Of a stretch of 64,000 bases of DNA, positions 1-64,000 are shown one piece after another. A model generated the notes under the pieces. That model did not search any database, was not told where the DNA came from, and saw only the letters and a list, made by a program, of their open reading frames with translations. A program made the position numbers and the translations under genes. Every line of letters starts with the position of its first letter. Position 1 is the stretch's first letter. The DNA lies in NCBI GenBank assembly GCA_016845065.1, contig JAERTG010000162.1, forward strand, positions 62,001 through 126,000, given 5' to 3'. The DNA comes from Fidelibacterota bacterium. GTDB lineage: Bacteria; Fidelibacterota; UBA8477; JABMPR01.

Positions 1-1
1 T

Positions 2-709
2 TTCACCTGTTTTGTAGGTGGTTTGCCAAAGGAGCGGACCTGGCCCTACGAATATAAAGCCCCCTTTTCACCAATCGACGTGATTGAAGAATACACACGT
101 CCCTCCCGCATTGTTGAAAACAGTCAAATTATTGAAAAAGTTGCTCTGTCTGAACCAGAGCTGATCGACTTTCCCGGTGTGGGAACATTAGAAGCTTTTA
201 ATACCGATGGTTTGAGAAGTTTGATTCATACCATGAAAATACCAAACATGAAAGAGAAGACCCTGCGTTATCCAGGCCACATAGAACTTATGCGTATCCT
301 TCGAGAAACAGGCTTCTTCAGCGAGCAAAAGCTTCAAATCGGTGACCAAAGCGTCAAACCGATTGACCTGACAACCTCATTGCTGTTTCCTAAATGGAAA
401 CTCGGGGAGGAGGAAGAGGAATTCACAATCATGAATATCCTGATTGATGGTTTGGATAAGGGCAAGCCATTCAAGCATAAGTATGAGTTACTGGATCGCT
501 ATGACTCTTCTACAAGAACATCCTCTATGGCTAGGACTACTGGTTACACATGTACGGCTGTAACCCAGCTCGTGTTGGACGGTCGATATATTCGTGAAGG
601 GATTAGCCCACCCGAGTTTGTGGGTGAAGTGCCAGGCTGTTTGGAAGCGGTTCTCACTTATCTCCAGGAGAGAGGTGTCATCTACAAGAAAATTTCGCAG
701 GCGGGTTAA
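2..709 (+). CDS. Saccharopine dehydrogenase-like oxidoreductase, C-terminal part (5' end outside window)
   Basis: The frame is open from base 2, so the gene starts upstream of the window; the TTG at 23 is an internal codon, not a start. The first visible residues read VGGLPKERTWPYEYK, then APFSPIDVIEEYTRP. This glycine-rich stretch is characteristic of the C-terminal catalytic domain of saccharopine dehydrogenase/Lys9-type enzymes, which join or split lysine-derived secondary amines with NAD(P). The N-terminal Rossmann nucleotide-binding part is not visible, so cofactor preference cannot be judged. The gene ends 8 bases before an amino-acid permease in the same orientation, which suggests a two-gene unit for amino acid metabolism. 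Whether the substrate is saccharopine or a related opine or polyamine precursor cannot be told from this fragment. Confidence 0.8.
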   Translation, partial: FTCFVGGLPKERTWPYEYKAPFSPIDVIEEYTRPSRIVENSQIIEKVALSEPELIDFPGVGTLEAFNTDGLRSLIHTMKIPNMKEKTLRYPGHIELMRILRETGFFSEQKLQIGDQSVKPIDLTTSLLFPKWKLGEEEEEFTIMNILIDGLDKGKPFKHKYELLDRYDSSTRTSSMARTTGYTCTAVTQLVLDGRYIREGISPPEFVGEVPGCLEAVLTYLQERGVIYKKISQAG

Positions 710-717
710 GCATCAGC

Positions 718-2139
718 TTGAAGCTGTCCAAAAATACAAAAGGACTTTCTCTCTGGACATTGGTCATGTTGATCTTTGTTCCCACCTTCGGCTTTAACAA
801 TATCACGACCAATGGGGTCGCTCTGGGTCCAGCAGCCATCCCTTCATGGGTCATCGTCTGTATTTTTTATTTTCTTCCTCTCACCGCCATTATTGCAGAG
901 CTGGCCTCGGTAAATGAGAATAAACGCGGTGGAATTTATAGCTGGATTGCATTCAGCCTGGGTCATAGATGGGCCTTTTTCGGTACCTGGTCATATTTCA
1001 TCTCGAACTTATTCTATTTACAATTCGTTTTTGCCCGCATTCCTGTCATGGCATCATGGGCACTGTTTGGTGAGAATCGATTTACAGATGCCAATGTGAA
1101 TCTACTGCCCTACTATTCCATTTTATTGTGTCTCATGCTGACTTGGATCGCCAGCCGGGGGGTTAAATCATTTTCGAAATTAAGCAACCTAGGCGGAAAA
1201 TTGACCATCGCTGTGACAGGAGGTTTTATTGTTTTTGCTTTTATTGCATATCTCAAAGGCACTCCCTCAGCGACAGAGTTTTCAATTGAGAGTATGATGC
1301 CGGATTTCTCTACTAGCTATTTCGCCACCTTCTCCTGGCTACTCCTGGCAGTATCCGGTGCTGAGGTTGCGGGTACATACATTGATAAGGTTGATAGTCC
1401 TCTCCGGAATTTCCCTCGAGGTGTAATCATGGCCACTATGTTGGTGGGTGTGGCTTACATCCTTGGTTCATTCGCCGTAAGTCTCGTGGCATCTCCAGCA
1501 GAATTGTCAGAAGCCGGTTTAAAAGATGCTGTTTTTGTTGTCCACAAGCTATTAGCTGAGAGTTGGGGTATGAGTGGAGACCTCGTCGTGCGATTGTTCG
1601 CGATGATTTTTCTTGTGACATCTGTGGCCGCCTATGTTGTCTGGATTGAATCTCCTTTGCGGGCGATGTTTTCAGAGGTGCCTGAGGGAACCTTCCCGGA
1701 ATTATTGACCCAAAAAAACGCTGATGGAGGCCTAACCCATGCCCTGTGGATCCAGGCTGGTGTGGTTATTATTCTCATTGCCATTCCTTTAATTGGGCTT
1801 GAATCCATAGATGCCTTTTTCCGATTAATTACCGACCTGACCGCTCTGAGTCTGGTTATTCCATACATGATTTTAGCTGCTGCATATCTGGTGTTTAGAT
1901 TAAACAATAGTCCTGGACCCTTTACCATGATGCGTTCCAATAAATTGTCTCATTCAGTCGCGCTGGGTACACTCATAATCAGTGTTGCTGCATTTTTTGG
2001 AGCCGGTATAGATTATTATGTGGATGCTGAGACTGGATGGGAGGCCGCAAAGGCAATCCTGATGACCTATGGCGGTCCCATATTCCTCATTGCACTTGGT
2101 TATGGTCTTACCCATCTTCACAAGCAATCCGCTGGCTAG
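718..2139 (+). CDS. APC-superfamily amino acid permease
   Basis: The 473-residue protein is strongly hydrophobic, with about 12 predicted membrane segments. The first one (LWTLVMLIFVPTFGF) breaks near residue 24, as in APC transporters. The segment after TM2 (AELASVNENKRGGIYSW) matches the conserved loop of the AA_permease_2 family, to which glutamate/GABA antiporters and YjeM belong. The proposed start is a TTG only 8 bases after the stop of the saccharopine-dehydrogenase-like gene. It has little Shine-Dalgarno support, but later ATG codons would delete TM1. The pairing suggests uptake or exchange of lysine, glutamate or a related amino acid, but the substrate is inference. Confidence 0.82.
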   Translation: MKLSKNTKGLSLWTLVMLIFVPTFGFNNITTNGVALGPAAIPSWVIVCIFYFLPLTAIIAELASVNENKRGGIYSWIAFSLGHRWAFFGTWSYFISNLFYLQFVFARIPVMASWALFGENRFTDANVNLLPYYSILLCLMLTWIASRGVKSFSKLSNLGGKLTIAVTGGFIVFAFIAYLKGTPSATEFSIESMMPDFSTSYFATFSWLLLAVSGAEVAGTYIDKVDSPLRNFPRGVIMATMLVGVAYILGSFAVSLVASPAELSEAGLKDAVFVVHKLLAESWGMSGDLVVRLFAMIFLVTSVAAYVVWIESPLRAMFSEVPEGTFPELLTQKNADGGLTHALWIQAGVVIILIAIPLIGLESIDAFFRLITDLTALSLVIPYMILAAAYLVFRLNNSPGPFTMMRSNKLSHSVALGTLIISVAAFFGAGIDYYVDAETGWEAAKAILMTYGGPIFLIALGYGLTHLHKQSAG

Positions 2140-2181
2140 GGGTACATATAATTTCGAGATTGACCTAATAATGGAGTTTGT

Positions 2182-3126
2182 ATGAAAAATATGGTTTTTG
2201 GAACAGGTCCACTGGCCTGGTGGGTCATGCAGACTTTACTGGAAAAAGGGGAAGAGGTTGGTCTGGCAAGCCGTAGTGGAAAAATCAATAAAACGCTACC
2301 AGCAAGTGTTAAAATTCATGCTTGTGATGCTACTCAACCTGATGAGGTAGCCAAGATTTGTAAGGATATGGATGCTGTATATTTTTGCGCCATGCCACCA
2401 TATACCAACTGGCCAGATCTCTTCCCACCTCTGGCAATTGGTTTTCTCAAGGGGTTGGCAAGGACCAAGGCTAAGATAATTTATGGTGATAATCTGTATT
2501 TGTATGGCTCTACTCAGGGTACACGTATCAGTGAAATAGTCGCTCATGATGCTACGGGTCATAAAGGACGTACGAGAGAATTTGTAGCTCGTCAGTTCAT
2601 GGCTGCCCATGAGCGCGAAGACAACCAGGTCACGATTGGTCGAACATCAGACTTCTATGGTCCCCATACCATAAACGCCATGCTGGGGGAAATGTTTTTT
2701 AAGCCCGCCCTCAGTGGAAAAACTGTGAATCTCCTGGGGGATATTGATCTGCCCCATACCTTTAGCTATATCAAGGATTTTGCAAAAGGTCTGGTTACCC
2801 TGGGGAGTAATGAGTCGGCCTTTGGTGAGGTATGGCATACTCCCAATGCGCCAACCGTCACTACCCGGGAAATGGTCAAACTAATTGAGGCTGAGTTGGA
2901 AAGTACAATCAAGATTCGGGTTGTAGGCAATTTCATGTTATCCATCCTGGGTTATTTCAGTCCAATGATCAAGGAATCCCAGGAAATGTTGTACACCTGG
3001 GAAGAGGCTTATCTGGTAGACCATACAAAATTTGAAACGGCCTTTGGGTCTGAGGTCACCAGTCATGAGGCAGCCATCAAAGAAACTGTGGCATGGTTTA
3101 AGGACTATCTGGAACCCAAAAAGTGA
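2182..3126 (+). CDS. NAD(P)-dependent epimerase/dehydratase-like Rossmann protein
   Basis: The 314-residue protein begins with a Rossmann fold: the strand and glycine motif MVFGTGPLAWWVMQ, followed by a basic residue pair (ASRSGK) at the end of beta-2 that suggests NADP(H). A later YGDNLYLYGS segment and the overall layout resemble atypical extended short-chain dehydrogenases. The classical YxxxK pair is not obvious, so the reaction is uncertain. A Shine-Dalgarno-like AATGGAG lies just before the ATG. The stop overlaps the GTG start of the next gene by three bases, so the two are probably translationally coupled. Confidence 0.72.
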   Translation: MKNMVFGTGPLAWWVMQTLLEKGEEVGLASRSGKINKTLPASVKIHACDATQPDEVAKICKDMDAVYFCAMPPYTNWPDLFPPLAIGFLKGLARTKAKIIYGDNLYLYGSTQGTRISEIVAHDATGHKGRTREFVARQFMAAHEREDNQVTIGRTSDFYGPHTINAMLGEMFFKPALSGKTVNLLGDIDLPHTFSYIKDFAKGLVTLGSNESAFGEVWHTPNAPTVTTREMVKLIEAELESTIKIRVVGNFMLSILGYFSPMIKESQEMLYTWEEAYLVDHTKFETAFGSEVTSHEAAIKETVAWFKDYLEPKK

Positions 3127-3536
3127 AAAAATTGAGCCAGGATCAGATCCTAAAGTTTCTGCTTTATTCCGGAGCTGTTTATTTTTTTGGTGTGGCTATC
3201 GCACACGCTATTGGGAGTAAAATACCAGGTCTTTTTGTTTACTATAATGTGCCTTCATATCCATATCAGGATCGCATAATTTCATTTCTAACATTGGGCT
3301 GGGCAGGTCTGTTTTTTCTAACAGCCAGGAGAATGGATCCGGTCTACATCAAACTCATTTTGATCATTGGTTTGGCTGCAATCATAGCGCTGGTAGTAAA
3401 CACAAGTATCACTGATTTCAAATACTTGGATAGCTCCATTAGTGGTTCAGAGTTTAATTGGATTATCGGTGCACTGATTTTCTACTGGTTGGGGTTGGTG
3501 ATGCATTCCAGACACTTCGTCTTTAAAAATAATTAA
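3123..3536 (+). CDS. Small integral membrane protein, unknown function
   Basis: The 137-residue protein has four predicted transmembrane helices (about residues 12-30, 48-66, 75-93 and 110-130) and short loops. It begins with a GTG that overlaps the TGA of the preceding Rossmann reductase, which is the main reason to trust the start and to place both in one transcript. No catalytic or binding motif is recognisable. I do not recognise the family. Confidence 0.65.
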   Translation: MKKLSQDQILKFLLYSGAVYFFGVAIAHAIGSKIPGLFVYYNVPSYPYQDRIISFLTLGWAGLFFLTARRMDPVYIKLILIIGLAAIIALVVNTSITDFKYLDSSISGSEFNWIIGALIFYWLGLVMHSRHFVFKNN

Positions 3537-3608
3537 TGGCTTCAAATTGGACCTTCAATTACCTTGCGTATTGATGACTTACCAGACCCATAATTGGAGG
3601 CTTAACCT

Positions 3609-4007
3609 ATGTTAAATTGGGATTCCAGCTATAGTGTTGGCATACAGGAAATTGATGATCAACATCAAAAGCTTATTAATTTTATCAATGAGTTGGAACA
3701 AGCTCTTGTTGAATCGGATAATCGAGAAGCCGTGGTGAAAGTTCTCAATGGACTTGTATTTTATACAAAAGATCACTTTGCCCAGGAAGAGTTGTACTTC
3801 AGACAATTCGATTATGAGAAGGCAGATGATCACATTGAAGAACATAATGACTTGATCACTCAAGTAGAAAAACTTGTTTACCAATTCGAAGTTAGTGGAG
3901 CTTTTGATATCCCCAATGTGATTGACTTTCTCAAAGCCTGGTTAATTGAACATATTCTTGGTGCGGATCAGGAGTATGTCAGCTGTTTCAAAGAAAACGG
4001 CCTTTAG
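3609..4007 (+). CDS. Bacteriohemerythrin
   Basis: This is a 132-residue single-domain hemerythrin, the usual length for bacterial forms. All seven di-iron ligands expected of the family can be placed: His19 (IDDQHQKL), His56 and Glu60 (KDHFAQEE), His75 and His79 (DHIEEH), and His115 with Asp120 (EHILGAD). Such proteins bind O2 reversibly and are thought to buffer, deliver or sense oxygen in the cytoplasm. No signalling domain is fused to it. A GGAGG Shine-Dalgarno lies about 8 bases before the ATG. The next gene starts 11 bases downstream and may be co-transcribed. Confidence 0.95.
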   Translation: MLNWDSSYSVGIQEIDDQHQKLINFINELEQALVESDNREAVVKVLNGLVFYTKDHFAQEELYFRQFDYEKADDHIEEHNDLITQVEKLVYQFEVSGAFDIPNVIDFLKAWLIEHILGADQEYVSCFKENGL

Positions 4008-4018
4008 AAGACCCCTTT

Positions 4019-4534
4019 ATGAAAATCAGGCGTAGCGCCCGAACCATACTGGCGACCCTTTCAATCCTGTCAGTATTTACACTTGTAACCATATGGCATA
4101 ACAAATCACCTGAAACCATTTCAAAGCAGGACAAACAAGTCTTGATCAAGGAGCTTTCGCTAGAAGCTCCGGATTTATTGCCTTTTCTAGGGGACTTGGA
4201 TCTGAGTGAGGAACCTCCAGGGTTTTATATGATGGGGAAAAAATCACACGCCCCAATGCCTGAGAGCATTTTACAGGCTTCCTATTCAGATCCCCTTGCA
4301 TGCAGTGCTCAGCCTCACGGAACGGACGTTTTGATTAGATACCGCAGTATTGAAGATTTCCTCATCCTGGTGAAAGAAATGGAAGAACAATCACCAGGAG
4401 TGCTGGCAACCATCGATTTTCAGAATTATCAAATCATTCCCGAACCTGCAGTAGCCCTCTCTTTTCGTTTACTTTTTTCATTTGGGCTGGCAGTTGTTGG
4501 GTTGATGATAGTGCATTCTATTAATCGAAAGTAA
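4019..4534 (+). CDS. Hypothetical protein with a membrane helix at each end
   Basis: The 171-residue protein has an N-terminal hydrophobic helix preceded by Arg/Lys (about residues 9-25) and a C-terminal helix (about 150-166) followed by NRK. Between them is a predicted extracytoplasmic domain of about 120 residues that includes one Cys (DPLACSAQ). I do not recognise the family. It follows the bacteriohemerythrin stop by 11 bases, so co-expression is likely, but nothing else ties the two functionally. The start is the only suitable ATG and its ribosome site is weak. Confidence 0.55.
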   Translation: MKIRRSARTILATLSILSVFTLVTIWHNKSPETISKQDKQVLIKELSLEAPDLLPFLGDLDLSEEPPGFYMMGKKSHAPMPESILQASYSDPLACSAQPHGTDVLIRYRSIEDFLILVKEMEEQSPGVLATIDFQNYQIIPEPAVALSFRLLFSFGLAVVGLMIVHSINRK

Positions 4535-4720
4535 ATGCCGTTAAGCCATTCAGGAGCACCGCTGGTCCTAAAGTGCTTTTGAATCTCTGATCCTGTTATT
4601 AAAACGCAAGGAAACTAACTATCAAAAGGTAGCCAAATCGGCATAAAAAATGTATGTTGAGAGCTCAAATGAGTAGCTATAAACATCTAGTAATAATTAA
4701 TCATAAATGAAGGTGTTCAC

Positions 4721-6640
4721 ATGAAACGAAATCAGATTTTTGTTCTGTTAATTCTTGCTGTTTCCCTCGTGTTTTGGTCATGCGGTGGTGGCGACAACCA
4801 GGCTACTGAGAATGCAGGAGCTGAAACCAGTGCCATTGTTAAAGATATGGACTCACCTGCAGAGGCTGGTGGCTATGGGTTTGAAAAATTAGCAGAGGAA
4901 CTAGGCTACTCTACCTATGAAATGAAACCCCAGGAACAAATATTTTTTGGCGATCCCCGTGCAAAAAAAGGCGGACTCTTTCGTCATATTACCACTCGCT
5001 TCCCAGCAACAATGCGTACCGAGGGGCAAAATGCCAATTATGTAGAAAACAGCACCATCGCTGGACTCTGTTACGAAAGTTTGATTGGTACCCATCCTCT
5101 GACACTTGAATTCATCCCTGCTCTTGCAACACATTGGAAGATCTCTGATGATAAAATGAAATTCTGGTTCCGCATCAATCCCGATGCCCGTTGGTCTGAT
5201 GGTCGTGAGGTCATCGCTGAAGATGTTGTGGCAACTTGGGATCTTCATATGGATGAGACCATTCTATCACCATCCGATCAGTTGACTTTTGGAAAATTCG
5301 AGCGTCCAGTTGTTGAAGGAAAATATATTGTTTCTGTCGTGGCTAAAGAGTTAAGCTGGAGAAACTTCCTCTATTTCGGTGGCATGTCTATTCTTCCTTC
5401 ATATTACCTGAACCAGATTGATGGATCAGAGTATTTAAAAGAATATCAATTCAAGATGATGCCTGGTACTGGACCATATGAGATCAAAGAAGAAGATATT
5501 ATCAACCAGGAGTCATTCACACTGACCCGGCGAACAGACTATTGGGGTATCAATGATCCTGCAAACAAGTACACTTCAAACTTTGACAAAATTAAGTTTA
5601 TTGTTGTTAAGGATAACAACCCCCTCATCTTTGAAAAGTTTAAAAAGGGAGAGGCAGATTTTTATACCGTTTCTGCAGCCAGGGAATGGGTAGAAGAAAC
5701 CGATTTTGAATCTGTACAAAAAGGATGGGTCCAGAAACATAAGATTTATTCTGAAAAACCAGCTGGCACCTCTGGCTATGCGTTCAATATGCGCAAGTGG
5801 CCTTTTGATGATAAGCGCGTACGCATGGCTTTTACCTATCTATATAATCGTGAGAAAATGAACGAAGAGATGTATTACAGTGAGTACTCTATGATGAACT
5901 CACTTTACTCAGGCTCCGTATATGAAAACCCAAATAATGAAAAAGTCGTTTACAGCCCAGAAAAAGCCGTGAAACTTCTGAAAGAAGCTGGTTATAAAAC
6001 GCGTAATGAAGATGGATGGCTTGTACATGATGATGGTCGCATTCTGCGCTTTGAGCTCGCCATCATGAAAGGTCTGGATTATATGGTGACTCCCGTCCAG
6101 CAGATGATGAAAGAATATGGTATCGATATGCAGATCAAATATATCGATGGTAATGCGAACTGGAAAAACCTCATGGAGCGTAATTTCACCATATTCATGC
6201 AGAACTGGAGTGGGCTGGTATTTCCAAATCCAGAGACATCTCTACACTCTTCACTGGCTGATCAGGACAATAACAACAATATTGGTGGCTTCAAAGATGC
6301 CCGTGTTGATGAACTCCTTGAAGAGTACGATGTGACTTTCGATCAGGCACGTCGTGTAGAAATTATCAGGGAAATTGATGGAATTTACTCAGACATCCAT
6401 CCAGCAGCCTGGGGAATTGCCCGTAACTACCAACGTGTACTCTTCTGGGATAAATTCGGTTATCCAGAATATATGGTTGGACGCTATACGGGTGATTATC
6501 GTACGGTTTTTACACACTGGTGGTTTGAGGATGACAAACAGAAGGCCCTTGATGAAGCCATGACCAACGGGACAGATCTGCCTAAGGGAGAGATCAATGT
6601 CATGTTCTGGCCTGACTACCTGAAAGCAACTTCAAACTAG
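4721..6640 (+). CDS. Oligopeptide ABC transporter substrate-binding lipoprotein (SBP_bac_5)
   Basis: The 639-residue protein starts with a lipoprotein signal peptide whose lipobox ends LVFWSC, so it should be anchored in the membrane or periplasm by Cys21. Family 5 solute-binding features follow: a leading segment with RAKKGG, LATHWKISDD, then WSDGREVIAEDVVATW, and a C-terminal domain with VRMAFTYLYNREKM. The early KGG motif and the length recall YejA-type peptide binders rather than OppA (about 540 residues). AAGGTG precedes the ATG. It heads a co-oriented set with two permeases and two ATPases and almost certainly delivers peptides to them. A strong hairpin separates it from the first permease gene. 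Confidence 0.92.
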   Translation: MKRNQIFVLLILAVSLVFWSCGGGDNQATENAGAETSAIVKDMDSPAEAGGYGFEKLAEELGYSTYEMKPQEQIFFGDPRAKKGGLFRHITTRFPATMRTEGQNANYVENSTIAGLCYESLIGTHPLTLEFIPALATHWKISDDKMKFWFRINPDARWSDGREVIAEDVVATWDLHMDETILSPSDQLTFGKFERPVVEGKYIVSVVAKELSWRNFLYFGGMSILPSYYLNQIDGSEYLKEYQFKMMPGTGPYEIKEEDIINQESFTLTRRTDYWGINDPANKYTSNFDKIKFIVVKDNNPLIFEKFKKGEADFYTVSAAREWVEETDFESVQKGWVQKHKIYSEKPAGTSGYAFNMRKWPFDDKRVRMAFTYLYNREKMNEEMYYSEYSMMNSLYSGSVYENPNNEKVVYSPEKAVKLLKEAGYKTRNEDGWLVHDDGRILRFELAIMKGLDYMVTPVQQMMKEYGIDMQIKYIDGNANWKNLMERNFTIFMQNWSGLVFPNPETSLHSSLADQDNNNNIGGFKDARVDELLEEYDVTFDQARRVEIIREIDGIYSDIHPAAWGIARNYQRVLFWDKFGYPEYMVGRYTGDYRTVFTHWWFEDDKQKALDEAMTNGTDLPKGEINVMFWPDYLKATSN

Positions 6641-6654
6641 ATTTAATTCAAAAC

Positions 6655-6695
6655 AGGCAGTCTTCATACAGCCAGTACTTGTGTGAAGACTGCCT
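6655..6695 (+). promoter_or_regulatory. Strong intercistronic hairpin in the peptide-transporter operon
   Basis: AGGCAGTCTTCA (6655-6666) is the exact reverse complement of TGAAGACTGCCT (6684-6695). The pairing extends inward by about four more pairs including one G-U, leaving a loop of about 9 bases. No T run follows, so a simple intrinsic terminator is unlikely. In binding-protein operons such structures commonly protect the 3' end of the binding-protein message, giving more binding protein than permease. That role is inferred here. Confidence 0.7.
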
Positions 6696-6724
6696 TATCA
6701 ATTCCTGAAAAACGGTAACCCCTC

Positions 6725-8002
6725 ATGACTACGTATTTTATTCGACGAATCCTCTTAATGATCCCCACCTTTCTGGGTTCAACCATCCTCATTTTTGTCA
6801 TACTTCAGATGGCACCGGGTGGTCCCCTGGAACGGACAATTCAACAACTACAGGCCGGCGCGATGCAACAGGGAGAATCTGTTGGGAGCGTGGGGGATAT
6901 CATGAGTGGCGGCAGCTCTGTTTTACCTGAATCTGCCATGCGAGAATTGAGACGTTTTTATGGATTTGACAAACCGGTTTATCAGAGATACTTGATTTGG
7001 CTCGGGGTTTGGCCTCGCGAGATCAAACATCGAGAAGTGGAATTCAGTGGGGACACAAAGGAAGTGAGTAAAAACGTCGGACGCGGAACCTATATGACCC
7101 TGCGTCTCGATGGAGAACAGGTCGGTGTTTATGATAAGGATGGACTTACCAGTGATATCTGGAAGGGCTCAATAGATCAAGAAGCCTCGGATGATGACAA
7201 GGTGGTGGCCACCATCTTTCAAACAGAGTTTTCAGGGATTCTCACTGGAAATTTAGGCACATCCTATACCTATGATCAACCCGTTACCGAAGTCATGGCT
7301 CCTCGGTTTAAAATTTCCATGTTCTTTGGGCTCACCGGATTGTTCCTGTCATATATCGTTTGTATTCCATTGGGAATCAGGAAGGCCCTCAATCATGGAT
7401 CGGCCTTTGATTTTCTTTCCAGTGTCGTTGTTTTTGCAGCCTACTCCATCCCTGGATATGCCTTGGGAATGGTATTACTGGTGCTTTTGGGAGGAGGTTC
7501 ATTTTGGGATATCTTCCCGCTGGGAGGGTTTAGATCACCTACAGAAGTATGGGAAACCCTGACACTATGGGGAAAGATAAAAGATCAGGTCTGGCATATG
7601 GTTCTGCCCATCATCGCCTGGTCAATCAGTAGTTTTGCCGGCTTGACAATTCTCATGAAAAACAGTCTCCTGGAAAATATTTCACAGGATTACATCAGAA
7701 CCGCTTTCGCCAAGGGATTGCAGGAAAAGAGAGTTATCTGGGTCCACGCTATTCGTAACTCCATTATCCCGATTGCTTCTGGTATTGGTGGTGTTATCGG
7801 CGTGGTAATCGCAGGCTCCTACCTTATTGAAAAAGTCTTCAACATTGATGGTTTTGGAAAAATGGGTTTCCAGGCAATCCTTGATCGAGATTACCCAATC
7901 ACTCTGGGCTTCCTTGTGATTGTGGTAGTTATCAGACTTGTGTCCAATATCCTGTCTGATATCGCACTGGCAACAGTTGACCCAAGAATCAGGTTTAAAT
8001 AG
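6725..8002 (+). CDS. Peptide ABC transporter permease, DppB/OppB/YejB type
   Basis: The 425-residue inner-membrane protein begins like all DppB-type permeases (TYFIRRILLMIPTFLG, then a helix and MAPGGP). The C-terminal half has about five helices and the cytoplasmic EAA-like loop (DYIRTAFAKGL). Typical family members have 305-365 residues. The excess lies in a long predicted extracytoplasmic loop between TM1 and TM2 (about residues 33-190), which also holds the usual family segment MRELRRFYGFDKPVYQRYL. The gene follows the binding-protein gene after a hairpin and precedes the second permease by two bases. Confidence 0.92.
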   Translation: MTTYFIRRILLMIPTFLGSTILIFVILQMAPGGPLERTIQQLQAGAMQQGESVGSVGDIMSGGSSVLPESAMRELRRFYGFDKPVYQRYLIWLGVWPREIKHREVEFSGDTKEVSKNVGRGTYMTLRLDGEQVGVYDKDGLTSDIWKGSIDQEASDDDKVVATIFQTEFSGILTGNLGTSYTYDQPVTEVMAPRFKISMFFGLTGLFLSYIVCIPLGIRKALNHGSAFDFLSSVVVFAAYSIPGYALGMVLLVLLGGGSFWDIFPLGGFRSPTEVWETLTLWGKIKDQVWHMVLPIIAWSISSFAGLTILMKNSLLENISQDYIRTAFAKGLQEKRVIWVHAIRNSIIPIASGIGGVIGVVIAGSYLIEKVFNIDGFGKMGFQAILDRDYPITLGFLVIVVVIRLVSNILSDIALATVDPRIRFK

Positions 8003-8004
8003 AA

Positions 8005-9072
8005 ATGGAAAGCAAGAATATGTCAGAACAGCAAGAAATATCCCTTTCCATTTTAAAGAAGCGTTGGCTTAAATTCAAAACCCTCAAAAGGGGTTATTAT
8101 TCATTCGTCCTCCTGGCTATCCTGTATGTCCTTTCCTGGTTTTTACCTCTGCTAGTGAACAATCGGGCACTGGTACTCAGCTATGAGGGAGAGATGTATT
8201 TTCCAGTCATATCTGGATACTATGCTGGCTCAGAGTTTGAACAAGATGTACCTGGTGAGGCTATTTATAGAGAGCTACAAGCAGCCTGGGAGTCTGAGGG
8301 TAGTGATAATTGGATCATCATGCCTGTATATCCCTATAGCCCATACGAGGATATTACAGTTGCTGGAAACAAGATGTATGATCCGCCATCCAATACACAT
8401 TGGCTGGGTACGGACAATACCGGACGGGATGTTTTTGCCAGGCTCTGTTATGCTTTTAATATTTCCATATCATTTGCTCTGGTCCTCACCGTTCTGAATT
8501 ATTTCATTGGTGTACTTATCGGTGGAAGTATGGGCTATTTTGGAGGTAAATTTGACCTCTTTTTTCAACGAATTATTGAGATATGGTCCAGTCTCCCTAT
8601 GCTGTTCGTGATCATTATTATCAGTTCTATCATACGTCCATCCTTCTTTCTCTTGATATTTATTTACACAATCGTCAACTGGATTGGTATGACCTATCTC
8701 ATGCGAGCAGAGTTTTATCGTGAGAAATCCAAAGATTATGTGGCGGCAGCCCTGTCAATGGGACAGACAAACTTCAAGGTTATGTTTAAACACATCCTCC
8801 CCAATGCCATGGTACCTATTATCACCTTTTTCCCTTTTGCTGTGGTAGGTGGAATCTCAGCCTTAGTAAGTCTCGACTATCTGGGATTTGGAATGCCACC
8901 ACCAACACCAAGTTGGGGACAGATGTTAGATGTTGGTCTCCAAAATATTACAAAAGCCTGGATGGTCTTCGCGCCAATCTCGGCTCTCTTTTCCACGTTG
9001 ATAATGGTTGTCTTTATTGGGGAAGCTGTCCGCGAAGCTTTTGATCCCAAAGTATATTCGAGGTTACGATGA
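8005..9072 (+). CDS. Peptide ABC transporter permease, DppC/OppC/YejE type
   Basis: The 355-residue permease has an N-terminal cytoplasmic stretch and TM1 at about residues 31-48. A periplasmic segment follows, containing the family motif HWLGTDNTGRDVFARL, then about five more helices. The EAA loop reads YVAAALSMGQTNFKVMFKHILPN. The C-terminal motif (VSLDYLGFGMPPPTPSWG) is diagnostic for the OppC family. It starts two bases after the partner permease and its stop overlaps the ATG of the ATPase gene by four bases. It should form the heterodimeric channel with the upstream permease. Confidence 0.93.
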   Translation: MESKNMSEQQEISLSILKKRWLKFKTLKRGYYSFVLLAILYVLSWFLPLLVNNRALVLSYEGEMYFPVISGYYAGSEFEQDVPGEAIYRELQAAWESEGSDNWIIMPVYPYSPYEDITVAGNKMYDPPSNTHWLGTDNTGRDVFARLCYAFNISISFALVLTVLNYFIGVLIGGSMGYFGGKFDLFFQRIIEIWSSLPMLFVIIIISSIIRPSFFLLIFIYTIVNWIGMTYLMRAEFYREKSKDYVAAALSMGQTNFKVMFKHILPNAMVPIITFFPFAVVGGISALVSLDYLGFGMPPPTPSWGQMLDVGLQNITKAWMVFAPISALFSTLIMVVFIGEAVREAFDPKVYSRLR

Positions 9073-10547
9073 GTCGGGATAAACTGGTAGAAGTCAAAGG
9101 GCTTAAAACCCGGTTCAAGGTTGGTGGAGAGTGGGCCAAGGCTGTCGATGGTGTCAGTTTTGATATCTATGAAGGTGAGACCCTGGGTATTGTAGGAGAA
9201 TCTGGATCTGGTAAATCAGTCTCGGTACTTTCTTTGATACAACTCATACCAAATCCTCCTGGAGAAGTTTCTGACGGTGAAATAATCTTTAAGGGTCAAA
9301 AAATATTTGACGCAGACGATTTGGCCAGTGTCAGAGAAGTTCCCAAGTATAAATATTTCCCAAATCTTCCCGAGGAGAAACGTAATACAGCTGCAGGTGT
9401 TTTCTTTTCAGTCTGGATGCTAATCCACATGCTTCTACCGATCAGTGGACTTGCCTGGGGTATTTTATCTTTGATAATAGACCTGTCTGTAATGGTTCAT
9501 CTTTTTTATAACTCACCAAGAAATATTGCCATGGCAGAGTTCAGACAAAACATATATAGCCGCATGTGGGATATCCGCGGGTCTGAAATCGCAATGATTT
9601 TTCAGGAACCCATGACATCACTGAATCCGGTTTTCAATATTGGGATGCAGATGATGGAAGCCCTCAAGCCTACGAGTTTGAGAGCTTCACTGAAAGCCTG
9701 GTTTGTAAATCGGGCTGAGAACCTGAAAAGCTATTCTATGAAGAGTCGGGCGCAAACATCTGGTGTTTTTTCATTGGTTGTTCTCTTCTTTTCACAGCTG
9801 GCTGCTGGGTGGAGTTTCAACCCCGTATCTATGCTAATAAGCTTGATTATAGGTGGGCTGGTTCCGACTGGTATAGCCTATATAATCATCGGAATAGACA
9901 AGCTGATAAGTGATGAGTTCAAATTACAGTATCAAGAGCTGCTTGACTCCGCGATCAAGTTGCTGGATACTGTTGGAATCCCTGATGCAGAACGTCGAAT
10001 CGGCGACTATCCCCATCAGTTTTCCGGAGGTATGCGTCAACGCGTGATGATTGCCATGGCTCTGGCAAAGAATCCATCCCTGCTCATTGCCGATGAACCA
10101 ACTACAGCTCTGGATGTGACCATTCAAGCTCAGATCCTGGATTTGATGTTAGATCTTAAGAAAAACAATACTGAGGCAGCAGTGGTTTTAATCACCCATG
10201 ATCTGGCTGTTGTTGCTGAGACATGTGAGCGTGTCATCGTGATGTATGGTGGGGTGATTCAGGAGGTTGCCGAGGTGAACGACTTGTTCAGCAAACCACA
10301 ACACCCCTACACACTAGGGTTACTTGGGTCAATACCCAGGCCAGACAAAGATGCCAAACGAGAGCGTTTGGAAACAATTCCTGGCATGGTTCCCAATATC
10401 CTCGAATTACCAATCGGGTGTAAATTTTGTACTCGCTGTACAGTCAAGCTGGATAAATGCGATACGGAAGAGCCGCCACTTCAGGAGATTACTCCAGGTC
10501 ATTTTGTGCGTTGTTTTGTGACCCAGGAAGAGCAGGTGTCAGCATGA
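9069..10547 (+). CDS. OppD-type ABC ATPase with two hydrophobic hairpin insertions
   Basis: All ABC motifs lie in one frame: Walker A GESGSGKS (43-50), Q-loop IFQEPMTSLNP (177-187), signature FSGGM (318-322), Walker B LLIADEP (338-344), H-loop His377 and the C-terminal oligopeptide-transporter Cys cluster CKFCTRC (451-457). OppD proteins are normally 320-340 residues; this one has 492. The excess is in two blocks: about residues 91-163, just before the Q-loop, with hydrophobic stretches near 108-126 and 129-147; and about 200-282, before the signature helix, with stretches near 232-247 and 252-277. Each block looks like a helical hairpin flanked by charged residues. No frameshift explains it. 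Overlaps of four and four bases link it to both neighbours. Confidence 0.92.
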   Translation: MSRDKLVEVKGLKTRFKVGGEWAKAVDGVSFDIYEGETLGIVGESGSGKSVSVLSLIQLIPNPPGEVSDGEIIFKGQKIFDADDLASVREVPKYKYFPNLPEEKRNTAAGVFFSVWMLIHMLLPISGLAWGILSLIIDLSVMVHLFYNSPRNIAMAEFRQNIYSRMWDIRGSEIAMIFQEPMTSLNPVFNIGMQMMEALKPTSLRASLKAWFVNRAENLKSYSMKSRAQTSGVFSLVVLFFSQLAAGWSFNPVSMLISLIIGGLVPTGIAYIIIGIDKLISDEFKLQYQELLDSAIKLLDTVGIPDAERRIGDYPHQFSGGMRQRVMIAMALAKNPSLLIADEPTTALDVTIQAQILDLMLDLKKNNTEAAVVLITHDLAVVAETCERVIVMYGGVIQEVAEVNDLFSKPQHPYTLGLLGSIPRPDKDAKRERLETIPGMVPNILELPIGCKFCTRCTVKLDKCDTEEPPLQEITPGHFVRCFVTQEEQVSA

Positions 10548-11548
10548 ATAAAAACACACTGGTAGATGTTAAAAATCTATCTGTACATTTTCCCGTCCAC
10601 GGTGGTGTCTTTTCAAAACGAGTTGCCACTGTCAAAGCTGTAGATGGCATCAACTTTTCAATTGATCGCAAACAGATTGTCGGTATGGTTGGTGAATCAG
10701 GTTGCGGTAAAACCACAGTCGGCAGAGCCATGATAAATATTCTACGTCATGTGGCACCTGATGTTGAAATCGGTGGCAGTATTGAATATCACTTTGGTGA
10801 TGAGGTCGTGGATTTCGCCAAATTAAGTTCCAGTGAAGTGAGAAAATATCGCTCAAGGGTGCAAATGATATTTCAAGATCCCTATGCTTCATTGAATCCT
10901 CGCATGACGGTAGCTCAAATTATTAGCGAGCCCCTTCAGCTTCATACCAATATGACAAATAAGGAGCAAACCGAGCGCGTTGGCTGGTTGCTTGACAAAG
11001 TTGGATTACAACCAGAGCAAGCCCGACGCTATCCCCATGAATTTTCAGGAGGTCAAAGACAGCGTGTGGGTATTGCCAGGGCATTGGCAACAAATCCAGA
11101 CCTGATTATCTGTGATGAACCCGTGTCAGCATTGGATGTCTCAATCCAGGCCCAGGTAATCAATTTGATGATGGACCTACAGGATGAATTTGATGTGTCA
11201 TACTTATTTATTGCCCATGACCTTTCGGTAGTAGAACATATTTCTGATAAAATTGCAGTCATGTACTTAGGAGATATGGCTGAGTATGGCAATGCCCAGG
11301 ATGTCTATCATCAACCTCGGCATCCGTATAGCAAAGCTTTGTTATCGGCGGTTCCTCTACCGGATCCAAGTCGGAAAGACCGAAAAAGGATTGTTCTTGA
11401 AGGAGATGTTCCTACTCCTCTGAATAAACCAAGTGGCTGTGCCTTCAGGACACGCTGTCCCATTGCTCAGCCCTCTTGTGCGGAATCAAAACCAGAGTTT
11501 AAAGAGCAAGCTAAAGATCATTTTGTTGCCTGCCCTCTTGTGGAATAG
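10544..11548 (+). CDS. OppF-type ABC transporter ATPase
   Basis: The ATG at 10544 overlaps the stop of the preceding ATPase (ATGA). It is preferred over an in-frame upstream ATG at 10457, which would add 29 residues unlike the family. The resulting 334-residue length is normal for OppF. Motifs: Walker A GESGCGKT, Q-loop IFQDPYASLNPRMTV, signature EFSGGQRQR, Walker B LIICDEPVSALDVS, H-loop IAHDLSVV and the C-terminal CAFRTRCP. Unlike its OppD-like partner it has no insertion. The pair should form the asymmetric ATPase dimer that powers the peptide importer. Confidence 0.95.
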   Translation: MNKNTLVDVKNLSVHFPVHGGVFSKRVATVKAVDGINFSIDRKQIVGMVGESGCGKTTVGRAMINILRHVAPDVEIGGSIEYHFGDEVVDFAKLSSSEVRKYRSRVQMIFQDPYASLNPRMTVAQIISEPLQLHTNMTNKEQTERVGWLLDKVGLQPEQARRYPHEFSGGQRQRVGIARALATNPDLIICDEPVSALDVSIQAQVINLMMDLQDEFDVSYLFIAHDLSVVEHISDKIAVMYLGDMAEYGNAQDVYHQPRHPYSKALLSAVPLPDPSRKDRKRIVLEGDVPTPLNKPSGCAFRTRCPIAQPSCAESKPEFKEQAKDHFVACPLVE

Positions 11549-11566
11549 AGCTTTTCAGGGTATATC

Positions 11567-11584
11567 CCAGTCTGAATAGACTGG
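11567..11584. terminator. Short hairpin between convergent genes
   Basis: CCAGTC (11567-11572) and GACTGG (11579-11584) pair around a six-base loop about 20 bases after the stop of the last transporter gene. No T run follows, so it is at best a weak or factor-assisted terminator. Confidence 0.3.
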
Positions 11585-11600
11585 ATTGAACTTTATCCGG

Positions 11601-12062
11601 CTATTTTGCCCGGCTCTTTCTGGGTGAATGCACTTTCTTCACATGTTCGAGAAACTCTGCCACAGGAAGCGAAGCAATTGTTTTGCCGATGAGATCCAGA
11701 GGTAGGTTTTCTATCTTTCTAAAGCGGACACAGGATTTACCCATATCCAGACGTTTCCCTGTTTCACGATATGCTGCCTCAAAGGCTGTATATCGATCTT
11801 CAAACATATAAATTCCTGACAAGTAAACTGCCATATGGTTTTTTTGAGAAGCTAGCGCAGCATAAAGAAGTGGTTGTTTGTTATATGTGTCTGGATAAAC
11901 ATCCAGGGGCACCTGATAGGTGATCATGCCCCAGTTCATAGTTTCTTCATATCCTTCCGGTAAGTTATCGAGGATGATTGCTCTAACCTGGGTAATTTGC
12001 TCTACTCTGTCGGCGGGAAGGCTATCGAGATACTCATCTATGGTTTGGGCATTTGATTTCAC
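11601..12062 (-). CDS. DUF1801 (YdhG-like) domain protein
   Basis: The 153-residue soluble protein matches the DUF1801 pattern. It opens with TIDEYLDSLPADR followed by a helix, then has YEETMNWGMITYQVP in the middle, where the family has E-x-x-x-x-x-G-x-P/M-x-Y. The end of the domain is AVYLSGIYMF followed by GKSCVRFRKIENLP. Bacillus members have been described as intracellular iron chaperones, but biochemical support across the family is thin, so no function is assigned. It stands alone, convergent with the transporter operon. Confidence 0.75.
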   Translation of the reverse strand: MKSNAQTIDEYLDSLPADRVEQITQVRAIILDNLPEGYEETMNWGMITYQVPLDVYPDTYNKQPLLYAALASQKNHMAVYLSGIYMFEDRYTAFEAAYRETGKRLDMGKSCVRFRKIENLPLDLIGKTIASLPVAEFLEHVKKVHSPRKSRAK

Positions 12063-12250
12063 GATTCAGATCCTTTCTGGGTAAGAACCCTGCGATGGTC
12101 CTTTTATTTAGCAGGATACGGCGTTAATCTTACTTCCAATATTTGGAATCACGCCTAAATTTGAGCCCAATATACTCGGAGAAAACAAATATTTCTCCTT
12201 CAGAATTAGTTTGTTAGACCATGAATGAAAGGTCACGATAGCAGTTTTCA

Positions 12251-13708
12251 ATGAAGAGACGAATTTACCTCATCACACTAGCTCTGGTCTGGCTCTCCCT
12301 TTCAGGCAGACTTTTATACATGACCTACTTCGATGGAGGATCGGGATCATACCTATCCTTGGCTTCAGGGTTACGTGAACTTCCCAGTGAATCGGAGTGG
12401 ATGAATATTTATCTCGACGGTAAAAAAATGGGCCACACCGTGTATTCAATTGAGAATCAGGGGGCCAATGGTTACACCATTAAGAGTTCCAGTAACTTGA
12501 ATGTCGTTTTTGGTGGCCTGGAATCTGAAATTCATCTTGAAAACACTGCGGTGATGGACACATCATTTCGACTGGAAGCTTTCAGTTTCTGGATGCTGTC
12601 TGATCAGTACTCAACCCATGTGAAGGGGCAAAAGTATGGCACCATCATGGAGTTAGAGTTCATCCAGGGCGATGATACGAATCGAACAGAAATAACCGTT
12701 CCCAAGGATCTCTATACCTATACAGCTATTCAACCAATGGTGGCCAGCAAGGGTATTTTGGAAGGGCAAACCATTAAAGTGCCTGCCTACGATGCCATGT
12801 CCAATGAAATGGCTGATGTAACAATCACCCATGAGGGCAAGGAGATAATCAGTATTGCTGGTGAGAAACATTTACTAAACAAGCTGCGCATCGAGTTTAA
12901 GAGCATACCATCGATCATGTGGCTTGATGACAATGGTATTACCTACAAGGAAGAAACCATTATGGGGATGATGATGGAGAGAACCACTCCGGAATTGGCT
13001 CTCGCAAAATCTGATGCCGGTCAGGTTGATCTGTTAAACGGTTTTGCAGTTATTCCCAGCTATCCCATCTCCAACTCTAAGAAGCTAAGAGAACTAAAAA
13101 TTGGACTATCTGGGGTCACACCAGATGTTTTGGCTGGCATTTCATCCGAAAGGCAGAAAATTGTTAGTCTAGATCCTCTGGAAATATCTTTAAGTCAAGT
13201 TACAACACCTTTGAACCCGGAAGAGTTGGAAATCAATCTGAGAGCTTCCGATATGGTTCAGAGCGATCATCAGCAAATTCGCGACAAAGCGGATCAAATT
13301 TTGGATGGAGAGAGTCAGGCCATTGCCATCAGCCATACGCTGACCAAGTGGGTTTACAATTATCTGGATAAAAAGCCTGTAGCCAGCATCTCTGGTGCTG
13401 TGGATATTCTAAATACTGGTGTTGGTGATTGCACTGAGCATACCACCCTTTACACGGCACTGAGCCGCGCTGCAGGTGTTCCAACAAAGATTCACATCGG
13501 ACTGGTTTATCTTCAGGGGCGTTTCCTGTTCCACGCCTGGCCAGTAGTGGCTATCGACGGTGAGTGGGTAGATGTTGACCCCAGCTTGAATCAGTTTCCT
13601 GCTGATGCCACACATATTGCACTGGTAGAAGGTGATTTTGAGAATCTGACAAACCTTATCCCTGTTCTGGGTAATGTTGAAATAGAGATTCTTGAACAGG
13701 TCTATTAG
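12251..13708 (+). CDS. Membrane-anchored transglutaminase-like protease
   Basis: The 485-residue protein has an N-terminal membrane helix or uncleaved signal (about residues 5-22), a long beta-rich extracytoplasmic region and a C-terminal transglutaminase-like domain (about 355-460). The papain-like triad is visible: Cys in GVGDCTEHTTL, His in FLFHAWPVV and Asp in WVDVDPSLNQ. The start of the mature part (WMNIYLDGKKMGHT) is a segment often seen before such domains. Bacterial members are usually proteases or amide-bond enzymes. The next gene, an ATP-grasp ligase, starts 56 bases downstream in the same direction, so the two may act on the same peptide-like substrate; that is inference. Confidence 0.82.
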   Translation: MKRRIYLITLALVWLSLSGRLLYMTYFDGGSGSYLSLASGLRELPSESEWMNIYLDGKKMGHTVYSIENQGANGYTIKSSSNLNVVFGGLESEIHLENTAVMDTSFRLEAFSFWMLSDQYSTHVKGQKYGTIMELEFIQGDDTNRTEITVPKDLYTYTAIQPMVASKGILEGQTIKVPAYDAMSNEMADVTITHEGKEIISIAGEKHLLNKLRIEFKSIPSIMWLDDNGITYKEETIMGMMMERTTPELALAKSDAGQVDLLNGFAVIPSYPISNSKKLRELKIGLSGVTPDVLAGISSERQKIVSLDPLEISLSQVTTPLNPEELEINLRASDMVQSDHQQIRDKADQILDGESQAIAISHTLTKWVYNYLDKKPVASISGAVDILNTGVGDCTEHTTLYTALSRAAGVPTKIHIGLVYLQGRFLFHAWPVVAIDGEWVDVDPSLNQFPADATHIALVEGDFENLTNLIPVLGNVEIEILEQVY

Positions 13709-13764
13709 GATTCCAATCCTGGCAACTCTCAAGCTCACCTAGCGATGAACTAGCTTCTTTCCAC

Positions 13765-14934
13765 ATGTTCTTAATCGACGCACCCTTTGTTTCTGATTAT
13801 CTGAAACGAACACTTCAGGATCTTGAGGTTCCGGTCATCCAAACTGCTTTCGCAGAAAAGTCGTTATCAGGATACAGAGTAAATTTTATCTCAGAAAGGG
13901 AGGCTGTTAGAGCCTATACGTTAGATAGGAAGATACAGTTTAATACGAATTCTGAAAATGCATTAGATTGGATTCTCACAGAGTTCCCCTCAAGCTTGCT
14001 CGCTCTACAGGTTGAAGAACTCAAGAACAAGGTTCGATTCCGACAGGTTTTGGCTCAGATTCACCCCACTTATTACTATAAGGAATGTCCGTATGATGAG
14101 CTGAGGAATATTGATAGCTTAGCGCTTCCTTATCCTGTCATCCTTAAACCATCAGTTGGTTTTTTTAGCCTGGGTGTCCAACGAATTGATAACCAAAAGC
14201 AATGGCTAAACTCCTTATCTGGGTTGGGTGCTATGATATCGAATTATGAAGGAATATATCCATCAGGTGTTTTAGACAACTCCACCTTCATCATAGAAGA
14301 GGTGATTCCCGGGGAGGAATTTGCAATTGATTGTTACTATGATGACCAGGGGCAGGTTATCATTTTGAATTTGATGAAACATCTATTTGCTTCAGGAGGT
14401 GATGTAAATGACAGAGTATATATCACTTCATCTTCCATTATGGATCAGGTTCTGGTTCCAGTTCAGAATTACCTGAACAAACTAGGCTCACTTTTTAAGC
14501 TTATAAATTTCCAGGCACATGTTGAACTCAGAATTTCAGGCGATGAAATTGCAGCCATAGAAATCAATCCACTGCGTTTTGGTGGCTGGTGTTCTACTGC
14601 TGATTTGGCTCATTATGCCTGGGGGATAAACCCCTATGTGGCGGTTGTCAAAAAGGACAAACCAGACTGGGATATTCTGAAGAAGCTAGATCCAGACCAC
14701 GTTTATGCCCTGGTCGTGTTAAACAATAGTACAGGAGTGGTGGGAGAAAAAATTGCCAGATTTGATTATGATGCTTTGCTGGATTCGGTCCAGACCCCAC
14801 TGGAATTAAGGAAGACAGATTTCCACAATTTCCCATTGTTTGGATTTCTCATGTGTAAGGTACAGGCGGATGATATGACAGACCTGACTAAATTGCTACA
14901 CTCTGACCTAAGAGAGTTTATTTCAACCAATTAA
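13765..14934 (+). CDS. ATP-grasp domain ligase-like protein
   Basis: The 389-residue protein has a central ATP-grasp fold. LALPYPVILKPSVGFFSLGV supplies the ATP-binding Lys and the glycine/serine loop, FIIEEVIPGEEFAID supplies the adenine-contacting Glu pair, and AIEINPLRFGG supplies the Glu/Asn metal ligands. ATP-grasp enzymes couple a carboxylate to an amine or thiol through an acyl-phosphate. The substrate is not identifiable. It follows the transglutaminase gene and its stop codon overlaps the stop of the convergent amidase gene. The ATG at 13765 is taken because it begins a plausible strand (MFLIDAPFVSDYL); no strong ribosome site is seen. Confidence 0.78.
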   Translation: MFLIDAPFVSDYLKRTLQDLEVPVIQTAFAEKSLSGYRVNFISEREAVRAYTLDRKIQFNTNSENALDWILTEFPSSLLALQVEELKNKVRFRQVLAQIHPTYYYKECPYDELRNIDSLALPYPVILKPSVGFFSLGVQRIDNQKQWLNSLSGLGAMISNYEGIYPSGVLDNSTFIIEEVIPGEEFAIDCYYDDQGQVIILNLMKHLFASGGDVNDRVYITSSSIMDQVLVPVQNYLNKLGSLFKLINFQAHVELRISGDEIAAIEINPLRFGGWCSTADLAHYAWGINPYVAVVKKDKPDWDILKKLDPDHVYALVVLNNSTGVVGEKIARFDYDALLDSVQTPLELRKTDFHNFPLFGFLMCKVQADDMTDLTKLLHSDLREFISTN

Positions 14935-16184
14935 TTAGGATAGTAATCCTTTAACCGAGATTGCTGCGCTTCTATCTCTTCACTGAGATCCACTTCAACT
15001 AAAGTCTGTTTCTTTTGAAGCAGTTCGAGAATTTTCTCTTCTGCAATTTTGGCTTTGGGATGAACCATTTGAAGCTCTAGACTTAATTTGTAAAGATGGA
15101 GGACTGAAGTGACGGACTCCAGTTCATCCCCTTGAATTGCTTGAGCATAAAGCGATTCAGCTTCATCAAAGGCTTCAAACCACTTCTCATGCGACAACCA
15201 ATCCCAGCCTGTTTTAGTTAAAAACTTGAATGGAACCGGATGTATGGCATTTCCCTGGAGGTTTCGAGCGAAAACCTGGAAAGAGACAGTTCTCTCAAGA
15301 GATGAATCCGGTATCGCAGTGAGAACACCAGAATTGGAATCCCAGGAAGATTGGATTTTGACACCATCTTGAAAAACTTTAAAACTGTTTTCGATAAAGA
15401 AGGTGTTTCCAAAACCATCATCCAGTTCGAATTCAATTGGTCTCGTCAGATCAATATATTTAAGAGAGTCAGGCAATAAGCAGGTAGCGGAAGGTGTCCC
15501 TCGATCAAAGTATTCCAGGATGGCTTTGTAATAAATTTCGGCCTCCAGCTTATTGTAGTCTTTTGATTTTAGTCGTCCCTCTCCAGATGGATTAGTAAAA
15601 AAACCACCTTCACCAATCACACCAGGCATATCATCAATAGTATTTCTCAATACAGATGTTCCAGAGCTATAAATCAGGTGATCACTATATACGGCACCAG
15701 CCTGCTGTTGTTGAAAGTCCATCTCAGCACGCATACTATCGATGAGTATATTGGCAAAATCCACAGAGGCAGGATTCATATCGCCTGAGCCGTGGAAGTA
15801 GACGATGGGAAAATCCATGGACAAGTCATTAGTGGATCCATTGTGATGAATGGAGACAAATAGATCGCTATTGTGCAGTTTCGCCATGGAAGCACGCCCT
15901 CCCAGACTGACATCCCTGTCCTTAGTGCGTGTCATGAGCACATTGGCTCCAGCCAGGGTGAGTTTTCTGCTGAGAATTTTGGCGACTCTGAGATTGATCC
16001 ACTCCTCCCGTTCTCCCGTTTGGCCAATTCTAAATGAATCATAGGCCTGGGTAGCTCCATGACCAGGATCGATGGTAATGTTGATCCCCTTGAGGGGTTG
16101 GTCTTCCACAAGTATAGATTGAGTCCCTACGCAAGCGGATAGCATCAGCACTGCAATAAGGATAAGTACGACTTTTTGACTCAT
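14931..16184 (-). CDS. N-acetylmuramoyl-L-alanine amidase lipoprotein (Amidase_3)
   Basis: The start at 16184 (MSQKVVLILIA) is chosen over a longer frame because it gives a clean lipoprotein signal ending LMLSAC and has a GAGGT ribosome site about 7 bases upstream. The Amidase_3 zinc ligands are visible: His in TIDPGHGATQ, Glu in GEREEWINLRV and His in LFVSIHHNGST. It cleaves the lactyl-amide bond between MurNAc and L-Ala in peptidoglycan. The C-terminal third is a non-catalytic beta-rich domain followed by a helical tail with charged heptads. It is convergent with the ATP-grasp gene, the stop codons overlapping. Confidence 0.88.
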   Translation of the reverse strand: MSQKVVLILIAVLMLSACVGTQSILVEDQPLKGINITIDPGHGATQAYDSFRIGQTGEREEWINLRVAKILSRKLTLAGANVLMTRTKDRDVSLGGRASMAKLHNSDLFVSIHHNGSTNDLSMDFPIVYFHGSGDMNPASVDFANILIDSMRAEMDFQQQQAGAVYSDHLIYSSGTSVLRNTIDDMPGVIGEGGFFTNPSGEGRLKSKDYNKLEAEIYYKAILEYFDRGTPSATCLLPDSLKYIDLTRPIEFELDDGFGNTFFIENSFKVFQDGVKIQSSWDSNSGVLTAIPDSSLERTVSFQVFARNLQGNAIHPVPFKFLTKTGWDWLSHEKWFEAFDEAESLYAQAIQGDELESVTSVLHLYKLSLELQMVHPKAKIAEEKILELLQKKQTLVEVDLSEEIEAQQSRLKDYYPN

Positions 16185-16260
16185 GGTGACCTCTAAATAT
16201 GTATATGACATGCTTGTTTTGTCATGAGCACACAATATGGACATAAAACAGGAAGCCATA

Positions 16261-16295
16261 AAAAGAAAATCCCCGCTGAATTTTCAACGGGGATT
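16261..16295 (-). terminator. Intrinsic terminator of the lrp-hom-trans-sulfuration operon
   Basis: On the minus strand AATCCCCG (16295-16288) pairs with CGGGGATT (16275-16268) around a 12-base loop and is followed by a T-rich tail (TTTTCTTTTT). It lies about 25 bases after the stop of the trans-sulfuration gene. Confidence 0.85.
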
Positions 16296-16320
16296 CATAA
16301 CATTACTCTAAGGTAATCGG

Positions 16321-17511
16321 TTAAATCAGCGCCAGGGCTGCACCTAGATCTGCCTGCAAATCCTCAACATCTTCAGTTCCAACGGCAAAGCGAACCAGGC
16401 CGTTGGTTATGCCAGCTTCCACCCGTTCATCCTCTGGCATGTTGGCGTGGGTCATTGAAGCCGGATGCTGAATGAGAGATTCATACCCTCCCAACGAAAC
16501 GGCCAGTTGTGGGATTTTCACGTTGTTTAAAAGTGTTTTACCATTTTCCAGACCCCCTTTGACTTCAAAGCTGATCATAGATCCAAAACCCTTCATTTGA
16601 CGCTTGGCCAGATCGTGCTGAGGGTGAGATGCTAATCCTGGATATCGAACCCACTCGATTTTTGGGTGGGACTCCAGGTATTCTGCAAGTTTGTGGGCGT
16701 TTTCTTCGCCTCGCTGCACCCGCAAAGACAGTGTCCGCATCCCTCGTAACACCAACCAGCTTTGGTGGGGATCCATGGTGCCACCGAGAGAATTGATTAC
16801 AGGTTTTAGACGACTAAATTCTTCTTCGGTTTTGGTAACAATCACACCACCTACAACATCAGTATGTCCGTTGATGTATTTTGTGATACTATGGAGAACA
16901 ACATCAGCACCCAGGTCTAAAGGATTCTGAAGTACAGGACTCATAAAGGTATTATCCACAACTAAAATGGCACCATGCTCATGTGCTATTTCTGCACAGG
17001 CTTCGATATCTGCAAGTTTAATAGTGGGATTTGCTGGGGTTTCTATATAGAGCAATTTTGTGTTGGGTTTCATTGAACGTCGAATCAAATCAAGGTCTGC
17101 AGTATCAATAAATGAGCTCTCAACACCAAAACGACTAAAATCATTTTCAATAATCATTCTAGAGGAACCATACACGGCATCCGTGCCCACCATGTGTGCA
17201 CCAGCTTCCAGGTAGGTCATATAGACACTACTCACAGCAGCCATTCCAGAGGCAGTGGCGATGCCGCCATAGCCATGTTCAAGTAGAGCGACAGCCTCTT
17301 CAAAAGTATTGGTAGTTGGGTTGCCAATTCGGGTATAGATATAACCCTTCTCATCTCCACCAAACAGGCGTGCACCATGGTCGGCATCTTCAAACTTGAA
17401 TGTTGATGTCTGGTAAATAGGAATTCCAACACTACCATGAACTGTGTCTGGATTTTCACCTGCGTGTGTGACGCGGGTATTAATGCCCTTGTTTTTTAAA
17501 TTAAGACTCAT
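16321..17511 (-). CDS. Trans-sulfuration PLP enzyme (cystathionine gamma-synthase / methionine gamma-lyase family)
   Basis: The 396-residue protein is a full-length Cys/Met metabolism PLP enzyme. It shows THAGENPDTVHGSV, GYIYTRIGNPTTNTFE, the VYGSSR loop with the stacking Tyr, ETPANPTIKLADI, VVDNTF with the PLP-pyridine Asp, and the Schiff-base Lys in HSITKYINGHTDVVGG. The family covers cystathionine gamma-synthase, cystathionine gamma-lyase, methionine gamma-lyase and O-acylhomoserine sulfhydrylase. The Cys seen after YG in many methionine gamma-lyases is Ser here, and the operon partner makes homoserine, so a synthase role is somewhat favoured. Its ATG overlaps the stop of the homoserine dehydrogenase gene (ATGA). 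Confidence 0.9.
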   Translation of the reverse strand: MSLNLKNKGINTRVTHAGENPDTVHGSVGIPIYQTSTFKFEDADHGARLFGGDEKGYIYTRIGNPTTNTFEEAVALLEHGYGGIATASGMAAVSSVYMTYLEAGAHMVGTDAVYGSSRMIIENDFSRFGVESSFIDTADLDLIRRSMKPNTKLLYIETPANPTIKLADIEACAEIAHEHGAILVVDNTFMSPVLQNPLDLGADVVLHSITKYINGHTDVVGGVIVTKTEEEFSRLKPVINSLGGTMDPHQSWLVLRGMRTLSLRVQRGEENAHKLAEYLESHPKIEWVRYPGLASHPQHDLAKRQMKGFGSMISFEVKGGLENGKTLLNNVKIPQLAVSLGGYESLIQHPASMTHANMPEDERVEAGITNGLVRFAVGTEDVEDLQADLGAALALI

Positions 17512-18557
17512 GAATACACTCCAGTGTTTAATGTTAAAAGGTCGGATAACACGGCATAACCAGTCTCTTCGCCACCGGCTCCCGGTCCCGTAATAGTTAC
17601 ATCTCCAAGGTGATCAGTTGAAAAAGTGATAGCATTCATGCTACCAGTTACATGGGCAAGAGGGTCTGAAAGATCCAACTCTTCAGGTTCCACATGTGCT
17701 ACGATATTGTCACCTTCGTTAGAGAGGGTCGCAACAAGCTTCCATCGTTTGCCTGCACGACGGGCAGCTTCAATGTGCACCTGTGTGAGGGCTGAAATTC
17801 CTACTCTTTTGATATCTTGAAGTTCAAGAGTAAGATCAAATAGCTCGTTAGCCAGTATGGCCAGTTTTGCCTGGGCATCTACTCCCTCAACATCAGCATG
17901 CTTTTCCGCTTCCAGATATCCCCGTTTTTCAGCTTGCTGGATGGCTTCGTCATAACTTGAGCCAGCTTCCATTTCACTCAGAATAAAATTTGTGGCTCCA
18001 TTTAAAATACCCCGTACACGTGAAATTGGATTTCCACGGAGAGAATTTTTATAGAAACCAAGAGTGGGGGTTCCACTCAATACCGTTGCTTCGTTGAGAA
18101 AGGCGCATCCTCGTTTTTTTGCTAGTGCCTTTAACTGAGAGTACGCCACGGCTGCCGGACCCTTATTGCCGCAAATAATATGCTTTCCGGTTTTAAAAGC
18201 TGTTCGACAATGCGTAATTGCTGGCTCGGCATCCTGCATATTGCTGTGAGCAAGTTCAATAACTACAGTGGCATTGGATTCACGGATCATATCCTCAGCA
18301 TCCCACTCTTTTAAATTTTCCACAAAGGGAACTTTGTTTTGAGCGAGATAATTGAGATATGAAAGGGACAGGCCAGCAGGATGAAACATAGTGCCTCGAC
18401 TGCGGGTGCTGACTGCAACTATTTCGAACTCAAATTGATGATCGCGCTTCAAGAGATCTCTCTTCTCAAGCAGGATTTTACAGAGTCCTTGAGCGACAGT
18501 ACCAAAACCGACCAGGGCGATAAGATGTTTCCGAACGGAGCCCTTGAGAGAAAGCAT
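17508..18557 (-). CDS. hom: Homoserine dehydrogenase
   Basis: The 349-residue protein reduces aspartate semialdehyde to homoserine, the branch point to methionine and threonine. It has a Rossmann entry IALVGFGTVAQGL, IICGNKGPAAVAY with the catalytic-region Lys, the NEATVLSGTPTL loop and the signature GILNGATNFILSEME followed by EGVDAQAKLAILAN. It lacks the C-terminal ACT domain of many homologues (usually about 430 residues), so classical threonine feedback is not expected. It follows the Lrp gene by two bases and overlaps the trans-sulfuration gene, forming a compact three-gene operon. Confidence 0.93.
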   Translation of the reverse strand: MLSLKGSVRKHLIALVGFGTVAQGLCKILLEKRDLLKRDHQFEFEIVAVSTRSRGTMFHPAGLSLSYLNYLAQNKVPFVENLKEWDAEDMIRESNATVVIELAHSNMQDAEPAITHCRTAFKTGKHIICGNKGPAAVAYSQLKALAKKRGCAFLNEATVLSGTPTLGFYKNSLRGNPISRVRGILNGATNFILSEMEAGSSYDEAIQQAEKRGYLEAEKHADVEGVDAQAKLAILANELFDLTLELQDIKRVGISALTQVHIEAARRAGKRWKLVATLSNEGDNIVAHVEPEELDLSDPLAHVTGSMNAITFSTDHLGDVTITGPGAGGEETGYAVLSDLLTLNTGVYS

Positions 18558-18559
18558 AC

Positions 18560-19042
18560 TTATTTGGGTTCCTGGATGTTTAGATCGGTAGGCATTTTGG
18601 TTTCGTGTTTCAGTGTGGAAAGCACAACCATGGTTTTTAAGTGCTGAACTTCAGGTAAAGCTGTAAGTTTATGGAGAACAAAGTTTTCATAATCTGGTAT
18701 ATCCTGACTGGCTACCTTTAACAGAAAATCTGCACCACCAGTAATGTGATGACACTCCATGACTTCATCTAGAGAAGTGATTGATTTCATGAATCGCTCA
18801 ACACCAGAGCGACCATGTCGCACCAGGGTAACTTCAACATAGGTGAAACAGTTTAACCCAAGCTTTGTCGGGTTTGCCAGTGCCACATAATTTTGGATAA
18901 TGCCATTACGCTCTAACTTTTTTACTCGCTCGAGTGTAGGAGGAGGAGACATGTTTATACGCCTAGCCAACTCAGCATTAGAAACCCGACCATTCTCCTG
19001 CAGAATGTCTAAAATTTGCCTGTCAATCTTATCTAAACCCAT
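18560..19042 (-). CDS. Lrp/AsnC-family transcriptional regulator
   Basis: A winged helix-turn-helix (LDKIDRQILDILQENGRVSNAELARRINMS, about residues 2-50) is followed by an AsnC/RAM ligand-binding domain, including GGADFLLKV. Such regulators sense amino acids and often control neighbouring genes. I take the ATG at 19042 because AGG lies five bases upstream; a GTG two codons earlier has no ribosome site. The gene lies first in the transcript with homoserine dehydrogenase and the trans-sulfuration enzyme, so methionine or another aspartate-family amino acid is the likely ligand, by context only. Confidence 0.92.
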   Translation of the reverse strand: MGLDKIDRQILDILQENGRVSNAELARRINMSPPPTLERVKKLERNGIIQNYVALANPTKLGLNCFTYVEVTLVRHGRSGVERFMKSITSLDEVMECHHITGGADFLLKVASQDIPDYENFVLHKLTALPEVQHLKTMVVLSTLKHETKMPTDLNIQEPK

Positions 19043-19080
19043 AATCACCTAATAATAGTTATGTTATTAATGCAAATATA

Positions 19081-19105
19081 TGTAGAATATAATGTAAAAT
19101 CTACA
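19081..19105. promoter_or_regulatory. Candidate Lrp operator upstream of lrp
   Basis: TGTAGA (19081-19086) and TCTACA (19100-19105) form an exact inverted repeat spaced by 13 A/T-rich bases, about 40 bases upstream of the lrp start. Lrp-type proteins bind A/T-rich dyads and often autoregulate. No footprint or consensus comparison is possible here. Confidence 0.4.
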
Positions 19106-19250
19106 AACCACAATTGATATGGTTTCTCGGGAATCTGATTTATTCTGATTAAGAATTTTTAGAAATGGAATGAGTGGGTCATAGCTTGGCCTTTATTCTG
19201 ACGAAAAATTGGCTAAATTGCAGTTCACAATTATTGAAAAAGGGGATGAG

Positions 19251-19722
19251 ATGCTTAGAAAATATAGATTAACCACTACACTTATTTTTATTGGGTTTGA
19301 TTTTCTCTCAGTTGAGTGCTGATGCTGTCACTCAAGAATATGCGATGGGTAAAGTTTTTCTTTCAAACGGTATGACACTTGAAGGTAAGGATCTCCGTAT
19401 GACCATGGAATCTATCACGATTGATATTGGAGGGCAGGATCAGGTATTTATGCTTTCAGAGGTTGTTCAGGTGATGGCAAAATCTGGTAAGGCAAAAAGG
19501 TATGGTCAAAACTGCGCTGGATCCTGTGTCGGTATAAACCTGGGTCTCTGGTTGGCCTCGGGTGGTGTTGGTATTGATCCAGAAACTGGGGAAGAATATG
19601 ACATTAAACCAATGCAGCAATTGATCAGCATTGCACTCTGGGGTGGTATTTCATATGGAATTGGGTACCTGGCAGGCAAGGTGACAGATAATTGGCAAAT
19701 TGTCTATTTGAACCGTGGTTGA
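19251..19722 (+). CDS. Small exported protein, apparently frameshifted in its signal peptide
   Basis: A strong AAGGGG ribosome site precedes the ATG at 19251, which opens MLRKYRLTTTLI, but that frame stops after 24 codons. The long frame that continues to 19722 has no ATG near its start. Removing one T from the five-T run at 19285-19289 joins the two frames into a textbook signal peptide (MLRKYRLTTTLILLGLIF, then SQLSADA). The mature part has a beta-rich segment (GKVFLSNGMTLEGKDL), a Cys pair (QNCAGSCVG) and a C-terminal hydrophobic stretch. I do not recognise the family. A base-calling error, a real mutation, or slippage at the T run could each explain it. Confidence 0.6.
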
Positions 19723-19734
19723 GATACAAACCCC

Positions 19735-20151
19735 ATGAAGAAAAAAGTCCTCTTTTTGTGCACGGGAAATTCATGTCGATCTCAGATAGCTGAAGGATTG
19801 ATGCGGAATATGGCTGGAGACAGGTATGATGTTTTTTCAGCAGGTGTCGAGCCAAGCCGACTTCACCCCATGTCCATATTGGTAATGGAAGAAGTGGGGA
19901 TAGATATTCGTCACCAAACCTCTGATGATGCAAATGACTATCTGGATACGGGAATCGATATTGTCATCTCCGTATGCGATCATGCAGCCCAAACCTGTCC
20001 AACATTTCCCGGTGATGTTCAACGAATTCATTGGGGGCTTAAAGATCCCTTCCATGGATGGGATGTGGATGAGTCTAAGCTACCCGATTATCGTAAAACA
20101 CGGGATGATTTAAAGCAGCGAATAGATGGGTTTTTGTCCAACCAGACCTAA
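19735..20151 (+). CDS. arsC: Arsenate reductase, low-molecular-weight phosphatase type
   Basis: The 138-residue protein has the P-loop CTGNSCRS at residues 9-16 (nucleophile Cys9, Arg15) and the redox pair Cys81/Cys88 in SVCDHAAQTCP. That is the three-cysteine set of thioredoxin-coupled ArsC. The loop DPFHGWDVDE carries the general-acid region. It reduces arsenate to arsenite in the cytoplasm. No arsenite exporter or ArsR lies nearby, so it is either a stand-alone detoxification gene or has partners elsewhere. The start ATG lies 12 bases after the preceding stop. Confidence 0.9.
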   Translation: MKKKVLFLCTGNSCRSQIAEGLMRNMAGDRYDVFSAGVEPSRLHPMSILVMEEVGIDIRHQTSDDANDYLDTGIDIVISVCDHAAQTCPTFPGDVQRIHWGLKDPFHGWDVDESKLPDYRKTRDDLKQRIDGFLSNQT

Positions 20152-20160
20152 AACAGAGAT

Positions 20161-20682
20161 ATGATCATTCACTACACGGCAGTGGACTCTCCACTGGGAC
20201 ATCTATATTTGGCTCAACATATCAAGGGTTTATGTTGCTTAAGTCTAGGCGATGGGGCAAAAGACAAACTAGTCAGCTACATCACGAATACATTTCCTTC
20301 CACTGAACTAAAAGCTTCCAAACCAATTCTAAAGGAATCAATTCTTCAGCTATCTGAATATTTCAAGGGAGAACGAACAGAATTCGACTTGGAGCTGTAT
20401 TTATCAGGCACAGAATTTCAAAAGCAAGTCTGGAATGGTCTTGTAGAGATACCCTACGGTAAGACCACTTCCTATGGAGAATTTGCCATCTCTCTTAACT
20501 CACCGGGTGGCATGCGGGCAGTGGGTGCAGCCAATGGTCAAAATCCCATTCCTATCATTATACCCTGTCACCGAGTGATTGCTGCTGACGGATCTTTGGG
20601 TGGATACACAGGCGGGTTGGCAATTAAGAGGAAGCTTCTGGATCTGGAGCAGCAAAAGTATAGCCCGACATTATTCCAATAA
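20161..20682 (+). CDS. ogt: Methylated-DNA-protein cysteine methyltransferase
   Basis: The 173-residue protein shows the whole O6-alkylguanine transferase signature: IPIIIPCHRVIAADGSLGG, with the acceptor Cys in PCHRV. Upstream are the winged-helix DNA-binding part (TEFQKQVWNGLVEIPYGKTTSYGE) and the Asn of the AANGQNP hinge. It removes alkyl groups from guanine O6 in DNA in a suicide reaction. The N-terminal domain is present, so the length is standard. It begins 9 bases after arsC and ends in a palindrome that overlaps its stop codon. Confidence 0.95.
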   Translation: MIIHYTAVDSPLGHLYLAQHIKGLCCLSLGDGAKDKLVSYITNTFPSTELKASKPILKESILQLSEYFKGERTEFDLELYLSGTEFQKQVWNGLVEIPYGKTTSYGEFAISLNSPGGMRAVGAANGQNPIPIIIPCHRVIAADGSLGGYTGGLAIKRKLLDLEQQKYSPTLFQ

Positions 20683-20704
20683 CCCCCGAAGTAGATCGGG
20701 GGTT
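20681..20704. terminator. Hairpin between convergent ogt and AraC genes
   Basis: AACCCCCGA (20681-20689) pairs exactly with TCGGGGGTT (20696-20704) around a six-base loop. It lies between two converging genes and so could stop both transcripts. A long T run is missing on either side, so strength is uncertain. Confidence 0.55.
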
Positions 20705-20720
20705 AACAAAATAAATCCCT

Positions 20721-21725
20721 CTACAACGGTTTTACAGGGATGCAGATATCCACGACATGCTTGTTTTCAGGATGCTTGCCGGGATCATTGAGGTTTATCT
20801 CAAAACAGGTTCTATCATCAGGCTGATAACCACTTTGTGGAAGCCATCCCCCCATGAGGTGATTCCAGGCCTCAGTGTACTCATCTTCATTTATCTCGAA
20901 GTGACCAACGGCATAATCGCCTGGATCCAAAGCCATTTTTCCTATTTCTCCATCAACTGCCATGTCTGCAGGGATGGTCACACACGCACTGGTGCGTAGT
21001 TTCTCCTCATCCGTTACATTTGGATCATCATGATAGACAGTTAGAACCAGGGTTTCTGGATTACTCATCAAACCACGCGGGCCTGCCCAACGCATTAGCT
21101 TACCGAACAGACTTTGAAACAGGGCTGTATCACCAGCATAGGGACCAATATGGCGCACATAAGCGACTGTCATCTCAGGAAATTTTTTAATCTCTACGGT
21201 TACATCTTTCATGTTTGTCATTTTCTTGCTCCAGCTTAGGGTTCGGGTTGACGGATCCATCTCCATCAACCAATCACCCATAGAGTACTCGGATTGCATG
21301 TTGAAAGATTTCCAATGATTGCCAAGCTGTTGATGATAATTGCCAATCGTTTTACCATCCTTGCTTTTTCTTACCATGTCAAGATCTCGCCATTCACTGG
21401 CACTCATATTAAAGCGCTGTTTGAATGCTCTAGCGAAAGCTGCTGAACTTGAAAACCCACAATCCAGAGCAATCGATGTTATAGGCTTATTGTGAGTTTC
21501 GCTGAGTTGTGAAGCGGCCTTCTCAAGACGAATCCGTTGGATATATTGATTTAAGGATTCTCCCACCATGGCACTAAATATGCGGTGAAAGTGAAATCGC
21601 GAGAAATTAGCCACTTTGGCCAATTCTTGGAGTGCTAAATCTTGATTTAAATTACGATCGATATGATCCATCACTCGATTGATACGAGCCGTATACTCAG
21701 ATCGCTGACTCCCTTGATTTCCCAT
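20721..21725 (-). CDS. AraC-family regulator with GyrI-like effector domain
   Basis: The 334-residue protein has an N-terminal AraC double helix-turn-helix (about residues 10-110: HIDRNLNQDLALQELAK, FSRFHFHRIFSAMVGES, IALDCGFSSSAAFARAFK). A C-terminal GyrI-like/BacR small-molecule-binding domain follows (about 170-330: EIKKFPEMTVAYVRHIGPY, PGDYAVGHFEI). This is the layout of Rob/SbmC-type sensors of amphipathic drugs. Its ATG overlaps the stop of the PhoH gene by one base, implying co-transcription. No transporter target lies adjacent. Confidence 0.9.
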   Translation of the reverse strand: MGNQGSQRSEYTARINRVMDHIDRNLNQDLALQELAKVANFSRFHFHRIFSAMVGESLNQYIQRIRLEKAASQLSETHNKPITSIALDCGFSSSAAFARAFKQRFNMSASEWRDLDMVRKSKDGKTIGNYHQQLGNHWKSFNMQSEYSMGDWLMEMDPSTRTLSWSKKMTNMKDVTVEIKKFPEMTVAYVRHIGPYAGDTALFQSLFGKLMRWAGPRGLMSNPETLVLTVYHDDPNVTDEEKLRTSACVTIPADMAVDGEIGKMALDPGDYAVGHFEINEDEYTEAWNHLMGGWLPQSGYQPDDRTCFEINLNDPGKHPENKHVVDICIPVKPL

Positions 21726-23038
21726 TACAATAAATTGGATGCCAGTTCAGCCAAGGCGGAACGCTCTCCTTTTTCCAGGTTCATATGGGCATACAAACGC
21801 TGTCCCTTAAAGCGATCAATTAGATATGATAGACCATTGGATTGACTATCCAGGAAGGGGTGGTCAATCTGGAAAACATCCCCGGTGAAAACAACTTTGG
21901 TTCCCTCGCCGGCACGGGTAATAATGGTTTTTATTTCATGGGGGGTCAAATTCTGTGCCTCATCAACAATAAAGAAGATTTTCTGCAAGCTGCGCCCACG
22001 AATATAGGTGAGAGGCGCGATGACAATCTTTTCATCCTCAACCAGTTTGTTTATTTTTTCAAACTCGGAATTATCATTTAGATATTGGTTCTGAATCACC
22101 TTCAGATTGTCCCAAAGCGGTTGCAGATAGGGATCGATCTTGGATTTGATATCCCCTGGTAAATAACCAATGTCCTTATTACTAAGTGGAACGATAGGTC
22201 GGGCAATAAAGATTTGCCTATATGATCGTTTCTTCTCCATGGCGGCGGCAAGTGCTAATAAAGTTTTACCGGTGCCTGCCTTACCTGTGATGGAAACCAG
22301 AGGAATATCATCATTGGTCAATACATCCAAAGCAAACAATTGCTCCGCATTCCGGGGGATTATTCCATGGGCAGCACGTTTGTCAAGTCTTTGAATGAGA
22401 TCCTGATTTGGGTTGTAAACGGCCAGTGCTGACTTCTGCTCATTTTTTAAAATAAAATGGTGCCAGGGTGCTGGTGTGTCCTCAATCCCCGTTTGATCCA
22501 GAGGTATTTCAAATGGCGTTTTATAAAGTGTATCGATAACGCCTGAATCAATGTGCTCTTGAATTGATTTTCCAGTATAGAGTTCGTCTACGCTGGCGAC
22601 CTTGTCTGTGAAATAGTCCTGGGCTTCCATTCCCAGTGCTTTGGCTTTCATCCGTAGGTTGACATCCTTGCTCACCAAAACGACGCGTTGTTTTTGGGTT
22701 TTGGAGAGCTCATATGCTGTGTAAAGAATTCGATGGTCTGTTATATCTTCAGCAAAAACGCCAGTTAGTTCCTCACTGGTTGAGTTTAACTCAACCCGAA
22801 AAACACCCTGCTTGGCTCCCAGTTTGACACCCTTTTCAAACATATTTTCAGTAGACAGTTTATCTATGGCCCGCACGAAGGCTCGAGCGTGATAATTCAG
22901 AACGTCATTACCCTTCTTAAAGTGATCCAGTTCTTCCAGAACAGCCATGGGCAGCACGATATCGTTGTCTTCAAAATGGTATATGCAGTCACTATCATGG
23001 AGAATGACATTAGTATCCAGAACGAGCGTCTTTTTCAT
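21725..23038 (-). CDS. PIN-PhoH family protein (YlaK/PhoH2-like ATPase-ribonuclease)
   Basis: The 437-residue protein has an N-terminal PIN nuclease domain (about residues 1-150, LVLDTNVILHDSDCIY with the first metal Asp, later VLVSKDVNLRMKAKA). A PhoH ATPase follows, with Walker A GKAGTGKT (252-259), IARPIVPLSNKDIGYLPGD and Walker B FFIVDEAQNLTP. PhoH2-type proteins are reported to have RNA helicase and ribonuclease activity. A GGAG ribosome site precedes the ATG. The AraC-type regulator gene overlaps its stop. Confidence 0.93.
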   Translation of the reverse strand: MKKTLVLDTNVILHDSDCIYHFEDNDIVLPMAVLEELDHFKKGNDVLNYHARAFVRAIDKLSTENMFEKGVKLGAKQGVFRVELNSTSEELTGVFAEDITDHRILYTAYELSKTQKQRVVLVSKDVNLRMKAKALGMEAQDYFTDKVASVDELYTGKSIQEHIDSGVIDTLYKTPFEIPLDQTGIEDTPAPWHHFILKNEQKSALAVYNPNQDLIQRLDKRAAHGIIPRNAEQLFALDVLTNDDIPLVSITGKAGTGKTLLALAAAMEKKRSYRQIFIARPIVPLSNKDIGYLPGDIKSKIDPYLQPLWDNLKVIQNQYLNDNSEFEKINKLVEDEKIVIAPLTYIRGRSLQKIFFIVDEAQNLTPHEIKTIITRAGEGTKVVFTGDVFQIDHPFLDSQSNGLSYLIDRFKGQRLYAHMNLEKGERSALAELASNLL

Positions 23039-23238
23039 GAGGACTCCTTTCGAAAATGATTGGAAATAATGTAATAAATCTGACTGAATAATACATGTAC
23101 GTTTTTTGGTCGAAGTATCAGAAATGGAAATTATTGAAAGGTTGAATTGTTGTCAATCCGAATGAAAAAAGAGACCTATTTTACATGACAGCGGTTATTT
23201 TAGAACTCTTTATATGATAACAATCTGGAGATTTTTAA

Positions 23239-24936
23239 ATGAGTAAGAAAGCCTATATAAATCGATCTGAAGTTAAAAACTATCTCGCCACGGCAGACCC
23301 GACTGTGCTGAATTACATTGAACAATGTGAAATGCAGATCGACAAGTTGGCTGAAATTGGATTCCAACTATCAGCTGAAAGAGACCTTCCCACACTACTA
23401 AACCTCATTATCGAAGAGGGTATGCGCATCACAAATTCAGATGGTGGAACCCTGTATTTAAAAACTGAAGATGACCGGCTGGCTTTCGAAATTATGAAGA
23501 CCAAAACTCTTGGAACTGACTGGGGCGGTGTAAGTGAAACCCCCATCCCTGAGTTTATTTATCCGGTAAAACTTTATATGCAGGATGGGAAACCTAACGA
23601 TCATATGATATCTGCACACGTGGGATTGACTGGAGAAACGTTAAATATCCCTGATGCTTATGAAAATGAAGTTTATGATTTTTCCGGAACCAAGGCATTT
23701 GACTCTAAAGCCAACTATCGATCAAAGTCATTTCTATGTATTGCCATGAAAAATCATGAAAGCGACATCATCGGTGTCCTGCAACTTATCAATGCTGCTG
23801 ATCCAGAAACCGGGGAGATAATTCCTTTTTCTGAGGACATGCAAAAACTCATCGAATCCTTAGCCAGCCAGGCAGCTGTAGCTATCACCACGGTTCGCCT
23901 CATTGAAGGTCTGGAGACCTTGTTAGAATCATTTATTCAATTGATTGCTGACGCCATTGATGAAAAATCACCCTATACTGGAGGACACTGTTCCCGTGTT
24001 CCTGCTCTGGCGATAATGTTGGCTGAGAAAGTCAACCAAACAAATGAAGGGGTCTTTGCAGATATCCAGTTCACACGTGAGGATATGGATGAGCTTAGGA
24101 TAGCGGCGTGGCTTCATGATGTTGGCAAAATTACCACACCTGAGTATGTGGTCGATAAAGCAACCAAACTGGAAACCATCTATGATCGGGTGAACGAAAT
24201 GAACACCCGTTTTGAAGTCATCATACGTGATGTTGAAATCAATTATTTACAGGCGGTTCTGGATAACCCGGAAAAACAGGCTGATCTTGAAGCTGAAAAA
24301 TTGGCGGAAATTGCCCAGATTGAAGATGACCAGCAATTCTTGAATGAGTGCAATACTGGTGGAGAATTTATGGCTGATGACAAGAAGGAAAGAGTCATCA
24401 ATATTTCAAAACGCCAGATCGTACTTAAGGGGGAGCAACAAAACCTGCTTGATGACGATTGGGTTCTTAACTTGAACATCTCACGCGGAACTCTAAATAA
24501 TGATGAGAGAGATAAGATTAATGACCATATCGTGGTTACCATCGACATGTTGGAGAAACTGCCCTTTCCCAAACATCTCAAACGTGTCCCAGAGTTCGCC
24601 GGTGGTCATCATGAGACCATGATAGGTACAGGATATCCAAAGGGTCTAACCAAGGCTGACATGTCAGTACAAGCTCGCATTATGGGGATTGCTGATATTT
24701 TTGAAGCGTTGACCGCCAGTGACCGTCCTTATAAAAAGGGTAAGACTCTCTCAGAAGCCATGCGGATTATGGGCTTTTTCAAAGCAGATCATCACATCGA
24801 TGCCGACCTGTTTGATGTTTTCCTCTCCGAAGGTGTATTTCAAGACTATGCAGATCAATTTCTTGATGCCAAGTATATTGATGAGGTGAATGTTCAACAG
24901 TATCTGGAGATTCAGCCCAAGCCACTAAGCAATTAA
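23239..24936 (+). CDS. GAF and HD-GYP domain protein, putative cyclic-di-GMP phosphodiesterase
   Basis: The 565-residue cytoplasmic protein has a GAF sensor domain (about residues 35-215; DLPTLLNLIIEEGM, GGTLYLKTEDD, FLCIAMKN) and an HD-GYP domain (about 235-535). The HD pair is His293-Asp294 in AWLHDVGKI; the later motif is AGGHHE, then TGYPKGL with Gly-Tyr-Pro at 465-467. HD-GYP enzymes hydrolyse cyclic-di-GMP. Unusually, about 100 residues rich in charged, coiled-coil-like sequence separate the HD pair from the rest of the domain (about 305-405). GGAG lies upstream of the ATG. A PH-domain membrane protein follows after 28 bases. Confidence 0.92.
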   Translation: MSKKAYINRSEVKNYLATADPTVLNYIEQCEMQIDKLAEIGFQLSAERDLPTLLNLIIEEGMRITNSDGGTLYLKTEDDRLAFEIMKTKTLGTDWGGVSETPIPEFIYPVKLYMQDGKPNDHMISAHVGLTGETLNIPDAYENEVYDFSGTKAFDSKANYRSKSFLCIAMKNHESDIIGVLQLINAADPETGEIIPFSEDMQKLIESLASQAAVAITTVRLIEGLETLLESFIQLIADAIDEKSPYTGGHCSRVPALAIMLAEKVNQTNEGVFADIQFTREDMDELRIAAWLHDVGKITTPEYVVDKATKLETIYDRVNEMNTRFEVIIRDVEINYLQAVLDNPEKQADLEAEKLAEIAQIEDDQQFLNECNTGGEFMADDKKERVINISKRQIVLKGEQQNLLDDDWVLNLNISRGTLNNDERDKINDHIVVTIDMLEKLPFPKHLKRVPEFAGGHHETMIGTGYPKGLTKADMSVQARIMGIADIFEALTASDRPYKKGKTLSEAMRIMGFFKADHHIDADLFDVFLSEGVFQDYADQFLDAKYIDEVNVQQYLEIQPKPLSN

Positions 24937-24964
24937 GTGTAAAAATCTACTGGGGAGGAATATC

Positions 24965-25567
24965 ATGGAATTAAAGCCAGATCTTGGTCTTTTAATGAGA
25001 CGGGAAATTTACACTTTTCTCACTATCACAGCAGTCATTGTTATCTGCACCTTCATTATTCAAGCCCTCGTTGTAATACTGGATCCCGAAGTGACAAATG
25101 ATGAATTTGTTAAATATGTATGGTCGTGGGTGGCCGGCTTTCTCATTGCTGGGTGGGTTGTTGTGCCCTGGTTTCAATACCTGTGGATTATCAATTTAAA
25201 ATATTCTGTCGATTCAGAGCGTCTCGTTATTCATAAGGGTATTCTATTCAAGAAGAGTGTGAGCATTCCTTATTCTGCCATAACTGACTTCACCCTGGCT
25301 CGCTCCCTCTATGAAAGGTGGTTGGATATTGGTACCTTGTTGGTTCAAACAGCTGGACAAGGGGCGCAGGCAGGTGGACACGAAGGCAGGCTCGAAGGTT
25401 TGGTTGAGTTTGAAGCTCTACATACGGAATTGAGAACAAAGATTAAGGGTTATCAGGGAAACCTGAGAGGCGCCGACAAAACGCCTTCAGATGTCATGGA
25501 GAGTGATGATGTAGTTCTAATGTCTATCCTTGAAGAGGTAAAAAAGATTAACCGCAAACTCACCTGA
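24965..25567 (+). CDS. Membrane protein with bacterial PH (bPH2/YdbT-like) domain
   Basis: The 200-residue protein has two N-terminal helices (about residues 17-37 and 54-74). A bacterial pleckstrin-homology-like domain follows (about 80-165): SVDSERLVIHKGILFKK, then SIPYSAITDFTLARS, YERWLDIGTLLVQT. A charged helix closes the protein. Members are usually membrane-associated with unknown ligands. A GGGGAGGA ribosome site precedes the ATG. It probably shares a transcript with the HD-GYP gene, and its stop abuts the stop of the convergent exporter gene. Confidence 0.82.
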   Translation: MELKPDLGLLMRREIYTFLTITAVIVICTFIIQALVVILDPEVTNDEFVKYVWSWVAGFLIAGWVVVPWFQYLWIINLKYSVDSERLVIHKGILFKKSVSIPYSAITDFTLARSLYERWLDIGTLLVQTAGQGAQAGGHEGRLEGLVEFEALHTELRTKIKGYQGNLRGADKTPSDVMESDDVVLMSILEEVKKINRKLT

Positions 25568-26290
25568 TTACTGTCTTCCTAGAAAAACCCGTAAAAAATA
25601 TTGCAGCACACCAAGATGCATTGCTGTGCCCAAAAATAGGTCACCCCAGATCCAGATAGATGATGCCTGACTATGTATAAAGGCTTTGGCTATCCAAAAT
25701 GGTGGCAAAAATACTGATATCCAGTGCCAGCTCGAATTCCAGAAAAAGACTAGAGGAATTGCTAGATACATAATCCCTAGCACCTTGCTAAATGCTAGTC
25801 CTTCAACCTTGTTCTCTGAGAAAGCCACCAGAAATAACGTTCCAATAGCAGCTTCAATGGCCACCATAATCGCAATGCCAATTCCATGAATTAGGTTGAG
25901 TTGAATAAGAGACGTCGCATAGATAACGAAAAGGAAAAAACTTCCGCTCAGCAGCATGGGCATGATAAGCTTATAGGTCAGATACCCCGCCTTTCTTAAG
26001 GGGGTGATGCTGATAAAATCTATCACATCCTCATCATGCTCATCTAGAATGATGAAACCGTATATCATGGCGAACAGCATTCCTGGAATCAAGCTGAGAA
26101 AACTGACAATAAACAAGCGGAAAGGAACTAAGTCTAAGCCAAACTTGGTATGAATGAGTGTTTCGATTACAGGAAGAAAAAATAATAGGATTGTTATTGC
26201 TAGAGGTCCAAAGACAGCCATTACCAATGTGGAGTCCCGGGCAATCAGCCTCAGATCACCCCGGGCGAGAACTGCAACTGGGGTTTTCAT
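25568..26290 (-). CDS. ABC-2-type exporter permease subunit
   Basis: The 240-residue protein has about six predicted helices and a cytoplasmic N-terminus (LARGDLRLIARD) as in ABC-2 membrane subunits. The segment IILDEHDEDVIDFISITPLRKAGYL, between helices two and three, is the coupling region typical of such proteins. It overlaps the neighbouring permease start by one base and is the last of three genes forming one exporter. Substrate unknown. Confidence 0.8.
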   Translation of the reverse strand: MKTPVAVLARGDLRLIARDSTLVMAVFGPLAITILLFFLPVIETLIHTKFGLDLVPFRLFIVSFLSLIPGMLFAMIYGFIILDEHDEDVIDFISITPLRKAGYLTYKLIMPMLLSGSFFLFVIYATSLIQLNLIHGIGIAIMVAIEAAIGTLFLVAFSENKVEGLAFSKVLGIMYLAIPLVFFWNSSWHWISVFLPPFWIAKAFIHSQASSIWIWGDLFLGTAMHLGVLQYFLRVFLGRQ

Positions 26291-26982
26291 TATGCTGGAT
26301 GCCTGACATATCTATCAAAGCGTTTATAAGTAAATCTGCTAAGGACGATAAACCAGATCAACAGGCTGGCGACTGAGAATATTTTATCTGAAATCGTGTA
26401 ATCAGTGCTCAAGACATCCAACAATATCAGGGTGGCACGCGTTGGGAATACATGGAAGAGGGGCGTGTCAAAAAGACGTAAATAGGCAAAAATGGGAAGA
26501 CTGATTAGTAGACCAACCCCCAGGGCTTTTACAAAGTAATCATTTACGTGTTGTGCCCTTGCAGCGAAGACCAGTCCAAAGAGTGTATAGATCAAAGCAC
26601 TCATTGTCGCTCCAAAGATGAACCAGAGTAGATCCTGACCTCCTACCGAGCCACCAAGCATGATGAGAAACGCAGAAAGCAAGGACAGGAAGAGAAAAGA
26701 CAATATCTTGGCAAGTAGGTATTCATGAAGTCTTAAAGGTGTGACGAACAGACTCTGGGTTAAGTTTTGTCCCCGTTCCAGGAGAACAATGGCACCAATA
26801 AAGAAAAATCCAAGTGCACAAATATCTGTAAAAAGAATGAGCGTAAGAGCTGGATGAACAAGGTTTTCAGGCAACAGTCGTAGGGTAATGATATAAAGAA
26901 CAGTCAAAACCAGGTAGGCATAATAAAAACCGTGCCTGAATTGGAAGCGAATATCCCGATCGATGGCTGCCAGCAACCTCAT
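26290..26982 (-). CDS. ABC-2-type exporter permease subunit
   Basis: The 230-residue protein has about six helices. It opens LLAAIDRDIRFQFRHGFYYAYL and contains LLERGQNLTQSLFVTPLRLHEYLLAK, matching the same conserved segment in its sister subunit. It likely pairs with the downstream permease to form a heterodimeric channel. Its start overlaps the ATPase stop by four bases and its stop overlaps the next start by one. Confidence 0.8.
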   Translation of the reverse strand: MRLLAAIDRDIRFQFRHGFYYAYLVLTVLYIITLRLLPENLVHPALTLILFTDICALGFFFIGAIVLLERGQNLTQSLFVTPLRLHEYLLAKILSFLFLSLLSAFLIMLGGSVGGQDLLWFIFGATMSALIYTLFGLVFAARAQHVNDYFVKALGVGLLISLPIFAYLRLFDTPLFHVFPTRATLILLDVLSTDYTISDKIFSVASLLIWFIVLSRFTYKRFDRYVRHPA

Positions 26983-27833
26983 TGGAGTGATCTCCCGGTA
27001 GTCTTGACAAATACATCCTCCAGACTGGCTTCCCTGCTATGCATTGTTTCAACATAATGTTTTGCTAAGATTCTCTGGAGGTTGTCATTTTTGCCAAGTT
27101 TGTCCATGGCTATGGAGCTTGTCTTCAGGCTGTCGCCATCACGATATTCAATATCCACGAATCGTTCACCATGTTGTAGCTTGAGGTCTCTTGGTGAATC
27201 AATCAGACTGACCTCACCATCCACTATGAAAGCGACCCGATCGCACAAGGTATCAGCAACATGCATATCGTGTGTCGTGATACATATAGTCTTGCCTTGT
27301 TCCTTCTCTGCGAGGATCAGGGCTTCCATTCTTCGGAGATTGACTGGATCCAGGCCAGCAGTAGGTTCATCGAGAAAGAGGAGTTGTGGGTTGTTTAACA
27401 GACTGCGGCAAAAATTCAAACGGACCTTCATCCCTTTTGAAAAATCACTAACACGGGTTTTGGCAGCATCATCCAGACCTACTGCAGCTAGGAGCTCAAG
27501 GGGATTCCTGGTTTTGCCACCATAGAACTGAGCAAAGAATTCAAGATTCTCCAAGGCTGAAAATTTTGAATACAAATTGGGTGTTTCAAAGGCAACACCA
27601 ATGGATTCATAGAATTCAGAGTTGAGTTGTTTAAGATCCAGACCATTGACCTTAACTGACCCCCTGTAGCTCTTCAAAACACCAATGAGAATCTTTTGAG
27701 TCGTGCTTTTTCCAGCCCCGCTGGGGCCAAGAAATCCAAAAATTTCACCGGGGTCAATATTGAAATTTAAACCCTTGAGCGTGTCGTGAGCGTTTGAGCC
27801 ATAGGCAAAATGAAGATCATTTACATGAATCAT
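26979..27833 (-). CDS. ABC exporter ATP-binding protein
   Basis: The 284-residue ATPase has Walker A GPSGAGKST, a Q-loop region (VAFETPNLYSKFSALENL), a signature of the FSKGM type used by many ABC-2 exporters, Walker B LLFLDEPTAGLDP and His in TTHDMHVAD. The C-terminal extension (about residues 215-284) is the regulatory tail common in this group. It is the first gene of the three-gene exporter. Drug, lipid or polysaccharide export are all possible. Confidence 0.92.
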   Translation of the reverse strand: MIHVNDLHFAYGSNAHDTLKGLNFNIDPGEIFGFLGPSGAGKSTTQKILIGVLKSYRGSVKVNGLDLKQLNSEFYESIGVAFETPNLYSKFSALENLEFFAQFYGGKTRNPLELLAAVGLDDAAKTRVSDFSKGMKVRLNFCRSLLNNPQLLFLDEPTAGLDPVNLRRMEALILAEKEQGKTICITTHDMHVADTLCDRVAFIVDGEVSLIDSPRDLKLQHGERFVDIEYRDGDSLKTSSIAMDKLGKNDNLQRILAKHYVETMHSREASLEDVFVKTTGRSLQ

Positions 27834-27854
27834 GAGGAGCGCCTCATTTTAAAT

Positions 27855-28694
27855 TCAATTGTTGTCTAAGAGTTGAATTCCTCGGGGTTCCAGCTTTATC
27901 AAACGTTTTTTATAGAGGGCTCCAATTGAACGCTTAAAGACTTTTTTGCTCAGACCGAATTCACGATAGATGACATCGGGGGGAGTTTTATCATTAAATG
28001 GCAGAAAGCCTTGTTGTTCTTTCAGTAAGGCCAGGATTTTTTGACTTGCTGCATCCATGTGCTGAACTCCAGGCTCCTGGAGTGTAAGATCAATCTTACC
28101 ATCTTCACGGATTTTCTTAATGTAGCCCTCAAGTTGTTGACCCTGTTGCAGGGGTTGGAAAACCTCATCCTTGAAAAGTAGGCCCCAATACGCATTCTCA
28201 ATGATGGTTTTGTAACCGAGGTCTGTACGATTTACAATAAACAAGTCAACCTTTTCACCAGCAGAAAAACGGGGGTTCTCATCACTTAAAAATTTATCCA
28301 GTTTTGTGCTGGCGGCGATGCGATTGCTTACGATGTCTAAATACGTGTGAACCACATAATGTCGACCCTTAAGGAGTTTGTGACTCTGCTCGCGAAAGGG
28401 AACCAGCAGATCCTTAGGCAACCCCCAATCCAGGAAAGCGCCCATTTCATTGTTGTCGATGACCTTCAAGCTGGCGAATTCCCCAACCATGGTCTTGGGT
28501 TTCATAGTGGAGGCGATAATCGTATCTGTGGAATCGAAGTAAACAAAAACCTCAAGCATGTCGTCTATTTTGGTACCTTCCGGGACTTCCCGTTTAGGGA
28601 GGAGAATATCCCCCAGCTCTTCACCATCAAGATAGATCCCAAAGTCTACTTCACGCATGACGTGAAGTGTATTCATTCTTCCGATTTGAGACAT
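27855..28694 (-). CDS. CvfB-like S1-domain RNA-binding protein
   Basis: The 279-residue protein begins VMREVDFGIYLDGE, then has GDILLPKREVPEGTKIDDMLEVFVYFDS, matching the first S1-like unit of CvfB/YitL proteins. Two further S1-like units follow (GAFLDWGLPKDLLVPF; YWGLLFKDEVFQPLQQGQ), then a winged helix at the C-terminus (LPFNDKTPPDVIYREFGLSK). CvfB binds RNA and affects virulence-gene expression in staphylococci; the role here is not known. It stands between the ABC exporter and dtd in the same orientation. Confidence 0.88.
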   Translation of the reverse strand: MSQIGRMNTLHVMREVDFGIYLDGEELGDILLPKREVPEGTKIDDMLEVFVYFDSTDTIIASTMKPKTMVGEFASLKVIDNNEMGAFLDWGLPKDLLVPFREQSHKLLKGRHYVVHTYLDIVSNRIAASTKLDKFLSDENPRFSAGEKVDLFIVNRTDLGYKTIIENAYWGLLFKDEVFQPLQQGQQLEGYIKKIREDGKIDLTLQEPGVQHMDAASQKILALLKEQQGFLPFNDKTPPDVIYREFGLSKKVFKRSIGALYKKRLIKLEPRGIQLLDNN

Positions 28695-28804
28695 AGAAAC
28701 CTTTCTGTAATTGTGGACGAAGTTAAGGATGGGGTAATGGGATGAAACTGGAAAAGGGTAGATGTGGCGACTTCTCTGTAGCCGGTAAACTAATTCAGGA
28801 TTAC

Positions 28805-29266
28805 TTATGACTGTCGGGGATATTTAACGGAACTGTCCATAACCAGTGTAACAGGTCCTTCATTCACGATTTTAACCTGCATCTCAGCTCCAAATTCACC
28901 CTTTTCAACCTCAATCCCCTGGTGCCATAGCTGGTCCATAAAATGCTCATAAAGCGGGATGGCTTTTTCTGGTCGTGCTGCTTTGGTGAAACCTGGTCTA
29001 CGCCCTCGTTTATAGCCAGCCAGCAGAGTGAACTGGGAAACAACCAGGGCTTTCCCTTCAACATCCTTGATGGATAAATTCATTTTTTCATTTTCATCTT
29101 CAAAGACTCGTAGGCCGACTATTTTTTCAGCTAGCCAGTCAGCATCTTGGTGGGAATCCTCGTCTGCAACTCCTAGCAGAATGACATAACCCCTGCCAAT
29201 TTTGCCTCTGCTACGACCAGATATTATTACTTCCCCACTGCTGACTCTTTGAATTACGGCGATCAT
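28805..29266 (-). CDS. dtd: D-aminoacyl-tRNA deacylase
   Basis: The 153-residue protein is full length for the family. It hydrolyses D-amino acids mischarged on tRNA. Diagnostic motifs are VIQRVSSGEV at the start, LVVSQFTLLA with the catalytic-site SQxT, and VNEGPVT, a variant of the usual NxGPVT. It begins four bases after the stop of dnaE and is probably translated from the same message. Confidence 0.95.
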   Translation of the reverse strand: MIAVIQRVSSGEVIISGRSRGKIGRGYVILLGVADEDSHQDADWLAEKIVGLRVFEDENEKMNLSIKDVEGKALVVSQFTLLAGYKRGRRPGFTKAARPEKAIPLYEHFMDQLWHQGIEVEKGEFGAEMQVKIVNEGPVTLVMDSSVKYPRQS

Positions 29267-29270
29267 AGGA

Positions 29271-32200
29271 CTATTTCAGCCAGACATTCTCCTGGCCAAA
29301 AGATTCTCTTAAAGTTCTCATGAATCCTCTGTTGGCTGAAACCCGAGTACTTCTGGCCATCATGACACGTTCTCGCTTATCTCCCTCTCGAAGATGGAAA
29401 ATGAGAGTACAAGCGCCAGAATATCGTTTTGCGAGCACTTGGGTCTCATCCAGGACGTTCCCAGTGAGCAGACCTGGGTCAAAAGCGATATGAACTTCCC
29501 GGGCGTATTCATTTTGTCCCTCTTCAAGGGGGATCACCTTGTTCACCAGAACCTTCAAATCGTCATCACTTCTCTTCGAAATCCGACCTTCCATATAAAC
29601 TCTGGAATCATTGGCGATATATTCTTTGTATTTGGTGAATGCATCTGAAAAAGCCAGAGCTTCGATTGAGCCGTCTAAACCATTCAGGGTGAAAAAGGAC
29701 ATCTGATTATTGCGTTTATCGTAATGAATTTTCATTCCGGAAATAATACCGCCAATGCGTACATCCTGCTCATCGCGGGTTGCAGTCAAATCAATGAGAT
29801 CCACATTGGAGAATGCATTGATTTCACTTTCAAATCCATGTAGAGGATGACCTGTAAGATAGAATCCAATATATTCCCGCTCACGATTGAGCATATCCAT
29901 ATTGTTCCAGACTGGCGCATCGCTGAGTTCAGGCTCGCGAATCATGGCTGAATCACCGCCACCTCCAAACAGATCGGTCTGGTTGGTGTTTTTCAGAGTT
30001 TGAACTCGTTGGCCGTGATAAACAGCATCTTCAACACTGAGGAACTTTTCCCAACGAGTTCCTGGGAGTGAATCCATAGCACCGCTACCGACCAGGGCTT
30101 CAACCACGCCCTTATTGGTGTTTTGAGAGTCCACGCGAGAACAGAAATCAAAGATGGATTCAAAAGGACCATTGTCTATGCGTTCCTGCATAATGACTTC
30201 AGCTGCTTTGAAACCCACCTTCTTGATGGCATTAAGGCCGTAAACAATGCTATTGTCTTCACCGGGTGCAAAATGAACCATACTGGAGTTAACATCAGGT
30301 GGAATCACTTTTATACCAAGCTTGCGACATTCTGCGAGGAGCATCTGGATTTTTTCAGTATTGTCTTTTTCTGAGCTCATATTCGCAGCCAGAAATTCAA
30401 CAGGATAATGGGTCTTCAGGTAGGCCGTTTGATAGGCAATGACCGAATAGGCCGCTGAGTGACTTTTATTAAAACCGTATTCTGCAAACTTTTCTATCAA
30501 ATCCCATATTTTGCTGGCGAGCTTCTCATTGATATCGTTTTTACGAGCACCGGAAATAAACTCTTCCTTCATCTCATCCATGAGTGATTTGATTTTCTTT
30601 CCCATAGCCCGGCGCATTAAATCAGCTTTTGAGAGCGAGAATCCGGCGATAACAGACCCCAACTGCATGACCTGCTCCTGATAAACAATAATCCCGTAGG
30701 TTTCCTTTAATATCTCTTCCATCAAGGGATGCAATGAGGTGACTTTTTGCTCACCGTGCTTACGAGCAATAAAGTCATTGATATTGCCCATGGGGCCAGG
30801 ACGATACAGGGCATTCATGGCAAACAAATCTTCAAGAACGGTTGGCTTGAGCTTTTTGAGATACTCTCGCATTCCAGTTGATTCAAACTGGAAGAGACCA
30901 ATAGTTAGACCATCTGCAAAGAGTTTGTAAACCGCAGGATCATCCATTGGGATGGCTGCAATATCAATTTCCACACCATGGAATTTCTTGATCAGTTCAA
31001 CGGCTTCCTGGATAACAGTCAAGGTTCTTAAGCCAAGGAAGTCGAACTTGATAAGCCCGACATCTTCCAGGGCTTTCATATCATATTGGCTGGTTACTGA
31101 GCCGTCCTTTGCGGACTTGTAAAGTGGTACATAATCGGTGAGCTTTCCTGGAGCGATGACCAGACCTGCAGCGTGCTTACCAGCATTACGATTCATGCCT
31201 TCCAACACTTCCGAATAGTCAAACAACTGAGTGTGAACTTCATCAAGCTCCGACGCCTGTTTCAGTTCAGGACTTTTCTTCAAAGCCTGGGGCAACTTGA
31301 TGCCTAACTCCTCAGGAACCAGTTTGGCAATACGATCTGTCTCCTTGATGGGGACTTCCAGTACGCGACCTACATCTCGTATGACTGCTCGAGCCTTCAA
31401 TTTGTTAAAGGTGATGATCTGGGTGACTGACTCATGTCCAAAGCGATCACGCATATAGTCGATCACCTCTTCACGTCTATCATAACAAAAATCAATATCG
31501 ATGTCGGGCATACTTACACGATCAGGATTCAGAAAACGCTCAAAGAGTAAGTCATATTGAAGTGGATCAAGATCGGTAATACCCAATGAATATGCCACCA
31601 GACTCCCTGCAGCTGATCCACGACCCGGTCCAACAGGGATATTTTCTTTTTTGGCATAATTCACAAAATCATGGGTGATTAGAAAGTATCCCGGGAAGCC
31701 CATTTTTTTTATTACATCCAGCTCGTATTCCAGACGTTCCTTGTAACGGGTGTCTATTTGCTTGACCCGGCGTTCCATCCCTTCCCATGTGATTGCATCG
31801 AGATGGCCATTCAGTGAGCGACCTTCGGGAATGGGAAATTCAGGCATATGGTTTACACCGGTTTCCAGCTTGAACTGACACATTTCATTAATACGAAGTG
31901 TGTTCTCAATGGCCTCAGGAACGTCTTTAAATAATTCGACCATTTGTTCAGCACTTTTTATATAGATGTCCTTGGTATCGTACTTCATGCGATTTGTGTC
32001 GCTGACATATTTACCACGACCAATACAGATCAAGGCATCATGCGCCTTGTGATGTTCGGCGCTGACATAGTGAGCATCATTGGTTGCAACCAGGGGAATT
32101 CCTGTATCCTTTGAGACCTTTTGAATGACTTCCCGGGCAATAGCCTCTCGTTCAAATTCACGACCTTCAAGGGTGAAATGTCTCTGCATTTCCAGGAAGA

Positions 32201-32714
32201 AATTTCCCCTGCCAAAAATTTCATCATACTCGATGGCCTGCTCTTTTGCCCGATCATAATCTCCACGGCTGGCGTGGTAGGTGACCTGTCCACTTAGGCA
32301 GGCGGATGTCGCCACCAAGCCTTCAGAATGTTTTCTTAAAAGATCCTTATCAACACGCGGAACGAAGTAGAAACCATCCTGATATGCCATGGAGGTCAAT
32401 TTCATGAGGTTACGATAACCCGTGTTATTTTTGGCCAATAAAACCAGGTGGTAAGCTCTCTTCCCTTCAGTAGGCATACGTTTTTCTGTATGGATGCCTG
32501 GAGCGACATAAGCTTCCATGCCCAAGATGGGTTTGATATTGGCTTTAGTAGCCGCCTTATAAAACTCTACGGCACCAAACATGTTGCCATGATCAGTCAA
32601 GGCGAAACTCTTCATCTCAAGTTCAGAAACTTTTGATATGATTTGATCTATACGAGCAGCGCCGTCCAGAAGCGAGTAATGGGAATGATTATGAAGGTGA
32701 ACGAATTCAGCCAC
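29271..32714 (-). CDS. dnaE: DNA polymerase III subunit alpha
   Basis: The 1147-residue replicative polymerase has an N-terminal PHP domain (FVHLHNHSHYSLLDGA, LTDHGNMFGAVEFYKAA), the catalytic palm with the acidic motif MPDIDIDF near residues 400-408, GPGRGSAAGSLVAY, and the fingers YRPGPMGNI followed by GIIVYQEQVMQL. A helix-hairpin-helix follows, and then an OB fold (VRIGGIISGMKIHYDK). The length is normal for DnaE1. The UbiA prenyltransferase gene lies 38 bases upstream and dtd four bases downstream. Confidence 0.97.
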   Translation of the reverse strand: MAEFVHLHNHSHYSLLDGAARIDQIISKVSELEMKSFALTDHGNMFGAVEFYKAATKANIKPILGMEAYVAPGIHTEKRMPTEGKRAYHLVLLAKNNTGYRNLMKLTSMAYQDGFYFVPRVDKDLLRKHSEGLVATSACLSGQVTYHASRGDYDRAKEQAIEYDEIFGRGNFFLEMQRHFTLEGREFEREAIAREVIQKVSKDTGIPLVATNDAHYVSAEHHKAHDALICIGRGKYVSDTNRMKYDTKDIYIKSAEQMVELFKDVPEAIENTLRINEMCQFKLETGVNHMPEFPIPEGRSLNGHLDAITWEGMERRVKQIDTRYKERLEYELDVIKKMGFPGYFLITHDFVNYAKKENIPVGPGRGSAAGSLVAYSLGITDLDPLQYDLLFERFLNPDRVSMPDIDIDFCYDRREEVIDYMRDRFGHESVTQIITFNKLKARAVIRDVGRVLEVPIKETDRIAKLVPEELGIKLPQALKKSPELKQASELDEVHTQLFDYSEVLEGMNRNAGKHAAGLVIAPGKLTDYVPLYKSAKDGSVTSQYDMKALEDVGLIKFDFLGLRTLTVIQEAVELIKKFHGVEIDIAAIPMDDPAVYKLFADGLTIGLFQFESTGMREYLKKLKPTVLEDLFAMNALYRPGPMGNINDFIARKHGEQKVTSLHPLMEEILKETYGIIVYQEQVMQLGSVIAGFSLSKADLMRRAMGKKIKSLMDEMKEEFISGARKNDINEKLASKIWDLIEKFAEYGFNKSHSAAYSVIAYQTAYLKTHYPVEFLAANMSSEKDNTEKIQMLLAECRKLGIKVIPPDVNSSMVHFAPGEDNSIVYGLNAIKKVGFKAAEVIMQERIDNGPFESIFDFCSRVDSQNTNKGVVEALVGSGAMDSLPGTRWEKFLSVEDAVYHGQRVQTLKNTNQTDLFGGGGDSAMIREPELSDAPVWNNMDMLNREREYIGFYLTGHPLHGFESEINAFSNVDLIDLTATRDEQDVRIGGIISGMKIHYDKRNNQMSFFTLNGLDGSIEALAFSDAFTKYKEYIANDSRVYMEGRISKRSDDDLKVLVNKVIPLEEGQNEYAREVHIAFDPGLLTGNVLDETQVLAKRYSGACTLIFHLREGDKRERVMMARSTRVSANRGFMRTLRESFGQENVWLK

Positions 32715-32752
32715 GGTGTATCCTTATAGTGATTCCCCGGAGGGAAAAGCAG

Positions 32753-33586
32753 TTAAAAAGTCTGGCCGAAATATAGAGCGGCGAGACCCACAAAAATATC
32801 GAGTTTTAAAAACAATTGTACTCTGGAGTAATTTTTTTTGATGGGTTGCTTCCACAGAATAAAAGCGAATAACAACAAGGGGAAATTTATTCCCAATAAA
32901 ACTATCCAAAGATAGACTTGGTTGTAGATACCCAGAGCATAGGGTAATAGATCAATAAATACAAAAAACACCATGAGAATAATGACAAAATTCAGGGTTT
33001 TAATTTCCCCCCATACTAATGGCAGCGTGCGTGCTTCATCACGTGCGTCACCATCCATGTCCTCCAGATCTTTGACTATTTCTCGGATGAGAGTAAAGCC
33101 AAAGGCCAGGGCAGCCATCACCAGAGTTGGCTGAATATTTTCAAATGCTGCACCCACATATATGAAAGCCAATCCAAGCATAAATGAAACAGTCAAATTT
33201 CCAACAAGAGGTGTTCGCTTAAAGCAGGCGCTGTAAGCAATGAGTGTTGGGATGGAAATTGGACCTGCAATAATGAAGGTTCCCAATGAAATCAGTCCAG
33301 AAAATACTAATCCAGCCGTAAAAAGAACAATGAGATAGATGCGGGCCTGGCCCACGGTCAATGCGCCAGATGGTAGTGGGCGATCAGGTCTGTTTATGCG
33401 ATCAATTTCCAGGTCATAAATATCATTTATGATGTTTCCGCCAGCATTAATAGTGACCACCGATAAAATTAGCATGATGAGGATTTGCATCTGATCCATT
33501 TCACCTAAAAAGGCAGTGGTGAGAACAACCGCAAGCATAGCTTGGAGTAAATTCAAAGGTCGGAGAATAATGATCCAGGGAAGCAT
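32753..33586 (-). CDS. UbiA-family prenyltransferase, geranylgeranylglyceryl-phosphate geranylgeranyltransferase-like
   Basis: The 277-residue membrane protein has about eight or nine helices and both Asp-rich motifs of the UbiA superfamily: NDIYDLEIDRINRP in the first half and KDLEDMDGDARD in the second. INRPDRPLPSG after the first motif is typical of digeranylgeranylglyceryl phosphate synthases, which attach the second isoprenoid chain in archaeal ether lipids. FCB-group bacteria have been reported to carry such genes. Other UbiA substrates (menaquinone or haem precursors) cannot be excluded from sequence alone. It lies upstream of dnaE on the same strand. Confidence 0.8.
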   Translation of the reverse strand: MLPWIIILRPLNLLQAMLAVVLTTAFLGEMDQMQILIMLILSVVTINAGGNIINDIYDLEIDRINRPDRPLPSGALTVGQARIYLIVLFTAGLVFSGLISLGTFIIAGPISIPTLIAYSACFKRTPLVGNLTVSFMLGLAFIYVGAAFENIQPTLVMAALAFGFTLIREIVKDLEDMDGDARDEARTLPLVWGEIKTLNFVIILMVFFVFIDLLPYALGIYNQVYLWIVLLGINFPLLLFAFILWKQPIKKNYSRVQLFLKLDIFVGLAALYFGQTF

Positions 33587-33743
33587 GTCTGAAACTAAAC
33601 CAGAAGCAGACGGGATGAAGTGAAAAGGGTCAGACTGAGTTTTGAATCATAGAAGCCCCTTGCGAAAAATGCAAGCCATCATAATTTCCACCATTCAAAG
33701 TTTCAAAATCAATTGCAGATTCGAACAATAGGGGTGAATATTT

Positions 33744-35093
33744 ATGAAGATTGATAACATAGAACTTTATTATGTGAAAATACCTCTGGAAGCAAGTAAA
33801 CCTGGGTTTTTTGCCCAACCCGCTTTCTTCGAGCCAAGTTGGATACCTGGATTTAGGCAATCCGAAGTCAGGTTTTACCTATTGAAGCTAAGTACAGATT
33901 CTGGTCTGGATGGTGTTGCTGCAATGGTGGGCATGGGGCCTGAGCGAATAGGTCTCGGCTCAATTTTGGGAAACTATCTGATGGGTCTTAATCCCCTTGA
34001 TATTGGTTTGATGAATCAACGGATTCAGGAATTTTCTTACATCGGTATGCGGAATGGCTGGATCGATGGAGCCATCTGGGACATTATCGGAAAAAGTCGG
34101 AATGAACCTCTTTGGAAAGTTTTAGGGGGCAGTGGTGGATATGTGTCGCCCTATATGTCCACTGGTGCCAATCATGGTCACGATGAGGGCAAGAGTCGAG
34201 AACTCAGCTCCTGGGCCCAAAATCAGGGGTATAAGGGCATCAAATTGCGTGTGAAGGGTGAAGACACCAGGAAGATGGTGGATTTTGTCGGTGCCGCTCG
34301 TGATCAAGTAGGTTCTGATATGAAAATCATGGTGGATGCCAACCAGGGATGGCCAGTAGATCTCATAGATGAAACGCCTAAATGGGATATTGAAATGGCT
34401 TTGAATTTTGCTCAGGGGCTGGAACCACACCACGTCTACTGGCTGGAGGAGCCCTTAAACAGAGGGAATTTTGAAGGGTTGGCAGAACTACGCAGTAAGA
34501 CTAAAACGCCGATTGCAGGGGGCGAATTAAACTCAACCTGGAGAGACTATAGAGCCATGCTGGACCTTGGTAGTCTAGATATTTATCAGCCGGATGCTGT
34601 CATGGCCGGTGGCACCTACGCTGGTGGTATATCTAACGTTTATTGGCTGATTAAAGAGATTCAAAAACACAACCTGGAGAATCCAGAGGAGAAAATAAAA
34701 TTTTGTCCACATACCTGGACCACGGGACTCGGATTCGCTATTGCGCTGCAGCTAGTAGGTGTTATTCCCACGTCAGAACGCAGTCTTTTGGAGTATCCCC
34801 TGGAGGGAAACTGGACAGTTGAAGCCTGGGCTCGATTTATCAAAGGTGGGTTCCCCCGCGATTCGGAAGGCAGGATAAAAATCCCCGACGGCCCTGGCCT
34901 GGGTGTTGAAATTGACTGGGATGTGATCCGACGTTTTGGAAAGAGAATTTATAAAGGGACCTCGGCCTCAGTAGGTATAAGTGCATTGAAGGATCGTGGG
35001 TTTAAGCAGGCGATGTATTTAAAGAAGAAAAAGCGTGAGCAATTTATACGTTCTGCTGCAGCAGAATTCAAAATACCGGAAGCCCCTTTTTGA
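33744..35093 (+). CDS. Mandelate racemase/muconate-lactonizing enzyme family protein
   Basis: The 449-residue protein is an enolase-superfamily enzyme. The N-terminal lid domain is followed by a TIM-like barrel with KGIKLRVKG carrying the catalytic Lys, metal ligands Asp in IMVDANQGWP and Glu in WLEEPLNRG, Glu in AGGELNST, and a late His in CPHTWTTG. These residues abstract a proton alpha to a carboxylate; sugar-acid dehydration is the commonest activity. It is longer than usual (370-420) because of a basic C-terminal tail. Gene order gives no substrate clue. The ribosome site (AGGGGTG) lies upstream of the ATG. Confidence 0.85.
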   Translation: MKIDNIELYYVKIPLEASKPGFFAQPAFFEPSWIPGFRQSEVRFYLLKLSTDSGLDGVAAMVGMGPERIGLGSILGNYLMGLNPLDIGLMNQRIQEFSYIGMRNGWIDGAIWDIIGKSRNEPLWKVLGGSGGYVSPYMSTGANHGHDEGKSRELSSWAQNQGYKGIKLRVKGEDTRKMVDFVGAARDQVGSDMKIMVDANQGWPVDLIDETPKWDIEMALNFAQGLEPHHVYWLEEPLNRGNFEGLAELRSKTKTPIAGGELNSTWRDYRAMLDLGSLDIYQPDAVMAGGTYAGGISNVYWLIKEIQKHNLENPEEKIKFCPHTWTTGLGFAIALQLVGVIPTSERSLLEYPLEGNWTVEAWARFIKGGFPRDSEGRIKIPDGPGLGVEIDWDVIRRFGKRIYKGTSASVGISALKDRGFKQAMYLKKKKREQFIRSAAAEFKIPEAPF

Positions 35094-35117
35094 TGAATGA
35101 AATGACAAAGGTAGAAA

Positions 35118-35921
35118 ATGAGAGATTATAAAAAATACACACAGGCCAATCGTGATGCCTGGAATGAAGCCATGCCATATCACCAAAAATCCAATGTTGA
35201 TAAATGGGATTTGGCCTTCTCAGAAAAGAATTTTTCTGTTATAAAAGAGCCTGAGCTCTCACTGATTGATTCCATGGATATTCAGGGACAGAGTATTGCC
35301 CATGTCTGCTGCAACAATGGTGTGGAATTGATGTCGCTTAAAAATATGGGTGCCGGAGAATGTGTTGGGTTTGATATTTCCGATGAAGCGATACAGGAAG
35401 CACAGGGTAGAGCAGATAAAATGGGGATAGATTGTACATTTGTTCAAACGGATGTTTATGAGATTTCTGAAAAATATCACGGGTCATTTGATATTGTCTA
35501 TATAAGTATTGGTTGTCTGGGTTGGATGCCGGCTATTCAGCGCTTTTTTGGCAAGGTGGCGGCACTGCTCAACGAAAATGGGGAGCTGTTTATCCACGAA
35601 TCGCATCCTTTTTCCGAGATGCTCCCTTCAGACGATCTGGAAGATATGGATCCCATGAAAATTATTGAACCCTATTTTAAGCAGGACCCATATGTTGATA
35701 ATGATGGCATTGATTATGTTGGAAAAACAACTTATAAATCAAAAACCATGTATTGGTTTGTCTGGACACTCTCAGATATCCTGATGGGAATTATTGAAAA
35801 CGGGATGAAAGTTAGACATTTCTCTGAGTATCCGGATGATATATCAACGCTGCATGGTAAGAATCAAGAGACCGGCCCCGATATCCCCCTCAGTTACATT
35901 TTGATTGCTGAGAAGGAATAA
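35118..35921 (+). CDS. Class I SAM-dependent methyltransferase
   Basis: The 267-residue protein has motif I variant VCCNNGVELMSLKNMG (the usual glycine-rich loop is partly replaced), followed by GFDISDEAIQEAQ, the acidic end of beta-2, and IVYISIGCLGWMP at motif IV. It resembles small-molecule methyltransferases. AAAGGTAG precedes the ATG. It sits 25 bases after the enolase-superfamily gene and 12 bases before an ICMT-like membrane methyltransferase. The substrate is unknown. Confidence 0.82.
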   Translation: MRDYKKYTQANRDAWNEAMPYHQKSNVDKWDLAFSEKNFSVIKEPELSLIDSMDIQGQSIAHVCCNNGVELMSLKNMGAGECVGFDISDEAIQEAQGRADKMGIDCTFVQTDVYEISEKYHGSFDIVYISIGCLGWMPAIQRFFGKVAALLNENGELFIHESHPFSEMLPSDDLEDMDPMKIIEPYFKQDPYVDNDGIDYVGKTTYKSKTMYWFVWTLSDILMGIIENGMKVRHFSEYPDDISTLHGKNQETGPDIPLSYILIAEKE

Positions 35922-35933
35922 AGTGAAGGCATT

Positions 35934-36632
35934 ATGATAGCATCAATACATAAAGTCACCCATTATTTGAGCCATGATCTACTTGGCGGACCACGAGTTC
36001 TAAGTTTTAACTGGGTCATTAATTTTCAAAAGGGTGTAACGCTGTTCTGGGTTTTGGGTTTAATGCTGTTCTTCGAGAATTATTCAGCACAAGCCTGTAT
36101 TTATCTTGCTCTTCATGGCAGCTATGGATTAATCTGGATTATAAAAGACCTGATCTTCCCAGATGAAAAGTGGCAAACCAAGATCACATTTGGTGGAGGG
36201 TTAATGGCAATTGTAGCGGTATTGGGACCATATTGGGTAGCTCCATATCTCCTGATTTCTCCTGTATTAGGAGAGTCACACGCTGGAGCAAACTTGATTT
36301 GGTCAACTTTGGCAATATTCATTTATGCCATGGGTCTGACATTTATGCTTGCCGCTGATGCTCAGAAATATTTCACGCTCAAGCACCAGAAGGGGCTGAT
36401 TACAACGGGAATGTTTCGTCTAGTCAGACACCCCAACTATCTGGGTGAGATGTTGATATACGGATCGTTCGCAATCCTGGCCTGGCACTGGATTCCATGG
36501 GCGATCCTAATCTGGGTTTGGTTGGGATATTTCTCTATAAATATCTTGATGAAAGAACGATCAATGTCTCGCTACGAGGAATGGTCCGAGTACAAGAGGA
36601 ACTCGAAGTATTTGATTCCCTATGTTTTCTAA
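35934..36632 (+). CDS. ICMT/DUF1295-like membrane methyltransferase
   Basis: The 232-residue protein has five or six helices. Near the C-terminus it shows GLITTGMFRLVRHPNYLGEMLIYG, the RHPxYxGE-type motif shared by isoprenylcysteine methyltransferases, phospholipid methyltransferases and the DUF1295/steroid-reductase family, followed by a second amphipathic segment (KERSMSRYEEWSEYK). A GAAGG site lies four bases before the ATG. Substrate unknown; a lipid is plausible. Confidence 0.8.
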   Translation: MIASIHKVTHYLSHDLLGGPRVLSFNWVINFQKGVTLFWVLGLMLFFENYSAQACIYLALHGSYGLIWIIKDLIFPDEKWQTKITFGGGLMAIVAVLGPYWVAPYLLISPVLGESHAGANLIWSTLAIFIYAMGLTFMLAADAQKYFTLKHQKGLITTGMFRLVRHPNYLGEMLIYGSFAILAWHWIPWAILIWVWLGYFSINILMKERSMSRYEEWSEYKRNSKYLIPYVF

Positions 36633-36654
36633 AGGTTTTTAGAAGGTTGATCGG

Positions 36655-37110
36655 TCACTTATCCACAGTTTTTTTAGCGAAGGAAAACACGCCCTGCTCC
36701 CAGAACACCTTGCTACTAACCAGCAATGCAGTCCCAATACTGATATCCAGTGTAGCAACAAAGACGAGAAATGTATGATTCCCCTGGGATGCTCTTGAGA
36801 GGAAGGCACCAAGTGCAATCATAGATGCCAGGGCGAAGAAGAATTGGACCCGATAAAACTGTCCAATTTTAGGCGAGGCTAGCGCATCGATACGTGCAAG
36901 ATTCTTTCGGCAACTCTTCAGAAAAATATATCGGGTCTTTATCAATCCAATGGCTATACCAGCAGTCCAACTAAAGAGCCGTCCCCAGCCATGTGGATCT
37001 ATATCAAATGCATCATTGGCAAGTTCAGCACCTTTATTAAAAAGGATGACCGGACCAATATACCAGATTAATGCAGCGAGAAGTTTTAAGGTTTTATGTG
37101 AGACATTCAT
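36655..37110 (-). CDS. Small integral membrane protein, unknown function
   Basis: The 151-residue protein has about four predicted helices (near residues 10-25, 42-60, 85-103 and 112-132) with a basic loop between the second and third. No recognisable motif. It converges on the ICMT-like gene with a gap of 22 bases. Confidence 0.6.
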   Translation of the reverse strand: MNVSHKTLKLLAALIWYIGPVILFNKGAELANDAFDIDPHGWGRLFSWTAGIAIGLIKTRYIFLKSCRKNLARIDALASPKIGQFYRVQFFFALASMIALGAFLSRASQGNHTFLVFVATLDISIGTALLVSSKVFWEQGVFSFAKKTVDK

Positions 37111-37230
37111 AGTGGATCAAAGTAACCTCATTCTCCGATGAGTAAAGTAAATCCAACATATCAGATTTACTTATGCACTGTGAGTATGACTGGTTAACAT
37201 TGTCTGCATAATAATGAGCATTTTTATATA

Positions 37231-38679
37231 ATGAGATCAACTCGATACATAATTGCTGCTTTCTTGGTTTTTTCTTTGCTCCAAAGCTGTGCAAAGGTAG
37301 AAGACGCTCCAGGTCTTGGTGAACCAGACCTGACCATTCTTTATACCAACGATGAGCATGGCTGGATATCTGAGACAACAGAATCTGGTGGAGCTGCCAA
37401 GCTGATGGGTCTATGGAGAGATAATGAGGGCTATAGCGAGGACGGTCCCTTTCTTGTCCTGAGCGGTGGTGATAACTGGACTGGTCAGGCCATCTCAACC
37501 TGGTTTCAGGGAGAATCCGTGGTTGAGACCATGAACGCCATGGGATATGATGCTGCAGCAATTGGTAATCATGAATTTGATTTTGAGGTATCCGGTTTAC
37601 GAGAGCGGGTGGAACAGGCAGACTTTCCTTATCTTTCAGCAAATATCAGAAAGAAATCAGATGGAAGTATCCCTGATTTTGCTCAGCCTTATGTGCTTCT
37701 TGAGGTGAATGATATTCTCGTTGGAATAATTGGATTGACAACTGTTTCAACCAGTTATTCAACCTTCCCCACATATGTTGAAGATTACAATTTCATTGCA
37801 TATGAAGGAGCTCTTGAGGAGTGGGTACCACAGGTGTGGGCAGAAGGTGTCGATATTGTGATATGCATTACTCATCTCTGTGGTAATGAAATGAGAAACC
37901 TTATTCCCCTCGCTCGAGAACTAGATATTAGTATGATTGGTGGCGGTCATTGCAATGAACTGATAAGTGAAGTTCAAGGGTATGGGGAGGTAGCATTGCT
38001 TGAGGGTGGTTGGGGCATGCGCTACTATGCTCATCTGGATATATGGTATAATGCTGGGGATATGAAAGTTGAGCAGCTGGCTGCGAAAACACGGGAAAAT
38101 CAGGGTGGTTCTCCTGATCCAACCATTGAAAGTATCGTTTCCATCTGGGAAGCTGCCACAGAAGAAGCTCTGGGGAATGTGATAGGCTATGTGGAGAACA
38201 CCATCGATAGAAATGATACTCGTCTGCACAACTTGATAACAGATTCCTGGCTCTACAATTATCCAAATGCAGATATCGCCTTCACAAATACTGGGGGTAT
38301 TCGCCAATCAATTGTCGCTGGAGAAATCACGAAAGGAGACATCATTGGTGTTCTGCCCTTCAACAATAATATTCTGGAATTGAACCTCACGGGAGAAGAA
38401 CTAATCACCTGTCTGGGTAGCCATGCAGTCGCTGGAATGAACACCATCGATGGATATTGGCATGCGGATGGAACCCCCTTGAAAATGGATAGCACTTATT
38501 CAGTTCTAACCACCGATTACCTTTATGTTCAGGATGCGACTCTCATGAGTACCTATGACCCAAATCCTTATTATACCAATATGAATTATCATCAACCCAC
38601 AGTTGACTATATTCTATCATTAAACACAAATACCACCAACCCTCTGGATGATTACCTCGACCCATTACCTCGTAGGTAG
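37231..38679 (+). CDS. 5'-nucleotidase/2',3'-cyclic phosphodiesterase-like lipoprotein
   Basis: The 482-residue protein begins with a lipoprotein signal ending LLQSC. An N-terminal calcineurin-like metallophosphatase domain follows: LTILYTNDEHGW, LSGGDNWTG, AIGNHEFDF, THLCGNE and GGGHCNE supply the two-metal ligands. The C-terminal 5'-nucleotidase domain (about residues 315-480) includes LITDSWLYN and FTNTGGIRQSI with the substrate-binding region. It should hydrolyse nucleotides outside the cytoplasm for scavenging of phosphate and nucleosides. It stands alone. The ribosome site is weak. Confidence 0.92.
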   Translation: MRSTRYIIAAFLVFSLLQSCAKVEDAPGLGEPDLTILYTNDEHGWISETTESGGAAKLMGLWRDNEGYSEDGPFLVLSGGDNWTGQAISTWFQGESVVETMNAMGYDAAAIGNHEFDFEVSGLRERVEQADFPYLSANIRKKSDGSIPDFAQPYVLLEVNDILVGIIGLTTVSTSYSTFPTYVEDYNFIAYEGALEEWVPQVWAEGVDIVICITHLCGNEMRNLIPLARELDISMIGGGHCNELISEVQGYGEVALLEGGWGMRYYAHLDIWYNAGDMKVEQLAAKTRENQGGSPDPTIESIVSIWEAATEEALGNVIGYVENTIDRNDTRLHNLITDSWLYNYPNADIAFTNTGGIRQSIVAGEITKGDIIGVLPFNNNILELNLTGEELITCLGSHAVAGMNTIDGYWHADGTPLKMDSTYSVLTTDYLYVQDATLMSTYDPNPYYTNMNYHQPTVDYILSLNTNTTNPLDDYLDPLPRR

Positions 38680-38778
38680 TGGGTACCTGCTTAGACTGGC
38701 AAGACCCAATTTTCGCTAAAAACACAATTAGGGTTATATTAAACTGGGGGTTTAAAGCAATCAGGAAGGGAAATGATT

Positions 38779-39375
38779 ATGGTCAATGAGATCAGACAAA
38801 TAGAGCAGCAGATTTATGAGTTGAACGCGAAACTATCCAAGCTTCGTAAGGCAAGTCCTCCCCAAAAAGTTACCAACTACACATTCAATACGCTGGAAGG
38901 TGAAATCAGTCTCCTCGAGCTGTTTGGGGAAAATGATAAATTGCTCATGATTCATAATATGGGGGAAGGCTGTCGCTACTGCATGCTTTGGGCCGATGGT
39001 TTTAATGGATTTCTCCCACATCTCGAGTCAGCAATGTCCGTCACCCTCGTGTCTAAGGATGCACCAGAATTGCAGCGTCGGTTTGCCAATGAGAGGGGGT
39101 GGCGCTTTCGTCTCGTCTCGCACGGCGGCGGGAAATATATCAGTGAGCAAACTGTCACCGAGGGTGAAACCAATTCACCTGGCGCAGTGGTTTATGAGCG
39201 AGTCGGTGATGATATCTTCCGTAAGAATTCCAGTGAGTTTGGTCCAGGAGACATCTATTGTTCAATGTGGGGATTGCTGGGTCTTGCAGGTATGGGAGAA
39301 GAAGAGTGGACACCACAGTACAACTATTGGAAACGACCAATGAAACTTGATGATGGGGGATTGAACGTACTATAA
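38779..39375 (+). CDS. DUF899 thioredoxin-like protein
   Basis: An N-terminal coiled helix (EIRQIEQQIYELNAKLSKLRK) precedes a thioredoxin-like domain of the DUF899 family. Its markers are KLLMIHNMGEGCRYCMLWADGF, with a CxxC at the expected redox position, then PELQRRFANERGWRF. The ATG at 38779 has AGGAAGGG eight bases upstream and is preferred to one two codons earlier that sits too close. Function of the family is unknown; a redox or peroxidase-like role is often guessed. Confidence 0.78.
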   Translation: MVNEIRQIEQQIYELNAKLSKLRKASPPQKVTNYTFNTLEGEISLLELFGENDKLLMIHNMGEGCRYCMLWADGFNGFLPHLESAMSVTLVSKDAPELQRRFANERGWRFRLVSHGGGKYISEQTVTEGETNSPGAVVYERVGDDIFRKNSSEFGPGDIYCSMWGLLGLAGMGEEEWTPQYNYWKRPMKLDDGGLNVL

Positions 39376-39425
39376 CGCTTATTAGAGCTAGCATGCCCGT
39401 TTAAAAAAGAGGGGGAGTTGATTTC

Positions 39426-39863
39426 ATGATATGGGGTCTTAAGACTGTAGCTTTAATTGATATTTGGACACTGGAACACTTCTTGAGTGGTGTCTCAATA
39501 GGCATGCTGGTTATTAGTATCAATTCAAAGCTCTTGTTGAAGCATTTCAACGTGAACGGTGAAAAGATTAAGACGAGTCACTTTGACATCGTTGCGGTTC
39601 TATTCCTGGCGTATTTGTGGGAAGCGTTGGAACATTACCTTGAAACCGGTTTGGCTGGCGCGACAGTAGAATATTGGCTTCAGGGTGTGGAGTTTTGGGC
39701 TAACCGTCTCGTTTGCGATCCCCTGGCAACCATAATTGGCTATTACCTGGCTAAAACTTATCCAATCCTCGTTAATCCAGCCAGAGTCATGTCCTTACTA
39801 TGGCTTATCATCCACATCTTTGTGTTTCCTCATAGTATGTATCTTCATGAGCTCATGAAGTAG
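39426..39863 (+). CDS. Integral membrane protein, unknown function
   Basis: The 145-residue protein has about four helices and several conserved-looking polar residues inside or next to them (DIWTLEHFLSG, EALEHYLE, EFWANRLVCDPLAT). This suggests a buried functional site. I do not recognise the family with confidence. GAGGGGGAG lies upstream of the ATG. It follows the DUF899 gene by 50 bases on the same strand. Confidence 0.6.
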   Translation: MIWGLKTVALIDIWTLEHFLSGVSIGMLVISINSKLLLKHFNVNGEKIKTSHFDIVAVLFLAYLWEALEHYLETGLAGATVEYWLQGVEFWANRLVCDPLATIIGYYLAKTYPILVNPARVMSLLWLIIHIFVFPHSMYLHELMK

Positions 39864-39875
39864 ATGTTGATGGAA

Positions 39876-40874
39876 TTAGGGGCTCAGGTTGTGACGGTAT
39901 TCATCCATAATTTCAACAACTGACTTGATTTGACTAATACCCGCAACGCTCTTTCCTGCCTGCAGAAAGTGATGGTAGGCCCCTGCCTTTTGCTTGTCCT
40001 GTTTTAGGGTTCGGAAAGACCGTAATGAGTAATAAATCCGCATGTACTTTTTGGAGTTGGATCCTTTCAGGAGGAGTCGGGCTAAAGCACCTGCCTTTGC
40101 TCCGGTTTTTCTGATATAGTCGTTCTCAATGATGGAGACTGGAACTCCAGAAAGTTTATCCGTGAGAACAATCTGATCCTCTTCTGCATCAATGATAGCT
40201 TGCTTGTAGTCAGGGTGTGCAGTGCATTCCTGCGATGCAATAAAGCGTGTACCCATTTGTACTCCACCATAACCCAGTTTCAACATACTGGAAACATCTT
40301 GTGGAGTACTCACACCACCAGCACATATCAAAGGTTTTCCACAATGTTTCAGATCATCATAAAGATCCCTGGCCGTCTCAGCTCCTGCATGACCTCCTGC
40401 TCGATCGTTGACGCAAATCAGACCATCTACACCACCCTCCAAAGCTTTGTCAGCCCACTTTAGATTTGTTGTGTTGTGATAAACCAGACCACCATTACCA
40501 TGTATTTTATCAGCATAGTGTTTAGGATTACCAAGGGCTGTGATGAAAAATGAAACACCTTCTTCCAGGGAAATATCCAACCAGGCTTTTATGCGATCGA
40601 GGTATCGCTGAGAACTTTTTTCAATAAGCAGATTTATGCCAATGGGTTTAGAGGTAAGCGAGCGAATGTAGCGAAGTCCTTCTCGAAATTCATAACCGTG
40701 GACATAGGTCAGGCTCAAGGGCTGGACAATACCGATACCTCCTGACTCAGAAATTGCTGCAACTAATTCCGGATTAGAGCAGGGATACATAGCGCCGCCG
40801 ATTATGGGAAGATCGATACCTAGATCACGGGTAAAGGTATTGACGACCTTATGCGCTTCCCCCAAAGGCTTCAT
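39876..40874 (-). CDS. Nitronate monooxygenase-like flavoprotein
   Basis: The 332-residue TIM-barrel protein matches the 2-nitropropane dioxygenase/nitronate monooxygenase family: LGIDLPIIGGAMYPCSNPELVAA at the FMN-binding start, GIGIVQPLS, ALGNPKHYADKIHGNG, CVNDRAGGHAG with the His/Gly loop, LICAGGVST and VQMGTRFIAS. Such FMN enzymes oxidise nitronates, and relatives include enoyl-ACP reductase FabK. The start overlaps the upstream small membrane-protein gene by four bases. Confidence 0.88.
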   Translation of the reverse strand: MKPLGEAHKVVNTFTRDLGIDLPIIGGAMYPCSNPELVAAISESGGIGIVQPLSLTYVHGYEFREGLRYIRSLTSKPIGINLLIEKSSQRYLDRIKAWLDISLEEGVSFFITALGNPKHYADKIHGNGGLVYHNTTNLKWADKALEGGVDGLICVNDRAGGHAGAETARDLYDDLKHCGKPLICAGGVSTPQDVSSMLKLGYGGVQMGTRFIASQECTAHPDYKQAIIDAEEDQIVLTDKLSGVPVSIIENDYIRKTGAKAGALARLLLKGSNSKKYMRIYYSLRSFRTLKQDKQKAGAYHHFLQAGKSVAGISQIKSVVEIMDEYRHNLSP

Positions 40875-41209
40875 CCATCTATTCCATAAACTTCTTTGAT
40901 TTTATCTGACCGTAGAAAAAAGCCAGTCCAGGCTGTGTAGAGAGCAACACAACCCATGATGATTAAAAGTCTGAGCCAATCATCACCTGTGGAGATTCTA
41001 AGCTGGATATATCCGTATGCTCCATATAGCCATATCACTGATGCAAGATAGGCAACGATCTCGAGGGTTAGAATAACCCATTTCTGTTTCACAAAGAAAA
41101 GGAAGGGGATTAGTAATGAGGCAATGGCTAGCACATTATGATTCCCACGAGAAAAATGAGCCGCTAGAAAGATGATCATAAATACGTATGGGATAATTCG
41201 AGATTTCAA
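40871..41209 (-). CDS. Small integral membrane protein, unknown function
   Basis: The 112-residue protein has four predicted helices and almost no loops. It lies between prmC and the nitronate monooxygenase gene, overlapping the latter by four bases (ATGA), which supports both the frame and co-transcription. No motif recognised. Confidence 0.6.
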   Translation of the reverse strand: MKSRIIPYVFMIIFLAAHFSRGNHNVLAIASLLIPFLFFVKQKWVILTLEIVAYLASVIWLYGAYGYIQLRISTGDDWLRLLIIMGCVALYTAWTGFFLRSDKIKEVYGIDG

Positions 41210-41229
41210 TTTTGGTTCCTTTCAAAAGT

Positions 41230-42087
41230 TCAGGGGAGGTATTTACCTGCTATAATTCGGGGATCGCCATTGTAATCCTGGATGATTTCAAGGTCATGAA
41301 AGCCCTTCTCCATAAAGATGTTTAAGACAGAGCTTTCTTGAGGGCTACCGCCAAATTCAAAGAGAAATTGACCTCCAGGAAGAAGTATATCTGGTAGAAT
41401 GTCTGCAAATCGGTGATAAAACGAAAGCCCATCATCCCCTACGAACAGGGCTATCTCAGGATCAAACTTGGCAACTTCCGCCTGAAGTTGATCCCTCTCA
41501 CGAGTGGCAATATAGGGTGGGTTTGAGACAACCAGGTTGAAACGTTCGTCGATTTTCGGGAGAGATGTGAGAATATCAGTTTCCTGGAAAACCACCTCAG
41601 TATCGTTACGGGCTGCATTTTCTCTAGCTAAGACCAGCGCTTCTCTGGAAATGTCAATTCCCAACACGTTTACATCCACTAGTGACTGAGCTAATGCGAT
41701 GGCTATGCATCCAGATCCTGTCCCTATATCCAGGATTCGGGCCCCCGGTTTGACATTGAGTGTCAACACCCTTTCAACTAAAACCTCTGTCTCCGGACGC
41801 GGAATTAATGCTGCAGAGGTCGTTTTCAGGGTCAGGTTCATAAAACCTGTTTCACCCACAATATGCTGTAGTGGTTCCCGTGTTCCCCTGCGCTTGATGT
41901 AATCTCGATAAATATCCATCTCATTTTTGCCCATGGGTCGATCAAAAAAGAGGTAAAGTTCCAGACGGTTTTTATTGAGGATGTGTCCAAGGAGAATTTC
42001 AGCATCAAGACGGGCATCAGGAACACCCTTCTTTTCAAGAAAGTCAGCACTTGTTTTAATAATGTCTACAACACGCCAATTGGTCAT
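41230..42087 (-). CDS. prmC: Release factor glutamine methyltransferase
   Basis: The 285-residue protein methylates the GGQ glutamine of peptide chain release factors. The N-terminal helical domain (ARLDAEILLGHIL) is followed by a SAM-binding domain with ILDIGTGSGCIAIALA, VLGIDISREAL and the catalytic NPPYIA. The length is typical. In many bacteria it follows prfA; here no release-factor gene is adjacent, so that linkage is broken in this genome. Confidence 0.94.
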   Translation of the reverse strand: MTNWRVVDIIKTSADFLEKKGVPDARLDAEILLGHILNKNRLELYLFFDRPMGKNEMDIYRDYIKRRGTREPLQHIVGETGFMNLTLKTTSAALIPRPETEVLVERVLTLNVKPGARILDIGTGSGCIAIALAQSLVDVNVLGIDISREALVLARENAARNDTEVVFQETDILTSLPKIDERFNLVVSNPPYIATRERDQLQAEVAKFDPEIALFVGDDGLSFYHRFADILPDILLPGGQFLFEFGGSPQESSVLNIFMEKGFHDLEIIQDYNGDPRIIAGKYLP

Positions 42088-42141
42088 AATAGGAAAATAG
42101 TTTTTGAGGGTTAATTGTTAACTATAAAATAAGTGGGCAGA

Positions 42142-45100
42142 TCAATTATACAGTATAATATTTATCAAAAATACCAAATCCTGGACATTAATAAGTTGAT
42201 CACCATTCACATCTGCAGTTTCGTACTGAGCGTCTGTTGGTGTAATCTCACCAATGATGATGTTTACAAGAACCACGATATCGCTGATTGAATTTTGTCC
42301 ATCAAAATTGAGATCACCAGGCAGGTACTGAGAGAATATCCGTATCAGGTTTTGACGAGTTTCCGTTAGAATCGCCCCAGTATGGTCGCGGATGGAAAGG
42401 CTCACATCATAAAAGCCGGGTTCACTATACATATGTGTGGGGTGTTGCTCCACACTGATGTTTCCATCGCCAAAACCCCACTCCCACCATCCTACTGGTC
42501 CTGTTGAAAGGTCTGAGAAGTGAATTTCCGTGTCAATGAGCTCGATATCACCATCTGTTTCGAAGGCTGGTGTGACTGCTTGCGGTTCGGTATAAACCGT
42601 TTCGATAAATTCAACAGAGAGGTCCTGGGTAAAAACTCCATTCCTTAATTGGATAAAGTAATAATCGTTAGGTGATTTGAGATTTGCCTCTGGAGCGTCA
42701 CGCCAATCAGTCCACTCAATAAAATGCACATCATCAAACCAACTGAATCCATCTCCAGCAGACGGCGTATCCGTATTGAGTCGAATGTCAAAATAAGTGG
42801 CATTAGATGGCGGGGTGGTTTCCGTGTGAAAATAGGTCCATGGTGTCGTACCGTTTACCCCGGAGTTCATTTCATGGGTCGCAAGGATGTTCGAAGTGGT
42901 GCGACCAGCATAATATCTTATCTGAATTTTAACATCACTGGCATTACGTGTCATGAGATAGGCGGAAATATGATGCGTCTTGGAGGCATCGAGGCGAATA
43001 CGATTTTCCAGATTGGTGATGACATTTCCACTTGAGCTGGATGTACGGTGTTGGCCAATAGAACGTTCACCAGAATGTGCTTCTGTGAGATCAAACCATT
43101 CATCACTACTGTTTGTATTCCATTCACTGGCACCTTCGTCTTCCATATTTCCATACCAGAGAAGTTCACGACCCAGTCGATATTCCCAGCCAGTTCCAGG
43201 AGGAGATTCCAGTGATGAAAGGTTTCCCATCTGATGAATCTCCATTGGGTCTGATATCCACGTAAACCCATCTGGATGAAGATCGAAAGCCCGTCGATTA
43301 TAAATAGCAGTACGGGGCATTGAAAGTGTATCCAACCAGACTGAGGCAGACGCATTCTCCCTGTCCACATAAAGATAGGTATCTAATTCTTTTGATTTGC
43401 TCGCTAGATAATCCAGCAAATGAACTCCCAGGTCACCATAGGCTGGTACCGGGATATAGTCGTCAAGATAGACCGGTGTTGCTGAAAAGGCTGAGAATCC
43501 ACTGGCATTCACTTCGGCATTGAGAATGACTGAAGGGAAAGTTTCATGATAGTTCAGATCGAAGATGAAGTTACCCAGAGAATGGGCAATTAGTTTACCG
43601 TTGTAGACTTCAAAACCTTGAATGATATGAGGATGATGCACAACGACCAAATCCGCTCCACCATCGATGGCGAGATGACGAATTTCACGATCCCACATAT
43701 GAGGGACATCCAGGAGGGGTGAATAGTTTTCATCCTCATCCCTATCTTCTTCCAGGTCCATATTGGAGATTATCTCCTGCGGGGCGATCCATTCCTCTGG
43801 ATGAATATCAGGACCAAAATACCTGTCATACCCGGCTCCTGGAGCACGTGAATATTCACTACCAGCGTGCATCTCCATTACAACCAGGTCAGCTACGTCA
43901 CGCACTACGTCAATTTGCTGCAGCAGATAATAGGGAGTTAGATAAGCAAATCCGGGTTTATTGTATCCAGCATTCAAATAGGGTTGATAATTATTGTATT
44001 GACCCGTACGATCACAATTAGCCAGCCAGGCGATGGATACACCCAAATTATTGGTGAAAATGGGTTGATAGGCCTCCTCGCTATCTTCTCCTGAACCTGA
44101 GTACAGAATGTTGCTGGCAGCCAGCGCTGCTTGCGTGGTTTGTAGACCAACCAGACCATAATCCAGAGTATGATTGTTGGCCAGAGAGACGAGATCAATA
44201 CCAGCGTCTTCAAGCGCTGTGACATATTCGGGACGACCTTTGTAGGTCACGGATTTTGTGGGGTGTTCTTCACCATTGATAGTCATCACACATTCCAGGT
44301 TGGCAACACTCAGATCTGCTGCGTCTCCAAAATATTGCCGGGTGGGTTCAAACAGAGCGTCTATACCCTGAGTTTCCAGGATTCCACCAGCATCCTCATA
44401 GCGTCTGGCGATCATGATATCACCGACGAAATTCAACTTAAGTGGGAAACTATCATTGCCTTGATCGACCATGATCTGGGTTCTGGCTTGTCCCATGGTC
44501 CCCGATTCATCAGTAACCTGCAATAGAACCGTATAATCATGATCATCCTCAACCAGATAGGTATGTGATGGGTTGGGAGATTGACTGGTTTCACCATCTC
44601 CAAAACTCCAGAGATAGGTATGTGAATCGCTATCGGGGTCATTAATCAGTGCCTGGAAACTGACATCGACACTTCGTTGATTCGAACTATTTCTGTATAG
44701 TCGGTTTTGTGAGTGTTGAATTTCTACTTCTGGAGCAAAGGCGATTGCATTGGTGATATCAAAAATTTCATCAAAATAGATGCGACTGGATGTATCCTCA
44801 TCCCTATCATTTATGTAGATAATATTGGTCAGGGTGGGGAGGTAATCAAAACGAGCCTCCCAATCATCGCCCACGGGCAGGCGGAGCAGGTTCCAGGTAT
44901 CTTCTGGAAAATATCCCTGATACACTGTGACCCATTCTTCAATATCCAATTGTTGGCTCCCATCAAAGGCATAAAAAAGTGTATTCAGTGAATCCTGGAA
45001 GGCAACGCCCTGTATTTCACCGACACTTTGGATATAAGCGGCTATTTGGAAAACGGAACCCTCAGAAAGGAGGTGAGGATCGATAGCTTGGGATTTCCAG

Positions 45101-46896
45101 GTATTTCCCCAGATTTCTAATGAGTAATCAGAATTCATGAATGTTCTATCTGAATCCAAAACCCAGGACAGGGGATGTTGATCCTCGTCTGAGTAGGATT
45201 GCAAATAGATTAGCCCTGAGTCGAAGTTTTCAAGGACTATGATGGGTTCGTGCCCTGGAATATTGTCATTTATGATTTCGCTGGCTGGACTAATATTGCC
45301 AAAATGATCCTCTGCCTCAATTCGGAACACATAGTCACCATCTGGATTCAGGTTCTCCATCATAAAATGATTCATATTGGGATCGGCAAATTGGATGCTT
45401 GATGAAACATCCTTAAAACTTGATTCGGATGTGAGGCTGTCTAAATCATAGAATATCCGATATGTTTTATGATTGGTGTCGTAAACAGGATCCCACCTCA
45501 GACTTACATATGATTGTCCATCGAATTCTGTTCTCCAGTTGGGTATATCAGGTGGCGGTGTTTCATCCGGGACAGTCATCCAGTTGGCAAGGTAGGCTTC
45601 CAAAGCATCAATAAAGGGCTGATAGTATTCCATGAGGATACTGTGGTTTTGATAGGAACTGGGATACTCACCTGCATAAAGCTCGGTGAGTGGCATATCC
45701 ATATCCTGAAAGAGCATGGGTTTTTCAAAATACTCGATCTGGACCCAGGGCTCATAAACTTCATTATTATTAAAAAATTGCCTGAGATAGTTCATTTGTA
45801 CACCCGTATTGGGTCCCAATAATGTGTAGGTGTGTGGCATATCGATATCACCATGTAGGCCATGATAGATGAAACTGCCATTATAGTGGACACGGTAATA
45901 TTCATCAACCCTGAGCTCATCATGTTCGCCAAACTGCCCAGCTTCGACCGGATACTCCACTGTAAAGTTCACGAAGTCAAGATTATCGTCTGAGATATCT
46001 CTGATGGGCTTATTAGCGTTATCTGCATCCCATCCACCAGAGAGGACAATACTTTCAAAATCTGCATGAGAAGAATTATCATCGTAACTATGTGTATGCA
46101 GGATGAGGGGTGAGTGTGGCCCTATTTGCATCAAGGAATCAACCAGAACTTCATGATATACTTGAAAAACAGTGTTGCTGTTCCGGGATGGATCGGATAA
46201 TGATTTATTGTTGGAATAGTTTCCAGATCCAGTCCATTTAACCTCCCTGCCTGCACCTGAGATCATCATGGCCAGCGCATCCGTCTGCAGGAACATTTCA
46301 GTACCCAGGTAGGGTGAAATAAAATCATCACAGGGGTGAGGTATTTCCACGACGACGTGCTGTCTACTGGCATTGGGGCTCAAAATGTAAAGACCCCATC
46401 CATTTGCAAAGCTGCCAGATACTTCGTCCCCAAGAACCCCCTCCTGATTGTGGTCTACAAAGGACATGTCGAGACGTTCACGTATGAGGTAGTATGTGCG
46501 GTCATAAACCACATCTTCAAATTGAACAAGATCGTAATGAAAGGTATCCAGAGAATCAGTGAGCATCTGGTCAGCAAGTGCCAGATCACCTTGAAGCAAT
46601 GCTACAAAAATATTCCGCCAGTGAGTCAGGGTATAACTAGATTCAGGGATTATTCTGTAATTCCCAAAGCCATCGCTTTGTACATCGACCCAATCAGGTC
46701 CGTAGTCGTTATATCCCGCATCGGCGATACCTTCTGAAACGTGACTGACATAATTGTCATAGGCTGTGCTTGGTGAAACCCCGCCAATAAATTCCATGAG
46801 ATCACCTGACTCATAGACAATTTCTGCTCTTCCACTTAACACAAAGGCAAGGGAGATGAGCATCAGAAAAAAGGGATGTCGTTTACTGTTGTTCAC
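42142..46896 (-). CDS. Giant secreted protein: CapA-like domain with FN3, PKD and dockerin-type repeats
   Basis: The 1584-residue protein has a signal peptide (residues 1-24), a 430-residue N-terminal region with metal-ligand-like motifs (EIPHPCDDF near 185; HTHSYDD near 268; GLHGDIDMPH near 350), an FN3 domain (about 455-545), a carbohydrate-binding-like beta region, and a PKD domain (SFGDGE near 760-780). A CapA/poly-gamma-glutamate-type metallophosphatase-like domain follows (about 820-1115: NFVGDIMIARR, ANLECVM, LANNHTLDYG, HHPHIIQGFE, HSLGNFIFD). Then come a second carbohydrate-binding-like module (about 1240-1400), a second PKD (WGFGDGN) and a C-terminal pair of dockerin-type calcium loops (DLNFDGQNSISD and DVNGDQLINVQD). 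The start is a GTG with weak ribosome support. Surface attachment or complex assembly by the dockerin is inferred. Confidence 0.88.
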   Translation of the reverse strand: MNNSKRHPFFLMLISLAFVLSGRAEIVYESGDLMEFIGGVSPSTAYDNYVSHVSEGIADAGYNDYGPDWVDVQSDGFGNYRIIPESSYTLTHWRNIFVALLQGDLALADQMLTDSLDTFHYDLVQFEDVVYDRTYYLIRERLDMSFVDHNQEGVLGDEVSGSFANGWGLYILSPNASRQHVVVEIPHPCDDFISPYLGTEMFLQTDALAMMISGAGREVKWTGSGNYSNNKSLSDPSRNSNTVFQVYHEVLVDSLMQIGPHSPLILHTHSYDDNSSHADFESIVLSGGWDADNANKPIRDISDDNLDFVNFTVEYPVEAGQFGEHDELRVDEYYRVHYNGSFIYHGLHGDIDMPHTYTLLGPNTGVQMNYLRQFFNNNEVYEPWVQIEYFEKPMLFQDMDMPLTELYAGEYPSSYQNHSILMEYYQPFIDALEAYLANWMTVPDETPPPDIPNWRTEFDGQSYVSLRWDPVYDTNHKTYRIFYDLDSLTSESSFKDVSSSIQFADPNMNHFMMENLNPDGDYVFRIEAEDHFGNISPASEIINDNIPGHEPIIVLENFDSGLIYLQSYSDEDQHPLSWVLDSDRTFMNSDYSLEIWGNTWKSQAIDPHLLSEGSVFQIAAYIQSVGEIQGVAFQDSLNTLFYAFDGSQQLDIEEWVTVYQGYFPEDTWNLLRLPVGDDWEARFDYLPTLTNIIYINDRDEDTSSRIYFDEIFDITNAIAFAPEVEIQHSQNRLYRNSSNQRSVDVSFQALINDPDSDSHTYLWSFGDGETSQSPNPSHTYLVEDDHDYTVLLQVTDESGTMGQARTQIMVDQGNDSFPLKLNFVGDIMIARRYEDAGGILETQGIDALFEPTRQYFGDAADLSVANLECVMTINGEEHPTKSVTYKGRPEYVTALEDAGIDLVSLANNHTLDYGLVGLQTTQAALAASNILYSGSGEDSEEAYQPIFTNNLGVSIAWLANCDRTGQYNNYQPYLNAGYNKPGFAYLTPYYLLQQIDVVRDVADLVVMEMHAGSEYSRAPGAGYDRYFGPDIHPEEWIAPQEIISNMDLEEDRDEDENYSPLLDVPHMWDREIRHLAIDGGADLVVVHHPHIIQGFEVYNGKLIAHSLGNFIFDLNYHETFPSVILNAEVNASGFSAFSATPVYLDDYIPVPAYGDLGVHLLDYLASKSKELDTYLYVDRENASASVWLDTLSMPRTAIYNRRAFDLHPDGFTWISDPMEIHQMGNLSSLESPPGTGWEYRLGRELLWYGNMEDEGASEWNTNSSDEWFDLTEAHSGERSIGQHRTSSSSGNVITNLENRIRLDASKTHHISAYLMTRNASDVKIQIRYYAGRTTSNILATHEMNSGVNGTTPWTYFHTETTPPSNATYFDIRLNTDTPSAGDGFSWFDDVHFIEWTDWRDAPEANLKSPNDYYFIQLRNGVFTQDLSVEFIETVYTEPQAVTPAFETDGDIELIDTEIHFSDLSTGPVGWWEWGFGDGNISVEQHPTHMYSEPGFYDVSLSIRDHTGAILTETRQNLIRIFSQYLPGDLNFDGQNSISDIVVLVNIIIGEITPTDAQYETADVNGDQLINVQDLVFLINIILYN

Positions 46897-47060
46897 AAGG
46901 CTTGAAAATTAAGCAAATAATTGCAAGATAGTTACTGGCATTATCTAACAAATTTAATTGGATCATGACTTGGATTAGGGGAGTCTAATAGTATATATTT
47001 CCCTTCATGGGGAAGGGTTTACCTGCTATTTTAGCTGGACTTTTCTCACAAAGTTGTCGC

Positions 47061-47088
47061 TTTACAAGGGGGTTTCTCCAGTTATACT
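47061..47088 (+). promoter_or_regulatory. Candidate sigma-70 promoter of superoxide dismutase gene
   Basis: TTTACA (47061-47066) and TATACT (47083-47088) are separated by 16 bases, with the -10 box about 50 bases before the start codon. The boxes match sigma-70 consensus at 5/6 and 5/6. Confidence 0.55.
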
Positions 47089-47138
47089 GTAAAGATGATA
47101 AAATATGTAATGTTAAGCCCTTAAAATTAAGGAGATAA

Positions 47139-47720
47139 ATGATGAAACATGAATTACCTGCTCTGCCATTTGCACAGGACGCTTTAGCTCCAGTTATCTC
47201 AGCTGAGACACTTGATTACCACTATGGTAAACACCACAATGCTTATGTGACAAATTTGAACAACCTGGTCCCAGGGACTGAGTTCGAAAATTCAACTCTG
47301 GAAGAAATCATTATGAAGGCTTCTGGTGGCGTCTTTAATAATGCTGCCCAGGTTTGGAATCACACATTCTACTGGAATTGTCTTTCACCAAATGGTGGTG
47401 CACCTTCAGGAGCTCTGGCCTCTGCCATCGATTCAGCCTTTGGTTCATTTGATAACTTTAAAGCTGAGTTTACCAAAGCAGCAGCCACAAACTTTGGTTC
47501 TGGTTGGACCTGGTTAGTTAAGAATGCTGATGGTTCTCTGGCAATTGCATCGACTTCAAACGCCGGAACACCTATGACCAACGGTCAGACAGCACTTCTC
47601 ACCGTTGATGTGTGGGAACATGCCTATTATGTAGACTATCGTAATGCACGTCCAAAATACCTGGAAGAAATCTGGAAGATTTTCAACTGGGATTTTGTAT
47701 CTGAGCAGTTCGCTAGATAG
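47139..47720 (+). CDS. sodB: Superoxide dismutase, Fe-type
   Basis: The 193-residue protein opens [15 protein letters not shown] and carries the four metal ligands of Fe/Mn superoxide dismutases: His in [11 protein letters not shown], His in [11 protein letters not shown], then Asp and His in [25 protein letters not shown] and the Gln-containing [10 protein letters not shown] region with Gln next to the active site favour iron over manganese. AAGGAG lies four bases before the first of two adjacent ATG codons. It is a single-gene unit with its own promoter and terminator. Confidence 0.96.
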
Positions 47721-47743
47721 TTGATACCACATGCTTGTATAAA

Positions 47744-47767
47744 GGGTCGGTTTTCCGACCCTTTTTT
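47744..47767 (+). terminator. Intrinsic terminator of sodB
   Basis: GGGTCGG (47744-47750), loop TTTT, CCGACCC (47755-47761), then six T. A textbook rho-independent terminator 24 bases after the stop codon. Confidence 0.95.
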
Positions 47768-47889
47768 GTCAATTACACCTGATTCAATCATTTGCTCACA
47801 CCTCGGCGTAAATACCTGGCTAATTGGGACTTGCTCCACCTCTAACAATTGACATATTTATAGCACAAGAATTCAAGAGGTATATCCGC

Positions 47890-49701
47890 ATGCACAAGTA
47901 TATAAAAATCATTTATGTGTTCACTTTTATTGTGAGCTCAATCTTTGGGAAGAGTATTCATTATGATCTGTCCATGTCCGAACCGCATACTCATTTGTTC
48001 GAAGTTGAGATGCGTCTAGAAGGAGCCAGAGGGAATGAGATTGTTGCCCTCCCTGTGTGGACACCAGGCTCATATCTCATAAGGGAATATGCCAGAAATG
48101 TCCAGGATATTAGCGCACGTAGTGAAGACGATTCTATTTTAAAGATCAAGAAAATTGATAAGAATCATTGGGAAGTAAGTGGCAAGGGCAGCCAGGATAT
48201 TATTGTCTCTTACCGCGTCTATGCCTTTGAGCATAGCGTCCGGACAAGCTTTCTCAATAGTGATCATGCTTTGGTTGTACCGGCCAGTGTGCTGATGTAC
48301 TGGCAAAAAAACCAACATCGAAAACACCATCTTCACATCAATATGCCAGAGAAGTGGTCTGAGATCACCACTGCATTAGAGCCCTTTAATCAACCGGGAA
48401 ATGTGGATTTCGTCGCCAGTAACTATGATGAGCTGGTTGACTCACCCTTAGAGTTAGGGAATCAACATGCCGTAGAATTTGAAGTTTTGGGGAAACCACA
48501 TGTCATGGGAATATATGGTGCCAGCAACTATGAGGATTCAGTGCTGGTGAGTGACTTTACCAAGATCATGGAAGCAGAGGCGGAGATATTTGGTGGATTA
48601 CCTTATGACCATTACGCCTATATTTTTCATGTTGAAGAAGGTCGTGGGGGTTTGGAGCATGCCAATTCATCTGTCAATTTCATTCGACGTTGGTCTTTTA
48701 ATGATGAGAAACGATATAAAAGTTTGTTGTCTCTTGTGGCCCATGAATTTTTCCATACCTGGAATGTAAAGCGTATTGTACCAAAGGGTGTGGCTAGCTT
48801 TGACTATGACAATGAAAACTATCTAGACGAGCTTTGGATGGCTGAGGGGTTTACCAGCTATTATGATGAACTCATCCTTCAGAGAATTGGTCATGTTGAC
48901 AAGGATGCTTATCTGGAGGTTGTAAAGGACGAAATAAACACTTTGGAAAAACGTCCTGGAAAGAATCACCAGTCTGTTGCAGAAGCCAGTTATGATGCCT
49001 GGATCAAATACTACCGCTCCAATGAGCACTCCAGCAACGCTACGATCTCGTATTACAACAAAGGACATTTGTTGGGGTTATTACTGGACATAAAAATTAT
49101 CGCAGCTACCCAGGGAAAATTCAATCTGGATGATGTCATGTTCACGTTGAATAAGAATTATGCCCTTAAGAATAAGGGCTATGTCAGTGACGATGTACGC
49201 AAAGTCTGCGAGAACATTAGCGGGCTAAAGTTGACCAGCTTTTTTGAAGATTATGTGTATGGTGTAGAGCCACTCCCCTATGACAATATTTTTGCATTGG
49301 CTGGTCTGGACTTGGACTCCACCACAGAAAAAAGTTCCTATCTCGGTGCAAATTTACGGGATAGGAATGGTCGCATCATAATTTCATCAGTGGTTGAGAA
49401 TTCCCCTGCCTGGGAAGCTGGTCTCAATGTACATGATGAGTTGGTGGCCATCGATGGTTTTAGGGTAAAAAGTCCAAAACCTGATTATTTCAGGGAAAAA
49501 ACTCCAGGTGATCGAATCATCTGTACTGTCAGTCGTAATGGCATTCTGAAGGACTTGCACCTCACGGTTGGTTTCAAACCTGCTGAAATCACAGAGCTCC
49601 GGCAAATTGATGAGCCCAGTGATTCCCAGAAGCTGGTTTTTGAGAAGTGGCTAGGTGTACCCTGGGATGAAGGGGCCATTGAGTCACCTGTGACGGAATA
49701 G
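47890..49701 (+). CDS. M61-family metallopeptidase with PDZ domain
   Basis: The ATG at 47890 has AGAGGT nine bases upstream and opens a proper signal peptide (HKYIKIIYVFTFIVSSIFG). An earlier in-frame start would bury it. The peptidase M61 layout follows: an N-terminal beta domain (VEMRLEGARG, LPVWTPGSYLIREYAR), the zinc motif HEFFH at residues 285-289 with the downstream Glu in ELWMAEGFTSYY, a helical domain and a C-terminal PDZ (about 490-570; SVVENSPAWEAGLNVHDEL). Characterised members remove N-terminal glycine or alanine, or act as periplasmic proteases. Confidence 0.92.
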   Translation: MHKYIKIIYVFTFIVSSIFGKSIHYDLSMSEPHTHLFEVEMRLEGARGNEIVALPVWTPGSYLIREYARNVQDISARSEDDSILKIKKIDKNHWEVSGKGSQDIIVSYRVYAFEHSVRTSFLNSDHALVVPASVLMYWQKNQHRKHHLHINMPEKWSEITTALEPFNQPGNVDFVASNYDELVDSPLELGNQHAVEFEVLGKPHVMGIYGASNYEDSVLVSDFTKIMEAEAEIFGGLPYDHYAYIFHVEEGRGGLEHANSSVNFIRRWSFNDEKRYKSLLSLVAHEFFHTWNVKRIVPKGVASFDYDNENYLDELWMAEGFTSYYDELILQRIGHVDKDAYLEVVKDEINTLEKRPGKNHQSVAEASYDAWIKYYRSNEHSSNATISYYNKGHLLGLLLDIKIIAATQGKFNLDDVMFTLNKNYALKNKGYVSDDVRKVCENISGLKLTSFFEDYVYGVEPLPYDNIFALAGLDLDSTTEKSSYLGANLRDRNGRIIISSVVENSPAWEAGLNVHDELVAIDGFRVKSPKPDYFREKTPGDRIICTVSRNGILKDLHLTVGFKPAEITELRQIDEPSDSQKLVFEKWLGVPWDEGAIESPVTE

Positions 49702-49928
49702 ACTTTACGAGTATATAGTCCGGATGAATTTGAAGTGACCGAATTTGCACCATCTTCACAATTTAATCCTCATTTAAATCCTTAAATCATACCGGATTCG
49801 TGAATATATGGTCACAGCTAAATGATATATTATATTCATCACGTTCCATTTCGATCCAAATTCTGTATCTACTCTTTCTGATTCTCCGAGCTGATGTGTA
49901 CCATTAATTTTAAACGGGGGGAAATACC

Positions 49929-51729
49929 ATGGGCAAGGTTCAGGTTGTTATAATTATCTCTAGCATCGCTTTTTTTAACCTTAATCAGCTGTGATGAGCC
50001 AATAGTTTTAGACACACCAATAAATTTATCTTTCATTCAGAATGGTGAAAAGACTATTACCCTTTTGTGGGAGAGTAACAACGATCAACAAGATGGTTTT
50101 ACTATTGATCGCAAGGAGGGTGATGGAACCTATACATTTCTTGCAAAGAAATCTGCCGACGAAACGAGCCACACGGATTCTGGATTAACAATTAACAAGA
50201 CCTATGGTTATCGGGTGAAGGTCGATGGTCAGGATGGAGATTCTGAATGGAGCGCGGAAGTTTTTATCCCCACTTTTTTAAATGCGCCTGCTGCTTTATG
50301 GCTAATCAGAGAGGAAGTGACCAAGTATTCTGTCAACTGGACAGATAATTCGAGCTATGAGGATGGGTATACGGTGGAACGCAAACTCGAAGGTGAAAGC
50401 TTTACTGTTTTGTCTAATACGCCACCGAATGTTACATCCATTATTGACTCTACGATACTCATTGATGAGACCTACACATATCGTGTAAAAGCAACAAGTT
50501 CTGAAGGAGATTCGGAGTATAGCTATGAGCGAACAGTGGCAATCTCATTTTTCTTTGATCCTCCCGAGAACCTCACTTTAACGCAAGATGACGAGACAAC
50601 CATCTCTCTGGCATGGGGGTATAGGTTGAATGCAGAGGGCTATGTTATCGAACGCAAGGTGGACGATGGGGAATACGTAATCCTAACGACAATCCCGGCT
50701 GGAGTTACATCTTTCACTGATTCTGATCTCGTAATCAATGAAACCTACACCTATCGCGTAAAGGCTACCAGTCCATACCGAGATTCTGGATGGAGTAATG
50801 AGCAGTCTGTTTCCATTTTGTTCTTGGGACCCAGTGATTTGCAGTTGATCCGGGAAAATGCGACTACCCTTAATCTCAGCTGGAGCGATAACTCCTTTGT
50901 TGAGAATGGATATATGCTTGAACGGAAGATAGGTGAGGGAGAGTTCACAGTTATATCAGACGAACCAGCCAATAGCACCAGCTTAAGTGATGTAGGCTTA
51001 TCCTTGGGGGAGACCTACAGTTATCGTGTGAAGGCTTACGGTGAGTATGGTGAATCAGCATACTCGAATAAAGCAATATATCTACTCTATGAAACCGGGG
51101 TTGTCACTGATATCGATGGCAATAGATATAATACCATAAAAAACGGTGATCAGTGGTGGATGGCTGAAAATCTTAAGGTTAGCAGATATCGTGATGGGTC
51201 TCCAATTTTCTATGCAACAGATACCTTAGATTCAGAAGTAACACCAGTTGTCGATGCGTACTACATATACAACAACAATGCATCAAACGAAGGAGATACT
51301 TATGGGTATCTGTATAATTGGTTTGCTGCAACAGACATCAAAGGCTTAGCACCTGAAGGGTGGCACATCCCAACTGATGAGGAGTGGGAAATCTTCATCG
51401 ATAATCTCGGTGGTGCTGAGGTGGCTGGTGATCACATGAAGCAAACGGGGAATGATCTGTGGGAGGAATATTCTGAAGCAACCAACTTGAGCGGGTTCAC
51501 AGCGTTACCAGGGGGGATATATTCAGACTCTTGGACCACCCCATGGCACGGGTCCGGATTCTGGTATCAGGGTCATAATGCTCACTATTGGTCGGCAACT
51601 GCGTCCGATAACGGCGATACGGAAATGGCTAGGTCTTACCTGTTGATATCTGTCTACTCATCCGTTCAATATGATTGGAGCACCAAGATGAGTGGACTTT
51701 CCGTGCGCTGTGTGAAGGATTCCCCTTAA
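49929..51729 (+). CDS. FN3-repeat and FISUMP-domain lipoprotein, frameshifted in its signal peptide
   Basis: The ATG at 49929 follows a GGGGGG ribosome site and opens MGKVQVVIIISSIAF, but that frame stops soon after. Deleting one T from the seven-T run at 49970-49976 joins it to the long frame and gives a lipoprotein signal ending FLTLISC-DEP. Without this the long frame has no credible start (first TTG at 50065). The mature protein has four FN3 repeats of about 85 residues, each with a GYxxERK-type core and a TYxYRVKA strand. A C-terminal FISUMP domain follows (TDIDGNRYNTIKNGDQWW, WMAENL, GWHIPTDEEW, GLSVRCVKD). FISUMP domains are common in Fibrobacter and other FCB surface proteins, function unclear. 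Confidence 0.8.
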
Positions 51730-51958
51730 ATGCTCTTGACCAGACTGACAAACCCTCACTATAAATAAAAGTATGGAATCCATCTCCTACAAAAAGAGGC
51801 AGAAAGATTTCTACAAATAAAGGGATTTGGACCAGTCGACACCTAGCAATTCAAGTGTTTCTCTAGTTTCGTTAAATCAATAAATATTGGGATGAGTAAT
51901 TTGATTCGTGAGCAAGCATCTGGATTGTATAATCAGGCTACGAAAGAGCTAGCTTGCG

Positions 51959-52765
51959 CTAGGATTTGTTTTTATCAATAGCGCGCATGACTTTGCGCTG
52001 AAGAAAGCCCTTAAAAAAGGTGTTCAGGAAGGGGACGAGTGCAAGTTTCCCTGGAATGTGCACCATCTTTTTATCACGCTCAATGGCTCGAATAATCTGT
52101 TCCACACAATCCTCTAGACTTACCGATTCGCTGGTGTGTTTCTTGGCGGATTCCTCGTGTTTTTTACCATCTGCACCAAATGCGTTACCCCTGAGATTGG
52201 TACCTCTTATCCAGCTTAACACGGCCTCAAGGATGGTAATCTCTCCCCTCAGTTCCATATCCAGTGTTTCCAAAAATCCATGTAAGGCATGTTTTGAGGC
52301 AACATAGCCAGAGTGATTTGGGAATCCCATGTGGGCTTGTGCAGTTGAACAGCTGACGATTTTTCCATGGGCCTGTTTCAGGGAGGGCAAAGCAGCATGA
52401 CAGCAATTCACAGCACCATGATAGTTCACATTCATCAAATCCTGGAAAAAGGATGGGTCGGTAATATCCTCAAACCGTGTCCACATACTAACACCGGCAT
52501 TCAGGATAAGACCATCCAGCTGACCGTAGGTATCAATTGTTTTATGGACCATGTTCTGGCAAGCCGCTAGATCGGTGATATCAGCTTGTACTGCCAGGGC
52601 GGATCCACCAGAATCATTGATTGAATCACTTACCCGTTTGAGTTCATCGGCTCTCCGGGCTGCACAGACCACCTTAGCGCCCTTTTTTGCGAGCACCCGT
52701 GAAAGCTCTTCACCAATACCAGACGATGCACCGGTGACAATAAAGACCTTTCCAGCAATGTCCAT
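51959..52765 (-). CDS. Short-chain dehydrogenase, DHRS7B-like; likely acyl/alkyl-DHAP reductase
   Basis: The 268-residue protein is a classical SDR: VTGASSGIGEE, CAARRADEL with basic residues favouring NADPH, LILNAGVSM, the catalytic Ser region (IVSCSTAQAHMG) and YVASKHALHG with Tyr and Lys. C-terminal helices (LALVPFLNTFFKGFLQRKV) could touch the membrane. The sequence style resembles DHRS7/DHRS7B, the mammalian reductase of 1-acyl/alkyl-dihydroxyacetone phosphate. It is the last gene of the operon with alkyl-DHAP synthase 25 bases upstream, which makes that role attractive; it is inference. Confidence 0.8.
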   Translation of the reverse strand: MDIAGKVFIVTGASSGIGEELSRVLAKKGAKVVCAARRADELKRVSDSINDSGGSALAVQADITDLAACQNMVHKTIDTYGQLDGLILNAGVSMWTRFEDITDPSFFQDLMNVNYHGAVNCCHAALPSLKQAHGKIVSCSTAQAHMGFPNHSGYVASKHALHGFLETLDMELRGEITILEAVLSWIRGTNLRGNAFGADGKKHEESAKKHTSESVSLEDCVEQIIRAIERDKKMVHIPGKLALVPFLNTFFKGFLQRKVMRAIDKNKS

Positions 52766-52790
52766 TTTTTAACCTTGAATTATGTTTCTC

Positions 52791-54560
52791 TTACTCGAAG
52801 AAGACATTGTTAGCTACGCCAAAAATGTTTTTAGGATCATGTCCCGTTTTCACCTGTTTTAGCATTTCGATGCTTGCAGGGGAAAGGGTCCCTTTCATAA
52901 AATCTTTACGCAGCTTTCCAACACCATGATGATGGGATATGGAACCACCAGCCTCCATGATTGCTTCTCTCATGGCATATTCAATTGAATTAAAAACCTC
53001 AATAGGGTTCTTTACCCCTTTGATGCTCATGGCAAACATAAAATAGATACAGACACCTGTATGGTAGATCTGTGGCACACGATAGGATATATAGGGATTC
53101 CCCGGGATATTATGCTTTTTGTGAAGCTCTTTAATTTTATTGGTAGCTGCATCGCACACCTCATGCACTTTGCTCCAGGGAACCGATGTTTCCATGGTTT
53201 CACCAATAATCCGATATCTCGTCATAAAATCTCTGATATAAGCGATAGCAAAAGTCAGATTATAACCCTTTTTGCCATTTTCTGAACCGCCAACCATGCC
53301 ATTATATTTTTTGGTTAACCGCTTTATGGTTTTCTGTTGCAGGTCAACTTCGTCCCTGGAACCCTCTAATTTGAATGAAGTCACCACCATTTTGTATGGA
53401 TCAAACTTTTTAACATTTAGAACGACAAACTTTTCAAGTTTTTTTATCCAGACCTTTAGTCCAGTAGGCTTGGCATTCAAAGCCTGTCCAAATCGGAATT
53501 GCGCGTTATCCATGAGACGTGCACTGGCAGGTACCGCACCACTCTTCGACAATTCATACATAAAGGCTACACCGGTCTCCCAGTTGTGAAACAGAGCAGA
53601 GTTATAATCAGATGATTCCGGGAGCACATGCACCTTTAATGTGGCTTTGGTGATGATTCCAAAATTACCCTCAGACCCTAATAACATGTTTTGTGGACTA
53701 ACACCAATCGAAGCACGTGTAATTGGATTTACCTGCTCCACAACGCCATTGGGAGTAATCATGGTTACATTCTCAACGATATCTTCAATATTTCCGTAAC
53801 GATTTTTTTTCATCCCGCTGGCATTGGTTGAAATCCAACCTCCCAGAGTTGACAACTCAATACTGTCAGGTTCATGTCCAACGGTGAGACCTTCGGCTTC
53901 CAGGAGTTCTTCAAGCTTGCCACCTAGGATTCCTGCCTGGACGACCACGCGACGGTTTTTCACATCAATTGACTCGATTTTATCCATGCGACGAGTGTCT
54001 ACTGCTACAACCATCCTTGTTTCAAATTGAGGAATTTGCAGGGCATTACTTACACTGGTTCCACCACCATAAGGGATGAGGCAAACATCATGTTCAATGG
54101 CCAGCTCAATCAATTTTTTGGCTTCGTCCTCGGACTCAATGTAGAATGCCATATCTGCTACTTTGTCAATTTTTGCGAAGACAACGTTATAAATTTCATC
54201 AGTGGTCTGTCCAGCACTGTGCATCAGTCGTTCTGCATCACCAAAGGAATAGCGGTCCTCAGCAAATGTGGCTTTGATGGCATCTGCAAAGGGCTGGTTG
54301 ATTTGAGCTTCCTTGACAGGTTTGTTGTCCACTTCAGGCAACACATCATCGACATCAACAGTCATATCCAACATCTCTTCAACGTAGGGAATAAAATCAG
54401 GCATATCGAAACCACAAAGCTCATATCGATCACCGGTCATGCTGACACTTCCGTCTTTATTCAGTAGAAATTCTGAATCCTTGTAACCCCACTTGTGCCC
54501 CCAATTGGTGTTGTTTACTGCAAAGAACTTCTCTTTTGCTGATTTATTCTCATTTGTCAT
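52791..54560 (-). CDS. Alkyldihydroxyacetonephosphate synthase (ether-lipid synthase)
   Basis: The 589-residue FAD enzyme matches eukaryotic AGPS closely by eye. Near the N-terminus is WGYKDSEF (human WGYNDSKF). The FAD loop is CLIPYGGGTSVSNAL (about 157-171), followed by VGHEPDSIELSTLGGW and SGMKKNRYGNIED. The active-site Arg segment is ASARLMDN (about 345-350), the Tyr segment is CIYFMF, and the His triplet is SHHHGVGKLRK (about 540-550). AGPS swaps the acyl chain of acyl-DHAP for a fatty alcohol, forming the ether bond. FAD-linked oxidases such as GlcD lack these segments. Its start overlaps the acyltransferase gene by 11 bases. It has no peroxisomal signal, as expected. Confidence 0.9.
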   Translation of the reverse strand: MTNENKSAKEKFFAVNNTNWGHKWGYKDSEFLLNKDGSVSMTGDRYELCGFDMPDFIPYVEEMLDMTVDVDDVLPEVDNKPVKEAQINQPFADAIKATFAEDRYSFGDAERLMHSAGQTTDEIYNVVFAKIDKVADMAFYIESEDEAKKLIELAIEHDVCLIPYGGGTSVSNALQIPQFETRMVVAVDTRRMDKIESIDVKNRRVVVQAGILGGKLEELLEAEGLTVGHEPDSIELSTLGGWISTNASGMKKNRYGNIEDIVENVTMITPNGVVEQVNPITRASIGVSPQNMLLGSEGNFGIITKATLKVHVLPESSDYNSALFHNWETGVAFMYELSKSGAVPASARLMDNAQFRFGQALNAKPTGLKVWIKKLEKFVVLNVKKFDPYKMVVTSFKLEGSRDEVDLQQKTIKRLTKKYNGMVGGSENGKKGYNLTFAIAYIRDFMTRYRIIGETMETSVPWSKVHEVCDAATNKIKELHKKHNIPGNPYISYRVPQIYHTGVCIYFMFAMSIKGVKNPIEVFNSIEYAMREAIMEAGGSISHHHGVGKLRKDFMKGTLSPASIEMLKQVKTGHDPKNIFGVANNVFFE

Positions 54561-55281
54561 ATAATTCTGTGGCCTTTTTTGTAATAGCTTGTTCTAACGC
54601 TGAGGTCAGATTTTTTGCAGCTTCTCTTAAGTCGTCCTCGCTGGGATTATCATTTTCCAGAAAAGAATCAGGAAAAATTGGTTCAAGAATATAGACGTCA
54701 ATATCAGTTGGACGCATTAAAAAATTGCCCCGTGGCCAGGCTTTGTGAGACCCGTAAATGACAGCTGGCAAAATAGGTGATTTCAAATCAAGGGAGAAAC
54801 GAGCAGCACCTTTTTTAAACGGCAATATTTTTCCTGGAAGCCCCCTGGTACCCTCAGGGAAAAAGATCAAACTGCGTTGTTTATAGTTCATAAAGGACTT
54901 ACACAATTTAATCGTGTCATTGATTGGAAATTGGCTGATTCCATTCACCTTACGATCAATTGGAATCAGGTTCATAACCGTATTTATTAAGTTTCGTCTT
55001 ATCCAGCTATCAAACCAATAATCTTTTGCTGCCATCATACCAAAATAATTAAAGCTTTTTTGGGCAGCAGCGGAAAGGAGTGCTACATCCATATGGCTGT
55101 TATGATTGCTGCAGAAAATAAACGATGAGTCTGGGATATTTTCACGTCCATGGACTGTTAAAGGAGTATAAAAAGCAAAAACAGTTTTACTATACGCGTA
55201 AAATAAGGTTTTCCAGATTTTATAGAAAAACGGCTGCTTCCCAACGAGGTAGGAATATTTTGGATTGTCAAGTACATCCAT
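54550..55281 (-). CDS. PlsC-type acyltransferase, possibly DHAP or lysophosphatidate acylation
   Basis: The 243-residue protein has the acyltransferase motifs: block I CSNHNSHMDVALL (HxxxxD), block II region NLIPIDRK, block III FFPEGTRG and block IV ILPAVIYGS. An N-terminal hydrophobic region suits membrane association. Members acylate glycerol phosphates or DHAP. Placement directly upstream of and overlapping the alkyl-DHAP synthase gene suggests it makes acyl-DHAP or fills the sn-2 position of ether lipids; which one cannot be told. Confidence 0.88.
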   Translation of the reverse strand: MDVLDNPKYSYLVGKQPFFYKIWKTLFYAYSKTVFAFYTPLTVHGRENIPDSSFIFCSNHNSHMDVALLSAAAQKSFNYFGMMAAKDYWFDSWIRRNLINTVMNLIPIDRKVNGISQFPINDTIKLCKSFMNYKQRSLIFFPEGTRGLPGKILPFKKGAARFSLDLKSPILPAVIYGSHKAWPRGNFLMRPTDIDVYILEPIFPDSFLENDNPSEDDLREAAKNLTSALEQAITKKATELYDK

Positions 55282-55289
55282 TGGAGACT

Positions 55290-56450
55290 CTATTTTCTAC
55301 CATATTTCATATGTGCATCGTTCCAGGTATGAGAACCAATGGCGCAGATGAGCGATATTTCGAGAGCCAGGGTTGCAGCAGCAATAATTTCGGCCAATTT
55401 TCTCGATCCGTTTTCACCCTCTGTGCAACCCAATAATTCCAGGTTTCGATTCTGCATTTTCAAGCGTGTACCACCACCAACAGTTCCAACAGTGAGTGAA
55501 GGCAAGGTTAGCTTAAACTTGAGACCATCCTCTTCCTTTTCCAGTCCAAGATGTGCGATACTGTTTTCAGCTGCACAAGCAGTGTCCTGTCCCGTAGCGA
55601 GATAAATAGCTGTGATGGCGTTGGAAACATGCAAGCCATTACCATGTGTTCCAGCGAGGCTTGACACAGTGGGAAAGAAACTCCAGGAATCAAACAGGAT
55701 ATCCGGATCCATTTTAAGAATTCTTTTGAGCACACTATTCTTTATTGTGGTTTCAGCATGTACACCATGACCACGACCCAGGAGCATATTTCGTCCAGAG
55801 GCTTTCTTGTCACTATTGAAATTAGACTCTAAAAAGTAATTGTGTCCGGTTTCAGCCTGGATGTATTCGCAGGCAACCTGAGCGGCCAGGGTAACCATGT
55901 TTTGTCCAGCTGCGTTATTGGTGTCCAACACCAGGTCCAGAACGACATAATTTTGAACTGTGATTTGATCAATTCTCAATACTTTACCATGTTTGGTTGT
56001 ACTCTCAGCCACTTCCATGATTTTGGCTTCGTTAGCTGTCACCCACTCTTGAAACTTGGCACTTTCAATAATGTCATCAAAAATGAATACGGGAGCTCGT
56101 GAGAGTTCTTGTCTGAAGTGGCGTACTGTAGTTCCACCACTAAGTGTGGAGGCATAAATACCACGGTTCATGGAGGCAGCGAGTGTTCCCTCCAGAGTAC
56201 AAAGTGGAATCATGAATTCACCATTTGCATAGGTGCCGTTGATATTTAATGGTCCTACAACGGCCATAGGTATCTTCATGCTTCCCACATGATTCTCAAT
56301 AATGCCCTTTAAGTCTTCAACATCATCCTCGAGGGTATCATCTATCTCGACACCAGTGAATTTTTTGACCCACTCTCTCCGGGCTTCAGAGTCTTCAGTG
56401 CTGTAGCCTCTGGGAAGAAAAGAATTGCGTCCATTAGTTAGTTCAGACAT
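55290..56450 (-). CDS. HMG-CoA reductase-like enzyme in the ether-lipid operon
   Basis: The 386-residue protein has the class I HMG-CoA reductase layout: ENHVGSMKIPMAVVGPL, LEGTLAASMNRG with the catalytic Glu (near 84), SDKKASGRN with the Lys (near 213), ATGQDTACAA with the Asp (near 286), GTVGGGTRL in the NADPH site and a C-terminal His (near 378). The first cofactor motif, usually DAMGMNM, reads NAAGQNM, and the serine that binds the HMG carboxylate appears changed (ESNFNSDKK). HMG-CoA reductase turns an acyl-CoA into an alcohol with two NADPH. It may make mevalonate, or a different alcohol. AAGGGG precedes the ATG; it is first in the operon. Confidence 0.88.
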   Translation of the reverse strand: MSELTNGRNSFLPRGYSTEDSEARREWVKKFTGVEIDDTLEDDVEDLKGIIENHVGSMKIPMAVVGPLNINGTYANGEFMIPLCTLEGTLAASMNRGIYASTLSGGTTVRHFRQELSRAPVFIFDDIIESAKFQEWVTANEAKIMEVAESTTKHGKVLRIDQITVQNYVVLDLVLDTNNAAGQNMVTLAAQVACEYIQAETGHNYFLESNFNSDKKASGRNMLLGRGHGVHAETTIKNSVLKRILKMDPDILFDSWSFFPTVSSLAGTHGNGLHVSNAITAIYLATGQDTACAAENSIAHLGLEKEEDGLKFKLTLPSLTVGTVGGGTRLKMQNRNLELLGCTEGENGSRKLAEIIAAATLALEISLICAIGSHTWNDAHMKYGRK

Positions 56451-56610
56451 AAAGCGCCCCTTAAAATGATAAGTAGATGGTGTTATTACCGTTAGGCCAG
56501 TTATATAACCATTTTAGAGATAAAATCAATCATCTATATTGGGTTAATAGTGACGGTTTGGTGTGTTGATCTGGAGATTTTTTATACCCTTTTGTTGCTT
56601 CGATATAAAA

Positions 56611-56634
56611 AAGCCCGAAGCGTACTCCGGGCTT
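56611..56634 (-). terminator. Intrinsic terminator of rpsU
   Basis: On the minus strand AAGCCCG (56634-56628) pairs with CGGGCTT (56617-56611) and is followed by a T run (TTTTTT, 56612-56607). It lies about 24 bases after the rpsU stop. Confidence 0.9.
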
Positions 56635-56657
56635 TAAATATTGATCAGCGTTACGGT

Positions 56658-56849
56658 TTAGTAGCGACTGGTTTGACGACTACGTTTGGCGGCTTTGGCC
56701 CGACGCAGGCGGCGGTCTTCTGATGGCTTTAAATAGAAGGAGTTCTTCTTAACATCTTTAAGAATGCCGGCTTTCTCATATTTCTTCTTGAAACGCCTTA
56801 GCGCTTTTTCAAAGGGTTCATCCCGTTTAACGGTAACCATTACTGACAT
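56658..56849 (-). CDS. rpsU: 30S ribosomal protein S21
   Basis: This 63-residue basic protein shows the S21 signature VKRDEPFEKALRRFKKKYEKAG and a basic C-terminal helix (RRLRRAKAAKRSRQ). AGGAGG lies 12 bases before the ATG, a long spacing, but the alternative start three codons in is even farther. It follows rpoD by 24 bases, so the two share a message. This reverses the order of the classical rpsU-dnaG-rpoD operon, and dnaG is absent. Confidence 0.96.
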   Translation of the reverse strand: MSVMVTVKRDEPFEKALRRFKKKYEKAGILKDVKKNSFYLKPSEDRRLRRAKAAKRSRQTSRY

Positions 56850-56873
56850 AGTGCGATCTCACCTCCTTCTAAA

Positions 56874-57731
56874 TTAACCTAAATAGGTCTGCAGTTTGCG
56901 ACTACGGGATTTATGCTGGAGACGCTTGATGGCCTTCTCCTTGATCTGACGAACACGTTCCCGAGTCAGGTTGAATTCTTCCCCAATTTCATTGAGGGTT
57001 AATGCATATTCACGATCAATTCCGAAATACATGCGGATCACTTCACGCTCTCTATCTTTCAGGGTGTCAAGAGCTGATCGAATTTCTTTTTTTAATGAAT
57101 CAGACATGAGGTCGAAATCGGGAGCATCTTGATGTTCATCCTCAATCACATCCATGAGTGAATTTTTTTCTTCTTCCTGGAAGGGTGCATCCAGTGAATG
57201 GTGACGCTTTGAAATACGTATGGCGTCAGCGACTTCCTCTGGAGCCATATCCAGCTCCTTAGCGATCTCACGCTCTGTTGGAGTTCGTTCCAGTTTTTGC
57301 TCTAGTCGATCGGAAGTCTTAGAGATTTTGGAAATAGTACCAACCCGATTGAGGGGTAAACGTACGATACGTGAATGCTCAGCCAGTGCCTGAAGGATAG
57401 ATTGACGAATCCACCAGACAGCGTAGGATATAAATTTGAAACCACGTGTCTCATCAAAACGCTCAGCAGCCTTAATTAAACCAAGATTTCCCTCATTAAT
57501 GAGGTCAGTCAATGGTAAACCCTGACCTTGATAATCTTTGGCCACAGAGACCACAAAACGGAGGTTGGCTTCAGTTAATTTTTTTAGAGCAAGACGGTCA
57601 CCCTGCTTGACCCTCTGGGCCAGTGAGATCTCATCTTTCGGATCCAGCGGTTCATACTGACCGATTTCCTCTAGATACTTACTGAGGCTGCGATTTGTGT
57701 CTCCACCGATCCTTTTAACTTTTTTAGCCAT
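56874..57731 (-). CDS. rpoD: Primary RNA polymerase sigma factor, short form
   Basis: The 285-residue protein begins almost directly at region 1.2 ([15 protein letters not shown]). Region 2 follows ([37 protein letters not shown]; the -10-melting part [16 protein letters not shown]), then region 3 and region 4 ([35 protein letters not shown]). Region 1.1 is missing, as in Bacteroidota-type primary sigma factors of about 290 residues. The region 2.4 and 4.2 helices are intact. It directs housekeeping transcription and leads the rpoD-rpsU unit. Confidence 0.95.
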
Positions 57732-58059
57732 AGGCTCCTTCCGTTACTGCTTTGATCGCAATTGATACAAAGCCAGCGAAATTAATTTTAACCCCTACAC
57801 CTGTCAAGTGATAAGGAAGCTTTAATTAGATTAAAAAAGGGAGCTAAAGTGACAAAATATTATGGATTTATGTTTAATATCTGACTACTGGGCAAATAGC
57901 TCAAAAATGTTAATTTGAGTATCTTTTTTAGTAATCAGGTAGTGTAAGTCCAGACGCGAGACAAAATGACACAGGCATACCGAATATTAATCGTAAGAAT
58001 ACCTACACTCCCCAACGACAAAGCCAGGGACAGCTACACGGGGGCTAAGGAGTACAAAA
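57732..58059. other. 328-base intergenic region with divergent promoters
   Basis: This A/T-rich gap separates rpoD (minus) from a methyltransferase gene (plus). I see no RNA gene, repeat or open frame in it. It should hold the rpoD promoter and that of the methyltransferase gene; an AAGGAG ribosome site for the latter ends it. Confidence 0.7.
57779..57807 (-). promoter_or_regulatory. Candidate rpoD promoter
   Basis: On the minus strand an exact TTGACA (57807-57802) is followed after 17 bases by TAATTT (57784-57779), a weak -10 box, about 50 bases before the rpoD start codon. Confidence 0.4.
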
Positions 58060-58698
58060 GTGGAGAAACTACCAGAAACAACTCTAGCCCAAGATCACTT
58101 TTATGACGGATGGATTTATAGAAAGTTTTTAGACCCCTCCCTCAAGGGGATTCGAATTAGAATATCCCGGCTCATCCCTGAAAACAGCACTGTGCTCGAT
58201 GTGGGATGCGGCACAGGTGATCAGTTGTTTTTTATCTCGGATCAAATCAAATCGGGCTTAGGTGTAGAACTGTCCGAAGCCATGATCAATACTTGTAGGG
58301 ACCAAGCTCGTCTAAGAGATATATCGAACTGTGAATTTGAATTGGCTGATGCCAGTAACCTTGTGAACCTGGAGAATCAGTCTTTTGACTATGCCCTGAC
58401 AAGCCTGGTCATCCATGAAATGCCTGAGGCGGTTCGTATTCCTGTGTTGAAAGAGATGGCTAGGATAGGAAGGCAGCTTATCCTGGTGGATTGGATTTAT
58501 CCACAACCACCCCCGTTTAAGAAGTTCACAACACACCTGGTTGAACGAATTGCTGGTAAAGAACACTATGCAGGTTTCCGATCGTTCATGAAGCAAGGTG
58601 GGATGCCGGCACTTATAAAGACCCTTGGGCTTGATGTGGTTGAAACCCAAATTACGGGTAGGGGCACGATTCAATTATGGGTGTGCAGAACCCAATAA
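58060..58698 (+). CDS. Class I SAM-dependent methyltransferase
   Basis: The 212-residue protein has motif I VLDVGCGTGDQLFF, the acidic end of beta-2 (GVELSEAM), ELADASNLVNL and motif IV YALTSLVIHEMP. The layout matches UbiE-like small-molecule or lipid methyltransferases. The GTG start has AAGGAG seven bases upstream. Later segments (FKKFTTHLVERIAGKEHYAGF) suggest a lid helix. Substrate unknown. Confidence 0.87.
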   Translation: MEKLPETTLAQDHFYDGWIYRKFLDPSLKGIRIRISRLIPENSTVLDVGCGTGDQLFFISDQIKSGLGVELSEAMINTCRDQARLRDISNCEFELADASNLVNLENQSFDYALTSLVIHEMPEAVRIPVLKEMARIGRQLILVDWIYPQPPPFKKFTTHLVERIAGKEHYAGFRSFMKQGGMPALIKTLGLDVVETQITGRGTIQLWVCRTQ

Positions 58699-58780
58699 GA
58701 AACATTAGAGTATGCCTTAAGTATAATATGCCAGTTATGATAACAAAGTTCGGTTACACAATTCAAGATGGGGGATCACA

Positions 58781-60991
58781 ATGAATCGTCTACTTCTAGC
58801 ACATTTAGCACTTCTAGTTATTGTTGTGCCGCTCATGTCAGCACCCACTGGAACTATAAAAGGTCGGGTTACGGACGCAAAGTCAGGTGAACCCCTTGCT
58901 GGTGTGAATGTGGTCATAAAAAAAAACAACATCGGGGCAGCAACAGACCTCAAGGGCAATTATAAAATTATCAATATTCCCGAGGGAATATACACGCTTA
59001 CAGCTACCATAATTGGGTACGCACCAGAATCAGCAAAAAAAGTAAGGATTAAAAAGGGAAAGGTCACGAAGGTCAACTTCAAGCTAAAGGCTCATAAAAT
59101 AAAGGAGGAATCGGTTACAGTCACTGCCTCGCGACCACTAGAAGTAAAGGGTGGAACCTTAAAAACAAACTCAGAGCCTTCGAAAAAGATCAAAGCAGCA
59201 CCCCGTGTTGGGAAAAAGCCACCAAGGGAAGATCCTAGAACTCCACCTTCTAAGGAATCAGGGAAGGTAACTAGACCTCGACCAAGCCTCCTCATCGATA
59301 GTGAGGACGATGGAGCAGAAGACGAGACGATGTCTTCGCCTGGTTTTGAGTCGCCTTTGTCTCCTGCGCCGGATATCAAAACAGCAGAAATGACCACTGA
59401 CATAACGCCGCCATCAGGTGAGATTACATATCCAACCCCAAAATATGATCCTCCGAAATCAGGAGGATTGAAAGCGGGGTTCGCTGATGACAATCAGCAA
59501 TTCAACTATTTTCTGAACTTTCTCAATCAATACAGATCCTCCGTGCACAGTTATAGCTATGATATTAGTGAACGTATTCACTTGACGCTGGAAGACAAGG
59601 ACGGCAAGAGTTTGCCAAATGTGAATATTAAAATTTATGATCAAAAAGAGAGCCGGCTACTGGATGAGGGTAAAACATATGCCGACGGCTCCTACTTTTT
59701 CTATCCCTCCGAAGTTGCTGCAGAGGATAAAACCTTCTTTGTTGGTTATACGATGGATGGATTGTATCAAACAATATTAATAAACCGAACCGGCCCCCGG
59801 AAGGTTGGCATTAAGACTGACAAGGCGCGAGATCTGCGACCCGGTGTACCCGTTGATATAGTTTTCATCCTTGATACTACCGGAAGTATGGGCGAGGAAA
59901 TTAAGCGTCTAATAGCAACCATCGATTTGATTCACATGAACTTGTCGGCACTCTCGAGCAAAGCTCAGATTCGGTTTGGGATGGTTCTATATAGAGATAA
60001 GGATGATAAATATCGCACAAAGGTAGTGCCCCTGACAGCGGATATTGATGAGTTTCGGGCAGCCCTGGAGCAGGTGGGAGCTGGAGGAGGAGGAGATACT
60101 CCTGAGGATTTACAGACAGCTCTGCACAAGGCGATGCGTGGTGTGGATTGGAATGAGGACGGACTGCGTCTGGGATTTGTCATTACCGATGCATCCCCCC
60201 ATCTCGACTATGGACAGAGATATACCTACATTTCAGCAGCTCTGGAAGCCAAGCAGAAGGGCATCAAATTGTTCACCGTAGGAACAGGTGGTCTTGGATT
60301 ACGGGGAGAGTACGTGCTTCGGCAAATCTCACAACTTACCTATGCGAAGTATCTGTTTTTAACCTATGGAAATGAGACAGGTGAAAATGCTGGTGGAGTA
60401 ACAGGCAGTGTCAGCCATCATACTGGTTCCAACTATCAAACCGATAAGCTGGAAGCCATTATCATGCGACTGGCGAAAGAAGAGATATCTAATTTTACAG
60501 ATGAACCCCTGGAAATTGATGAGGGATTTTTTGAAGCTGAAAAAGTGGATCATGAATCCAGGGAGGAAACCCTGGCCAAGCTTTTCAAGGAGGCAGTATC
60601 AAACCTCATAGATTACTCAACAATCAAGATTGAGAAATCAAGAAGATTAGGTGTTCTACCCATTCACGCCAGGACGAAGAACTCTGACCTTACGGCAGAG
60701 TATTTTCAAGAGCAGGTTCAGCTCTCGGTGGCCCAAAACAACCAGTTTATCCTCATTGCGCGCAAGGATTTGCAGGCTATCCTGGAGGAGCAAAAATTAC
60801 AGATTTCAGGACTTCTGACTGAGGCGCAAACCACTAGGATCGGTGAATTATTGGGAGCAGAGCTTTTGTTGGCTGGAGAGCTTTATGAAAAGCCAGATAG
60901 TTATAATCTCTTTCTCAAATTGTTGCGGGTTGAAACGGCAGAAATACTGGCAGTGACAAAAATTATTGTGGATAAGGATCTCGGATTATAA
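58781..60991 (+). CDS. Exported protein: carboxypeptidase-regulatory domain, VWA domain and CsgG-like C-terminus
   Basis: The 736-residue protein has a signal peptide (ending near VPLMSA) and a CarboxypepD_reg beta sandwich (about residues 22-95, GTIKGRVTDAKSG, GVNVVIKKN). A stub reading VTVTASRP resembles the start of a TonB plug but no barrel follows. A Pro/Lys-rich linker leads to a small beta domain, then a VWA domain (about 358-540) with MIDAS Asp365 in DTTGSMG and the Thr in GGDTPEDLQ. The C-terminus (about 610-736; RRLGVLPIHAR, LLGAELLLAGELYE) resembles CsgG/FlgO-like outer-membrane-associated domains. GGGGGA precedes the ATG. A surface sensor or adhesin is plausible; function unproven. 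Confidence 0.85.
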   Translation: MNRLLLAHLALLVIVVPLMSAPTGTIKGRVTDAKSGEPLAGVNVVIKKNNIGAATDLKGNYKIINIPEGIYTLTATIIGYAPESAKKVRIKKGKVTKVNFKLKAHKIKEESVTVTASRPLEVKGGTLKTNSEPSKKIKAAPRVGKKPPREDPRTPPSKESGKVTRPRPSLLIDSEDDGAEDETMSSPGFESPLSPAPDIKTAEMTTDITPPSGEITYPTPKYDPPKSGGLKAGFADDNQQFNYFLNFLNQYRSSVHSYSYDISERIHLTLEDKDGKSLPNVNIKIYDQKESRLLDEGKTYADGSYFFYPSEVAAEDKTFFVGYTMDGLYQTILINRTGPRKVGIKTDKARDLRPGVPVDIVFILDTTGSMGEEIKRLIATIDLIHMNLSALSSKAQIRFGMVLYRDKDDKYRTKVVPLTADIDEFRAALEQVGAGGGGDTPEDLQTALHKAMRGVDWNEDGLRLGFVITDASPHLDYGQRYTYISAALEAKQKGIKLFTVGTGGLGLRGEYVLRQISQLTYAKYLFLTYGNETGENAGGVTGSVSHHTGSNYQTDKLEAIIMRLAKEEISNFTDEPLEIDEGFFEAEKVDHESREETLAKLFKEAVSNLIDYSTIKIEKSRRLGVLPIHARTKNSDLTAEYFQEQVQLSVAQNNQFILIARKDLQAILEEQKLQISGLLTEAQTTRIGELLGAELLLAGELYEKPDSYNLFLKLLRVETAEILAVTKIIVDKDLGL

Positions 60992-61034
60992 ATCTGAGAT
61001 TAATGTGCATCTGTAACCAATCCGGTATGTTCCA

Positions 61035-61613
61035 ATGAACTACCTTGCTCACTTGCTTTTATCTCCCGATGATGACTTGTCTCGCCTTGGAAATATCATG
61101 GCCGATTTCATGCGGGATGTGGATCAGGAATCCCTACCTGAGAAGGTTTGGGAGGGGATCCAACTGCATCGAGTAGTTGATGGTTTCACAGATTCCCATG
61201 AAATAGTCCGGGAGTTGCGCAAACACTTCAGCCCTGCAAAAAGAAGATTCTCTGGAATAGTTTTGGACGTGGTTTTTGATCACTTTCTTATCAGGTATTG
61301 GGAGAAGTATTCATCCAAGGACTTTCATGGCTTCGTAGACCACTGTTATGAGGACCTCTGGGATAATCGGGAAATCATGCCGCCACGCATGGAGATGGTG
61401 GTGGGTTGGATGATAAAACGGGATTGGATAAGATCATATGCAGAGTTGGATCATGTGGGACGAGCTTTAGATGGATTGGCCGGTAGACTGAAGCTGAAAC
61501 ACGATTTTCATGGTTCCATAGAAGAAGTTCACCACCACTATGAGGCGATAGAATCTGGATTCCTGGAGTTTTTCCCCGAGTTGCTGCAACATGTCAGCCA
61601 GAAAAGAGTCTAA
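61035..61613 (+). CDS. Acyl carrier protein phosphodiesterase-like (AcpH/DUF479)
   Basis: The 192-residue protein begins MNYLAHLLLSPDDDLSRLGNIMADF. It carries the HD-type motif set of AcpH (GIQLHRVVDGFTD; VLDVVFDHFLIRYW; a late cluster EEVHHHYEAIE). AcpH removes the phosphopantetheine group from acyl carrier protein with Mn2+. The family also contains members of unproven activity. It follows the VWA gene by 43 bases with no strong ribosome site. Confidence 0.85.
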   Translation: MNYLAHLLLSPDDDLSRLGNIMADFMRDVDQESLPEKVWEGIQLHRVVDGFTDSHEIVRELRKHFSPAKRRFSGIVLDVVFDHFLIRYWEKYSSKDFHGFVDHCYEDLWDNREIMPPRMEMVVGWMIKRDWIRSYAELDHVGRALDGLAGRLKLKHDFHGSIEEVHHHYEAIESGFLEFFPELLQHVSQKRV

Positions 61614-61736
61614 GAACCTTCTGAATCATATAGCAAAGATGAAAAGTTATTAATTATATCGCTAAATAAACCCATGATATGAGAGCAGTTTTTTTCTATT
61701 ATCTCGCGGCTAAAAAAATTATTGAAAGGGAATAAA

Positions 61737-62462
61737 ATGCGTTTCAAACTATTTGTATTAACATTGATGGCAGTGATGGTGATTTTTGCCTGTGATTCGA
61801 AGGAGAGAGTTAAAGCTCCAGCTCAGAACCCACAAGCAGCTGCTCCGCATCAGACGATGGGTGCAGCACATACTGTACTGGTAAAAGAAGCTATTCATGC
61901 GAACAGCTATACCTATCTTTTTGTTTCTGAAGGTGACAAGGAATACTGGATCGCAACAGCAAAGCAGCCAATCGAGGCAGGTATGACCATGTATTATGAC
62001 CAGGGTCTTGAAATGCCCGATTTTACGAGCAAAGAGATAGACAGGACTTTTGAAAGTATTTTCTTTGTTGGTAAAATGCGAGGCGCTTCCAGCGCTGCAC
62101 AAGGCGGTATGGGTAGTAAAAAGACTATTGAGCCCGTCAAGGAGATATCCATAGAAAAAGTTGCAGGAAGTATCAGCATAGAGGAGCTTTACTCAAATAA
62201 GGCAGATTATGCCGGTAAAGTTGTCACTGTGCAGGGCCAGGTCACGAAATTCAATGCCGGTATCATGGGTCGCAATTGGGTTCACCTCCAGGATGGTACA
62301 AAATCTGGAGATGCCTTTGATGTTACAATTACTACCCAAGCAGTTGTCAGCAAGGATGATGTAGTTATCTTTAGCGGTAAAGTTGCTCTGGACAAAGATT
62401 TTGGAGCAGGGTACATCTACGATCTCATTATTGAAGAGGCTGACCTATCTGCAGAGAGTTAA
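61737..62462 (+). CDS. Lipoprotein with C-terminal OB-fold domain
   Basis: The start at 61737 has AAAGGG six bases upstream; it gives a lipoprotein signal ending MVIFAC. Two domains follow. Residues about 45-105 look like a small beta domain (HTVLVKEAIHANSYTYLFV, YWIATAK, MTMYYDQG). Residues about 140-240 form an OB fold (SIEELYSNKADYAGKVVTVQGQV, NWVHLQDGT, VIFSGKVALDKDFGAGY), the pattern annotated as nucleotide-binding/NrfJ-like. It may bind a cofactor or protein in the periplasm. It ends in a strong terminator. Confidence 0.8.
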   Translation: MRFKLFVLTLMAVMVIFACDSKERVKAPAQNPQAAAPHQTMGAAHTVLVKEAIHANSYTYLFVSEGDKEYWIATAKQPIEAGMTMYYDQGLEMPDFTSKEIDRTFESIFFVGKMRGASSAAQGGMGSKKTIEPVKEISIEKVAGSISIEELYSNKADYAGKVVTVQGQVTKFNAGIMGRNWVHLQDGTKSGDAFDVTITTQAVVSKDDVVIFSGKVALDKDFGAGYIYDLIIEEADLSAES

Positions 62463-62486
62463 ACACATGACCTCTTGATTAGAAAG

Positions 62487-62514
62487 GGCGAGGATATCTC
62501 GCCCTTTTTTTTAC
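62487..62514 (+). terminator. Intrinsic terminator of the OB-fold lipoprotein gene
   Basis: GGGCGAG (62487-62493), loop GATAT, CTCGCCC (62499-62505), then nine T. A perfect seven-pair stem with U tract, 24 bases after the stop. Confidence 0.96.
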
Positions 62515-62636
62515 CAACGCCCCCATGGCAGGCTCCGATTACCACACTATCTTCCCAGTCAAGTTGTTAGTCCCTGGATTTACTCCACCTCTAGGGTTCC
62601 TTTTCCATATTTGCTATTCCTAATTAGATTCACCCC

Positions 62637-63104
62637 ATGGCAAAACAGATAAATGAGATGAAACGAATCTTCATTATACATGGACCAAACTTGAATCTTC
62701 TGGGCAGTCGAGACCTGGTACAATACGGAAACCTTACTCTGGATAAGGTTAATTCAGCAATTCGTAGAAAGGCACGTGAGCTTGATGTAGAGACTCGCAT
62801 CATTCAGACCAATCATGAAGGCCGTATAATCGATATTCTCCATCGGCGTAGGAAATGGGCTGATGGTTTTATTATTAATCCAGGGGCTTTAACACATTAT
62901 TCCTATGCAATACGTGATGCCATAGAAGGCATTCAAACTCCAGTCGTAGAGGCTCACATATCAAATATTTATGAACGAGACGACTTCAGAAAAACCTCAG
63001 TGACTAAAGAGGTATGTGCTGCTCAGTTTTATGGAAAAAAAGTTGATTCTTATCTTGAAGCTCTTGATTTCCTAGCACAACACCTTGCCAAGAATTTAGA
63101 GTAA
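62637..63104 (+). CDS. aroQ: 3-dehydroquinate dehydratase, type II
   Basis: The protein (155 residues from the first ATG, 148 from the second) is the dodecameric type II dehydroquinase of the shikimate pathway. Motifs: FIIHGPNLNLLGSRD, TNHEGRIIDILH, FIINPGALTHYSYAIRDAI with the active-site residues, and PVVEAHISNIYERDDFR. The usual catalytic Tyr in the lid, normally in G-x-R-x-P-x-x-Y, lies near DLVQYGNLTL. The second ATG (62658) matches the family start better; neither has a good ribosome site. The gene is alone; other aro genes are not here. Confidence 0.93.
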   Translation: MAKQINEMKRIFIIHGPNLNLLGSRDLVQYGNLTLDKVNSAIRRKARELDVETRIIQTNHEGRIIDILHRRRKWADGFIINPGALTHYSYAIRDAIEGIQTPVVEAHISNIYERDDFRKTSVTKEVCAAQFYGKKVDSYLEALDFLAQHLAKNLE

Positions 63105-63114
63105 AGAAGTTAAA

Positions 63115-63158
63115 GTGTCATCCTGAGGACGAGCAAAGCGAGTGGACACGAAGGACGA
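63115..63158. repeat. Left flank of GIY-YIG element (inverted-repeat arm)
   Basis: TGTCATCCTGAG (63116-63127) is matched in reverse complement at 63547-63558 beyond the gene, and ACGAAGGAC (63148-63156) is matched in reverse complement at 63533-63541. The segment resembles short GTCATCCTGAG-type repeats scattered in many bacterial genomes. Confidence 0.75.
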
Positions 63159-63190
63159 TACTTTTACTTGAATAGTGTATTCACATCAAA

Positions 63191-63490
63191 TTGAAAAAAT
63201 ACTTTGTATATATCGCAAAATGCCGCGATGGTAGCTATTACACTGGAATTACCAGTGATCTGGAAGAACGGTTATATCAACACAATGAGGGGCATGACCC
63301 AAAAGCATATACATACAGTAGGAGACCAGTGGAGTTGGTTTATGCCTCAGAGTTTCCAGATGTGAATGATGCCATTTCATTTGAAAAACAAATTAAGGGC
63401 TGGCGGAGAGCTAAAAAAGAAGCACTTATTTCGGATGAAACTCAAAATCTATCAATGCTATCAGAAGCATATTATAAAAAGAAAAAATGA
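63191..63490 (+). CDS. GIY-YIG nuclease domain protein
   Basis: The 99-residue protein is a single GIY-YIG domain of the short UPF0213/YhbQ-like group. The YFVYIAKC and YYTGITSDLEERLYQHN segments carry the GIY and YIG equivalents with Arg, and SFEKQIKGWRRAKKEALI carries the metal-binding Glu. The start is TTG with no clear ribosome site. The C-terminal tail is Lys-rich. The gene sits between arms of an inverted repeat, which suggests a small mobile unit. The predicted cleavage target is unknown. Confidence 0.88.
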   Translation: MKKYFVYIAKCRDGSYYTGITSDLEERLYQHNEGHDPKAYTYSRRPVELVYASEFPDVNDAISFEKQIKGWRRAKKEALISDETQNLSMLSEAYYKKKK

Positions 63491-63504
63491 TTGATTGAAC
63501 TTCA

Positions 63505-63582
63505 TCTTTCGTCGGGCTCCAGCCTACGCCTTGTCCTTCGTCGGAGCTCAGGATGACAGGCTTCGGCTAAGCAGGGTGACAG
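63505..63582. repeat. Right flank of GIY-YIG element with related repeat copies
   Basis: Three related units occur in a row: TTCGTCGGGCTC (63508-63519), then a unit from TTCGTCGGAGCTC to GGATGACAG (63537-63559), and GCTTCGGCTAAGCAGGGTGACAG shortened or degenerate (63560-63582). The middle unit holds CTCAGGATGACA (63547-63558), the exact inverse of the left arm. Confidence 0.7.
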
Positions 63583-63608
63583 TTTGATTTTAACACAAGG
63601 ATTTTCAA

Positions 63609-64000
63609 ATGCTCTCAACTCTAGACTTCAGTATCATCATTCTCTTTTTGCTGGGTATCTCTGCCTATGGCTTGTACAACAGTCGCTTTAACAAAACTTC
63701 CGAAGATTACTTTCTGGCTGGCCGAGATATGCCATGGTGGGCAGCCATGCTCTCCATCGTGGCAACCGAAACCTCAGTTCTAACATTCATAAGCATACCT
63801 GGACTGGCCTATCGCGATAACTGGTTCTTCCTTCAATTGGCTTTGGGTTACATCCTGGGTCGTATTCTGGTGAGTATGTTTCTGCTACCTGCCTATTTCA
63901 AAGGTGGGATAACCTCCATCTATGAAGTGCTTGGAGATAAGTTTGGTAAAAAGATCCAGAAGACGGCATCTGGTGTATTCCTCATAACCCGTATTCTGGC
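63609..64000 (+). CDS. Sodium:solute symporter family protein, N-terminal part (cut by window end)
   Basis: The frame opens with an ATG at 63609 after an AAGG ribosome site and runs off the window. The 130 visible residues show the SSS family start: a first helix (FSIIILFLLGISAYGLY), then KTSEDYFLAGRDMPWWAAMLSIVATETS, which covers the conserved loop and the Na+-site Ser/Thr helix, and IPGLAYRDNW. Substrates in this family range from sugars to amino acids and vitamins. The ending beyond 64000 is not visible. Confidence 0.9.
   Translation, partial: MLSTLDFSIIILFLLGISAYGLYNSRFNKTSEDYFLAGRDMPWWAAMLSIVATETSVLTFISIPGLAYRDNWFFLQLALGYILGRILVSMFLLPAYFKGGITSIYEVLGDKFGKKIQKTASGVFLITRIL

Follow-up and report, generated by a model that had tools for sequence, protein, structure and literature searches.

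Known routes to ether lipids

Mammalian ether lipids require a DHAP acyltransferase, AGPS (alkyl-DHAP, or alkylglycerone phosphate, synthase) and an acyl/alkyl-DHAP reductase, together with a fatty acyl-CoA reductase that supplies the fatty alcohol. Compared with this peroxisomal pathway (FAR1, GNPAT, AGPS and DHRS7B/PexRAP), the operon described here would carry the same four reaction types, with a clearly homologous AGPS and a reductase of the same SDR superfamily, but with a relative of HMG-CoA reductase (HMGR) in place of FAR1, a PlsC-type protein in place of GNPAT, and no organelle. Among bacteria, the passages of PMC9131029 that treat the Myxococcus xanthus operon MXAN_1676-1674 describe an AGPS, a FAR1-like and GNPAT-like fusion and an NAD-dependent epimerase, and liken the set to the mammalian pathway. 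Our locus likewise pairs a bacterial AGPS with a putative alcohol supply and an acyltransferase, although FcrA, PlsC-type and SDR genes take the places of the FAR, the GNPAT-like part and the annotated epimerase/dehydratase. Disruption of the M. xanthus AGPS reportedly causes only a small drop in ether lipids, for which ElbD provides the main route (PMC9131029).

A fatty acyl-CoA reductase derived from HMGR, FcrA, was proven in 2025 in Natronomonas pharaonis and Ca. Promineifilum breve (PMC11948995). It often occurs without a wax-ester synthase, and some FcrA proteins were suggested to feed ether-lipid synthesis, a proposal built on loosely linked genes: an AGPS gene lies nine genes from Pb-FcrA (PMC11948995). 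AGPS homologues, the same gene in the same phylum as ours, were counted in 49 of 134 Marinisomatota (=Neomarinimicrobiota) MAGs from the Black Sea, and another ether route, Ger, in 45 of the 134; the main text of PMC11868695 reports the presence of homologues and does not contain the terms FcrA, HMG-CoA or fatty alcohol. The pathway idea is thus less novel than the first-pass annotation of this DNA implied, since FcrA and the AGPS/FAR/GNPAT-like operon of M. xanthus were in print and the use of FcrA in ether lipids had been proposed (PMC11948995, PMC9131029). What appears new is an arrangement of enzyme types already known, in which an HMGR relative predicted to supply fatty alcohol sits beside AGPS.

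A four-gene operon around an AGPS gene

The window, meaning the whole stretch of 64,000 nucleotides analysed, comes from a genome of Candidatus Neomarinimicrobiota, a marine bacterium, and holds four minus-strand ORFs side by side, confirmed from the sequence. Eight bases separate the HMGR-like gene from the PlsC-type gene, the latter overlaps AGPS by 11 bases, and 25 bases lie between AGPS and the SDR gene, exactly as first read. Between an upstream rpoD-like sigma gene and fcrA lies a terminator-like hairpin of 11 pairs with a T tail (56610..56635, minus strand), which makes it probable that the operon is transcribed separately. Of the six terminator-like sites found, this hairpin has the longest stem; shuffled sequences average 4.8 such sites, which are therefore not enriched as a group.

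The AGPS gene (52791..54560, minus strand, 589 aa) encodes a protein of families PF01565 and PF02913 (FAD_binding_4 and FAD-oxidase_C) that matches solved guinea-pig AGPS (4bby) over residues 20-584 with a phmmer E of 3.6e-140. Its SHHHG motif is invariant in 13 aligned rows, the window included, and the residues that we take to form the active site (R419, R515, Y578 and H615-H617, guinea-pig numbering) are all identical in the alignment, which was read by eye. Because GlcD belongs to the same FAD families, the protein could instead be a flavin oxidase of the glycolate/lactate type and no alkyl transferase. Its score against the GlcD model is far below the cut-off (153.6 against 567.9 bits), the best oxidase reaches 96 bits where the solved AGPS enzymes reach 471 and 257, and the HHH motif of AGPS is present. 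Together these rule out a simple flavin oxidase, a reading we find extremely improbable, and judged by its sequence the protein is unmistakably an AGPS.

The first-pass annotation counted three clear counterparts of the mammalian pathway, of which AGPS stands as such, the acyltransferase is PlsC-type and the SDR is placed at family level. The acyltransferase (54550..55281, minus strand, 243 aa) carries the HX4D (NHNSHMD) and FPEGTR motifs and matches PF01553 with 77 bits; in our profile searches this was its only family, with no match to a DHAP-acyltransferase-specific model. It stays below the cut-off of TIGR00530 (66.0 against 102.95 bits), and its closest solved protein is the LPAAT 5kym (E 7.5e-16). 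The SDR (51959..52765, minus strand, 268 aa) matches PF00106 with 161 bits and exceeds the cut-off of NCBIfam PRK06181 (244.6 against 215), a model presumably akin to DHRS7B. It matched 599 solved sequences of a very large superfamily, and DHRS7B was not among the best 60 of the 599. With its position after AGPS, these family-level matches make it a predicted acyl/alkyl-DHAP reductase.

The HMGR-like protein fits FcrA

The first gene of the operon (55290..56450, minus strand) encodes 386 aa, the catalytic core only, and matches PF00368 with 338 bits. Its protein keeps the catalytic residues E87, K215, D289 and H380, and all three substrate-pocket positions are altered relative to HMGR, to E208 (S684), W376 (L862) and F259 (K735; human numbering in brackets): an acid, a bulky residue and a non-Lys, as FcrA requires. 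The Phe at the K735 position is unlike the 'generally small' residue given for FcrA in PMC11948995, which prints Lys795 and whose Gly411/Lys367 numbering implies 735. Five solved class I HMGR sequences (one archaeal, two plant and two human constructs), read by eye, have S, L and K at these positions. In an alignment of 47 rows (40 distinct sequences), the catalytic K, D and H are kept in every row and E in 46, the other being unread; the S684 position is E or D and the L862 position W or F throughout, and the K735 position is Lys in none.

The protein shares 41% identity with a Promineifilum homologue and resembles FcrA in its class I HMGR family, its catalytic residues, the kind of pocket change and a genome without the mevalonate pathway (PMC11948995). 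It differs from the assayed FcrA, which has an N-terminal Lad/ACP domain that the window protein lacks. A fatty acyl-CoA reductase, as the first-pass annotation proposed, is therefore well supported as a prediction from the named residues, and a classical FAR occupies the same slot in one relative.

The gene might nevertheless encode a true HMG-CoA reductase for isoprenoids that lies beside lipid genes by chance. Class I homology (the best solved match is archaeal HMGR 6hr7, E 5e-78) and the retained catalytic residues speak for this, but the protein scores 289.7 bits against TIGR00533, the NCBI HMGR equivalog model, whose cut-off is 441.8, and the HMG-binding S684, K735 and L862 are all changed (E/F/W). 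Its genome, a 93% complete MAG, has DXR and a single PF00368 gene, and the model for mevalonate-diphosphate decarboxylase has no hit in it. The same model does match G007, a genome of the phylum whose mevalonate-linked HMGR is a different, class II protein, fused to mevalonate kinase in a mevalonate cluster. Across 199 genomes of the phylum this model matched 71 at E 1e-3, nearly all weakly, and was strong only in G007 and G184; 11 genomes exceeded the cut-off, none of them with the operon. HMG-CoA synthase was likewise not found in the window's genome, but that search also missed G007 despite its mevalonate cluster, so this negative weighs little and we relied on the decarboxylase model. The 36 of 199 genomes that the synthase search did match, G007 not among them, gave mostly weak hits in frames of ~330-400 aa, which we guess to be ketoacyl-ACP synthases. 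The cut-off, the pocket residues, DXR, the decarboxylase negative and the contrast with G007 rule out an isoprenoid role, which we regard as very unlikely.

FcrA was first found in wax-ester producers (PMC11948995), and the operon could in principle make fatty alcohols for wax esters, with AGPS doing something else. The phylum's 199 genomes, among them that of the window, gave no match to WS/DGAT (PF03007); as a control, the same search was positive in 5 of 9 genomes checked in addition (five of eight from other phyla, with G107 negative). This absence, with a working control, rules out a wax-ester role, and the fixed adjacency to AGPS described below also counts against one; we consider it hardly credible. 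Compared with the FcrA of PMC11948995, the window gene stands in an immediate operon with PlsC, AGPS and SDR genes, in a phylum in which no WS/DGAT was found.

Gene order across the phylum

Among the 199 genomes, 39 have a true AGPS, 39 have PF00368 and 38 have both. In all 38 the two genes are adjacent, on one contig and the same strand, with 719-895 bp between the matches; the gene order does recur in relatives, the check that the first-pass annotation had called for. Within the window's genus, 9 of 19 genomes carry both genes and 10 neither. At the best 30 AGPS loci (the window's own included), a PlsC gene directly precedes and an SDR gene directly follows AGPS in 30 of 30, and an HMGR-like gene is present in 29, so the four-gene cluster is not due to chance; the locus without it, L031, is cut by a contig end within the PlsC gene. 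The only HMGR-only genome is G007, and the only AGPS-only genome, G107, has a classical FAR (PF07993 + PF03015) in the same slot, before PlsC-AGPS-SDR. Since the 199 genomes do not count as independent, a single old cluster, inherited with losses, could explain the linkage, but the exchange of single genes argues for more than that.

At 48 AGPS loci of other phyla we found FAR in 10, FcrA in 2 and an SDR of this type in 19; with the thresholds used, neither FcrA nor FAR lay within 4.5 kb at 36 of the 48, some of which are cut by contig ends. A middle protein of ~650 aa in Latescibacterota/Gemmatimonadota gave a non-significant match (E 0.41) in a profile search of solved structures.

The operon might make ether lipids while its PlsC-type enzyme serves as a dedicated sn-2 acyltransferase for 1-alkyl-G3P, acyl-DHAP coming from an enzyme elsewhere in the genome. 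Its PlsC-type motifs, its LPAAT match and the nine PF01553 genes of the genome would suit such a role. Against it, two other PF01553 proteins of the genome exceed the LPAAT cut-off and the operon's does not (four were scored), and both the place of PlsC directly before AGPS in 30 of 30 loci and a gammaproteobacterial protein, L125, that joins PlsC to AGPS (further fusions were sought in one genome) are expected if the PlsC-type enzyme hands acyl-DHAP to AGPS. We lean against the sn-2 role while treating it as a serious possibility.

A predicted DHAP route to 1-O-alkyl glycerolipids

Very probably the four genes are a single operon that makes 1-O-alkyl glycerolipids through DHAP; we infer each enzyme activity and the lipid product as follows. 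FcrA would reduce a long-chain fatty acyl-CoA to the fatty alcohol with two NADPH, and an acyltransferase, for which the operon's PlsC-type gene is the likeliest candidate, would form 1-acyl-DHAP. On its flavin, AGPS would replace the acyl group with the fatty alcohol to give alkyl-DHAP, which the SDR would reduce to 1-alkyl-G3P for entry into phospholipid synthesis. Alternatively, the PlsC-type enzyme may acylate sn-2 of the finished 1-alkyl-G3P.

More broadly, the operon may be a self-contained, exchangeable cassette that covers the DHAP ether-lipid pathway from end to end. Its alcohol slot would accept FcrA or FAR, two reductases unrelated to each other, and its PlsC-type enzyme would be the DHAP acyltransferase, channelling acyl-DHAP to AGPS; where bacteria lack a wax-ester synthase, FcrA would then serve in nature mainly for ether lipids. 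Our confidence in this wider reading is evenly divided. Because 38 of the 199 sampled genomes of this phylum keep FcrA and AGPS together in a fixed order, and a classical FAR naturally takes the place of FcrA in one other, the ether-lipid proposal for FcrA can be tested directly with a construct of 4.5 kb. Should it be right, members of this marine phylum synthesise ether lipids as animals do, with an HMGR relative replacing FAR1, and such bacterial genes that now carry the annotation HMG-CoA reductase should be given another name.

We keep both alkyl and alkenyl end products, as the pattern of the plasmalogen desaturase family PF10520 is not decisive: it scores strongly in G107 (152 bits) but weakly in the window's genome (47 bits, cut-off 26.4), and likewise weakly in some members of the genus, both with and without the operon.

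A four-gene operon with predicted ether-lipid functions

The first-pass annotation had described four minus-strand genes as a bacterial ether-lipid pathway in which an HMG-CoA reductase (HMGR)-like enzyme supplies the fatty alcohol. The genes and their spacing matched the reading frames of the window exactly, and family scans assigned their products to HMG-CoA reductase (55290-56450), acyltransferase (PlsC-type, 54550-55281), FAD-linked oxidase (alkyl-DHAP synthase, AGPS; 52791-54560) and short-chain dehydrogenase (SDR; 51959-52765). The ether-lipid interpretation was supported as well; its acyltransferase step and all enzyme activities are the predicted part. A T-tailed hairpin lies between the first operon gene and an rpoD-like sigma gene upstream, which makes the operon a probable unit of its own. 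Terminator-like sites, the class to which this hairpin belongs, show no overall enrichment in the window. The genome (182 contigs, 4.05 Mb) comes from a genus of Candidatus Neomarinimicrobiota.

The window's AGPS aligned with solved guinea-pig AGPS over nearly its full length (residues 20-584; E 3.6e-140), with identity at the residues that we take to form the active site. One other FAD-oxidase_C gene was found in the genome, in a 956-aa frame. The genome encodes nine PF01553 acyltransferases; when four of these were scored against an LPAAT cut-off, two passed and the operon's PlsC-type protein fell below. Acyl/alkyl-DHAP reductase activity has been assayed for DHRS7B and DHRS7 (PMC13200781), which supports the putative SDR assignment by family resemblance only.

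The HMGR-like protein resembles FcrA

The HMGR-like protein matched class I HMG-CoA reductase, yet scored under NCBI's HMGR cut-off. Grossi et al. (2025) describe three pocket positions at which FcrA, an HMGR-derived fatty acyl-CoA reductase, differs from HMGR (PMC11948995); we took the third to be K735 from the paper's own numbering (Lys367 for K691, Gly411), though 'Lys795' is printed. In an alignment of 47 rows (40 distinct; 18 from the phylum, 27 from named contigs, 1 from Promineifilum and 1 from a gammaproteobacterium), the catalytic Lys, Asp and His were kept throughout and the Glu in 46, the remaining row being unread. The S684 position held Glu in 43 rows and Asp in 4, the L862 position Phe in 31 and Trp in 16, and the K735 position Lys in none of the 47, whichever of two candidate columns is used. 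At these positions, five class I HMGRs with solved structures carry Ser, Leu and Lys. The Promineifilum homologue, from the genus of the assayed enzyme but another species, is 41% identical to the window's protein and has an extra N-terminal domain (PF25653) that the latter lacks. The start of a second FcrA-like gene lies downstream of the operon at a contig end of another genome of the phylum, G149 (L047:8769-9212).

FcrA-like genes and AGPS are linked across the phylum

Among 199 genomes of the phylum, which are related to one another, 39 encode AGPS at ≥50% identity (137 at E 1e-3, weak glycolate/lactate-oxidase-type matches among them) and 39 encode the HMGR family PF00368. Both occurred together in 38 genomes, always on a common contig and strand and 719-895 bp apart, linkage in four (G088, G147, G174 and G194) being based on genes truncated by contig ends. 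Given the relatedness of the genomes, the value from a Fisher test exaggerates independence. The sole AGPS-only genome, G107, has a two-domain classical fatty acyl-CoA reductase (FAR) at the place of FcrA, followed by PlsC, AGPS and SDR. The sole HMGR-only genome, G007, encodes a class II HMGR-mevalonate kinase fusion adjoining a phosphomevalonate-kinase-like gene, mevalonate-diphosphate decarboxylase and IPP isomerase. DXR is present in the window's genome, where the mevalonate decarboxylase model that matched strongly in G007 had no match. A profile search for wax-ester synthase (WS/DGAT) was negative in all 199 genomes; in a nine-genome control, it found the enzyme in five of eight genomes from other phyla and was negative in G107.

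AGPS loci beyond the phylum

Scanning named genomes with the AGPS alignment yielded at least 591 candidate stretches, at least 540 of them confirmed; we analysed the best 80 loci. Here, the 25 loci labelled Neomarinimicrobiota or Marinimicrobia had FcrA (24) or FAR (1), 23 of them with the full FcrA, PlsC, AGPS and SDR set, and seven labelled just 'bacterium' included four with FcrA and one with FAR. The 48 loci from other phyla included 2 with FcrA, 10 with FAR and 19 with an SDR of the window's type; 36 had neither reductase within 4.5 kb at the thresholds used. At these thresholds, FcrA and FAR never shared a locus among the best 80.

One gammaproteobacterial contig (L125) carries an FcrA-like gene (35% identity to the window's) and a PlsC-AGPS fusion in a single 822-aa reading frame (L125:7239-9707). 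At seven loci (L118, L129, L136-L139 and L142; for example, L137:5830-7851), FAR and AGPS are separated by a ~650-aa protein; these loci come from Latescibacterota, Gemmatimonadota and one unlabelled bacterium. Three of these proteins were scanned, with no Pfam match. The C-terminus of the ~650-aa protein has HX4D-like and related motifs as well as weak similarity to the PlsC genes. These acyltransferase-like motifs point to a family that may be GNPAT-like and has apparently not been described before.

General background came from PMC9702350 and PMC7852524. In Myxococcus xanthus, an operon combines AGPS with FAR1-like and GNPAT-like domains, and AGPS loss has a minor effect in this organism (PMC9131029). 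Among 134 Marinisomatota metagenome-assembled genomes, 49 encode AGPS and 45 encode Ger, another ether enzyme (PMC11868695). Grossi et al. propose an ether-lipid role for some FcrA; their main text, as available, does not name Neomarinimicrobiota (PMC11948995). We found no report of an FcrA-PlsC-AGPS-SDR operon in searches of open-access literature that reach few subscription journals.

Patchy distribution and possible gene exchange

In the window's genus (19 genomes), AGPS and PF00368 are both present in 9 genomes and both absent from 10. A weak member of the CarF/TMEM189 lipid-desaturase family (47 bits) is encoded in the window's genome (G000:C26:12872-13309; L187:1223-1903) and is possibly a plasmalogen desaturase; within the genus, a gene of this family occurs in 7 of the 9 genomes with the operon and in 2 of the 10 without it.

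We compared the sigma-gene neighbourhood in eight operon-bearing genomes of the genus, leaving out G088. The operon adjoins the rpoD-like sigma gene in the window, G029, G041, G053 and G084, and is absent from the 1.5 kb examined downstream of that gene in G057, G069 and G080. In the window, it is flanked by the sigma gene and an M61-peptidase gene (47139-58698); these genes lie 0.4 and 1.4 kb apart in operon-free G033 (L192) and G091 (L190), respectively. Relative to the window, FcrA of G157 is 59% identical and its other three proteins 71-73%, and G139 has AGPS at 56% and FcrA at 73%. Such discordant identities (L051, L053 and L061 versus the window) suggest that single operon genes were swapped in place: FcrA in G157, and AGPS in G139 and G156.
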